Shown one piece after another: positions 1-33,710 of a DNA stretch of 33,710 nt. How positions within the stretch are numbered: the first letter of the stretch is position 1; every line of letters starts with the position of its first letter. The notes beneath the pieces are model-generated. The model saw only the letters and a program-made list of their open reading frames with translations. It was not told the DNA's origin and searched no databases. The stretch is from Sulfurospirillum sp. SCADC (GTDB taxonomy: Bacteria > Campylobacterota > Campylobacteria > Campylobacterales > Sulfurospirillaceae), in assembly GCF_000743525.1 (NCBI RefSeq), contig NZ_JQGK01000018.1, positions 47,273 to 80,982 of the forward strand. Reading direction: 5' to 3'. A program made the translations under genes and the position numbers.

Positions 1-961
1 TCAAATCATCTTTTACCTCTAGCCAAACGTAAAACGTTGCGTCAACCTCTGCCACACCCAAAATCTCATGTGCAAGGCGCAGATTTTTCGCGTATTGCGC
101 ACGAGAGAGTTCCACATGCTCCATGTCGTTCCATGCAAGCGCTGAAGCCATTTGAAGGGGCAAGGGAATACCTGCACCCACATACGTTCGATACTTCATA
201 TACCCACACAAAATTTTCTCATCGCCTGCAATAAAGCCAGAGCGAAGCCCTGGCGCGGAGCTTCGTTTGGAGATAGAATTGATCACCAACACATTTTTAA
301 ACGTATCATTGCCAACATGTAAACTTGCTTCCAAAAGCGAAGGTGGTTTTTCGTCCACGTAAATTTCACTGTAACACTCATCGTTTAAGAGAACAATGTC
401 GTATTTAAGTGCAAATTTCACCCATTCTCCGAGCTCCTCAAGGGTTAAAACAGAGGTCGTTGGGTTATTGGGAAAGTTTAAAATAATCAAATCCGCCTCT
501 TTTAAAGCAGGCAAATTGATGTCCGGTTTAAAGCCATTCTCTTGGGTTAGATTCAGATGCACCACACGTGCGCGACTCGCAATCGCGGCACCCTCGTAGA
601 TCTGATAAAAAGGGTTCGTGTATGCCATGACGGGCTCAGCTGTGTCATGCAGGAGGTATTGTGGAAAATTAAACAGCACCTCTCTCGTACCAAAGGTCGA
701 GAGCAGTTCAGAGGGTTTCAGTTCAACACCAAAACGTTTTTTCACAAACGCGCGCTGTGCTTCATTCACAGACGCTTCACCCGAAGATTTGGGGTATTTG
801 TTTAACAAAGCACTGTTTTGTTTCAACGCTTCTTGAATAAAATCAGGCGTCTCAAACTGCGGCTCGCCAATGGTGAGAGAAACCTCTGGATACGCACTAC
901 TCGGCACAATATCTTTCAATAGCTCACTTAATTTTTCAAAGGGATAGGGTTCAAAATGCAA
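1..961 (-). CDS. Aminotransferase class I/II, DapC-like (succinyldiaminopimelate/aspartate aminotransferase family), 3' end beyond window
   Basis: A fold-type I PLP aminotransferase, truncated by the left edge after about 320 codons. The translation opens with HFEPYPFEKL, typical of epsilonproteobacterial members annotated as succinyldiaminopimelate aminotransferase, which would act in lysine/peptidoglycan precursor synthesis. Visible family marks are the N-N-P stretch (NFPNNPTTS), the D/Y pair in LLNDECYSE and the PLP-lysine motif SISKRSSAPGLRSGF. No ATG is available upstream in frame; TTG at 961-959 follows AAAAGGA at a good distance and is taken as the start. It is the last visible gene of the metX-xseB-nitrilase-ThiF run, 30 nt after the ThiF-like stop, and a TTACATGTAA palindrome fills that gap. 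Substrate cannot be decided from sequence alone. Confidence 0.8.
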   Translation of the reverse strand, partial: MHFEPYPFEKLSELLKDIVPSSAYPEVSLTIGEPQFETPDFIQEALKQNSALLNKYPKSSGEASVNEAQRAFVKKRFGVELKPSELLSTFGTREVLFNFPQYLLHDTAEPVMAYTNPFYQIYEGAAIASRARVVHLNLTQENGFKPDINLPALKEADLIILNFPNNPTTSVLTLEELGEWVKFALKYDIVLLNDECYSEIYVDEKPPSLLEASLHVGNDTFKNVLVINSISKRSSAPGLRSGFIAGDEKILCGYMKYRTYVGAGIPLPLQMASALAWNDMEHVELSRAQYAKNLRLAHEILGVAEVDATFYVWLEVKDDL

Positions 962-972
962 TGGTTTTCCTT

Positions 973-982
973 TTACATGTAA
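973..982. repeat. TTACATGTAA palindrome copy 1
   Basis: Intergenic, TTTTACATGTAAAA in full. It starts about 8 nt after the ThiF-like stop codon and ends just before the ribosome-binding site of the aminotransferase. Confidence 0.9.
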
Positions 983-991
983 AACAGTTTT

Positions 992-1657
992 TTAGTAGGG
1001 CATGCCAAATTTTTGGGTGATAAGTTCACCCTCTTCATTGATATACAGATAATACAGCAGATCTTTTTTCACGCTTAAGCCTGCTAGATAACGAAGCGCC
1101 AAATTGGCTTGCAATGAAGCAATGTGCATCACAATCGGTGCAGCAATGCCAGCAGGTGTTTTATTGCTGATCTGAAACGCTTTAAAACTACTCTTCTCAA
1201 AAAAACAGACTTGTCCGTTAAACGCTTCGACGGAGCCGTAAAGCCATGGGGTTTTCACCTCTTTGGCGTACAGATCAATGAGAGAGCGTGTTGGCAAATT
1301 ATCGGTCGCATCGATGATGAGATCGACGTCAATACCTTTACATGTAAACGCTTCCAAACGACCAATATGCGCCTGAACGTTGACATAAGGGCAACGGCTT
1401 TCGATGCTCTCTTTGACCACACTCGCTTTGAGTTTTCCTTCATCGCCTAGTTTAAACGCGATCTGGCGGTGGATGTTATGCAGACTCACCTCATCAAAAT
1501 CAACCAAGTGAATCTCACCAATGCCTGAGCTTCCTAGCGCATACGCTAAAGAGCTTCCAAGCCCACCGCAACCGATGATCACGATCTTTTTTGCTTGTAA
1601 ATTTTGCTGTGTCTCTTCTCCCCACAGCTGAACTTGTCTGTGGAAATAGTGCATCAT
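992..1657 (-). CDS. ThiF/MoeB/HesA-family E1-like adenylyltransferase
   Basis: About 221 residues. E1-like enzymes adenylate the C-terminal glycine of a small ubiquitin-like sulfur carrier (ThiS, MoaD) in thiamine or molybdopterin synthesis. The nucleotide-binding GCGGLGSS sits near residues 29-36, followed by LVDFDEVSLHNIHRQ (conserved Asp and Arg-Gln) and IIDATDNLPTR (metal-binding Asp and substrate contacts). The usual C-terminal CxxC zinc pairs are absent, and the region where ThiF/MoeB carry a cysteine reads NKTPAGIAAPIV with none. The start chosen is the ATG at 1657, which overlaps the upstream nitrilase stop as ATGA; an upstream in-frame extension to 1696 would lie wholly inside that gene. 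The partner carrier protein is not in this window, so thi, moa or another pathway stays open. Confidence 0.8.
   Translation of the reverse strand: MMHYFHRQVQLWGEETQQNLQAKKIVIIGCGGLGSSLAYALGSSGIGEIHLVDFDEVSLHNIHRQIAFKLGDEGKLKASVVKESIESRCPYVNVQAHIGRLEAFTCKGIDVDLIIDATDNLPTRSLIDLYAKEVKTPWLYGSVEAFNGQVCFFEKSSFKAFQISNKTPAGIAAPIVMHIASLQANLALRYLAGLSVKKDLLYYLYINEEGELITQKFGMPY
1338..1347. repeat. TTACATGTAA palindrome copy 2
   Basis: Inside the ThiF-like gene, as TTTACATGTAAA; it is read there as the residues F-T-C-K. Confidence 0.9.
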
Positions 1658-2445
1658 GCGTTTTCTCTTCTGCTCACCTGTTTTTTCCATCCCCACAGTT
1701 TGCGTGCTTCGACAAGACTCTCTTTTTCAAGAGTCGCGACCAGCATCTCTTCTTTATCGCCAAGCGTTAACTCCACATCACCAAACGGTGAAATCAAGCT
1801 ACTTTTGCCGTAAAACTGCCACGTCTCTTCGTCTTTATAACTTCCCACACGGTTCGCGCGCAAGATGTAAACGTTGTTCAGCATCGCGCGCATTTTTAAA
1901 AGTTCTTCCCAACGGGATGCGGAGTCAAACGTCGAAGAGGTCGGCGTGAGTACGACATCCACATTTTTCTTCATCACTTCCATCCAAACGGTGTCAAAAT
2001 GAAGCTCATAACCGCTCACGATTCCAAAGCGAATGCCATTCAATAAAAAGATCGGTAAGGTGTATTTAGAGACCGCATTGGCAAAAAACTTCTCTTCATT
2101 CCAGTGTTTATAATTAATCAAAAATTGCTGATCGAAAAAATGTACCGATTTGGGAGAAAAATGGGCGTTGCTTTTGTAGCAAAACTCCCCTTTGATGTTC
2201 ACAATCGGCGCGATAACATGCAAATCATACTCGGCACACAATTTTTTTAAAACCTCGATTTTATGGTTAGACTGCTCTTTGATCATCGAAAGTGGCATGC
2301 TCTCTAGCTCTTTAAAAAAGCTGTTGAGTGCGTATTCGCTGATTAAAACAACTTCAACCTCTTTTTGCTTGCAGATACGAAAATAGTAATCGAGTTTCGC
2401 CTCACTCATCGGAAGCGTGCTGAGTTGCAATGCCGCTATTTTCAT
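1654..2445 (-). CDS. Carbon-nitrogen hydrolase (nitrilase) family protein lacking the catalytic cysteine
   Basis: 263 residues with the nitrilase-superfamily fold: MKIAALQLSTLP at the start, the Glu of the Glu-Lys-Cys triad in ISEYALN, and a lysine region around NYKHWNEEKFF. Where active members read G-x-x-x-C-Y-D/E-x-x-F, this protein has FGIVSGYELHF, with glycine at the cysteine position (codon GGT, checked on the sequence). Family knowledge says the cysteine is the nucleophile, so amidase activity is doubtful; a binding or structural role is possible. The gene is coupled both ways: its ATG overlaps the xseB stop (ATGA at 2445-2442) and its own stop overlaps the ThiF-like start. Substrate unknown. 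Confidence 0.8.
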   Translation of the reverse strand: MKIAALQLSTLPMSEAKLDYYFRICKQKEVEVVLISEYALNSFFKELESMPLSMIKEQSNHKIEVLKKLCAEYDLHVIAPIVNIKGEFCYKSNAHFSPKSVHFFDQQFLINYKHWNEEKFFANAVSKYTLPIFLLNGIRFGIVSGYELHFDTVWMEVMKKNVDVVLTPTSSTFDSASRWEELLKMRAMLNNVYILRANRVGSYKDEETWQFYGKSSLISPFGDVELTLGDKEEMLVATLEKESLVEARKLWGWKKQVSRRENA

Positions 2446-2645
2446 GCCAACACTTCCTTCTCTTGCAATTTCGTATAGGTCAACTTTGCCTCTTCGAGCA
2501 TTTTGGTCGCCTCTTTAAGAATGGCGATCCCTTCTTGGTACTTTTTCATCCCCTCTTCTAAGGAGAGTTCAGGGTTGGAAAGGTTCTCTAAAATTGTTTT
2601 TGCACTCTCAAGTTTTGCTTCAAAACTTTGCTCTTTTTCTGCCAT
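2442..2645 (-). CDS. xseB: Exodeoxyribonuclease VII small subunit
   Basis: About 67 residues, the usual size for XseB. The subunit partners XseA (not in the window) in a single-strand exonuclease that trims DNA to short oligonucleotides. The core FEAKLESAKTILENLSNPEL followed by SLEEGMKKYQEGIAIL matches the family pattern in which one helix carries L-E-x-G, with a second helix of coiled-coil character after it. ATG at 2645 gives MAEKEQSF and is preceded by AAAAGG; a longer reading to 2774 would run back over the metX end. It begins 22 nt after the metX stop and overlaps the nitrilase homologue by ATGA, so it is translated within this operon. Confidence 0.88.
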   Translation of the reverse strand: MAEKEQSFEAKLESAKTILENLSNPELSLEEGMKKYQEGIAILKEATKMLEEAKLTYTKLQEKEVLA

Positions 2646-2667
2646 TTTACTCAACCTTTTAGGTGCA

Positions 2668-3777
2668 CTAAACTTTTGATTCCAGTGCTTTTTTAATGTA
2701 AAAATCAAATTTATCATACTCAACCAAAAAGGCATCATGCCCATATTGGCTATCGATGCAGACATAATCGACACGGTCAGCTCGTCCCATATTTTCCAGC
2801 GTTGTCTTAATCAACGCCATCTCTTCGGGCATAAACAGGCAATCGCCTTGAAACGAAATCAGGGTCAGTTTGGCTTTGATATGCTTGATCGAATCTTCCA
2901 ACGAGTCATAATTACGCGTCGCATCAAAAATATTCATCGCTTTGATGATGTAAAGGTAACTGAGTGGATCAAACCGCTTGGCAAAGCTGTAACCGTTGTA
3001 CTCCATGTAACGTTCGACTTGAAAACGCCCAAAAAGCTCGTACAAACCGTCCGTTTCAACGTAATTACGCCCAAATTTTTTGTTCATCGAATAAGGACTT
3101 AAAAAGCTAATATGCCCCGCCATGCGACCAATCGCAAAGCTCAGCAGTCCCTCTTCTTCAAAATCAGAGGCGTCGTAATTGCCATTTTTAAACCGCGGGT
3201 CATTGACGATGCCCTCTATCGCGATTTTATTCCACGCAATCGCCCAAGGACCTGTTGCATACGTGGTCGCAAGCAAAATCACCCGTTTGGCAAAATCAGG
3301 ATACTCAATGGACATACAAAGCCCTTGCATCCCACCTAGTGAACCCCCAATGATCGCATACGCCTCTTTAATGCCAAGGCGTGCAAAAAGGTTCATTTGC
3401 GCTCTGACCATATCGCTGATCGTTAAAACAGGAAATTTCAGACGCAATGGCTCTTTGGTTTTAGGATTGATACTCATGGGACCCGTGGAGCCAAAACAGC
3501 TTCCCAAAATGTTGACACAGATGACGCAAAACTTCGTCGTATCAATGATCTTGCTATCCCCAATGAGCGGATCCCACCACCCTGCTTTGGTCTCGCCTTC
3601 ATAACGACCTGCCGCATGGTAACTTCCCGTAAGGGCATGAAAAACCACGATGACATTGCTTTTGGTCTCGTTCATTTCACCGTACATCTCATACTTGAGA
3701 TCGTAGGTTTCTAAGATACGCCCACTCTCCAAATAGAGCGGTTCATCAAAATGGGCAACGGTCGTTTGAATTTTCAC
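2668..3777 (-). CDS. metX: Homoserine O-acetyltransferase (MetX family)
   Basis: 369 residues, alpha/beta-hydrolase fold. MetX moves an acyl group from acyl-CoA to homoserine, the entry to methionine synthesis by direct sulfhydrylation. The nucleophile elbow GGSLGGMQ places Ser146; the acid is Asp312 in SFQGDCLFMPEE and the base His347 in QYGHDAFL. The N-terminal HALTGS and the LGSCFGSTGP stretch are further family marks. The start is GTG at 3777, with AAGGA five bases upstream; no ATG fits. It is the first gene of the five-gene minus-strand run. Acetyl versus succinyl preference is not decided here. Confidence 0.92.
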   Translation of the reverse strand: MKIQTTVAHFDEPLYLESGRILETYDLKYEMYGEMNETKSNVIVVFHALTGSYHAAGRYEGETKAGWWDPLIGDSKIIDTTKFCVICVNILGSCFGSTGPMSINPKTKEPLRLKFPVLTISDMVRAQMNLFARLGIKEAYAIIGGSLGGMQGLCMSIEYPDFAKRVILLATTYATGPWAIAWNKIAIEGIVNDPRFKNGNYDASDFEEEGLLSFAIGRMAGHISFLSPYSMNKKFGRNYVETDGLYELFGRFQVERYMEYNGYSFAKRFDPLSYLYIIKAMNIFDATRNYDSLEDSIKHIKAKLTLISFQGDCLFMPEEMALIKTTLENMGRADRVDYVCIDSQYGHDAFLVEYDKFDFYIKKALESKV

Positions 3778-3802
3778 ACCATTCCTTCTTACTTTTTACC
3801 AC

Positions 3803-3828
3803 GGTTTTTGGGTTTTGCCCCAAAAACC
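3803..3828. repeat. Inverted repeat downstream of guaB
   Basis: GGTTTTTGGG (3803-3812) pairs with CCCAAAAACC (3819-3828) around a 6-nt loop. It lies between the guaB stop and metX start, both minus strand. There is no T-run after it on the minus strand, so it is not a standard intrinsic terminator. Confidence 0.5.
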
Positions 3829-3855
3829 TACGCTTGCCGCTGTGGCACTGAAGCT

Positions 3856-3871
3856 TGTCTCTTTCGAGACA
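3856..3871 (-). other. Stem-loop with GAAA tetraloop
   Basis: On the minus strand TGTCTC-GAAA-GAGACA forms a 6-bp stem closed by a GNRA tetraloop, about 30 nt after the guaB stop. It may end or stabilise the guaB transcript; no U-tract follows. Confidence 0.45.
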
Positions 3872-3880
3872 GAATATTTT

Positions 3881-3890
3881 TTACATGTAA
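3881..3890. repeat. TTACATGTAA palindrome copy 3
   Basis: Intergenic, TTTACATGTAAAA form, about 12 nt 3' of the guaB stop codon. Confidence 0.9.
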
Positions 3891-3902
3891 AACATATAAT
3901 GC

Positions 3903-5351
3903 TTAGTTCACTCTGTAATTAGGTGCTTCGTGGGTGATGATAACATCATGCACGTGGCTCTCTTTAAGACCCGCACTCGTAATTTCAACAAATTCCGCTT
4001 TCTCTTGGTAATCAAGAATATCACGCGCACCCACATATCCCATAGAAGATCGGAGGCCGCCGACCATTTGGAAAATGACATCGCGAATCGAACCCGCATG
4101 AGGCACGCGTCCTTCAATGCCCTCGGGGACTAGTTTATCCGCCGCCGTTCCCTCTTGGAAATAACGATCGCTGCTTCCTTTGGTCATTGCGCCAATGCTT
4201 CCCATACCGCGATACGTTTTGTATTGACGTCCTTGATACGTGATAAATTCACCTGGACTCTCATCGGTTCCAGCAAGCAGACTTCCGACCATAACGCTTT
4301 GCGCACCTGCGGCTAACGCTTTAGCAAAATCGCCAGAATATTTGATACCGCCATCAGCAATGACGGGAACACCGTGTTTTTTACCCACTTCGGCACACTC
4401 TTCAATCGCAGAAATCTGAGGCACACCCACGCCTGAGACAATACGCGTTGTACAAATGCTTCCAGGTCCAATGCCTACTTTAATACCGTCCACACCCGCA
4501 GCCACTAAGGCTTCAGCCGCTTCGGAGGTTGCGATATTTCCCGCAATAATATCCACTTTAAGCTCTTGTTTAATCAGTTTAACCGTATCAATAATCCCTT
4601 TGGAATGCCCATGTGCCGAATCAAGCACCAAGACATCGACACCTGCCTCTTCTAAAGCACGCGCACGCTCTAGCTGACCGACACCAATGGCAGCACCGAC
4701 ACGAAGTCTTCCAAAACTATCTTTGTTCGCATGCGGATACTCTTGACGTTTTTTAAGATCTTTGATCGTAATAAGACCTGCTAGTTTATTGTTTTCATCG
4801 ACGATAGGAAGTTTTTCCACTTTATTGGTTCTGAAAATCGCCTCAGCGTCATCCAAGGTCGTTCCTTTTTTGACGGTAATCAGAGGCATCTTCGTCATCA
4901 ACTCTTCGACGTTTTTGCTGTAGTCATTTTCAAAACGAAGGTCACGATTGGTTAAGATACCAATGAGTGTATCATTATCATCAATGACAGGAACGCCTGA
5001 AATGCGGTACTCTGACATAATGCTAAGCGCTTCTTTAAGCGTAGCGGTTGCTTTAATGGAGACAGGATCGATGATGATGCCACTCTCACTTTTTTTAACC
5101 CGTCTGATCTCGCGCACCTGAGAGTCGATGTCCATATTTTTGTGAATAATACCAATACCCCCAAGACGCGCCATCATAATTGCTGCACGGTGTTCCGTTA
5201 CCGTATCCATTGCCGCGGAGACAAGAGGGATATTGAGAGTGATATTTTTCGTTAGTTTTGTTTTAATATCGACCTCTTTGGGCAAAATCTCTGAATATTT
5301 TGGAACCAATAATACGTCTTCAAATGTCAATGCTCTTTTTCTAATTTTCAT
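3903..5351 (-). CDS. guaB: IMP dehydrogenase
   Basis: 482 residues, normal bacterial length. It oxidises IMP to XMP with NAD+, the committed step of guanine nucleotide synthesis in the cytoplasm. The TIM-barrel begins at [10 protein letters not shown]; two CBS domains are inserted at about residues 93-205; the catalytic loop [11 protein letters not shown] contains Cys300; the flap and K+ region follow with [16 protein letters not shown] and [13 protein letters not shown] at 5351 has AAGGA upstream. It follows gatA by only 9 nt in the same direction, so guaB probably ends the ileS-small ORF-gatA-guaB operon. Confidence 0.97.
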
Positions 5352-5360
5352 GGTGTGTCC

Positions 5361-6719
5361 TTATAACCCTAATTCTCTCTCTAAGCTCAGCGCCCCATCT
5401 AAGAGTGCTTGCTCACCGTACGCTTGAGCGATCAATTGACCACCAACAGGTAGCCCTTTACTATCGTTTCCAAGAGGAACTGAAATACCTGGAAGTCCTG
5501 CAAGATTGAGTGAAATCGTGTAAATATCACTCAAATACATCTCCAACGGATCCGCTTTTGAACCAAACTCGAAGGCAGTGGTTGGTGTGACTGGCATAAA
5601 AATCAGATCTGCCTCTTTAAAAATCGCCTCATACTGCGCCTTGATAAAATGGCGCGCCTTTTGTGCTTTGATGTAATACGCATCGTAATAACCACTGCTT
5701 AAAACAAACGTCCCCAGTAAAATTCTTCGCTTAACCTCTTCGCCAAACCCAAGACTTCGACTTTGAATAAACATCTCTTTCAGGTTTTCATTGCTTCCAC
5801 GGTTACCATAACGCACACCATCGTAACGGCTCAAGTTCGCACTCGCTTCTGCGGTAGCAATCACATAATACGCCGCGATGTCATATTTGTTATTGATGAA
5901 ATTGCGATAGATAATTTTATGACCCACTTTTTCAAGCGCACGAATACCATCCATCATGCGTTCACGCACTTCAGGACTGGCTTCGTTCAAATAATTTTCG
6001 ATGACGGCAATCGTCATTTTACGATCCGCATTGAGCTTATCTGCCACACTTTGATGCGCTATAGTGGCACTCGTAGAGTCTTTAGCTTCATGCCCTGCGA
6101 TAATGTCATACAAAATCGCCGCATCTTCAACGTTTTGCGTAATTGGTCCAATCTGGTCTAAGGAGCTTGAATAGGCACCCAAACCGTAGCGACTCACTTT
6201 TCCATAGGTGGGTTTAAGTCCCACACAGCCACAAAAAGCCGCTGGTTGGCGAATACTTCCACCCGTGTCACTGCCAAGCGCTGCAATGGCGATACCACCT
6301 GCAACCGCAGCGGCACTGCCACCACTGCTGCCGCCTGGAACGCATTTGGAATTGTGAGGGTTGAGCGTTTTACCATAAAATGAGGATTCGGTGGAGCTTC
6401 CCATCGCAAACTCGTCCATATTGGTACGACCAAAGGGAGAGAGTCCATGACGAAGCATGTTATCGATGACGGTCGCGTTGTAAGGGGCAACATAGCCTTG
6501 CAGGATGTTCGAACCGCTCGTCACTTCCCAACCATTCACTTGAATATTGTCTTTAATCGCAATCGGAATGCCAGAACCGCACTCACTGATCGGTTTACAT
6601 GTAAGCTGTTCAATGTACGCACCCAGCTCTTTTTTCGCTTCAATCGCTTTTTTTAAATCTTCGCGTATCTCAGCAATGGCTTCCGCAGGGAGACCTAATG
6701 CCTCTTTCAACGTAATCAA
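5361..6719 (-). CDS. gatA: Glutamyl-tRNA(Gln) amidotransferase subunit A
   Basis: 452 residues. GatA is the amidase of the GatCAB complex, which converts Glu-tRNA(Gln) (and often Asp-tRNA(Asn)) to the amide in bacteria without a glutaminyl-tRNA synthetase; gatB and gatC are elsewhere. The amidase-signature triad is visible and correctly spaced: Lys56 in IAIKDN, Ser131 in PGGSSGGS and Ser155 in GSDTGGSIRQ. The TTG at 6719 gives [10 protein letters not shown], the standard GatA N-terminus, with AAAGGA six bases upstream; an in-frame extension to 6767 lacks such a site. The TTG overlaps the stop of the small membrane ORF (TTGA), indicating translational coupling. Confidence 0.95.
   Translation of the reverse strand: MITLKEALGLPAEAIAEIREDLKKAIEAKKELGAYIEQLTCKPISECGSGIPIAIKDNIQVNGWEVTSGSNILQGYVAPYNATVIDNMLRHGLSPFGRTNMDEFAMGSSTESSFYGKTLNPHNSKCVPGGSSGGSAAAVAGGIAIAALGSDTGGSIRQPAAFCGCVGLKPTYGKVSRYGLGAYSSSLDQIGPITQNVEDAAILYDIIAGHEAKDSTSATIAHQSVADKLNADRKMTIAVIENYLNEASPEVRERMMDGIRALEKVGHKIIYRNFINNKYDIAAYYVIATAEASANLSRYDGVRYGNRGSNENLKEMFIQSRSLGFGEEVKRRILLGTFVLSSGYYDAYYIKAQKARHFIKAQYEAIFKEADLIFMPVTPTTAFEFGSKADPLEMYLSDIYTISLNLAGLPGISVPLGNDSKGLPVGGQLIAQAYGEQALLDGALSLERELGL
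6595..6604. repeat. TTACATGTAA palindrome copy 4
   Basis: Inside gatA as TTTACATGTAAG; it encodes L-T-C-K near residue 40. Confidence 0.9.
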
Positions 6720-6844
6720 TGGTGATCCTTTAACTTTTTCGTTCTTTGATTGATCAGATAAACACACACGCCAATGACCGCAAAAATCGCACCAATGGTT
6801 GTGAAAACAAAGCTAAGCTCCACAGGAGCGCTCAAATCAACCAT
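6716..6844 (-). CDS. Small single-pass membrane protein between ileS and gatA
   Basis: A 42-codon ORF. It begins [10 protein letters not shown], has a hydrophobic helix [20 protein letters not shown] (about residues 11-30) and a basic tail [14 protein letters not shown] at 6844 lies inside the end of ileS (overlap 8 nt) and the TGA at 6716 overlaps the gatA TTG start (TTGA). The double overlap, the membrane span with positive-inside tail, and the otherwise awkward gap between ileS and gatA argue that it is translated. I recall a small hypothetical membrane gene in the same slot (ileS-x-gatA-guaB) in Campylobacter jejuni; this was not checked. Function unknown. Confidence 0.75.
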
Positions 6845-9599
6845 TGAGTGCCTCGTGACATCGATGGCACAGCTCTTCTTCGCTTTTCGATCGGTATTTC
6901 CAACAACGTGGGCATTTGCACTTCGTTGCTTTAAGGATTTTAAATGTATCGCCTGCTACTTCAAACAGACCCATTTCGCCCTCTTCGTTGTGCTCAATCA
7001 CTTTACTGACCGTAAACCAATCTTCCGCGTCCACTTTTTCGAGTGTCGCAATTTTTGCAGATGTGGTTTGAATGACTAACTCTAGAGTTGATTTGATGAT
7101 TTTCTCTTTTTTCAGTGCATCAACAATCTCAAAGAATTTCTCACGCGCTTCGACCATATACGCTTCATCAAACGCCGTTGTCATTGCAGGAAGTGATTCA
7201 TACACAAGATCAAACACACTCTCACCTTTTTGTTTTAAAATGGCAGGTGCGTACTCCATCATCTCATCAATCGTATAGGTCAACGTTGGTGCCATCAGCA
7301 CCATCAATTTCTCCGCAATAAGCGCCATTGCACTCTGCGCTGAGAGGCGAATCGTGTCATTTTTAGCGTTACAATAGAGTCTATCTTTGGAAATATCGAG
7401 GTAAATACCGCTGAGCTCCACCGCAATAAAATGGTTCAAAAGTGCAAATCCTTTGGAGAATTCATACTCTCTAAAATACCCCTGCGCCTCATCAAAAACC
7501 GCTTTGGCATGCACTAAAATCCATTGATCAAGTACGCCCATCTGATCGTACGGCAAAATCGTCTCTAAATCGTTGATATTTGCCAATAAAAATCGGAACG
7601 TATTACGAATTTTACGGTACTGCTCGCTGATCTGTTTTAAGATGTTATCGCTGATTTTAAGATCGGTGGTGTATTCACTGGTTCCAACCCAAAGACGCAA
7701 AATCTCGACGCCATGGCTTTTCGCAATATCAGTCGGAGCAACCACATTGCCCTTGGATTTGCTCATTTTTTCACCCTTCTCATCGACCGTAAATCCGTGC
7801 GTTAAGATTTTACCGTACGGTGCAATGCCGTTATTGGCGGTACTGACTAACAGTGAGCTTTGGAACCAACCGCGGTGTTGATCGCTTCCTTCCAAGTACA
7901 TCGACGCTGGGTAATCACCTGCGTCGTAATCAGGTGACTGAAGCACCGCTTTCCACGTACTTCCACTGTCAAACCAGACATCCAAGATGTCCATGACTTT
8001 TTCAAGGTTTTCAGGCTTATAACCGCTATTTTCAACCAAAAGATCTTCAATCTCCAAATCCCACCACGCATCCGCACCTTTTTCTTCAAAGATGTTCGCA
8101 ATATGCGTCACAACGTTCGTATCAAAGATCGGTTTACCCGTTGTTTTATCTCTAAAAAAGGCGATAGGAACACCCCAGTCACGTTGACGAGAGATACACC
8201 AATCAGGGCGATTTTCGATCATCGAACCTAAACGGTTGATGCCTGATTTTGGGTAGAAACGAACCTTTCCCAGCTCGTCCATCGCCATTTTACGAAGGCT
8301 CTCACGTCCACCAATAGCTTCATCCATCGCGACAAACCACTGTTTGGTTGCACGGTAAATAACCGGCTGATGCGTTCTCCAACAAAACGGATACGAGTGG
8401 GTGAATTTGGAGCATTTTAAAAGTCTATCGCCTAAAAGCTCTAAAATACGTTCGTTGCATTTAAAAATATGCTCGCCTACAAAACTTTCCGCATCTGGAA
8501 GTAGTCCTAAACGAACCACGGTTTCATCGTAGCAACCGCGCTCATCCACAGGCATAATCACTTCCAAACCGTAACGAAGCCCTACTTTGTAGTCTTCATC
8601 GCCATGCCCAGGAGCCGTATGAACACAGCCACTGCCGCCATCCATTGTGACATGTTCGCCTAAAACGAATTGGGATTGACGACCATTAAGTGGATTGATT
8701 GCAAAGCTGTTTTCAAGCACGCTAGCTTTAAACGTCTTAACGATTTCGCCTTTCACCACACCTTGCTCTAGAAGCTTTACATGTAAAGGCTCAGCCACGA
8801 TATAACCGTCACTGGTCAGCACATAGTTTTCTTCGGGACTAAAGGCAATTCCCACGTTTGCAGGCAGTGTCCAAGGCGTAGTCGTCCAGATAATGACCGA
8901 AGCATCCGTGCTAATGTCAAGTTTGGCTTTCGCTTCAGGTGTAAGTGCAAAGGCTACGAAGATGGAGTAATCTTCTTTGTCTTCGTACTCCACTTCGGCT
9001 TCGGCTAAAGCACTACGCGCCGCCCATGACCAGTAAACGGGTTTACTGCGCTCAACCAAAAGTCCTTTGTCTGCAACACCGCACAATGCACGGTAGATGT
9101 CCGCTTCAAATTTAAATTTCATCGTCATATACGGATTGTCCCAATCGCCAATGACGCCTAAAGATTTAAACTCTTCACGTTGAATATCAATAAATTTGCG
9201 CGCATGTTCACGACACAATTCGCGAATTTTACTCTTTGGCAGTGCGTCTTTTTTCTCTTTTCCAAGATTTTTTTCGACCTGTTGCTCAATCGGTAAACCA
9301 TGGCAATCCCAACCCGGAACATAACGTACTTTTTCACCAAAAAAATAGTGGGTTTTAACGATCACATCTTTAAGAATTTTATTGAGTGCATGTCCGATGT
9401 GAATGTGCCCGTTGGCATACGGGGGGCCATCGTGAAGAATAAATGTCATGGGGGCATTTTCTCTGTTTTGAATCATTTTTGCATAAGCGCTCTCTTCTTT
9501 GGAAAACCACTTAGCATAGCGTGCAGGCTCGTTTTGAGGGAGGTTTCCGCGCATTGGAAAATCGGTCTGAGGAAGAAGCAAGGTCTCTTTATAGTCCAT
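6837..9599 (-). CDS. ileS: Isoleucyl-tRNA synthetase
   Basis: 920 residues, class Ia synthetase charging tRNA-Ile in the cytoplasm. HIGH motif in [18 protein letters not shown] (HIGH at about 67-70); [12 protein letters not shown] at about residue 610; the editing (CP1) domain lies between, with [14 protein letters not shown] as its familiar threonine-rich patch. The C-terminus carries a zinc finger, CKCPRCWKY followed by CHRCHEAL, as in standard bacterial IleRS. ATG at 9599 has AAGGAG upstream. It is the first gene of a minus-strand operon with the small membrane ORF, gatA and guaB. A palindrome copy sits about 30 nt upstream of the start. Confidence 0.97.
8777..8786. repeat. TTACATGTAA palindrome copy 5
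   Basis: Inside ileS as CTTTACATGTAAAG, encoding L-H-V-K. Confidence 0.9.
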
Positions 9600-9630
9600 C
9601 TATTTATCTCTCCTTGGAAGCTACAACTCT

Positions 9631-9640
9631 TTACATGTAA
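9631..9640. repeat. TTACATGTAA palindrome copy 6
   Basis: In the ileS-cinA divergent region, TTTACATGTAAG form, about 31 nt upstream of the ileS start. Confidence 0.9.
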
Positions 9641-9693
9641 GCTCTCTAAAATGAGGCAAGTTTATCTAAAAACGATTTAAGAAGCACTTACGG

Positions 9694-9699
9694 TATAAT
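9694..9699 (+). promoter_or_regulatory. Putative -10 element for cinA
   Basis: A consensus TATAAT lies 127 nt upstream of the cinA ATG. No good -35 box is present at 17 nt. The leader that follows holds a short hairpin (TGCCAAC/GTTGGCA, 9731-9747). Confidence 0.5.
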
Positions 9700-9826
9700 G
9701 TGCGATACGTTATGACTCAAAGTTTTGCTCTGCCAACGGCGTTGGCAAGCTTTAGCGCCCTAGTGGCTAACGTAAGTCAAAAGAGTTTTACTTTTTTGAC
9801 GTCATCAAAATCAAAAAGGTACTCTT

Positions 9827-10921
9827 ATGAAAAGCTCTTTGATCGTTGTGGGAAAAGCATTGCGATACAATCTGCCATTTTTAAATTACATTCATGCCAC
9901 TATTACCAAACATCTTGATCTTCCCGATCAAACCGTCTACATCGATAAAAATGATAAGGACCTCTTTTTTGTCCTCGAAGAGTCTATTGCGCATGCCGAT
10001 GAAATCGTCATTGTCACCTCCAACGACAGCTTCAATTTGGTTAATAAGGTCATCGCAACACTGGGTGAAGAGTCTTTGGAACTCAAAGGTGGCATGCTCA
10101 TTCCTTCCAAAGCGGTTCGTTTCGAAGACAATAGCTACCTTTTAGACCGATCTGGCAAACACATTAATGTGGTCAAAGCACGTGAAAACAGACAATTACC
10201 ACCACTTCTGATTCAAAACAGCAATGCTTCGGCACTTTTTTCGATTATCAACATTGATGAAGATTCCCTCAAAATTCTCGTCGAACCGCTGGCTCAAAAC
10301 TATGAAATTCGCATCACCCCGACCACTATTATCGATGGCTGGATCAATGTTGAAGCAATCTCCAACAAATACGGCAATTTGGAGAGTTTCTTTAAAGCCG
10401 TCAAAGCACTTCTGCCTCAAAAAGTCATCAACCACCCAGACGTCATCATGCACATCGCACAATGTTTGGAAAGCGAAGGACAGACACTCAGCATTGCTGA
10501 GAGTTGTACGGGAGGATTGATTGCTTCCATGCTTACCAAACGTTCAGGCGTTTCGGCTGTTTTTAAAGGTGGGCTTGTGACCTACTCCAATGAAATTAAA
10601 GAGTCATGGCTCGGTGTCAGCCCCGAAACAATCGATCAGTTTGGAGCCGTAAGTGAACTGTGCGTGCGTGAAATGCTAGAAGGCGTGCTCAATGCGAGTC
10701 TTTCTGATTACGCAATTGCCACCAGTGGCGTAGCTGGTCCTACGGGAGGCAGCATTGAAAAACCTGTGGGCACTGTTTATGTTGGAGCGCGTAACAAAAA
10801 GGGCGATGTACTTATTGAGCGGCTTCTCTTAGAAGGTGATCGAGAGTACATTCAAACGCAAAGTGCCTATCATGCTTTAAAGTTGCTTTTACATGTAGGA
10901 GAGTATTTTTTTAAAAAGTGA
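9827..10921 (+). CDS. cinA: CinA-like protein with C-terminal PncC (NMN amidohydrolase) domain
   Basis: 364 residues in two parts. Residues about 202-364 are a full CinA C-terminal domain (LSIAESCTGGLIASMLT with Ser226, FKGGLVTYSNEIKESWLGV, IATSGVAGPTGGSIEKPVGTVYVG). In other bacteria this domain (PncC) deamidates nicotinamide mononucleotide in NAD recycling. Residues 1 to about 200 occupy the place of the CinA N-terminal MoCF-like domain but are weakly conserved: the glycine-rich T-G-G-L-G-P-T motif of canonical CinA is replaced by VTSNDSFNLVNK. ATG at 9827 follows AAAAAGG. Transcribed away from ileS and just ahead of the tRNA cluster. The competence label is historical and not evidence of a DNA-uptake role. 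Confidence 0.85.
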   Translation: MKSSLIVVGKALRYNLPFLNYIHATITKHLDLPDQTVYIDKNDKDLFFVLEESIAHADEIVIVTSNDSFNLVNKVIATLGEESLELKGGMLIPSKAVRFEDNSYLLDRSGKHINVVKARENRQLPPLLIQNSNASALFSIINIDEDSLKILVEPLAQNYEIRITPTTIIDGWINVEAISNKYGNLESFFKAVKALLPQKVINHPDVIMHIAQCLESEGQTLSIAESCTGGLIASMLTKRSGVSAVFKGGLVTYSNEIKESWLGVSPETIDQFGAVSELCVREMLEGVLNASLSDYAIATSGVAGPTGGSIEKPVGTVYVGARNKKGDVLIERLLLEGDREYIQTQSAYHALKLLLHVGEYFFKK

Positions 10922-10930
10922 AAAAATGCC

Positions 10931-10959
10931 TTGACAAATGAAATTTTTTTCTCTATAAT
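10931..10959 (+). promoter_or_regulatory. Sigma-70 promoter of the tRNA cluster
   Basis: TTGACA (10931-10936), a 17-nt T-rich spacer and TATAAT (10954-10959): a near-perfect consensus about 30 nt before the first tRNA, as expected for strongly expressed stable RNA. Confidence 0.9.
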
Positions 10960-10989
10960 TTCAGCCTCATTACGAGAAGAACGGTGAAC

Positions 10990-11065
10990 GACTCGTTAGC
11001 TCAGTCGGTAGAGCATCTCCCTTTTAAGGAGGTGGTCGATGGTTCGAATCCATCACGGGTCACCA
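10990..11065 (+). tRNA. tRNA-Lys(TTT)
   Basis: 76 nt with encoded CCA. Acceptor GACTCGT pairs with ACGGGTC (one T-G wobble); D-arm TAGCTCAGTCGGTAGAGCA; anticodon loop CTTTTAA gives TTT; T-loop GGTTCGAATCC. First gene of the cluster, and identical to the copy at 11396. Confidence 0.97.
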
Positions 11066-11078
11066 CTTTTATCTGTGC

Positions 11079-11154
11079 GACCCCATCGTCTAGTGGTCCA
11101 GGATCCCGCCCTTTCACGGCGGTTACAGGGGTTCAAATCCCCTTGGGGTCGCCA
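11079..11154 (+). tRNA. tRNA-Glu(TTC)
   Basis: 76 nt with encoded CCA. Acceptor GACCCCA/TGGGGTC; anticodon stem CCGCC/GGCGG around CTTTCAC, anticodon TTC. The D-loop (AGTGGTCC) is one base longer than in the second Glu copy. Confidence 0.95.
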
Positions 11155-11182
11155 TATATATTTCTTCTTTAGTGTCCCAGAT

Positions 11183-11258
11183 GGTCGCTTAGCTCAGTTG
11201 GTAGAGCGCCACCCTTACAAGGTGGATGTCATAAGTTCGAGTCTTATAGCGACCACCA
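11183..11258 (+). tRNA. tRNA-Val(TAC)
   Basis: 76 nt with encoded CCA. Acceptor GGTCGCT/AGCGACC; anticodon loop CTTACAA, anticodon TAC; T-arm with AGTTCGAGTCT. Confidence 0.96.
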
Positions 11259-11265
11259 TTTATGC

Positions 11266-11342
11266 GCGGCGGTAGTTCAGTTGGTTAGAATATCGGCCTG
11301 TCACGCCGGGGGTCGCGGGTTCGAGCCCCGTCCGCCGCGCCA
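11266..11342 (+). tRNA. tRNA-Asp(GTC)
   Basis: 77 nt with encoded CCA. Acceptor GCGGCGG/CCGCCGC; anticodon loop CTGTCAC, anticodon GTC; T-arm GGGTTCGAGCCC. Only seven bases separate it from tRNA-Val, so the two are co-processed. Confidence 0.96.
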
Positions 11343-11395
11343 CGATCTATTTTTCCCTCAGCATTTTCTCATTTGTTATGAAACTGCCTGAGCAT

Positions 11396-11471
11396 GACTC
11401 GTTAGCTCAGTCGGTAGAGCATCTCCCTTTTAAGGAGGTGGTCGATGGTTCGAATCCATCACGGGTCACCA
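11396..11471 (+). tRNA. tRNA-Lys(TTT), second copy
   Basis: 76 nt, identical to the tRNA at 10990-11065 including the CCA. Together with the following tRNA-Glu it repeats the Lys-Glu order at the head of the cluster. Confidence 0.97.
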
Positions 11472-11496
11472 TTGTCCTAAACAAACACACTTGTGC

Positions 11497-11571
11497 GACC
11501 CCATCGTCTAGTGGTTAGGACACCGCCCTCTCAAGGCGGGAACGGGGGTTCAAGTCCCCCTGGGGTCGCCA
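11497..11571 (+). tRNA. tRNA-Glu(CTC)
   Basis: 75 nt with encoded CCA. The acceptor (GACCCCA/TGGGGTC) and anticodon stem (CCGCC/GGCGG) match tRNA-Glu(TTC), but the loop is CTCTCAA, giving anticodon CTC, which reads GAG. Position 38, the variable loop, the D-loop and T-arm bases also differ, so this is a diverged gene rather than a single-base error. Confidence 0.9.
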
Positions 11572-11582
11572 TTTTCCCTAGA

Positions 11583-12026
11583 TTAAACTCTATTACCTCT
11601 TTGGTTTATTCCTTCATTTTCATACACATCAATTTCATGTTTATACTCAGGATTGGCTTTTTTAAGCTCTTCATCCATAAAAGCAATGAGTTTTGCATCT
11701 GCATTGTGATGGCTGGCTACTAATAAAACAAAATTAAGATAGATTTTCGCAACTTTAGGAGCTATGCCTTTTTCTTTGAGCGGAAAAGGGCACTCTTTGG
11801 CTGCTTTTAAAATAGCACTGGTAAGCTCATTGCGCGTTGTGGTGCGTTTAGCGGCAATATCAATCAGCGCTTCAATAGCAATTTTTCGCTCTTTTTCTTC
11901 CTGTTCCGGGGTATGGGATACTTCAATAATCACTGTTTTTTGCATATTGGAGACAAGAATAAAAAGAGAGATTAAGACGATAGCAATAACAACCACAACC
12001 GTGATAATGAGATAATTCTCTTGCAT
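11583..12026 (-). CDS. Hypothetical membrane-anchored protein
   Basis: About 147 residues, family not recognised. MQENYL is followed by one strongly hydrophobic helix, IITVVVVIAIVLISLFILV (about 7-25), then a soluble region. The part around EERKIAIEALIDIAAKRTTT reads as helical and charged; a later stretch, KIYLNFVLLVASHHNADAKL, resembles a short helical bundle. Orientation is probably a large cytoplasmic domain behind an N-terminal anchor, but this is inference. The start at 12026 is chosen because AAGAGG lies nine bases upstream; an extension to 12065 has no site. It runs convergent with the tRNA cluster and follows ccsBA in the same direction. Confidence 0.65.
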   Translation of the reverse strand: MQENYLIITVVVVIAIVLISLFILVSNMQKTVIIEVSHTPEQEEKERKIAIEALIDIAAKRTTTRNELTSAILKAAKECPFPLKEKGIAPKVAKIYLNFVLLVASHHNADAKLIAFMDEELKKANPEYKHEIDVYENEGINQRGNRV

Positions 12027-12070
12027 GAAGGAGAGCCTCTTAAATTTTTGCCTATTATAGCACAACTTAG

Positions 12071-12098
12071 AAAGAGGGGAAAAGTTCCTCCCCTCTTT
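12071..12098 (-). terminator. Hairpin downstream of ccsBA
   Basis: AAAGAGGGG (12071-12079) pairs with CCCCTCTTT (12090-12098) around a 10-nt loop, directly after the ccsBA stop. The descending arm ends in CTCTTTC on the minus strand, a short pyrimidine tract only, so terminator strength is uncertain. Confidence 0.6.
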
Positions 12099-12102
12099 TC
12101 GT

Positions 12103-15100
12103 TTACGCTGTTTTTCTCATATCACGTTTAGGATAGGCAAAGGCAATAACAAGGCTTACGATGACAATCGTGTAGTAGACAAACGGTGGAATAGGAATCG
12201 GGTCACCTGCGGCGTACGAGTGCATGCCTGAGAGGTAAAAGTTCACACCAAAATAGGTCATAATGATCGAAGAAAAGGCAACGGTTGATGCCACTGCAAA
12301 CGCAAAAGGGGTGCTAAGCTTAGGCACAAATCTAAAATGCACAACGGCCGCATAAATCAAAATTGAGACCAATGCCCACGTCTCTTTTGGATCCCAACCC
12401 CAATATCTACCCCAAGACTCATTCGCCCAAACGCCGCCTAAAAAGTTGCCCACAGTCAGAAGGCTTAAACCTAAAATCATCGCCATTTCATTAATGCGTG
12501 TTGCTTCAACAATATTGCGATCAATCTCTTCGTTACGTTTCGATGTTTTTTTGTCACGCAAAATAAAAAGAATTAACGTAAACAGGCCTAAAATAGCACA
12601 CAATCCAAAGAAACCGTAACTTGCCGTAATCACTGAAACGTGGATATTAAGCCAATAGGATTTTAAAACAGGTACAAGATTCGTAATTTGAGGATCCATC
12701 CAACTCAAGTGTGCTACAAAAAGCGTCACACCCGTTAGAATCGATGTTAGGGCTAGAGAGACAACCGATTGGCGCGAGAAGAAAATACCTGAGAGTGCTA
12801 ACGCCCACGCAATGTAGATCATAGACTCATAGCCATCACTCCATGGTGCGTGCGTTGAGATATACCATCTAAGTCCTAATCCTCCTGTGTGCGTTAAAAA
12901 TGCCATAAAATTGATGGCAAAAACTATTTGTGTCACTGTCCCAATACGTAGAGTTGGTTTAAGCATTTTAGCAAAGATAAAACAGAGTAAGACTAAACCG
13001 CTTAAAAGATACACCGGAGTCAAACGCTCAAAAATCTTCGCATGGTTAAAGAAAATTTCTGCTTTAATGCGACTCTCATTGGGAATAATTTCAGAGCCAT
13101 ACTGCTCTTGGTAGGACTGCAACTTTTCAAGTGCTTTATTGGCACTTTCCCAACTGCTTTTTTCCAATCCTTCACTGATCGCTTCAAAATAGCCACCAAG
13201 AAGCGCTCTGACTTCATCGCCCTCTTGTTTGGAGAAATTCATCACCGCTTCTTGAGGTGCAAACCAGCGTTTGGAGAGGTCATTTTGTTTGGGAATCATT
13301 TTAAACACTTCACCCGTATAGACCATATAGCAGATGTTAACGCGTTCGTCTACTTTAAGGATGTCTTTATCGAACTGATTGCGAAGGGCTGGTTTTTTAC
13401 GATTCGCCTCTTCTGAGTATTTGGTGAGTTTAAAAGCATGATCGCCCTCTTTTTCAAAAAAGTCATTGAATGAGGCGTATTTTTGATTTTCAGCAATGCC
13501 AATGATTTTTTTAAGCTCAGGATGAAACACTTTAATAATCGGCAGACTTTGCCACTCCGCAGGTGAACTCATCATACTGAGCGCTACTTGATTGGCACTC
13601 ATGCCCTGAAAGGTTGATCCACCATAAATTTTATTTAAAAGCTCCGTGGAAACTGTATCGATAGGTTTGATTCTTCCATCGGCACTTTGAACCAACAGCC
13701 TTCCAAATTGATCGGCATGTTTGACATCGTACTGTTTTAAAAAAGCGATGTAATCTTCTGTTGTATACGTCGTAGCCGCCTGTAACCCACTGCTGTGCAT
13801 CAACGAAAGCCCTAGGAAAAGTGCTAAAAAAAGCGATTTCATCTTCGTCATATCTCTTTGCACCATGGTTGCTAGTTTACGAAAACGGCTTTTTGGATTG
13901 AGCAGGTTGGAAAAAAGACCAAGAGATAAGAGAAAATAGCCAAAATAGGTTGGGAGTTTTCCAGGATCGTTATTGACAGACAAAATGGTTCCTTTTTCAT
14001 CGGTATCGTACGAGCTTTGGAAGAAACGAAAGCCACGGTAATCGAGTACATGGTTCATGTAGATACGAAAAGGCATGTGTACCCCTTTTTCTGTGTCCAC
14101 CACTTCAACTTCACTGGCATAGGACATCGGAGACATGGAACCAGGGTAGCGATCAAGTTGAAATTCATTGAGTTTGATGTCAAAGGGAAGTTCAAAGATT
14201 TGTGAACCCCATTCAAAGATAAAAGGCACACCTGCGATCATCTCTTTGGTTGGGGCACCCTGGCTTCCTTTTCCGTGACCAAACAGAGCAACCTCTTTGG
14301 TTTCGCCTTTGAAGCTGACATCGACGATGATCGCAGATGTCGCAGTACCTTTTGCCATAGGTGTTTTATCTTCAATGACTTTTTCTTTCCCTTTTAAGCC
14401 GATGTAGCGTGGGGCGAAATTGACATTACCGATGGTATAAAGCTGCCCTGTGATGAACTCCTCTTTGGTATCGGCTGCATATTCGCCCCGTTTGTTTTCA
14501 ACCATTTTGAACCATGCGATTTTCGATTTTGTGGAGAAGTAAAATTTGCCCTCTTCTAAGCTAAACGCGATGATCTCTTTGGTACTTTGCACCGGTTTGG
14601 CATTGAAACTAAATAGATATTCACTGGTTTCGTAGGTTTCGCCCTCTTTGAGCACAACGCTCAAGCTTTCGCCATAACCACTGAGCATCATCGAAATCAT
14701 TGGTACCCCCTGAGGATCATCCACAACTTTTGCCGTTGCATTGGGCAGATACTCTTTAAATTTTACAACCGCTTGATCGCCGCCCACATCAAAGGCAAAC
14801 GAAAATCGATTCCCACCAATGCGTGAAATCAGTTGAGGCTTGGCATAACTGTACGTTTTTCCCTCTTTAAGAGCACTGGCTTGAATAAACGCATCGCTAG
14901 AGATAACCTTATTTTCCAGCATTCCATTTCTTACATGTAAAGATCCTTCAAAGCCAAAGTAACGTGTAACGCCTGAGCCTATGAGGATAAAAATAAAACT
15001 GAGATGGAAAAGAAAGGAAGGAAGCTTGTCAAGGGTATACATTTTATATCGGATTATATTGTAGATGAGAATGACACATAAGGAGACTTGAAGTAACTCA

Positions 15101-15249
15101 AACCACCAAGAGGTATAAATCAGTGCCCAACTGGTTTCGACACCAAAATCATTTTCAATAAACGTCGCAACACCACTAAAAAGTCCAAAAAACAGTAAAA
15201 GAATGATCGCTGACTTCATCGAAAAAACCTGCTTCAATACAAAATCCAT
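12103..15249 (-). CDS. ccsBA: Fused cytochrome c biogenesis protein CcsBA (ResB-CcsA)
   Basis: About 1048 residues. System II cytochrome c synthase exports haem and ligates it to CXXCH apocytochromes in the periplasm; fused CcsB-CcsA is the form found in Campylobacterota. The N-terminal ResB part has membrane helices around LFFGLFSGVATFIE and FHLSFIFILIGSGVTRYFG, then a long periplasmic region. A hydrophobic segment near residue 480 (SLFLALFLGLSLMHSSG) marks the junction. The C-terminal CcsA part carries the tryptophan-rich WWD signature WANESWGRYWGWDPKETWAL near residues 940-960, and flanking histidines in STHAPWSDGYES, LNIHVSVI and SGMHSYA that can serve as haem ligands. ATG at 15249 is preceded by GAGGGAG; an extension to 15303 is less likely. 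Related genera carry several paralogues for different cytochromes; which one this is cannot be told. Confidence 0.93.
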   Translation of the reverse strand: MDFVLKQVFSMKSAIILLLFFGLFSGVATFIENDFGVETSWALIYTSWWFELLQVSLCVILIYNIIRYKMYTLDKLPSFLFHLSFIFILIGSGVTRYFGFEGSLHVRNGMLENKVISSDAFIQASALKEGKTYSYAKPQLISRIGGNRFSFAFDVGGDQAVVKFKEYLPNATAKVVDDPQGVPMISMMLSGYGESLSVVLKEGETYETSEYLFSFNAKPVQSTKEIIAFSLEEGKFYFSTKSKIAWFKMVENKRGEYAADTKEEFITGQLYTIGNVNFAPRYIGLKGKEKVIEDKTPMAKGTATSAIIVDVSFKGETKEVALFGHGKGSQGAPTKEMIAGVPFIFEWGSQIFELPFDIKLNEFQLDRYPGSMSPMSYASEVEVVDTEKGVHMPFRIYMNHVLDYRGFRFFQSSYDTDEKGTILSVNNDPGKLPTYFGYFLLSLGLFSNLLNPKSRFRKLATMVQRDMTKMKSLFLALFLGLSLMHSSGLQAATTYTTEDYIAFLKQYDVKHADQFGRLLVQSADGRIKPIDTVSTELLNKIYGGSTFQGMSANQVALSMMSSPAEWQSLPIIKVFHPELKKIIGIAENQKYASFNDFFEKEGDHAFKLTKYSEEANRKKPALRNQFDKDILKVDERVNICYMVYTGEVFKMIPKQNDLSKRWFAPQEAVMNFSKQEGDEVRALLGGYFEAISEGLEKSSWESANKALEKLQSYQEQYGSEIIPNESRIKAEIFFNHAKIFERLTPVYLLSGLVLLCFIFAKMLKPTLRIGTVTQIVFAINFMAFLTHTGGLGLRWYISTHAPWSDGYESMIYIAWALALSGIFFSRQSVVSLALTSILTGVTLFVAHLSWMDPQITNLVPVLKSYWLNIHVSVITASYGFFGLCAILGLFTLILFILRDKKTSKRNEEIDRNIVEATRINEMAMILGLSLLTVGNFLGGVWANESWGRYWGWDPKETWALVSILIYAAVVHFRFVPKLSTPFAFAVASTVAFSSIIMTYFGVNFYLSGMHSYAAGDPIPIPPFVYYTIVIVSLVIAFAYPKRDMRKTA
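14931..14940. repeat. TTACATGTAA palindrome copy 7
   Basis: Inside the ResB part of ccsBA as CTTACATGTAAAG, encoding L-H-V-R. Confidence 0.9.
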
Positions 15250-15371
15250 AAAACTCCCTCGGCTGGAAAATAAGACTTCTTTCATCGTGTTTTTAACGTG
15301 CATGGCGACGAAACGCGATGAAAGAAGTCTGGTGATTATGGTACCTTTTTAGAGTAAATAATTTATAAATC

Positions 15372-15416
15372 ATAAGACTTTCCTTACATAACAATATTAA
15401 ATATGAAAAGTCTTAT
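15372..15416. repeat. Inverted repeat between livF and ccsBA
   Basis: ATAAGACTTT (15372-15381) and AAAGTCTTAT (15407-15416) are perfect 10-bp arms 25 nt apart in an AT-rich stretch upstream of ccsBA. Could be an operator or a loose RNA stem; no known regulator matches by eye. Confidence 0.45.
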
Positions 15417-15427
15417 TGAGAAGGAAA

Positions 15428-15444
15428 CCTCTAAGATTTAGAGG
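15428..15444 (-). terminator. Terminator-like hairpin after livF
   Basis: CCTCTAA/TTAGAGG with a 3-nt loop; on the minus strand it is followed by TTTCCTTCTC. It lies about 24 nt after the livF stop and would close the liv operon ahead of ccsBA. Confidence 0.55.
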
Positions 15445-15445
15445 C

Positions 15446-15455
15446 TTACATGTAA
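15446..15455. repeat. TTACATGTAA palindrome copy 8
   Basis: Intergenic, CTTACATGTAAAG, about 11 nt 3' of the livF stop and directly next to the terminator-like hairpin. Confidence 0.9.
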
Positions 15456-15467
15456 AGCAGTTTTAGC

Positions 15468-16163
15468 TTATCCACCGAGGTATTTTTTACGAATCGTATC
15501 ATCGCCGATCATCTCTTTCGCAATGCCATTCATCACAATTTTACCGTTTTCAAGCACATACGCATAGTCTGAAATTTTAAGCGCAGCAAAGGCATTTTGT
15601 TCGACCAACAGAATCGTAATGCCTTCAGCTCGTAATCGCATAATAATCTCAAACACTTCCCCAACGATCTTTGGCGCAAGTCCAAGACTCGGCTCATCCA
15701 ACATTAACAGTTTAGGTTCACCCATAAGTGCCCTTGAGATTGCAAGCATCTGTTGCTCGCCACCACTCATCGTTCCTGCAAGCTGATAACGCTTGTCTTT
15801 GATGCGAGGGAAAAGCTCATACATCGTATCGCGCAAGTGTTCGTAGTTTTCATCATTATTGAACGCACCCATACGGAGGTTTTCTTCAACCGTTAAGTTG
15901 ATGAAAATTTTACGCCCCTCAGGTACCAAGGAAAGACCATGTTGCACCAGCGTATGCGTTTTATGATTACGCGTGTCGTAGCCTAAAAAATTAATGTCGC
16001 CCGTTTTTTTCACGCTGTTTAAAAGAGCTTTGAGCGTTGAGCTTTTACCCGCACCATTAGAGCCAATCAACGAAACAATCTGCCCCTCTTTCACCTCAAA
16101 ATCAATCCCTTTCACAGCCTCGATCAGTCCATAATAGACATGTAAATTTTTAACATTAATCAT
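15468..16163 (-). CDS. livF: Branched-chain amino-acid ABC transporter ATP-binding protein LivF
   Basis: 231 residues, the size of LivF. It powers uptake of branched-chain amino acids together with LivG on the cytoplasmic face of LivHM. Walker A GSNGAGKSST (about 33-42), ABC signature MSGGEQQMLAISRAL, Walker B LLMLDEPSLGLAP and the switch histidine region replaced by the LivF-typical LLVEQNAF. The ATG at 16163 lies inside the end of livG (8-nt overlap), indicating coupled translation. Last gene of the operon. Confidence 0.95.
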   Translation of the reverse strand: MINVKNLHVYYGLIEAVKGIDFEVKEGQIVSLIGSNGAGKSSTLKALLNSVKKTGDINFLGYDTRNHKTHTLVQHGLSLVPEGRKIFINLTVEENLRMGAFNNDENYEHLRDTMYELFPRIKDKRYQLAGTMSGGEQQMLAISRALMGEPKLLMLDEPSLGLAPKIVGEVFEIIMRLRAEGITILLVEQNAFAALKISDYAYVLENGKIVMNGIAKEMIGDDTIRKKYLGG

Positions 16164-16923
16164 TATGAAAATCTCCTAAATACGCTGCGATCACTTCAGG
16201 GTCTTGAATCGCATCAGCGGGTTTGCCCTCAAAAATTGTTTTACCATAATCAAGCACTAAAACTTTGTCGCACAGTTGGTTGACAAATTTCATGTCGTGT
16301 TCGATTAAAAGAACCGTCAAATCAAAATCAACACGTGCTTTTTTGATGATCTCCCCTAGCTCTTCCGTTTCAGAAGGGTTCATGCCTGCGGCTGGTTCAT
16401 CAAGCAATAAAAGGTCTGGATTGGTCGCAAGGGCGCGCGCGATTTCTACTTTGCGTTGTTGTCCGTAGCTTAGATCGACCGCTTTTTCATGCGCCAGTGC
16501 GCTCATACCAAAATAGTCCAAAATTTCCATTGCACGCGCTTTAATACGTCTCTCTTCGGTGATAAAACGAGGAAAACGGACAATAGATTCTAAAAATCCA
16601 TACCGTGCTTGGAAATCAAACCCAATCAAAATATTGTCTAAAACACTCATGCTTGAAAAAAGCCTGATATTTTGAAAGGTTCGCGCGATGCCTTTGCGCA
16701 CAATATGGTGAGGCTTAAGCCCACTAATCGCTTCGTTTCTAAAAATCACTTCACCCGATGTTGGGACATAATTGCCCGTAATGATGTTAAACATCGTGGT
16801 TTTACCTGCGCCATTAGGGCCAATAAGTCCAAAAATCTCTTTAGGTGCTACACTAAAACTGGTCTCTTTGATGGCTGTAACGCCACCAAAATTTTTCGTG
16901 ACATTGTCAATTTTTAAGATCAT
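16156..16923 (-). CDS. livG: Branched-chain amino-acid ABC transporter ATP-binding protein LivG
   Basis: 255 residues. Walker A GPNGAGKTTMFN, the LivG-type insert ARTFQNIRLFSSMSVLDNIL, signature LSYGQQRKVEIARAL, Walker B LLLLDEPAAGMNP and switch His in LLIEHDMKFV. The C-terminal YLGDFHND is close to the usual Y-L-G end. Its ATG overlaps the livM stop as ATGA at 16923-16920. Confidence 0.95.
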   Translation of the reverse strand: MILKIDNVTKNFGGVTAIKETSFSVAPKEIFGLIGPNGAGKTTMFNIITGNYVPTSGEVIFRNEAISGLKPHHIVRKGIARTFQNIRLFSSMSVLDNILIGFDFQARYGFLESIVRFPRFITEERRIKARAMEILDYFGMSALAHEKAVDLSYGQQRKVEIARALATNPDLLLLDEPAAGMNPSETEELGEIIKKARVDFDLTVLLIEHDMKFVNQLCDKVLVLDYGKTIFEGKPADAIQDPEVIAAYLGDFHND

Positions 16924-17960
16924 TTGCCACCCTTTCTACGCCATTTCAACAGGTCGGTCAACTCACGTTTTCCCATAACACCCTCGCGCGCAAAAAGCAT
17001 AATCAAAATAAGCCCAAGCGAGAAGACAACCATACGCATACCAGGCATTGCCGTTGTTTCGTACCCTAAGAGGTTCATCGGCTCATCCAAGAAGCGCATC
17101 CACTCACTACCTCCCATAACAAGCACCGTACCAATAATGGCACCTGTTGTACTGCCAAGACCACCCAAAACGATGATGATGAGCAGTTGGAACGTAAAGA
17201 AAAAGTCGAAAAGATCGGGAGAAATGCTTGTCAAAAGTGCCGCTAAAAGTCCACCACCCACGCCTTCAAAAAAAGCACTCGTACAAAAGGCAAGTGTTTT
17301 AGCTTTAAAGGTATTCACCCCCATCGCAGTCGCAGCATCTTCGTCATCTCTAACCGCTTTCATCGCGCGACCAAATTTGGAATTGATGATGTTCAGCACG
17401 ACAATGACCGCAATCATCGCGATGCCACCCGTCCAGTAAAGATTCGAAAACTCAGGAATGTCATTGATACCCAAAGAACCATTGGTCACTTCAGGCACGT
17501 TAATCGCTAGAATTTTGATAATAAATCCAAAGCCAAGCGTCACGATAGCAAGATAATCGCCCCGTACGCGAAACACAGGAAATGAGAGACACGCTGCTAG
17601 GGTTGCGGCAAAAGCACCTCCTAAAAGAAGCGCTACCACAAAATTCGCATGCAGGGTTAAAACAAACGGATAAGGATCGACAATCGCGTATTGGTACTGT
17701 TTTGCTTCAGGGCTCGTCAACAAAAGCGCTGCGACATACGCACCGATAGCAACAAAACCATTGGGCTCCAAGGAAAACTGACCGGTAACGCCATTGATCA
17801 GATTGTAACTTACCGCCAAGATAATAAAAATAGCGATATTATTTAAAATTCGAATCGTGTATTCATCAAAATGAGAATTTGAAAACCAGATAAACCAGAC
17901 AGTAATGGCAACAAATGAAATTTTGAGCCACTGTTCTTTTTTTAGCATAAGTGTATTCAT
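16920..17960 (-). CDS. livM: Branched-chain amino-acid ABC transporter permease LivM
   Basis: About 346 residues, inner-membrane permease with many hydrophobic helices. Family marks are NLINGVTGQFSLEPNGFVAIGAY near the start, the cytoplasmic coupling loop GRAMKAVRDDEDAATAMGVN and the later LLIIIVLGGLGSTTGAIIG. The ATG at 17960 (MNTLMLKKEQW) starts one base after the livH TAA and has AGG seven bases upstream inside the livH end; an in-frame extension to 17987 overlaps livH and is less likely. Forms the heterodimeric channel with LivH. Confidence 0.94.
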   Translation of the reverse strand: MNTLMLKKEQWLKISFVAITVWFIWFSNSHFDEYTIRILNNIAIFIILAVSYNLINGVTGQFSLEPNGFVAIGAYVAALLLTSPEAKQYQYAIVDPYPFVLTLHANFVVALLLGGAFAATLAACLSFPVFRVRGDYLAIVTLGFGFIIKILAINVPEVTNGSLGINDIPEFSNLYWTGGIAMIAVIVVLNIINSKFGRAMKAVRDDEDAATAMGVNTFKAKTLAFCTSAFFEGVGGGLLAALLTSISPDLFDFFFTFQLLIIIVLGGLGSTTGAIIGTVLVMGGSEWMRFLDEPMNLLGYETTAMPGMRMVVFSLGLILIMLFAREGVMGKRELTDLLKWRRKGGK

Positions 17961-17961
17961 C

Positions 17962-18858
17962 TTAAAACCTACTTTTTTCAAAATCAATGCCCAAAATACC
18001 GGTGGGCTTAAAGAGAAGGATTAAGATCAGGAAAATAAACGCAAAGGCATCTTTGTAACCACCGAGTTCTGGGAAGAACGCAATCACAACGACTTCCGTA
18101 AAACCAATGATCAAACCGCCAAGGACAGCACCTCCAACACTACCAATACCTCCAACAACCGCAGCGGCAAACGCTTTGAGCCCCACAAGCACACCCATCA
18201 TCGGCTCAACGGAAGGGTAATTCACCGCCCAAAAGATACCGCCAACAGCGGCAAGCGCTGATCCTATACCAAAAACAAGGGTGATGATACGATTGGCATC
18301 AATGCCCATCAAATTGACCGTTCCGACATCAAATGCAAGGGCACGAATCGCCATGCCATATTTTGTTTTGAACAAAACCCATAAAATAATTGCCAGTAAA
18401 AATGCGGTGATAATAGGCACAATAATCGCCGAAACAGGCATCGTTAAGCCCATAAAATCAACGACTTCTTCCAAATATGCAGGTACCGGAAATGCTCTAG
18501 GAACACCACCAAAAAAGACGTTAAACGCATTTTCAAGAAAGAAGCTGACACCAATAGCGGTAATTAAAAGTGAAATTTTAGGAGCACTTCGTAAGGGTCG
18601 ATACGCAATGCGATCGCTCGCCATACCTAAAAGTGCTGAACCAACTATCGCCAAAATGACAGCTGCGCCAAAAGGAAGCCCTAGTACAGCAATACCAAAA
18701 TACCCTAAAAAGCCACCCACCATCATAATATCGCCATGCGCGAAGTTAATGAGTCTTAATACTCCATAAACCATCGTATAACCAATGGCAATCAGCGCAT
18801 ACATACTGCCAAGGCTAAAGCCATTGACCATTTGTTGCATAAACATTGTTAAATCCAA
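17962..18858 (-). CDS. livH: Branched-chain amino-acid ABC transporter permease LivH
   Basis: 298 residues. Hallmarks: MQQMVNGFSLGSMYALIAIG and YTMVYGVLRLINFAHGDIMM at the N-terminus, the coupling-loop region YGMAIRALAFDVGTVNLMGI, and VVGGIGSVGGAVLGGLIIG. The start is TTG at 18858, six bases after AGGAG; the ATG four codons later (18846) is the alternative. It is separated from livK by about 100 nt that hold two strong hairpins, so permease expression is probably lower than that of the binding protein. Confidence 0.94.
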   Translation of the reverse strand: MDLTMFMQQMVNGFSLGSMYALIAIGYTMVYGVLRLINFAHGDIMMVGGFLGYFGIAVLGLPFGAAVILAIVGSALLGMASDRIAYRPLRSAPKISLLITAIGVSFFLENAFNVFFGGVPRAFPVPAYLEEVVDFMGLTMPVSAIIVPIITAFLLAIILWVLFKTKYGMAIRALAFDVGTVNLMGIDANRIITLVFGIGSALAAVGGIFWAVNYPSVEPMMGVLVGLKAFAAAVVGGIGSVGGAVLGGLIIGFTEVVVIAFFPELGGYKDAFAFIFLILILLFKPTGILGIDFEKSRF

Positions 18859-18874
18859 ATAGATCTCCTAAAAT

Positions 18875-18920
18875 ATTTTAGAGCAATGCCCACGTTTACG
18901 GGTGGAAATTGCTCTAAAAT
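18875..18920 (-). promoter_or_regulatory. Long stem-loop between livK and livH
   Basis: ATTTTAGAGCAAT (18875-18887) and ATTGCTCTAAAAT (18908-18920) are 13-bp perfect arms, with a further CCAC/GTGG pairing inside the loop. A likely attenuator or RNA-processing stem that sets the livK to livH ratio. Confidence 0.7.
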
Positions 18921-18950
18921 CTCTCTTTACACGTTTACATGTAAAGAGAG
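18921..18950 (-). promoter_or_regulatory. Second stem-loop 3' of livK, containing the palindrome
   Basis: CTCTCTTTACA (18921-18931) pairs with TGTAAAGAGAG (18940-18950) around an 8-nt loop, immediately downstream of the livK stop. The right arm contains half of a TTTACATGTAAA copy, whose other half lies in the loop. Minus-strand sequence after it is ATTTTAG, so it may slow or protect transcript ends. Confidence 0.6.
18935..18944. repeat. TTACATGTAA palindrome copy 9
   Basis: Intergenic, TTTACATGTAAA, about 14 nt 3' of the livK stop. Confidence 0.9.
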
Positions 18951-18958
18951 AAAAGAAT

Positions 18959-20077
18959 TTATGGATTAACCGTTGCTTTGTAAACGGCTTTGCCATTTTG
19001 AACGACTTTGATAACCGCTGAACGTGTAGAGTTACCGGTTTTATCCATGTTGATAACACCAGACACACCTTCAAAGTTCGCTGTCGCTTTGATCTCTTTG
19101 TTGATACAAATGCTATCTTCTGGATTGGCACAACGATTCATCGCATCAAGCATAACGTTATACGCATCGGCACCAAGCGCTACAAAAGAGTTAACCTCTT
19201 GTTTGCCAGTTTTTTGAGCATACGCAGCAATAAAATCTTTTGAACGCTGTGTTGGAGGCGCAGCATAATCAAAGAAGTCTGTAAACATGTAACCTTCAAC
19301 GGCGTCGCCACCTAGGTCAATAAAGGTTTGATTGGCAACGCCATCGCCTGAAAACATTGGTTTAACCAAACCAATTTGTTTTGCTTGACGCGCGATCATC
19401 GAAACTTCAGGGTGATACATTGGGAGGAATAACATGTCAGGATTGGCAGCTTTGATTTGAGAAACAACGGCTTTAAAGTCTTTATCACCTGAGCTTACTT
19501 TGATCTCTTTTACCACTTTACCACCTGCTTTTGTAAACGCATCCACAAAAGCTTTTGCAAGACCAAGAGAGTAAACTTGCGCTTGATCAACAACCACAAC
19601 CGCTGTTTTCAATTTAAGATCTTTGGTTGCATAGTTAGCAACAACAGCGCCTTGGAAAGAGTCCGTAAAACAAACACGGTTTGCAAACTCTTTTTGCTCC
19701 GTAAGTTTATCATTGGTTGCAACAGGAGAGATAACAGGGATCTGTTTTTTCTCAGCAATTGCCATGACTTGAGCGGTATTGGTGCTGGTAAGTTCACCAA
19801 TGATCCCCACAACTTTGTCAGAACTGATCAATCGTGTCGCCGCATTCGCAGATTCTACTTTATCACCTTTGGTATCGATGAGGACCAATTTAATGGTATC
19901 TCCATTTTTAAGTTTGGGCTGCAAAGCATTTGCAAACTCAATACCTTCATACGCAGTTTGTCCGTATGCCGCAAGCGGTCCACTCATAGACATCGTAACA
20001 CCTACGCTGATCTCTTTTGCAAAAGAAGACGATGCTAAAAGCGCAACAGAGGTAGCAAGCAGAGCTAGTTTCTTCAT
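18959..20077 (-). CDS. livK: Branched-chain amino-acid ABC transporter periplasmic binding protein LivK/LivJ-type
   Basis: 372 residues. A Sec signal peptide MKKLALLATSVALLASSSFA with cleavage before KEISVGV, then a type I periplasmic binding fold: VGVTMSMSGPLAAYGQ, the EGIEFANAL helix, GIIGELTSTNTAQVMAIAEK, and PVISPVATNDKLTEQ are the ligand-site segments seen in Leu/Ile/Val receptors. ATG at 20077 has AAGGAG upstream. First gene of the livKHMGF operon. The exact amino-acid range of the receptor cannot be read from the sequence. Confidence 0.94.
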   Translation of the reverse strand: MKKLALLATSVALLASSSFAKEISVGVTMSMSGPLAAYGQTAYEGIEFANALQPKLKNGDTIKLVLIDTKGDKVESANAATRLISSDKVVGIIGELTSTNTAQVMAIAEKKQIPVISPVATNDKLTEQKEFANRVCFTDSFQGAVVANYATKDLKLKTAVVVVDQAQVYSLGLAKAFVDAFTKAGGKVVKEIKVSSGDKDFKAVVSQIKAANPDMLFLPMYHPEVSMIARQAKQIGLVKPMFSGDGVANQTFIDLGGDAVEGYMFTDFFDYAAPPTQRSKDFIAAYAQKTGKQEVNSFVALGADAYNVMLDAMNRCANPEDSICINKEIKATANFEGVSGVINMDKTGNSTRSAVIKVVQNGKAVYKATVNP

Positions 20078-20188
20078 GAAAACTCCTTAGTATAGTTGTG
20101 AAAATATATTACAAGAAAGTTACTTAAGGTTGAATGTAAAGTGAAGGAGTTGTTGTATAAAAAATGTGCAAATAAGTTAGAAGAGAAA

Positions 20189-20211
20189 CTCCACCTCAAA
20201 GAGAGGTGGAG
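20189..20211 (-). terminator. Intrinsic terminator of porin gene 1
   Basis: CTCCACCTC (20189-20197)/GAGGTGGAG (20203-20211), 5-nt loop; on the minus strand it is followed by TTTCTCTTC. Sits 18 nt after the porin stop. Confidence 0.8.
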
Positions 20212-20228
20212 CTATTAGAAAGCAAGAA

Positions 20229-21503
20229 TTAGAATTTGTAGTTAGCTTTAACCCAAAGGTCGTCGCCATCAACATCTTTATCTTGTTTCTCATATTGAGC
20301 ACCAAGACTAAATCCTTTAAGAGCGCCTGCAAATTTATAAGAACCATACACCGCAGAAGAAGAAGCTTCGTATTCATCTGATGTAACAGTCTTTGGATTT
20401 GATGTTGCACCTAAATATCCATCAGCAAGTACGTAACGTACACCAATGTTTGCTGCTTCGGTTATATCATAATTTAAGTCAATAAGGTATGATTTTGTAT
20501 CTCTGTTGTAACCGTTCATTGCAATAACTGGGTCAGTATAAAGAAGATCAGCGCCATTACCTAATCCAGAAATAAGTGCATTACCTGCTACTGCATCATC
20601 ACTCACTTGAGAGTATGCCACAGTACCGTTGATACCTTTAAAGCTTAAACCAGCTTTAAATGCATATAAATTAATGCTATCATCAGCTGTTGTAGAATCT
20701 TCAAAACTATTATAATAGTCTTGTGCACCAAGTGTAAAGCCAACCTCGCCAACTTTTCCTTCGTACAATGCTTCAACATAACCGATATTTACACCACCAT
20801 CAACTGCGCCTGCTGCTGCATATACATCAGCATACGCATATGCACCTGTTAAGGTTAAACCAGTGATTGATTTATTGATAACGGCAACTGTATATCCACC
20901 ATTATCAAGTTCTGCATTAACCGAAGAGTTTGTTGAGAATGTTTTAGTAAATTCACCAACATTGCCATCTCTATCAGTTCTTGATTGGAATTTTTGTACA
21001 TAACCAGCGATTAATGTAGTGTTTGGAAGATCTGTGTTGATGATTGCAGCGCCTTCAAACGCTTCTTTAATTATACGGTTGCCAGAAGAAGCAACAAGAG
21101 GAGTATCTAAGAACATACGTCCGACCATAGCTGTTGTTTTACCAATATTGTAAGCAATATATGCCTCTGATAGCACAGCGCCTGAACCATACATATCACT
21201 TGCAAAATTTGCAGTATTGCCATTCTCACCTTTTGCATCGGAATCAGCAAAAGGAGAGGAACTACCTTGAGCCGTTAATCCAAGAGTAAAACCATAGAAT
21301 GATGCTGTTTTATAGCCAAGCATAACACCTGTTGTAAAGATATCTGAATCGTCAGTACCATTATCTCTTGTGAAATAATAAGCTTTAAGCTCACCCTTTA
21401 CTGTACCATTTTTAAACGCATCAGCAAGTGTGTCTGCTGCGAATGAGCTAGATGCGAGTCCAGCAACAACGATAGCCGCCAAGCTAAGTTTAGCTAATTT
21501 CAT
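20229..21503 (-). CDS. OprD-like outer-membrane porin, paralogue 1
   Basis: 424 residues. A signal peptide (MKLAKLSLAAIVVAGLASSS, cleavage after SFA) is followed by a long alternating, glycine- and aromatic-rich sequence typical of a beta-barrel, ending in LWVKANYKF, whose terminal Phe is the outer-membrane assembly signal. Segments GELKAYYFTRDNGTDDSD, MYGSGAVLSEAYIAYNIGKT and MVGRMFLDTPLVASSGNRI match the OprD-type porins of Campylobacterota. The first 23 residues are identical to paralogue 2 (23040-24368) and the barrel is clearly homologous but diverged. AAGGAG precedes the ATG at 21503, and a good promoter and terminator show it is monocistronic. Solute preference unknown. Confidence 0.9.
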   Translation of the reverse strand: MKLAKLSLAAIVVAGLASSSFAADTLADAFKNGTVKGELKAYYFTRDNGTDDSDIFTTGVMLGYKTASFYGFTLGLTAQGSSSPFADSDAKGENGNTANFASDMYGSGAVLSEAYIAYNIGKTTAMVGRMFLDTPLVASSGNRIIKEAFEGAAIINTDLPNTTLIAGYVQKFQSRTDRDGNVGEFTKTFSTNSSVNAELDNGGYTVAVINKSITGLTLTGAYAYADVYAAAGAVDGGVNIGYVEALYEGKVGEVGFTLGAQDYYNSFEDSTTADDSINLYAFKAGLSFKGINGTVAYSQVSDDAVAGNALISGLGNGADLLYTDPVIAMNGYNRDTKSYLIDLNYDITEAANIGVRYVLADGYLGATSNPKTVTSDEYEASSSAVYGSYKFAGALKGFSLGAQYEKQDKDVDGDDLWVKANYKF

Positions 21504-21545
21504 ATTTTCTCCTTAAATTTTGGTTACCATTCGGTTACAATCAGA

Positions 21546-21573
21546 AGTATACAAAAAAAAGTAATAAAGTCAA
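21546..21573 (-). promoter_or_regulatory. Promoter of porin gene 1
   Basis: On the minus strand TTGACT (21573-21568), a 16-nt T-rich spacer, and TATACT (21551-21546), about 43 nt before the start codon. Confidence 0.75.
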
Positions 21574-21630
21574 ATAAAATGTGTGATGAAATAGTAAGCT
21601 TTTTAGAAATTAAAGAGGTTTAGAAAGATT

Positions 21631-21891
21631 TTAATAATGAAATCTACATTGTGCCACAATAATTAAATCATCCAAAAATTTATAAACCAGTCGATGTTCT
21701 GCAGTAATGCGCCTTGAAAGATATTTTTCCAAGTCACCTTTTAGCCGTTCTGGTTTTCCAATACCATTACTATCGTATGGATTTCGTTTAATATCTTCTA
21801 AAAGTATATTGATACGTTTTACAATTTTTTTATCATTTTCGTGCCAATAAAGATAATCTTCCCATCCTTTTGTGGCAAAACCAATGATCAT
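21631..21891 (-). CDS. yoeB: YoeB/Txe-family mRNA interferase toxin
   Basis: 86 residues, the YoeB size. YoeB binds the ribosomal A site and cuts mRNA; it is held inactive by YefM. The whole protein follows E. coli YoeB: WEDYLYWHENDKKIVKRIN, GKPERLKG, LSRRITAEHRLVYKF and the C-terminal CRFHY. The active-site residues are present: Glu48, Arg67, His85 and Tyr86. The toxin ATG overlaps the antitoxin stop by four bases (ATGA), the usual antitoxin-first order. Confidence 0.95.
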   Translation of the reverse strand: MIIGFATKGWEDYLYWHENDKKIVKRINILLEDIKRNPYDSNGIGKPERLKGDLEKYLSRRITAEHRLVYKFLDDLIIVAQCRFHY

Positions 21892-22136
21892 GCAATTTCT
21901 TTACATGTAAATTTCATAGCTTCAATCTCTTCAACAGCATCCAAGAGCCTATCTCTATTAGTTTTTGAAGAAAGTAGGTACATTGTTTCTTTGATGGCAC
22001 TGTATTCATCGTATGACATGAGCACAACAGACTGATTATCTTTTGTTGTAATGATAAACTGATCAAAATCCGTGCATGCTTTGCTTATAATACTTCTTAA
22101 GTTGTTTCTAGCCTGTGAATAAAAAATGGCTTGCAT
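21888..22136 (-). CDS. yefM: YefM/Phd-family antitoxin
   Basis: 82 residues. N-terminal YefM DNA-binding fold (MQAIFYSQARNNLRSIISKA, then ITTKDNQSVVLMSYDEYSAIKET with the conserved V-V-L-M-S-x-x-E-Y), followed by the toxin-binding C-terminal helices ending FTCKEIA. The ATG at 22136 has GGAG six bases upstream; an upstream extension to 22193 does not. TTTACATGTAAA encodes its F-T-C-K near the C-terminus. Expected to autoregulate the operon with YoeB. Confidence 0.93.
   Translation of the reverse strand: MQAIFYSQARNNLRSIISKACTDFDQFIITTKDNQSVVLMSYDEYSAIKETMYLLSSKTNRDRLLDAVEEIEAMKFTCKEIA
21901..21910. repeat. TTACATGTAA palindrome copy 10
   Basis: In the last codons of yefM as TTTACATGTAAA, about 13 nt before its stop codon. 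Confidence 0.9.
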
Positions 22137-22232
22137 CCAAAGCTCCTTTTGACAATATATTGGCATTTTAATACAAGATAGTTTATTTGTCAAGAAAATG
22201 TGAATTTATCGGGGAGGCTAAACTTTAAACGT

Positions 22233-22242
22233 TTACATGTAA
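22233..22242. repeat. TTACATGTAA palindrome copy 11
   Basis: Between the two toxin-antitoxin modules as GTTTACATGTAAAC, about 30 nt 3' of the RelE/ParE toxin stop. Confidence 0.9.
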
Positions 22243-22273
22243 ACATTTAATGCTCTATGGAAGTTCGTTTGAA

Positions 22274-22597
22274 CTATTTAAGGAAGCGTTGTAAAAGTAG
22301 ATCTTCAAAATTTCGGCTGCTATCGGCTACCAATAAAACATAAACAACATTTTGCTCTATTTTAAAAATAATACGCCATCGCTTATGGATAACTTCTCGA
22401 TAATGACTGATCCCAATATGACTTAGCTCGGGTACAACCCTTTTCCGCTCTGGAAAATGATACAACGCATCGCAAGACTCTTTGATTTCAAAAAATACCT
22501 TTTTTGCAAGGTCTAGACTATCAAGCTTTATATACTCAACAATTTGTTCTAAATCCCCTTGTGCACTACGCGTCCAATAAACCTCATACATCTTCAT
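22274..22597 (-). CDS. RelE/ParE-superfamily toxin
   Basis: 107 residues from MKMYEVYWTRSA. The pattern YWTRSAQGDLEQIVEYIKLDS, then SCDALYHFPERKRVVPEL, YREVIHKRWRIIFKIEQNVV and YVLLVADSSRNFEDLLLQR is that of the plasmid-stabilisation RelE/ParE fold. Without a clear catalytic His/Tyr set it could be a gyrase-acting ParE or a ribosome-dependent RelE; the sequence does not settle this. ATG at 22597 overlaps the antitoxin end by 14 nt (a second ATG at 22591 is possible); the in-frame extension to 22657 would lie in the antitoxin gene. Confidence 0.87.
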   Translation of the reverse strand: MKMYEVYWTRSAQGDLEQIVEYIKLDSLDLAKKVFFEIKESCDALYHFPERKRVVPELSHIGISHYREVIHKRWRIIFKIEQNVVYVLLVADSSRNFEDLLLQRFLK

Positions 22598-22865
22598 GAA
22601 AAAGCTTCGCTTCAAGGGAAAGAAACATACCTTCTTGTTCGATGATTTTACTGTCATTTATATCATTTTCACTTTGAACAAGCAATTTAAGAAGTGTCAA
22701 CATATTTTGAGTATTTTCAAATGATTTGATGTCTTGAACGACTACTTTCGCTTCACCATTTTGTGTTATATAAATGGCTCGCTGTGTCTGTGTAACGCTA
22801 TTGACAATCTGTGCTGTGTTTGATTTGAGATAGCTTATTGGCTTAATATCTTGACTTAAATACAT
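22584..22865 (-). CDS. Phd/YefM-family antitoxin
   Basis: 93 residues. MYLSQDIKPISYLKSNTAQI and VNSVTQTQRAIYITQNGEAK followed by VVVQDIKSFENTQ is the Phd/YefM N-terminal fold (helix, strand with I-T-x-N-G-x-x-x-V-V). The C-terminal half, LLKLLVQSENDINDSKIIEQ, is the probable toxin-binding helix. ATG at 22865 follows AAGGAGGG. Two copies of TGGTATTAAAT lie just upstream and could be its operator. Partner of the RelE/ParE toxin. Confidence 0.87.
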   Translation of the reverse strand: MYLSQDIKPISYLKSNTAQIVNSVTQTQRAIYITQNGEAKVVVQDIKSFENTQNMLTLLKLLVQSENDINDSKIIEQEGMFLSLEAKLFHEDV

Positions 22866-22891
22866 TATTCCCTCCTTCAAGCATAGGAATA

Positions 22892-22925
22892 TGGTATTAA
22901 ATAAAGACTTAATTTGGTATTAAAT
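22892..22925. promoter_or_regulatory. Putative operator: direct repeat upstream of the Phd-type antitoxin
   Basis: TGGTATTAAAT at 22892-22902 and 22915-22925, repeating with a 23-bp period (about two helical turns) and starting 27 bp upstream of the antitoxin ATG. Placement fits autoregulation by the antitoxin-toxin complex. Confidence 0.5.
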
Positions 22926-22929
22926 TAGC

Positions 22930-22956
22930 AAAAGTTAAAAGTTTAGCTCCGACCCC
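22930..22956 (-). repeat. 27-bp inverted repeat, left copy
   Basis: Read on the minus strand it begins GGGGTCGGAGC and ends TAAACTTTTAACTTTT. It matches the plus-strand sequence at 24493-24519 at 24 of 27 positions. The pair brackets porin gene 2 with its promoter and terminator. Confidence 0.75.
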
Positions 22957-22988
22957 TAGAATACTAGAATAACCCCGATAAGAGAAGA

Positions 22989-23018
22989 TAAAAAAAGGAG
23001 TGGCAAGTGCCACTCCTT
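22989..23018 (-). terminator. Intrinsic terminator of porin gene 2
   Basis: AAGGAGTGGCA/TGCCACTCCTT, 11-bp stem with 2-nt gap, followed on the minus strand by a run of T. Strong rho-independent terminator 22 nt after the stop codon. Confidence 0.92.
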
Positions 23019-23039
23019 ACGATTTAAAAATCGTACAAA

Positions 23040-24368
23040 TTAAAATTTGTAGTTAGCTCTGAATCTAAGTTCATCGCTATTAACTGATGCTAGTCCATCT
23101 GGCTCTTGTTTAGCATCTTCGTATTCAAGAGATAATGTCAAGCCTTTAACTGCGGGGATATCATAAGCAACTTGACCTGCCCAATATGTCCAATCTGTTG
23201 ACCTAATTACTTTAGTAGTGGTGCCGGTAACAGTACCATCAGCAGAAATTGAGATATAGTTAGCCATTAATTTTAAACCAGCAACGCCCACTTTTGTAAA
23301 ATCATAAGATGCTTCGATTTTATACGCATCCGTATCAGCCGTTGATACTCTACTTGCACCAGCGATAAGTGGAGCAGTAAATGCAACAGCACCACCAGCA
23401 CCATTACCCATACCAAGAATAACATTGTCGTCACTTGATACGGATGTATACGCTGTTTTTAGACCAAAGCCCGCAAGATCAATGATTGACGCTTGAAGTC
23501 CGAACATACCACCGTCATAACCAATGCCTGCATTACCAGCAGCATTGTATTTATCAGTTTTAGATGCTTGATACCCACCATCTAAACCGATTTTAAAGTT
23601 GCTCATAGGTACAACATAACCCAATCCAGCAACCCAAACATCCGTATCGCCAACTGTTGCTCCAGCTACATCATTAATTAATGCGTATTGACCTGTAATG
23701 GTTAAGTTTGGAATGGATTTATTGATAGCCAAGATAGTGTAAGCGCCATCAAATGTGAAGTTACCTGCGCCATAGAATAGTGCATTTTTTGAAAAGTCAG
23801 GAATATCGCTTTCACCATCAACAGCAGTTGGGTATCCATCACCAGTCACTTGAGATGTTCGTCCTTGGAATTTAGAAACATAACCTGCTGCCAATGTTGT
23901 TTGTGGTAAGTCTGTGTTAAGGAGTAATGCACCTTCAAAGGACTCTTTAATCATACGTGAACCAGAACCATTAACCAATGGGGTAGAGATAAATTGACGA
24001 CCAACTTTTGCAGTTGTTTTGCCAATTGTGTATGCGATATATGCTTCAGAAAGCACCGCACCTGAACCATACATATCACCATCATACATTTGTTTTGCTG
24101 TTGTATCTGCATCTGGTGCATAGTTTGATTGCATTGTTAGTCCCAAACTCAACCCGTAGAATGAATCAGTAACGTAACCAAGCATAACACCTGTACTAAA
24201 AAGGTCTTCGGATGTTGTACCAGTATCTCTGTCAAAATACCATGCTCTTAATTCACCGTTTACTTTACCGTTTTTAAATGCGTCTGCAAGAGTTTCACTT
24301 GCCGCAAAAGAGCTAGATGCAAGACCTGCGACTACGATAGCCGCCAAGCTAAGTTTAGCTAATTTCAT
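23040..24368 (-). CDS. OprD-like outer-membrane porin, paralogue 2
   Basis: 442 residues. The same 23-residue start as paralogue 1, then a beta-barrel sequence ending LRFRANYKF. Shared blocks include GELRAWYFDRDTGT, MYGDGDMYGSGAVLSEAYIA-like stretch and RQFISTPLVNGSGSRMIKES, while the loops and middle (PDFSKNALFYGAGNFTFDGA, DTDVWVAGLGYVVPMSN) differ, so the two are diverged duplicates probably with different pores or regulation. AAGGAG precedes the ATG at 24368. The gene with its own promoter and terminator is bracketed by a 27-bp inverted repeat. Confidence 0.9.
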   Translation of the reverse strand: MKLAKLSLAAIVVAGLASSSFAASETLADAFKNGKVNGELRAWYFDRDTGTTSEDLFSTGVMLGYVTDSFYGLSLGLTMQSNYAPDADTTAKQMYDGDMYGSGAVLSEAYIAYTIGKTTAKVGRQFISTPLVNGSGSRMIKESFEGALLLNTDLPQTTLAAGYVSKFQGRTSQVTGDGYPTAVDGESDIPDFSKNALFYGAGNFTFDGAYTILAINKSIPNLTITGQYALINDVAGATVGDTDVWVAGLGYVVPMSNFKIGLDGGYQASKTDKYNAAGNAGIGYDGGMFGLQASIIDLAGFGLKTAYTSVSSDDNVILGMGNGAGGAVAFTAPLIAGASRVSTADTDAYKIEASYDFTKVGVAGLKLMANYISISADGTVTGTTTKVIRSTDWTYWAGQVAYDIPAVKGLTLSLEYEDAKQEPDGLASVNSDELRFRANYKF

Positions 24369-24400
24369 ATTATCTCCTTGAATTTTTTAAAGGCGAAATA

Positions 24401-24429
24401 AGTCTATCACAAAAAATAAAAAATTACAA
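24401..24429 (-). promoter_or_regulatory. Promoter of porin gene 2
   Basis: On the minus strand TTGTAA (24429-24424), a 17-nt T-rich spacer, and TAGACT (24406-24401), about 33 nt before the start codon. Confidence 0.6.
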
Positions 24430-24492
24430 TAAATTCTTAAAAGAATGTCACACGATGTGGCATTTTGTAATCAAATTGTTATGAAGTAAAAT

Positions 24493-24519
24493 GGGGTCAG
24501 GGTTAAACTTTTAACTTTT
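24493..24519 (+). repeat. 27-bp inverted repeat, right copy
   Basis: Begins GGGGTCAGGGT and ends TAAACTTTTAACTTTT; 24 of 27 positions match the left copy in opposite orientation. Its outer end supplies the last two codons and the stop of the HepT-like gene. Confidence 0.75.
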
Positions 24520-24864
24520 TGGTTGCGTTTCGATAATTATTTGTTCTATGTTGTATTTTAATTTTGGTAAATCATATAAAATTGTATTCCAAACAATGCG
24601 ATGGTCAATACCAAAATACTCATGAATTAAAAGATTTCTAAAATCTTTAACATCTCTCCATGCAACTTCATTGTAGTGTTGTGTTAAATTTTCTGGTAAA
24701 TGTTTTGTTGCTTCACCAATGATTTCAAATTCACGGATGACTGCACTGTAAGTCTTTCGATCATGTATAAATACTTCAAGAGTTATTCCATCTACATAGG
24801 ACAAAATCGCCTCAATAGACTCTTTAATATCGTAAATAAATAACCGTAAGTCTCTTTTAGACAT
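24511..24864 (-). CDS. hepT: HepT-like HEPN-domain toxin (DUF86)
   Basis: 117 residues, an all-alpha HEPN domain. HEPN toxins of this group are ribonucleases whose active site is R-X4-H-X-Y; here Arg76-N-L-L-I-His81-E-Tyr83 (RNLLIHEYFGID) is intact. Other family marks are YDIKESIEAI and IREFEIIGEATKHLPE. In characterised HepT/MntA pairs the antitoxin AMPylates this tyrosine. ATG at 24864 overlaps the MntA stop by eight bases. Its 3' end runs into the 27-bp repeat. Confidence 0.92.
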   Translation of the reverse strand: MSKRDLRLFIYDIKESIEAILSYVDGITLEVFIHDRKTYSAVIREFEIIGEATKHLPENLTQHYNEVAWRDVKDFRNLLIHEYFGIDHRIVWNTILYDLPKLKYNIEQIIIETQPKS

Positions 24865-25150
24865 AAATGATTTCTTTTAAAATATACTCTTTTGCAATAG
24901 GTTTAAGTGTACTTTCAATACCTAAATCTACTTTTTTACCAAAAGCCATCTCAATTTCTTGTTTAAAGCCGAAAAATGTGCGAAGCGTTTTTTTCTCTTC
25001 TATCATTTCTACAGCAATATCTATATCACTATCATCACGTTGTTCATTTCTTACATAGCTACCAAATAGTCCAATTTTTGTTACACCATATTTTTCTTTG
25101 AAAATCTCTTTATTTTTGGCTAAATAATCGAGGATTATTTTTTTATCCAC
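24857..25150 (-). CDS. mntA: MntA-like minimal nucleotidyltransferase antitoxin
   Basis: 97 residues. The nucleotidyltransferase signature G-S-X10-D-X-D is complete: GSYVRNEQRDDSDIDI, with Gly30-Ser31 and Asp42/Asp44; the third acidic residue is probably Asp96-equivalent in KKVDLGIES. MntA neutralises HepT by transferring AMP to it. The start is GTG at 25150, preceded by GGGAGG. It is the first gene of the pair and translation is coupled to HepT. Confidence 0.92.
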   Translation of the reverse strand: MDKKIILDYLAKNKEIFKEKYGVTKIGLFGSYVRNEQRDDSDIDIAVEMIEEKKTLRTFFGFKQEIEMAFGKKVDLGIESTLKPIAKEYILKEIIYV

Positions 25151-25242
25151 GCAAAACCTCCCAAGTGAAGTGCTAAAGCAGGAAAATTATAGCATAAATA
25201 GTAGTGGGCATACAGAAAGCAGAAAACTGCCTTCTGAATGCT

Positions 25243-25252
25243 TTACATGTAA
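25243..25252. repeat. TTACATGTAA palindrome copy 12
   Basis: Intergenic between dctM and mntA; extends to the 16-bp perfect palindrome GCTTTACATGTAAAGC (25240-25255), abutting the dctM stop codon. Confidence 0.92.
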
Positions 25253-25255
25253 AGC

Positions 25256-26539
25256 TTAGATGCCGTACATGAGTTGAGGTAACCACAAAGAGATCATAGG
25301 GATGTAGGTTACTAAAAGAAGTCCTACAAATAAAACGGCGACCCAAGGAAGAGAGGCTACAACGACCTCTTTGAGGCTCAGCCCTGTCATACCTGCTGCT
25401 ACGAAAAGGTTGAGTCCCACGGGTGGGGTTATCATGCCTATTTCCATGTTTACAACCAAAACAACACCAAAATGGATCGGATCAATGCCAAGGGCAAGAA
25501 TCAATGGTAACAACAATGGCACGGTAATCATAACGATGGAACTTGGCTCCATAAATTGCCCCATTAAGAGCAACAAGATATTGACGATCACCAAGAACAT
25601 AATCGGTCCAACATTCGCTTCCATAATCATCTTTGTGATTTGCTGAGGAATCGTCTCATCGGTTAAGAAATGCGCAAAGATCATGGCATTGGCGATAACA
25701 AAGAAGATCATCGCACTGGTAAGTGCTGACTCTAATATAATAGGATAGACATCTTTAAGTTTCAAATCTTTATAGACAAAAACGGAAACAACAAACGCAT
25801 ACACAGCACTCGCTGCACCTGCTTCTGTTGGCGTAAAAATACCTCCGTAAATTCCACCAATGACGAGAACAATCAGCATAAGCGCCCAAAAAGCTTCTTT
25901 AAACTTTTTCAAACGCTCTTTAAAAGAGGCCGGTTCTGTTTTTTTAAACCCTAAACGTACCGCACCAACATATGTTAATGCCATCAACATAAAACCAAGT
26001 AATAAACCTGGGACAACACCCGCCATAAACAGCTTACCGATGGAAAGATCGGCGGTAACACCGTAAACGATAAAAACAATGGACGGAGGAATTAAAATAC
26101 CCAAACTTCCCGATGTTGCAATCGTACCGATGGCATAGCCTCTTGGATAGCCAGCCTCTTTGATCGCGCTAAACATAACCGAACCAATCGCCGCAACCGT
26201 TGCAGGCGAACTACCGCTGACTGCCGCAAAGATCATCGCTGCAAAAATGGCAGAAATAGGAAGACCACCAGGTAAATGCCCAACAATCGACTTTGCAAAC
26301 TCAATGATACGGTGCGCCGCCCCACCTTTGGAGAGGAAAGAGCCTGCTAGAATAAACATAGGAATGGCCATGAGCGAATACTTATTGAGTCCATCAAATA
26401 CATGCGACGTAATGCCCAACAAATCCATATCGGTAAAGAAATACGCGGTAATCAGTGTACTGGAGCCTAATGCTACAGAAACAGGCACGCCAAGGAACAT
26501 CAAGAGGAAGAGTAATCCAAATATACTAAGCATTAACAT
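25256..26539 (-). CDS. dctM: TRAP transporter large permease (DctM)
   Basis: 427 residues, the usual DctM size and a dozen or so hydrophobic helices. Marks: FLLMFLGVPVSVALGSST, MAIPMFILAGSFLSKGGAA, GSSPATVAAIGSVMFSAIKEAGYP, GSLGILIPPSIVFIVYGV and the C-terminal INPPVG-type stretch here as MITPPVGLNLFVAAGM. It is the Na+-coupled membrane channel of a tripartite ATP-independent periplasmic transporter. ATG at 26539 has GGAG six bases upstream and overlaps the dctQ end by 14 bases. Confidence 0.95.
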   Translation of the reverse strand: MLMLSIFGLLFLLMFLGVPVSVALGSSTLITAYFFTDMDLLGITSHVFDGLNKYSLMAIPMFILAGSFLSKGGAAHRIIEFAKSIVGHLPGGLPISAIFAAMIFAAVSGSSPATVAAIGSVMFSAIKEAGYPRGYAIGTIATSGSLGILIPPSIVFIVYGVTADLSIGKLFMAGVVPGLLLGFMLMALTYVGAVRLGFKKTEPASFKERLKKFKEAFWALMLIVLVIGGIYGGIFTPTEAGAASAVYAFVVSVFVYKDLKLKDVYPIILESALTSAMIFFVIANAMIFAHFLTDETIPQQITKMIMEANVGPIMFLVIVNILLLLMGQFMEPSSIVMITVPLLLPLILALGIDPIHFGVVLVVNMEIGMITPPVGLNLFVAAGMTGLSLKEVVVASLPWVAVLFVGLLLVTYIPMISLWLPQLMYGI

Positions 26540-27089
26540 CTTTAACTCCTCTAATTTCTAATGAATCATGCAGCGTTTCAAGCTCGCTGTTCACGACCAC
26601 TTTACTAGCATCCGTGGCAGCCACTTCAAAAATTTTCTCTCCTGCACGAAATGCAGCCCCAATAAACGCAAAAGGCAACACAAGGTGTGGAATCCACATC
26701 GGAATGCGAAGATCAATGCTCATCTCACCAAAATCGATCAACATCAAGACCAACTCATACCCAAAATAGGACATCAATGCAAGATAGAGACAACTAAACA
26801 GATGGGCTCCCATCAAAATGATCTTTGCCATCATCGGTGGTAATTTCTCTAAAAGCATCGTCACAGAGATATGAACTCCTTTTTTGAAACCATACGCGGC
26901 ACCAAAGAGCGCTGACCACATAAAAAGATAGTTGGTAAGCTCTCCTGCCCACGTGATGCTCATCTCAAAAAAATAGCGCAACACCACGTTAGCAAACGCG
27001 AGAATAACGCCTGCGGCAATACCAAAAACCGCAATATTTTTATTGATTGCCATAACCCCTAAATCGAGGATTGTAAAATATTTTTTCAT
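26526..27089 (-). CDS. dctQ: TRAP transporter small permease (DctQ)
   Basis: About 187 residues with four predicted membrane helices: NIAVFGIAAGVILAFANVVL, LTNYLFMWSALFGAAYGF, MAKIILMGAHLFSCLYLALM and WIPHLVLPFAFIGAAFRAGE. The W-A-G/E-L-T-N-Y-L-F-M-W stretch is the family's conserved region. The ATG at 27089 (MKKYFTILDLG) is preferred to the GTG at 27107. Acts as a partner and chaperone of DctM. Confidence 0.92.
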   Translation of the reverse strand: MKKYFTILDLGVMAINKNIAVFGIAAGVILAFANVVLRYFFEMSITWAGELTNYLFMWSALFGAAYGFKKGVHISVTMLLEKLPPMMAKIILMGAHLFSCLYLALMSYFGYELVLMLIDFGEMSIDLRIPMWIPHLVLPFAFIGAAFRAGEKIFEVAATDASKVVVNSELETLHDSLEIRGVKDVNA

Positions 27090-27152
27090 CGCTTCTCTTT
27101 TTATCACAACTTTTTCATAAAGTCTTTTAAGCCATCAAGGCACAGATATAGA

Positions 27153-27187
27153 AAAAGGCATCTTGCGTTTGTAACAAGATGCCTTTT
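27153..27187 (-). terminator. Hairpin between dctP and dctQ
   Basis: AAAAGGCATCTTG (27153-27165)/CAAGATGCCTTTT (27175-27187), 13-bp stem; on the minus strand the 3' arm ends in CCTTTTTC. A rho-independent terminator by form; being inside the operon it probably allows partial read-through, keeping the binding protein more abundant than the permeases. Confidence 0.85.
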
Positions 27188-27193
27188 CTTGGG

Positions 27194-28183
27194 TTATTTA
27201 ACCGCTTGAACTTTTTTGATCAGATCTTCACCAATGACAGTGTAAAACTGTGGATAGATCGCTTCCATCGCTTTTTGCCAAACGGCTTTTTGCTCTGCAT
27301 TTAGTGTATGAATTTTAAGATTGCCTGATGTTTTTGCATACTCTTTTAACTTTGCAAGCATCTCTTCATCATCTTGTGCGGCTAGCTTTCGCTCATACAC
27401 GGTGGCTTCTTTCATCGCTTGAAGCACCATTGGTTTGAGATCCGCAGGGAATTTTTTCCAGAAACTCTCACTCATAATGACCAAGTAACCAAGGTAACCG
27501 TGATCAGAGAGTGTTAAGTCTGTTTGAACTTCGTTAAACTTTTTAGTATAGAAGTTTGAAAGGGGATTTTCAGCACCATCGACTACGCCTTGTTGAAGGG
27601 CTGAGTAGACCTCTGAAAATGGCAAAACTTGTGGATTGGCACCAATCGCTTTAAATTGAGCTTCCAAAACGTGTGAGCTCATAATACGAAACTTTTGACC
27701 TTCTGCATCTTTTGGGGTCAAAATTGCTTTTTTATTGGAAGAGAGGTGTTTAAAGCCTGCATCCCAGTAATCAAGCGCTACGAAACCTTTTGCCGTGACT
27801 TTATCTTTGAGGATTTGCCCTACTTCGCCATCTAAGACTTTATACAGATGATCTTTATCTCTAAAAATGAAGGGGAGATCGAAGAGTTGCATCTCTGGAA
27901 CAATGCTGGTAAATTTTGAGAAACTTGGCATTGCGATGTGAGCATTTCCAAGTTTAAGGGCTTTCATCTCTTCACCATCACCGTATAACTGTGAGTTGGG
28001 GAAAACAACGACTTCAACTTTACCATTGGTAAGTTCACCGACTCTTTTAGCAAAGAAATCAGCACCCATACCTTTTGGAGTATTTGGACTGACAACGTGT
28101 GTCACTTTGATGGTATATTCTGCAGCGATAGCAGAGGAAACAAGAAGCGTTGCTAGTGCCGCTACTTTGAGAAACTTAGTCAT
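27194..28183 (-). CDS. dctP: TRAP transporter periplasmic substrate-binding protein (DctP family)
   Basis: 329 residues with a signal peptide (MTKFLKVAALATLLVSSAIA). DctP fold: YTIKVTHVVSPNTPKGMGAD, LYGDGEEMKALKLGNAHIAM, DLPFIFRDKDHLYKVLDGE, and the ligand segment GQKFRIMSSHVLEAQFKAIG followed by QGVVDGAENPLSNF; the Arg in KFRIMS is the usual carboxylate-binding residue. Probable substrates are C4-dicarboxylates, though the family also binds other organic acids. AAGGAG precedes the ATG at 28183. A two-component system lies directly upstream. Confidence 0.93.
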   Translation of the reverse strand: MTKFLKVAALATLLVSSAIAAEYTIKVTHVVSPNTPKGMGADFFAKRVGELTNGKVEVVVFPNSQLYGDGEEMKALKLGNAHIAMPSFSKFTSIVPEMQLFDLPFIFRDKDHLYKVLDGEVGQILKDKVTAKGFVALDYWDAGFKHLSSNKKAILTPKDAEGQKFRIMSSHVLEAQFKAIGANPQVLPFSEVYSALQQGVVDGAENPLSNFYTKKFNEVQTDLTLSDHGYLGYLVIMSESFWKKFPADLKPMVLQAMKEATVYERKLAAQDDEEMLAKLKEYAKTSGNLKIHTLNAEQKAVWQKAMEAIYPQFYTVIGEDLIKKVQAVK

Positions 28184-28216
28184 ATTGACTCCTTATTCAT
28201 AGTATTTTCACTGTCG

Positions 28217-28222
28217 ATTATA
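28217..28222 (-). promoter_or_regulatory. Putative -10 box of dctP
   Basis: TATAAT on the minus strand 34 nt before the dctP ATG. No recognisable -35 at 17 nt, compatible with activator dependence. Confidence 0.5.
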
Positions 28223-28251
28223 GGTGAAAATTATGTCAAAGTTATGTATCT

Positions 28252-28261
28252 TTACATGTAA
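28252..28261. repeat. TTACATGTAA palindrome copy 13
   Basis: In the dctP upstream region as CTTTACATGTAAAG, about 30 bp upstream of the TATAAT box. Confidence 0.9.
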
Positions 28262-28293
28262 AGCTTCAAAGCATTACGAATAAAGCTCCAATA

Positions 28294-28308
28294 GTTTCTT
28301 TTTGTAAC
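28294..28308. promoter_or_regulatory. GTTWC-N5-GTAAC site 1 upstream of dctP
   Basis: GTTTCTTTTTGTAAC, an imperfect palindrome. Its centre lies 52 bp, about five helical turns, from site 2. Candidate response-regulator operator. Confidence 0.5.
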
Positions 28309-28345
28309 TAAAATAGCTAAAATTAAACTTTTCTTGATTTTTTAT

Positions 28346-28360
28346 GTTACAATTTGTAAC
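28346..28360. promoter_or_regulatory. GTTWC-N5-GTAAC site 2 upstream of dctP
   Basis: GTTACAATTTGTAAC, 7-bp perfect arms around a central T. It overlaps the last codons and stop of the response-regulator gene. Confidence 0.55.
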
Positions 28361-29021
28361 CAATTCCTTGAATATTTTTTAAAGTACCCTCTGGTAACTT
28401 CTTTCTTAAGTTCTTAATCATCAAACGAAGGGCGTTGAGACTCATGTACTCACTCTCCCACAATTTCTGTTCAATCTCTTCATACGAGATAATAGAATCT
28501 TTTTGCAACAAAAGCTCAATGAACCTTGCCTCTTTCTTGGTCAGTTCATAAATATCACTCTCATGTGTAATGGTTTTTTGCAGTGAATCATAGTACCAAT
28601 TGGGTGCCAACTCTTGAAGATGCGCTTTCTCTTTCGCTTGCAAAAATTTTTCCAGCGCATCAAAAAGCTTAGGCTCCGTAATAGGCTTAACGATGTAGCG
28701 AAGCAAAGAGAGCTCAATGGCTTCAAGCATAAAGTCCACCTCCGTGTATGCGGTGATGATAATAATATCTGCCTTCTGGTCGTTCTCTCGAATTTTTTTT
28801 GCCAAATCAATACCGCTTAAATGGGGCATCTTGATGTCGGTAATAATGAGGTCTGGTTTATGCTCTACAAAAAGCTTATACGCCTCTTCTCCATCGGTTG
28901 CAAGGTAGACCTCTTTGAAAAGAAGACCAAGTAGTTCATAGACATTTTTACGTACACCAGCTTCATCTTCAGCGTACAAAACACTATACGATGCAAGCTT
29001 TTTTAACATCTTTTCATCCAT
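28347..29021 (-). CDS. Response regulator with OmpR-type winged-helix output (DctR-like)
   Basis: 224 residues. Receiver domain at about 10-125: acidic pocket YAEDE, phospho-acceptor Asp62 in IITDIKMPHLSG, switch Thr in IIITAYTE, Lys in YIVKPIT. The C-terminal DNA-binding domain at about 135-224 (YELTKKEARFIELLL, SLNALRLMIKNLRKKLPEGT, IQGIGYKL) is the OmpR/PhoB winged helix. ATG at 29021 is preceded by AAAGGGTGG; the longer in-frame extension to 29345 would overlap the divergent kinase gene. It is transcribed toward dctP and away from the kinase, so control of the TRAP operon is likely but not shown. Confidence 0.92.
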   Translation of the reverse strand: MDEKMLKKLASYSVLYAEDEAGVRKNVYELLGLLFKEVYLATDGEEAYKLFVEHKPDLIITDIKMPHLSGIDLAKKIRENDQKADIIIITAYTEVDFMLEAIELSLLRYIVKPITEPKLFDALEKFLQAKEKAHLQELAPNWYYDSLQKTITHESDIYELTKKEARFIELLLQKDSIISYEEIEQKLWESEYMSLNALRLMIKNLRKKLPEGTLKNIQGIGYKL

Positions 29022-29042
29022 TTTCCACCCTTTACATTTCTT

Positions 29043-29065
29043 AAAAGAATGACTATGATTCTTTT
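29043..29065. promoter_or_regulatory. Inverted repeat in the regulator-kinase divergent region
   Basis: AAAAGAAT (29043-29050) and ATTCTTTT (29058-29065) with a 7-bp centre, midway between the two divergent start codons. Possible autoregulatory operator. Confidence 0.4.
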
Positions 29066-29103
29066 TTATTTCCTTATTATAGCAGTCACTGTGGGAGTTT
29101 TTT

Positions 29104-30702
29104 GTGAAGATTATTAAAGAGAGCAATATCTCTACGATCATTATTGTTAGTACCATCTTTATTATCAGCTCTTTGATGCTTTTTAATGGGTATTTTTTCA
29201 TTACTAAACAGTATGAAATTTTACAAGTGCAGATCGAAGATACTAAAAAAACGTTCGTTGAAAATAAACGCAACATGCTTAAGCGTGAAGTTGATGCTAT
29301 TATAGAATTTATTGAGTTTAAAAAAGCGCGAACGGATCTTTCCAATCCAGATGCACTCGCAATCCTTAAACAAGAAGTTTACAGCTGGATACGCCATATT
29401 CGCTATGGTGGACAAGAGCATAACTATATTTTTGTCTATCAACTAGAACGAATGAAAGGTGGCGATCAATTTGCCACCATGCTCATCAACCCTAACCGTC
29501 CTGATTTAGAAGGTGGGTACATCTCGGATGCGTATACGGATGAAAATGGGAAAGCTTTTCGTAAAATCTTCTTGCAAGATATTGATGAAAAAGGGGACTC
29601 TTTTGTCGATTACACCTATAAAAAACCAGATACCAACATCATTCGCCCTAAGGTTTCTTATTTTAAACTCTACAAAGAGTGGAATATCATCATCGCAGCA
29701 GGCGCTTACACCGACGATATTGATCAAGAGCTAGAGGTCGCTCGATCTGATTTTAAAAAACGAATGAAGCTTGAGGCTACTTCAGCGATTATTATTTTTC
29801 TTCTTTTTGCCTTCATTGCCAATACCTTTGCCGTGATATTGGGCAAACGAATCGAACGCTTTTTAAATACCTACCATAAACAGGTTCAGCAAAAAACACT
29901 TGAACTCGAAAACCTCAACCGCACGTTGGAAAGTCGCGTCACAGAAGAGATCAAGAAGAACCGTGAACAAGAGCAACTGCTCATCCAAAAGTCTAAATTT
30001 ATAGCGCTTGGAGAGATGATCAGCAACATCGCACACCAGTGGAGACAACCGCTCTCGCAGCTTTCAGCCCTTTTGATGACGCTCAAACTAAAATACAATA
30101 TGGACAAGCTCGATAAAACAGCGATGGAAATTAAATGCGTTGAAGCAGAAAATATCGTTGAGTATATGTCTCACACCATCGATGATTTTCGTAACTTCTT
30201 TATGCCCAACAAAGACAAAAAAATGTTTAGTATTCAAACGTCTATCGACGACGTTTTGCGCATCATTGCTATGTCTATTACCAATCAAGAGATCGAAATA
30301 GAGGTCAATATCTTACACGATGAATTTATCATAGGCTATAAAAGTGAATACGAACAAGTTGTTCTCAACCTTCTCTCAAACGCCAAAGATGCCATCATCA
30401 CGTCAGGAAAACAGGGTGGTAAAATTACCATTAGCCTTGAGAGTGACGAACATATGGTACGTCTTAGCATTGAAGATAATGGTGGTGGCATCAAGATAGC
30501 GCCGATTGATAAGATTTTTGAGCCTTATGTAAGCACCAAAGAGCAAAATGAAGGTACAGGCATTGGGCTGTATATGGCAAAATTGATTATAGAGAAAAGT
30601 ATGAGAGGAAAACTTGAAGCACGAAATGAAAAAGAAGGAGCTTTTTTTACGATTGAGTTGGAGAAAGGTTTCAAAGAGACGCTTGGCGGATCGCCTCTTT
30701 GA
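29104..30702 (+). CDS. Membrane-bound sensor histidine kinase with periplasmic Cache domain
   Basis: 532 residues. TM1 about 10-32, a periplasmic Cache-type sensor (about 35-220; NYIFVYQLERMKGGDQFATM, DLEGGYISDAYTDENGKAF, EWNIIIAAGAYTDDIDQEL), TM2 about 226-246, a coiled-coil (about 255-298), then HisKA with H-box FIALGEMISNIAHQWRQPLS (His311) and HATPase with N-box VVLNLLSNAKDAI, DNGGGI and GTGIGLYMAKLI. Cache sensors in this family often bind small organic acids, which suits the neighbouring TRAP transporter. GTG start at 29104 follows GGGAG. Divergent from the response-regulator gene. Confidence 0.93.
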   Translation: MKIIKESNISTIIIVSTIFIISSLMLFNGYFFITKQYEILQVQIEDTKKTFVENKRNMLKREVDAIIEFIEFKKARTDLSNPDALAILKQEVYSWIRHIRYGGQEHNYIFVYQLERMKGGDQFATMLINPNRPDLEGGYISDAYTDENGKAFRKIFLQDIDEKGDSFVDYTYKKPDTNIIRPKVSYFKLYKEWNIIIAAGAYTDDIDQELEVARSDFKKRMKLEATSAIIIFLLFAFIANTFAVILGKRIERFLNTYHKQVQQKTLELENLNRTLESRVTEEIKKNREQEQLLIQKSKFIALGEMISNIAHQWRQPLSQLSALLMTLKLKYNMDKLDKTAMEIKCVEAENIVEYMSHTIDDFRNFFMPNKDKKMFSIQTSIDDVLRIIAMSITNQEIEIEVNILHDEFIIGYKSEYEQVVLNLLSNAKDAIITSGKQGGKITISLESDEHMVRLSIEDNGGGIKIAPIDKIFEPYVSTKEQNEGTGIGLYMAKLIIEKSMRGKLEARNEKEGAFFTIELEKGFKETLGGSPL

Positions 30703-30787
30703 GTCTTCACTTTCAGAAGAAAATATGAAATTCGCTAAGAGAAGTATAGGAACTCAAAGTAAACGATCGGTTAACAAAAGTAACCCT

Positions 30788-31306
30788 TTAAAATTTAATA
30801 GTCTCTTCTTGTGGAACACCTATCACTTGGTGTGCTTTGTCACGTTTTCCAGCACCACCATCATCGCTGCTTTTACTTTTACTGGCACTGGTACTTTTTT
30901 TCTTAACAGGCGGTGTGTAGGTATTACTTTTCCCACCTTTGTAAAAACCCTCTTTGATCACAAACATCTCTGTTAAGCGCATACCATCAAACGAAGCATA
31001 AACAAGATCACCCTCGTTTGCAAGGACTGTTTTGTGGTTGAAGTTCACATAAGGTAGTTTTCCATTGGTTGTTTCAATACCATCAATCTCATAATTCCAT
31101 AATTGCGAATTCGCTTCTTGTTTCAAAGAACGAACAATTCCCTTGATATAGTTTTTACCAACTAGCTTAGAAAGTTTAGGATTGGTAGTATCTGGTTTTT
31201 CATTGGCAAAAGTTGTGACGGTTGAAGCCGGCGGTGTACGAGAAGCGCATCCTTGCATCAATACGAACAAAAAGGCTACACAAAGATACGATAAAATTCT
31301 TTTCAA
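30788..31306 (-). CDS. Hypothetical lipoprotein
   Basis: 172 residues. The signal peptide SYLCVAFLFVLMQGC ends in a lipobox (L-M-Q-G-Cys), so it is probably a lipid-anchored envelope protein. A middle part (KNYIKGIVRSLKQEANSQLW, then GDLVYASFDGMRLTEMFVIK) reads as beta-rich; a basic, serine-lysine-rich tail (KKKSTSASKSKSSDDGGAGK) ends at VPQEETIKF. The start is TTG at 31306, with AAGGA seven bases upstream. It converges on the histidine kinase and is divergent from ssrA. Family not recognised. Confidence 0.8.
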   Translation of the reverse strand: MKRILSYLCVAFLFVLMQGCASRTPPASTVTTFANEKPDTTNPKLSKLVGKNYIKGIVRSLKQEANSQLWNYEIDGIETTNGKLPYVNFNHKTVLANEGDLVYASFDGMRLTEMFVIKEGFYKGGKSNTYTPPVKKKSTSASKSKSSDDGGAGKRDKAHQVIGVPQEETIKF

Positions 31307-31361
31307 AACAAAATCCTTCTATATTTTTGCGGATTATAGCAAAGTTTCCTATTTATTATGG

Positions 31362-31367
31362 TAAAAT
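31362..31367 (+). promoter_or_regulatory. Putative -10 box of ssrA
   Basis: TAAAAT about 14 nt before the mature tmRNA 5' end. A TCGAAT just before the 5' end can pair with ATTCGA just after the 3' CCA, extending the precursor acceptor stem. Confidence 0.45.
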
Positions 31368-31380
31368 GTACTTCTCGAAT

Positions 31381-31756
31381 GGGGCTGACATGGCTTCGAC
31401 AGGAGTAGTTTTAGCTTATGGCTGCATGTCGGAAGTGAAGGACTTGCGTTACACAACCTTCAATCAATAACTGCTAACAACAGTAACTATCGTCCTGCTT
31501 ACGCTCTAGCTGCGTAAGTTTAATACATAAGGACTGCTTCTCCCTTTAATGCTATCTAAGGAGGATTGGGAAGTATCATAGCTATGATAGATATACTGCA
31601 TGAACGCCTTTACATGCAGCGAAGTTAAAGGCTCGTTTTGCGTAGTTTTCTGATTGTTGTACGAAGCAAAATTAAACACTATCAACAATATCTAAGCATG
31701 TAGACGTCATAGGTGGCTATTTTTGGACTGGGGTTCAATCCCCCACAGCTCCACCA
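31381..31756 (+). ncRNA. ssrA: Transfer-messenger RNA (ssrA)
   Basis: 376 nt. It rescues stalled ribosomes and adds a degradation tag. The 5' end GGGGCTGACATGGCTTCGAC and the 3' end GGGTTCAATCCCCC-ACAGCTCCACCA form the tRNA-like domain with encoded CCA. The tag-coding frame at 31473-31517 starts at GCT and reads ANNSNYRPAYALAA then TAA; the A-N-N start and the A-Y-A-x-A-A end agree with other Campylobacterota tags (Campylobacter: ANNVKFAPAYAKAA as I recall it). One-piece tmRNA. Pseudoknots occupy the region between the tag and the T-arm. SmpB is not in the window. Confidence 0.97.
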
Positions 31757-31877
31757 TTCGAATTGATTTTAACTCGGCAAAATGGAAGTTTGAAGGCTTC
31801 TATTTTTTCCTCGTTACCTTTTATCATTGACTCCTTTTACCACATCGCGTTACACCCAAAAGGCGAATTTTTACATT

Positions 31878-33500
31878 ATGAATATACTCTCAAAAAACGC
31901 ACCACTCGAAGTCTCTATTTTAAAAATGGAAACGATTTTAAGCGATCTTGGTTGTGGCATCACCTTTGCAACCGAAAAACATCCACTAAAAAACTGCTAC
32001 TCCATCAATCTTGCCTCTGTTGAAGCACCCAATCATATTTATTCTAACGGTAAAGGCTCCCTCTCTGGCGCATCGAAAGCGAGCGCGCTTGGTGAGTACA
32101 TCGAACGCCTTCAAACCAATAACTGTTTTATCGACTTTCACCTTCCCAACCGTGCTTACTACCCAGACCAAAAAGTGTTTGAATTTGGCGGAGAGTATCT
32201 GAGCCCATCTTTACATGGTATTTACAATCCATCCAATGAGATGAGTAACGAAGACTTTGTGGATTTCAACAGCGACTATCTGGACAAGATCGTAGCACTT
32301 CCATTTCAAAGCTTTTTTGGGAATGAACACGTTTACATTCCTCTTAACATCCTCAGCAATCTTTACGTGAGCAACGGACTCGCGAGCGGAAATACGCCTG
32401 ATGAAGCCAAAGTGCAAGCGCTGAGTGAAATTTTTGAGCGTTACGCCAAAATAGAGATCATTAAAAATGGTTACGCGCTTCCAAAGTACCCAGAAGACAT
32501 CATCGCAACTTTCCCTAAACTTCAAGCAGATTTGGTGGAGCTTAGAAAAGCGGGCTTCATCGTTGAAGTCCTTGATGCGTCTTTGGGTGGCAAATTTCCT
32601 GTGACAGCCTTTTCGCTCATTAACCCACGCAAGGGCACGCTGTTTGTCTCCTTTGGCGCGCATCCCATTTTGGAAGTCAGCCTAGAGCGCACCATGAGCG
32701 AGCTGATGCAAGGACGAGGCGTTGAAAATCTTGACGCGTTTGAGATGCCAACGTTTGATATGAGCATCGTCGGCGATAGCTTCAACCTAGAAGCACACTT
32801 TATCGATTCTAACGGCAAAATGGGCTTTTCTTTTTTAAGTGCCACTAAAAGTTTTGAGTATGCACCGTGGAATTACCGAGGTAAAGGAAGTGTTGAGGAA
32901 TACGCCTTTTTATGCGACATCGTCAAGTCGATGGGCAAAGAGATTTATCTACGCGAATACACCTACTTAGACTTTTACTCATGCCAGATGATCGTGCCTA
33001 GCATCTCTGAGGTTTATCCCATCAAAGACATGGTGTATCAAAACCGAAACAGCGGTAAATTCATACGCCATAGTGTGCTCAATTTTAAAGATGAAGACCA
33101 CGAAGCCTTGCTTGATGCCATCGAACCACTGGAAGATTCACTCAATATGGAAAAATACATCGGCGTCATTTTCGAGCAAAATTTCCAGATGATCGAGCTT
33201 AAAGCGCAAGTGCATCTGCTGTTGGAAAACTACGAAGAGGTTCAAATGCTGCTCTCGTTTAGTCAAAATCCTATGAGCAAACTTCTCTGCGAAATCCTCT
33301 CTTTGAGAGAGCAAAAACTTGTGTGGAATGAGTATGAAAGTGCGCTTTGGGACATTTTTGGCAAAAAAAAAGTCGAACATGCCTTAAACATCCTTGATGG
33401 CAAGGCTTACCTCATCGACGTAAGCCTCCACCAACACTATGTGAATATCCTCGATATGTACGATAGACTCGAGCTTAAGAAAGCGTCTATCGTCGCTTAA
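31878..33500 (+). CDS. ycaO: YcaO-domain protein with C-terminal helical (TPR-like) domain
   Basis: About 540 residues. YcaO proteins are ATP-dependent cyclodehydratase/kinase-like enzymes; E. coli YcaO, of near-identical layout, is linked to RimO-dependent methylthiolation of ribosomal protein S12. The ATP/Mg-binding segments are present: NGKGSLSGASKASALGEYIE then RLQTNN, NLYVSNGLASGNTPDEAKVQ then ALSEIFERYAK, SLGGKFPVTAF and SFGAHPILEVSLERTMSELM. About 390-540 is a helical repeat-type tail (KYIGVIFEQNFQMIELKAQV, LSFSQNPMSKLLCEIL). ATG at 31878 is chosen over the TTG at 31827. No ribosome-binding site is obvious. No peptide-precursor gene lies beside it, so the S12-type role is more likely than RiPP synthesis. 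Confidence 0.9.
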   Translation: MNILSKNAPLEVSILKMETILSDLGCGITFATEKHPLKNCYSINLASVEAPNHIYSNGKGSLSGASKASALGEYIERLQTNNCFIDFHLPNRAYYPDQKVFEFGGEYLSPSLHGIYNPSNEMSNEDFVDFNSDYLDKIVALPFQSFFGNEHVYIPLNILSNLYVSNGLASGNTPDEAKVQALSEIFERYAKIEIIKNGYALPKYPEDIIATFPKLQADLVELRKAGFIVEVLDASLGGKFPVTAFSLINPRKGTLFVSFGAHPILEVSLERTMSELMQGRGVENLDAFEMPTFDMSIVGDSFNLEAHFIDSNGKMGFSFLSATKSFEYAPWNYRGKGSVEEYAFLCDIVKSMGKEIYLREYTYLDFYSCQMIVPSISEVYPIKDMVYQNRNSGKFIRHSVLNFKDEDHEALLDAIEPLEDSLNMEKYIGVIFEQNFQMIELKAQVHLLLENYEEVQMLLSFSQNPMSKLLCEILSLREQKLVWNEYESALWDIFGKKKVEHALNILDGKAYLIDVSLHQHYVNILDMYDRLELKKASIVA

Positions 33501-33506
33501 AAACCT

Positions 33507-33516
33507 TTACATGTAA
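33507..33516. repeat. TTACATGTAA palindrome copy 14
   Basis: Intergenic, CTTTACATGTAAAA form, 6 nt 3' of the ycaO stop codon. Confidence 0.9.
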
Positions 33517-33634
33517 AAACGTAAACGATCAATTTTTTATGTTTTTTCGTCTGCAAATGACTCCTTTTACACTATAATTATGTGCCTTAACCCAAACTGC
33601 TAGTTGCGAAGAAGGGTCTAAAAATTGCTTGAGA

Positions 33635-33669
33635 CTCCATAAAAAGCCGTGGGAGGCGAGATTATGGAG
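33635..33669 (+). promoter_or_regulatory. Hairpin over the start codon of the edge ORF
   Basis: CTCCATAA (33635-33642) pairs with TTATGGAG (33662-33669). The ATG lies in the right arm and GGGAGG in the loop, which would hide the start from read-through transcripts, a device used by several insertion sequences. Confidence 0.5.
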
Positions 33670-33710
33670 CGAGATATTATAACAGTTTATTGCTTGATTG
33701 ATGAATATTT
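33664..33710 (+). CDS. Start of a probable insertion-sequence transposase, cut by the window edge
   Basis: Only 15 codons are visible: MERDIITVYCLIDEY. This resembles the opening of IS982-type DDE transposases (I-I-x-x-Y-C-L-I-D-D) and has GGGAGG at the right distance before the ATG. The upstream stretch from about 33586 (AACCCAAACTGCTAG...) may contain the terminal inverted repeat. The assignment is by eye and tentative. Confidence 0.5.
   Translation, partial: MERDIITVYCLIDEY

Follow-up and report, generated by a model that had tools for sequence, protein, structure and literature searches.

Comparison with described regulatory systems

In the DctB/DctD and DcuS/DcuR systems, C4-dicarboxylate transport genes are controlled by a Cache-type sensor kinase, as at the locus described here. 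The regulators of those systems are of the NtrC or CitB type, whereas that of the present locus is OmpR-type. In Campylobacter, a paper on RacR reportedly deals with fumarate control.

PceP (RR2), the OmpR-type regulator of the PCE regulon in Sulfurospirillum, binds direct repeats overlapping the -35 region, with one shared site 85 bp upstream of its start sites (PMC7755780). The present locus resembles this system in genus and in regulator type, and its -35 region likewise overlaps short direct repeats with a period of 11 bp. It differs in the half-site, which is CTATW for PceP, with N17 between the bound pair (PMC7755780), and ACATAA here; on reading the region, no CTATW-N17-CTATW arrangement was found. 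A word search of the PceP paper found neither 'inverted repeat' nor 'palindrom' (PMC7755780).

AgrR of Cupriavidus metallidurans, taken together with CopR/PcoR, offers a second likeness, since this OmpR-family regulator combines an inverted repeat of the half-site ATTACA with phased direct repeats. Its 16-bp 6-4-6 box has flanking half-sites (PMC7380067), whereas the palindrome here is 15 bp long, with its start 61 bp above a direct repeat that stands apart from it. By reading, the palindrome at the regulator stop codon is GTTACA-N3-TGTAAC, 15 bp long, and departs from the 16-bp AgrR/CopR box ATKACA-N4-TGTMAT. ArcA of Escherichia coli binds direct-repeat elements with an 11-bp centre distance and extra elements at helical spacings, and its footprints include a dctA promoter (PMC3798270). 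ArcA, however, governs a global redox regulon (PMC3798270), whereas the elements described here precede a few dicarboxylate transport genes and the upstream ones are inverted, not direct.

The region upstream of dctP in Sulfurospirillum sp. SCADC is predicted to carry a three-piece control element for dicarboxylate uptake genes, conserved in Sulfurospirillum and its relatives. Operators of this kind, belonging to OmpR-type two-component systems, are already known; a site at the regulator stop codon and phase-locked evolution of the spacer are unusual. No published description of the element was found in the open-licence literature.

Organization of the locus

The window, the whole stretch of DNA that was analysed, comprises 33,710 nucleotides. 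On the minus strand it contains, in order, an OmpR-type response regulator gene (28347..29021), a gap of 163 bp and the TRAP transporter genes dctP (solute-binding protein, 27194..28183), dctQ (small permease subunit, 26526..27107) and dctM (large permease subunit, 25256..26539). A sensor histidine kinase gene with a Cache domain (29104..30702, plus strand) is divergent from the regulator gene. The regulator has a receiver domain and a winged helix and ends in GIGYKL-stop. Both PF00072 and PF00486 (Trans_reg_C) exceed the cut-off in a Pfam scan, which is the domain pair of an OmpR/PhoB-type protein, and there is a near full-length match to a solved relative, 1kgs, listed as DNA BINDING RESPONSE REGULATOR D. 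It is the sole regulator among the 15 window proteins scanned with Pfam. The stretch between the regulator and kinase genes contains neither the direct nor the inverted repeat at a good score, so autoregulation was not seen.

The preliminary description had reported two palindromes upstream of dctP, and its coordinates are exact. Site 1 (28346..28360) is a perfect inverted repeat, GTTAC-N5-GTAAC, which holds the last codons of the regulator gene and, as had been claimed, its stop codon (28347-28349); the coding strand reads GGT TAC AAA TTG TAA C. Site 2 (28294..28308) is GTTTC-N5-GTAAC, or GTTAC-N5-GAAAC on the minus strand, with one arm mismatch, and its centre is 52 bp from that of site 1. 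A TATAAT box without a -35 had also been noted; it lies at 28217..28222 on the minus strand, and a consensus promoter scan gave no -10/-35 pair there. The position of the 'missing -35' is occupied by a feature that had been overlooked, a direct repeat ACATAA-N5-ACATAA (28231..28247, minus strand) with an 11-bp period. This repeat is the candidate primary regulator site. The -10 box of the dctP promoter starts 25 bp after its start, and site 2 starts 61 bp upstream of it.

The GTTAC motif, with at most one mismatch, occurs eight times in the window against 3.6 expected, and three of 100 shuffled sequences scored as high. Genome-wide it is not enriched, with 8+6 = 14 strand matches compared with 12+8 = 20 for the reversed control. 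Despite these unenriched counts, pure chance was ruled out as an origin of the palindromes by their conservation and fixed spacing; site 2 is conserved, as is site 1 in both its arms at 27 of 36 loci.

Conservation upstream of dctP

The dctP genes of 60 relatives and of further family members yielded 38 upstream regions from the family, defined as Sulfurospirillum and four sister genera. The direct repeat with TATAAT was scored as present at 16/18 positions or more, and the inverted repeat at 8/10 arm positions or more. The regulator gene lies directly upstream of dctP in 36 of these regions but not in the other two (L117 and L118). ACATAA-N5-ACATAA, with TATAAT 8 bp further on, is present in 33/38 regions, and thus the direct repeats with a 10-11 bp period that mark OmpR/PhoB operators are found in these 33. 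In all 33 an inverted repeat lies above the direct repeat, starting at 60-62 bp in 28 regions and at 70 bp in five.

The five regions without the direct repeat (from genomes G011, G012, G014, G016 and G023; L016 and L019-L022) belong to one Sulfurospirillum regulator clade (support 80/82). In this clade the regulator gene is still beside dctP and site 2 is kept, but neither the direct repeat nor site 1 remains. Site 2 lies 75 bp from TATAAT, compared with 86 bp, which is shorter by about one helical turn. Conservation before orthologous dctP genes, which the preliminary description had set as a check on its proposal, is borne out by the inverted repeat in the 33 regions and by site 2 in these exceptions.

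Some upstream regions have features of their own. In L007, L009 and L171 a longer inverted repeat encloses site 2 and could form an RNA hairpin. In L033, from a genome without a regulator orthologue, GTTTC-N5-GTAAC occurs 89 bp upstream of dctP, by chance or as the site of another binder. A palindrome before dctP in L037, outside both families studied, was set aside as a likely insertion-sequence end. In that genome (G051) dctP is split, and a 155-aa transposase-like frame occurs twice, upstream of the gene and again between its parts.

A second putative target, dctA, and the predicted regulon

When up to one mismatch was allowed, the direct repeat combined with the -10 box matched 0-2 times in each of 44 family genomes, and the reversed control gave one match in total. 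The recurrent target other than dctP is a sodium:dicarboxylate symporter gene, dctA (PF00375), unlinked to dctPQM; NCBIfam DctA models match its protein below their cut-offs. In all 16 dctA loci fetched, including that of strain SCADC, the direct repeat is preceded by an inverted repeat (at least 9/10) whose start lies 60-61 bp above it. As 15 of these loci were chosen via the direct repeat and one via the inverted repeat, the independent result is the spacing to the other part only. The locus located via the inverted repeat is that of strain SCADC itself, where the direct repeat scores 16/18. All five genomes that lack the direct repeat at dctP retain it at dctA.

Strict matches to the inverted motif occur at eight loci of the SCADC genome besides dctP. 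One of these is dctA; at the remaining seven, the flanks from 30 to 140 bp in both directions contain no direct repeat (best score 12/18), and five of the seven fall inside open frames. The binder of the module therefore seems dedicated to a dctP/dctA regulon. In the same genome, GTTACGTTTTGTAAC lies over the start region of a frame in L271 (1275-1289), with no direct repeat nearby; by eye, this frame resembles the periplasmic binding protein of a tripartite transporter.

Other matches to the direct repeat are scattered. One in G025, accompanied by an inverted repeat, precedes a gene of no assigned identity, and one in G031, without an inverted repeat, precedes a gene resembling malate:quinone oxidoreductase. 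A match before gltX in G001, also without an inverted repeat, looks like chance. The two matches in G022 are at dctA-like sequence; the best regulator match in this assembly, which is 88% complete, is a paralogue, and this runs counter to the co-occurrence of repeat and regulator. Closer inspection covered the matches other than these two and those on G003 contig 155, G060 contig 107, G017 contig 7, G031 contig 69 and G028 contig 94; L254 was assessed by reading alone.

When 398 genomes of the order were searched for the complete module, with spacers from 36 to 56 bp permitted, 33 matches in 26 genomes were obtained, compared with one for the reversed control. The spacer is 45-47 bp in 33/33 matches (checked at 20 loci and read from coordinates at 13), a uniformity limited to matchable promoters because the strict module pattern does not fit the repeats of the promoters spaced at 70 bp. 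The 26 genomes comprise 24 of the Sulfurospirillum family, one of the second family described below (G079), and G230. The match in G230 is probably due to chance, the fetched stretch containing no dct, regulator or kinase homologue.

The stop-codon site

Of the 36 regulator genes adjoining dctP, 35 use TAC for the Tyr of GYKL, 28 have a C directly after the stop, and 27 retain both palindrome arms intact. Four orthologues lie away from dctP (L098, L105, L110 and L111; the sequence after L110 and L111 ends within about 150 bp). The end of the peptide is identical in these four, whereas the Tyr codon is TAT in 4/4, C follows the stop in 0/4 and the palindrome is intact in 0/4. The difference between adjacent and non-adjacent genes gives Fisher values of 5e-5 for the Tyr codon and 0.005 for the base after the stop, which ignore relatedness. 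The tail codons of the non-adjacent orthologues rule out pure coding constraint at site 1. The regulator tails of the second family agree, with TAT as the Tyr codon in 11/13 (counted by hand). On these comparisons the palindrome in the regulator tail is dependent on adjacency to dctP, and site 1 is a putative operator as well as the end of a coding sequence.

The distance from site 1 to the direct repeat is 60-62, 70, 80, 92, 100-101, 110-113 or 119 bp. In thirteen length classes, collapsed by hand from 30 loci, the vector length is 0.715 at 10.5 bp, with p of about 0.0006 at a fixed period and 0.003 when periods of 9-12 bp are scanned; the ten distinct distances alone give 0.007. L171 (119 bp) is a poor fit to the phase. 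In L027, L030, L173 and L174, which have short spacers, the stop-codon palindrome itself occupies the 60-62 bp position. Among these loci the spacer changes mostly by whole helical turns. The helical phasing of the preliminary description, which had placed the two palindromes on one face of the helix, thus finds support in the clustering of these distances at helical multiples.

The direct repeat tracks the regulator in a second family

The second family (f9), probably the Arcobacteraceae, has dctP in 65/81 genomes, and 51 upstream regions were obtained from 50 of these 65; the region of G118 is N-masked and dctP of G064 starts at a contig edge, so that these two were not evaluable. The direct repeat scores at least 14/18 in 42/51 regions, compared with 177/2040 shuffled sequences. 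Three of the 42 regions also bear the inverted repeat. This indicates that the direct and inverted parts can come apart.

The table of second-family regulators used in scoring the repeats was compiled by hand. In a tree, the regulators of 41 evaluable genomes form one clade with that of the window, apart from paralogues (FastTree, local support 98). This quick tree, which kept 20/37 family regulators and dropped four long-branch paralogues, confirmed the orthology of 33 second-family regulators previously assigned by identity alone. A slower tree of 95 rows, leaving out L028 as too short and including 13 second-family regulators, gave support of 89/70 for the join. The direct repeat is present in 41/41 second-family genomes with a regulator orthologue, compared with 1/8 without. 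Among those without, G072, G091, G096, G102, G103 and G114 have no regulator match at 1e-45, and G070 and G083 were so counted because their best matches are paralogues. The sole orthologue-less genome with the repeat is G083, in which the repeat has the lowest accepted score (14/18) and the assembly is 74% complete. Regulator and repeat also occur together within genera. In genus g32, G126 has both and G072 and G102 have neither; in genus g38, G079 has both and G096 has neither.

The inverted repeat has a narrower distribution in this family. It occurs at 60 bp in G077 and G079 and at 52 bp in G126, and in 0/38 of the other genomes with an orthologue. The regulators of these three genomes group together as a separate clade (support 100). 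G105 belongs to the same genus as G077, has the other regulator lineage and lacks the inverted repeat. The direct repeat thus tracks the regulator and the inverted repeat tracks sublineages of it, which favours the regulator as the binder of both.

Proposed mechanism and alternatives

The region is probably a composite operator of a small C4-dicarboxylate uptake regulon, with the regulator on the -35 direct repeat and on phased inverted repeats. The comparisons show conservation, spacing and phasing of the parts, their association with the regulator and with its sublineages, and their sharing between dctP and dctA. We infer which protein occupies each part, the nature of the signal, and activation over repression. 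The Cache-domain kinase would sense a dicarboxylate and switch the regulator by phosphorylation. Phosphorylated regulator would then bind head-to-tail at the ACATAA-N5-ACATAA repeats that cover the -35 regions of dctPQM and dctA, and could recruit RNA polymerase to a promoter without a good -35 box. The phased upstream inverted repeats may stabilize, strengthen or modulate the complex; in the simplest case they would be occupied by additional molecules of this regulator.

The direct repeat is the most likely site of regulator binding, as presence of the regulator tracks it better than the palindromes across families, and the regulator probably binds the inverted repeats too. The preliminary description had put forward the palindromes as candidate sites of the regulator at the TRAP operon. 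Their attribution to the adjoining dicarboxylate two-component system stands and binding to them is likely from the sequence comparisons, but the primary site is more likely to be the direct repeat. Binding to the palindromes only, with the ACATAA repeat a promoter element or belonging elsewhere, is highly improbable. Such a reading would suit palindromes that are conserved, phased and situated where the gene of the regulator itself ends, and the half-site ATTACA, in inverted repeats bound by OmpR-type AgrR, is similar (PMC7380067). It is countered by the second family, in which presence of the regulator tracks the direct repeat (41/41) and 38 of those 41 genomes lack the palindrome, and the scarcity of the ACATAA repeat across the 44 family genomes shows that it is no general promoter element. 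Two proteins might instead share the region, the regulator on the direct repeat and another, for example of LysR type, on the inverted repeats. This is possible, although rather unlikely. The palindrome fits the LysR-type T-N11-A box, LysR-type Cj1000 activates fumarate genes in Campylobacter jejuni (PMC6682613), most second-family promoters with regulator and direct repeat lack the inverted repeat (3/42 have it), and in five genomes the inverted repeat persists at dctP without the direct repeat. On the other hand, the second-family inverted repeat follows one response-regulator sublineage, even inside a single genus; seven of the eight other strict motif loci lack the direct repeat and the eighth is dctA, as if the binder were dedicated to the regulon; and no LysR family was found among the 15 window proteins scanned.

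It is scarcely credible that the regulator gene has its intrinsic terminator in site 2 and that site 1 amounts to no more than codons of the GYKL tail. Long hairpins do surround site 2 in L007, L009 and L171, site 1 does encode a conserved tail, and a look-alike before dctP in L034, outside both families, follows nuoN-type genes and was set aside as a likely terminator. In the window, however, the arms of site 2 are mismatched and no T-run follows, and dctA has the same repeat at a fixed distance. Away from dctP the tail codons differ and the peptide does not (C after the stop in 28/36 versus 0/4), and the stop-codon palindrome stands at the 60-62 bp position in the four short-spacer loci.

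Within the composite operator proposed above, the chances seem about even for a more specific arrangement. The last four codons and stop of the regulator gene would be an operator for its own downstream operon, doubly selected as protein and as DNA. A single helically phased complex would form, with the same regulator on this site, on site 2 and on the -35 direct repeat, and hence spacers would change mainly in whole turns. The comparison yields a predicted regulon (dctPQM and dctA) with exact candidate sites for an uncharacterized two-component system in two bacterial families, and a case of an operator overlapping a regulator stop codon in which spacer length evolves in helical steps.

Other features of the window

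The palindrome TTTACATGTAAA, one copy of which lies between the promoter and site 2, was suspected of being a third operator and was ruled out as a genome-wide repeated word. There are 657 copies in the 2.66-Mb genome, compared with 0 for the reversed control, and it is present in both coding and intergenic DNA. Exact copies in the window lie at 972, 1337, 3880, 8776, 18934, 21900, 22232, 25242, 28251 and 33506; with at most one mismatch there are 14, against 0.27 expected. Counts range from 14 to 792 across 24 Sulfurospirillum genomes and from 0 to 346 in 20 other family genomes. We take it to be reminiscent of HIP1-like repeated words. Papers containing the string, judged by title and the start of the abstract, concern other subjects.

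Downstream of dctM (24511-25150), a HepT-like ribonuclease gene adjoins a nucleotidyltransferase gene, probably as a toxin-antitoxin pair. A gene for a ParE-type toxin lies at 22274-22657, and a gene for a YcaO-domain protein lies beyond the kinase gene, at 31827-33500.
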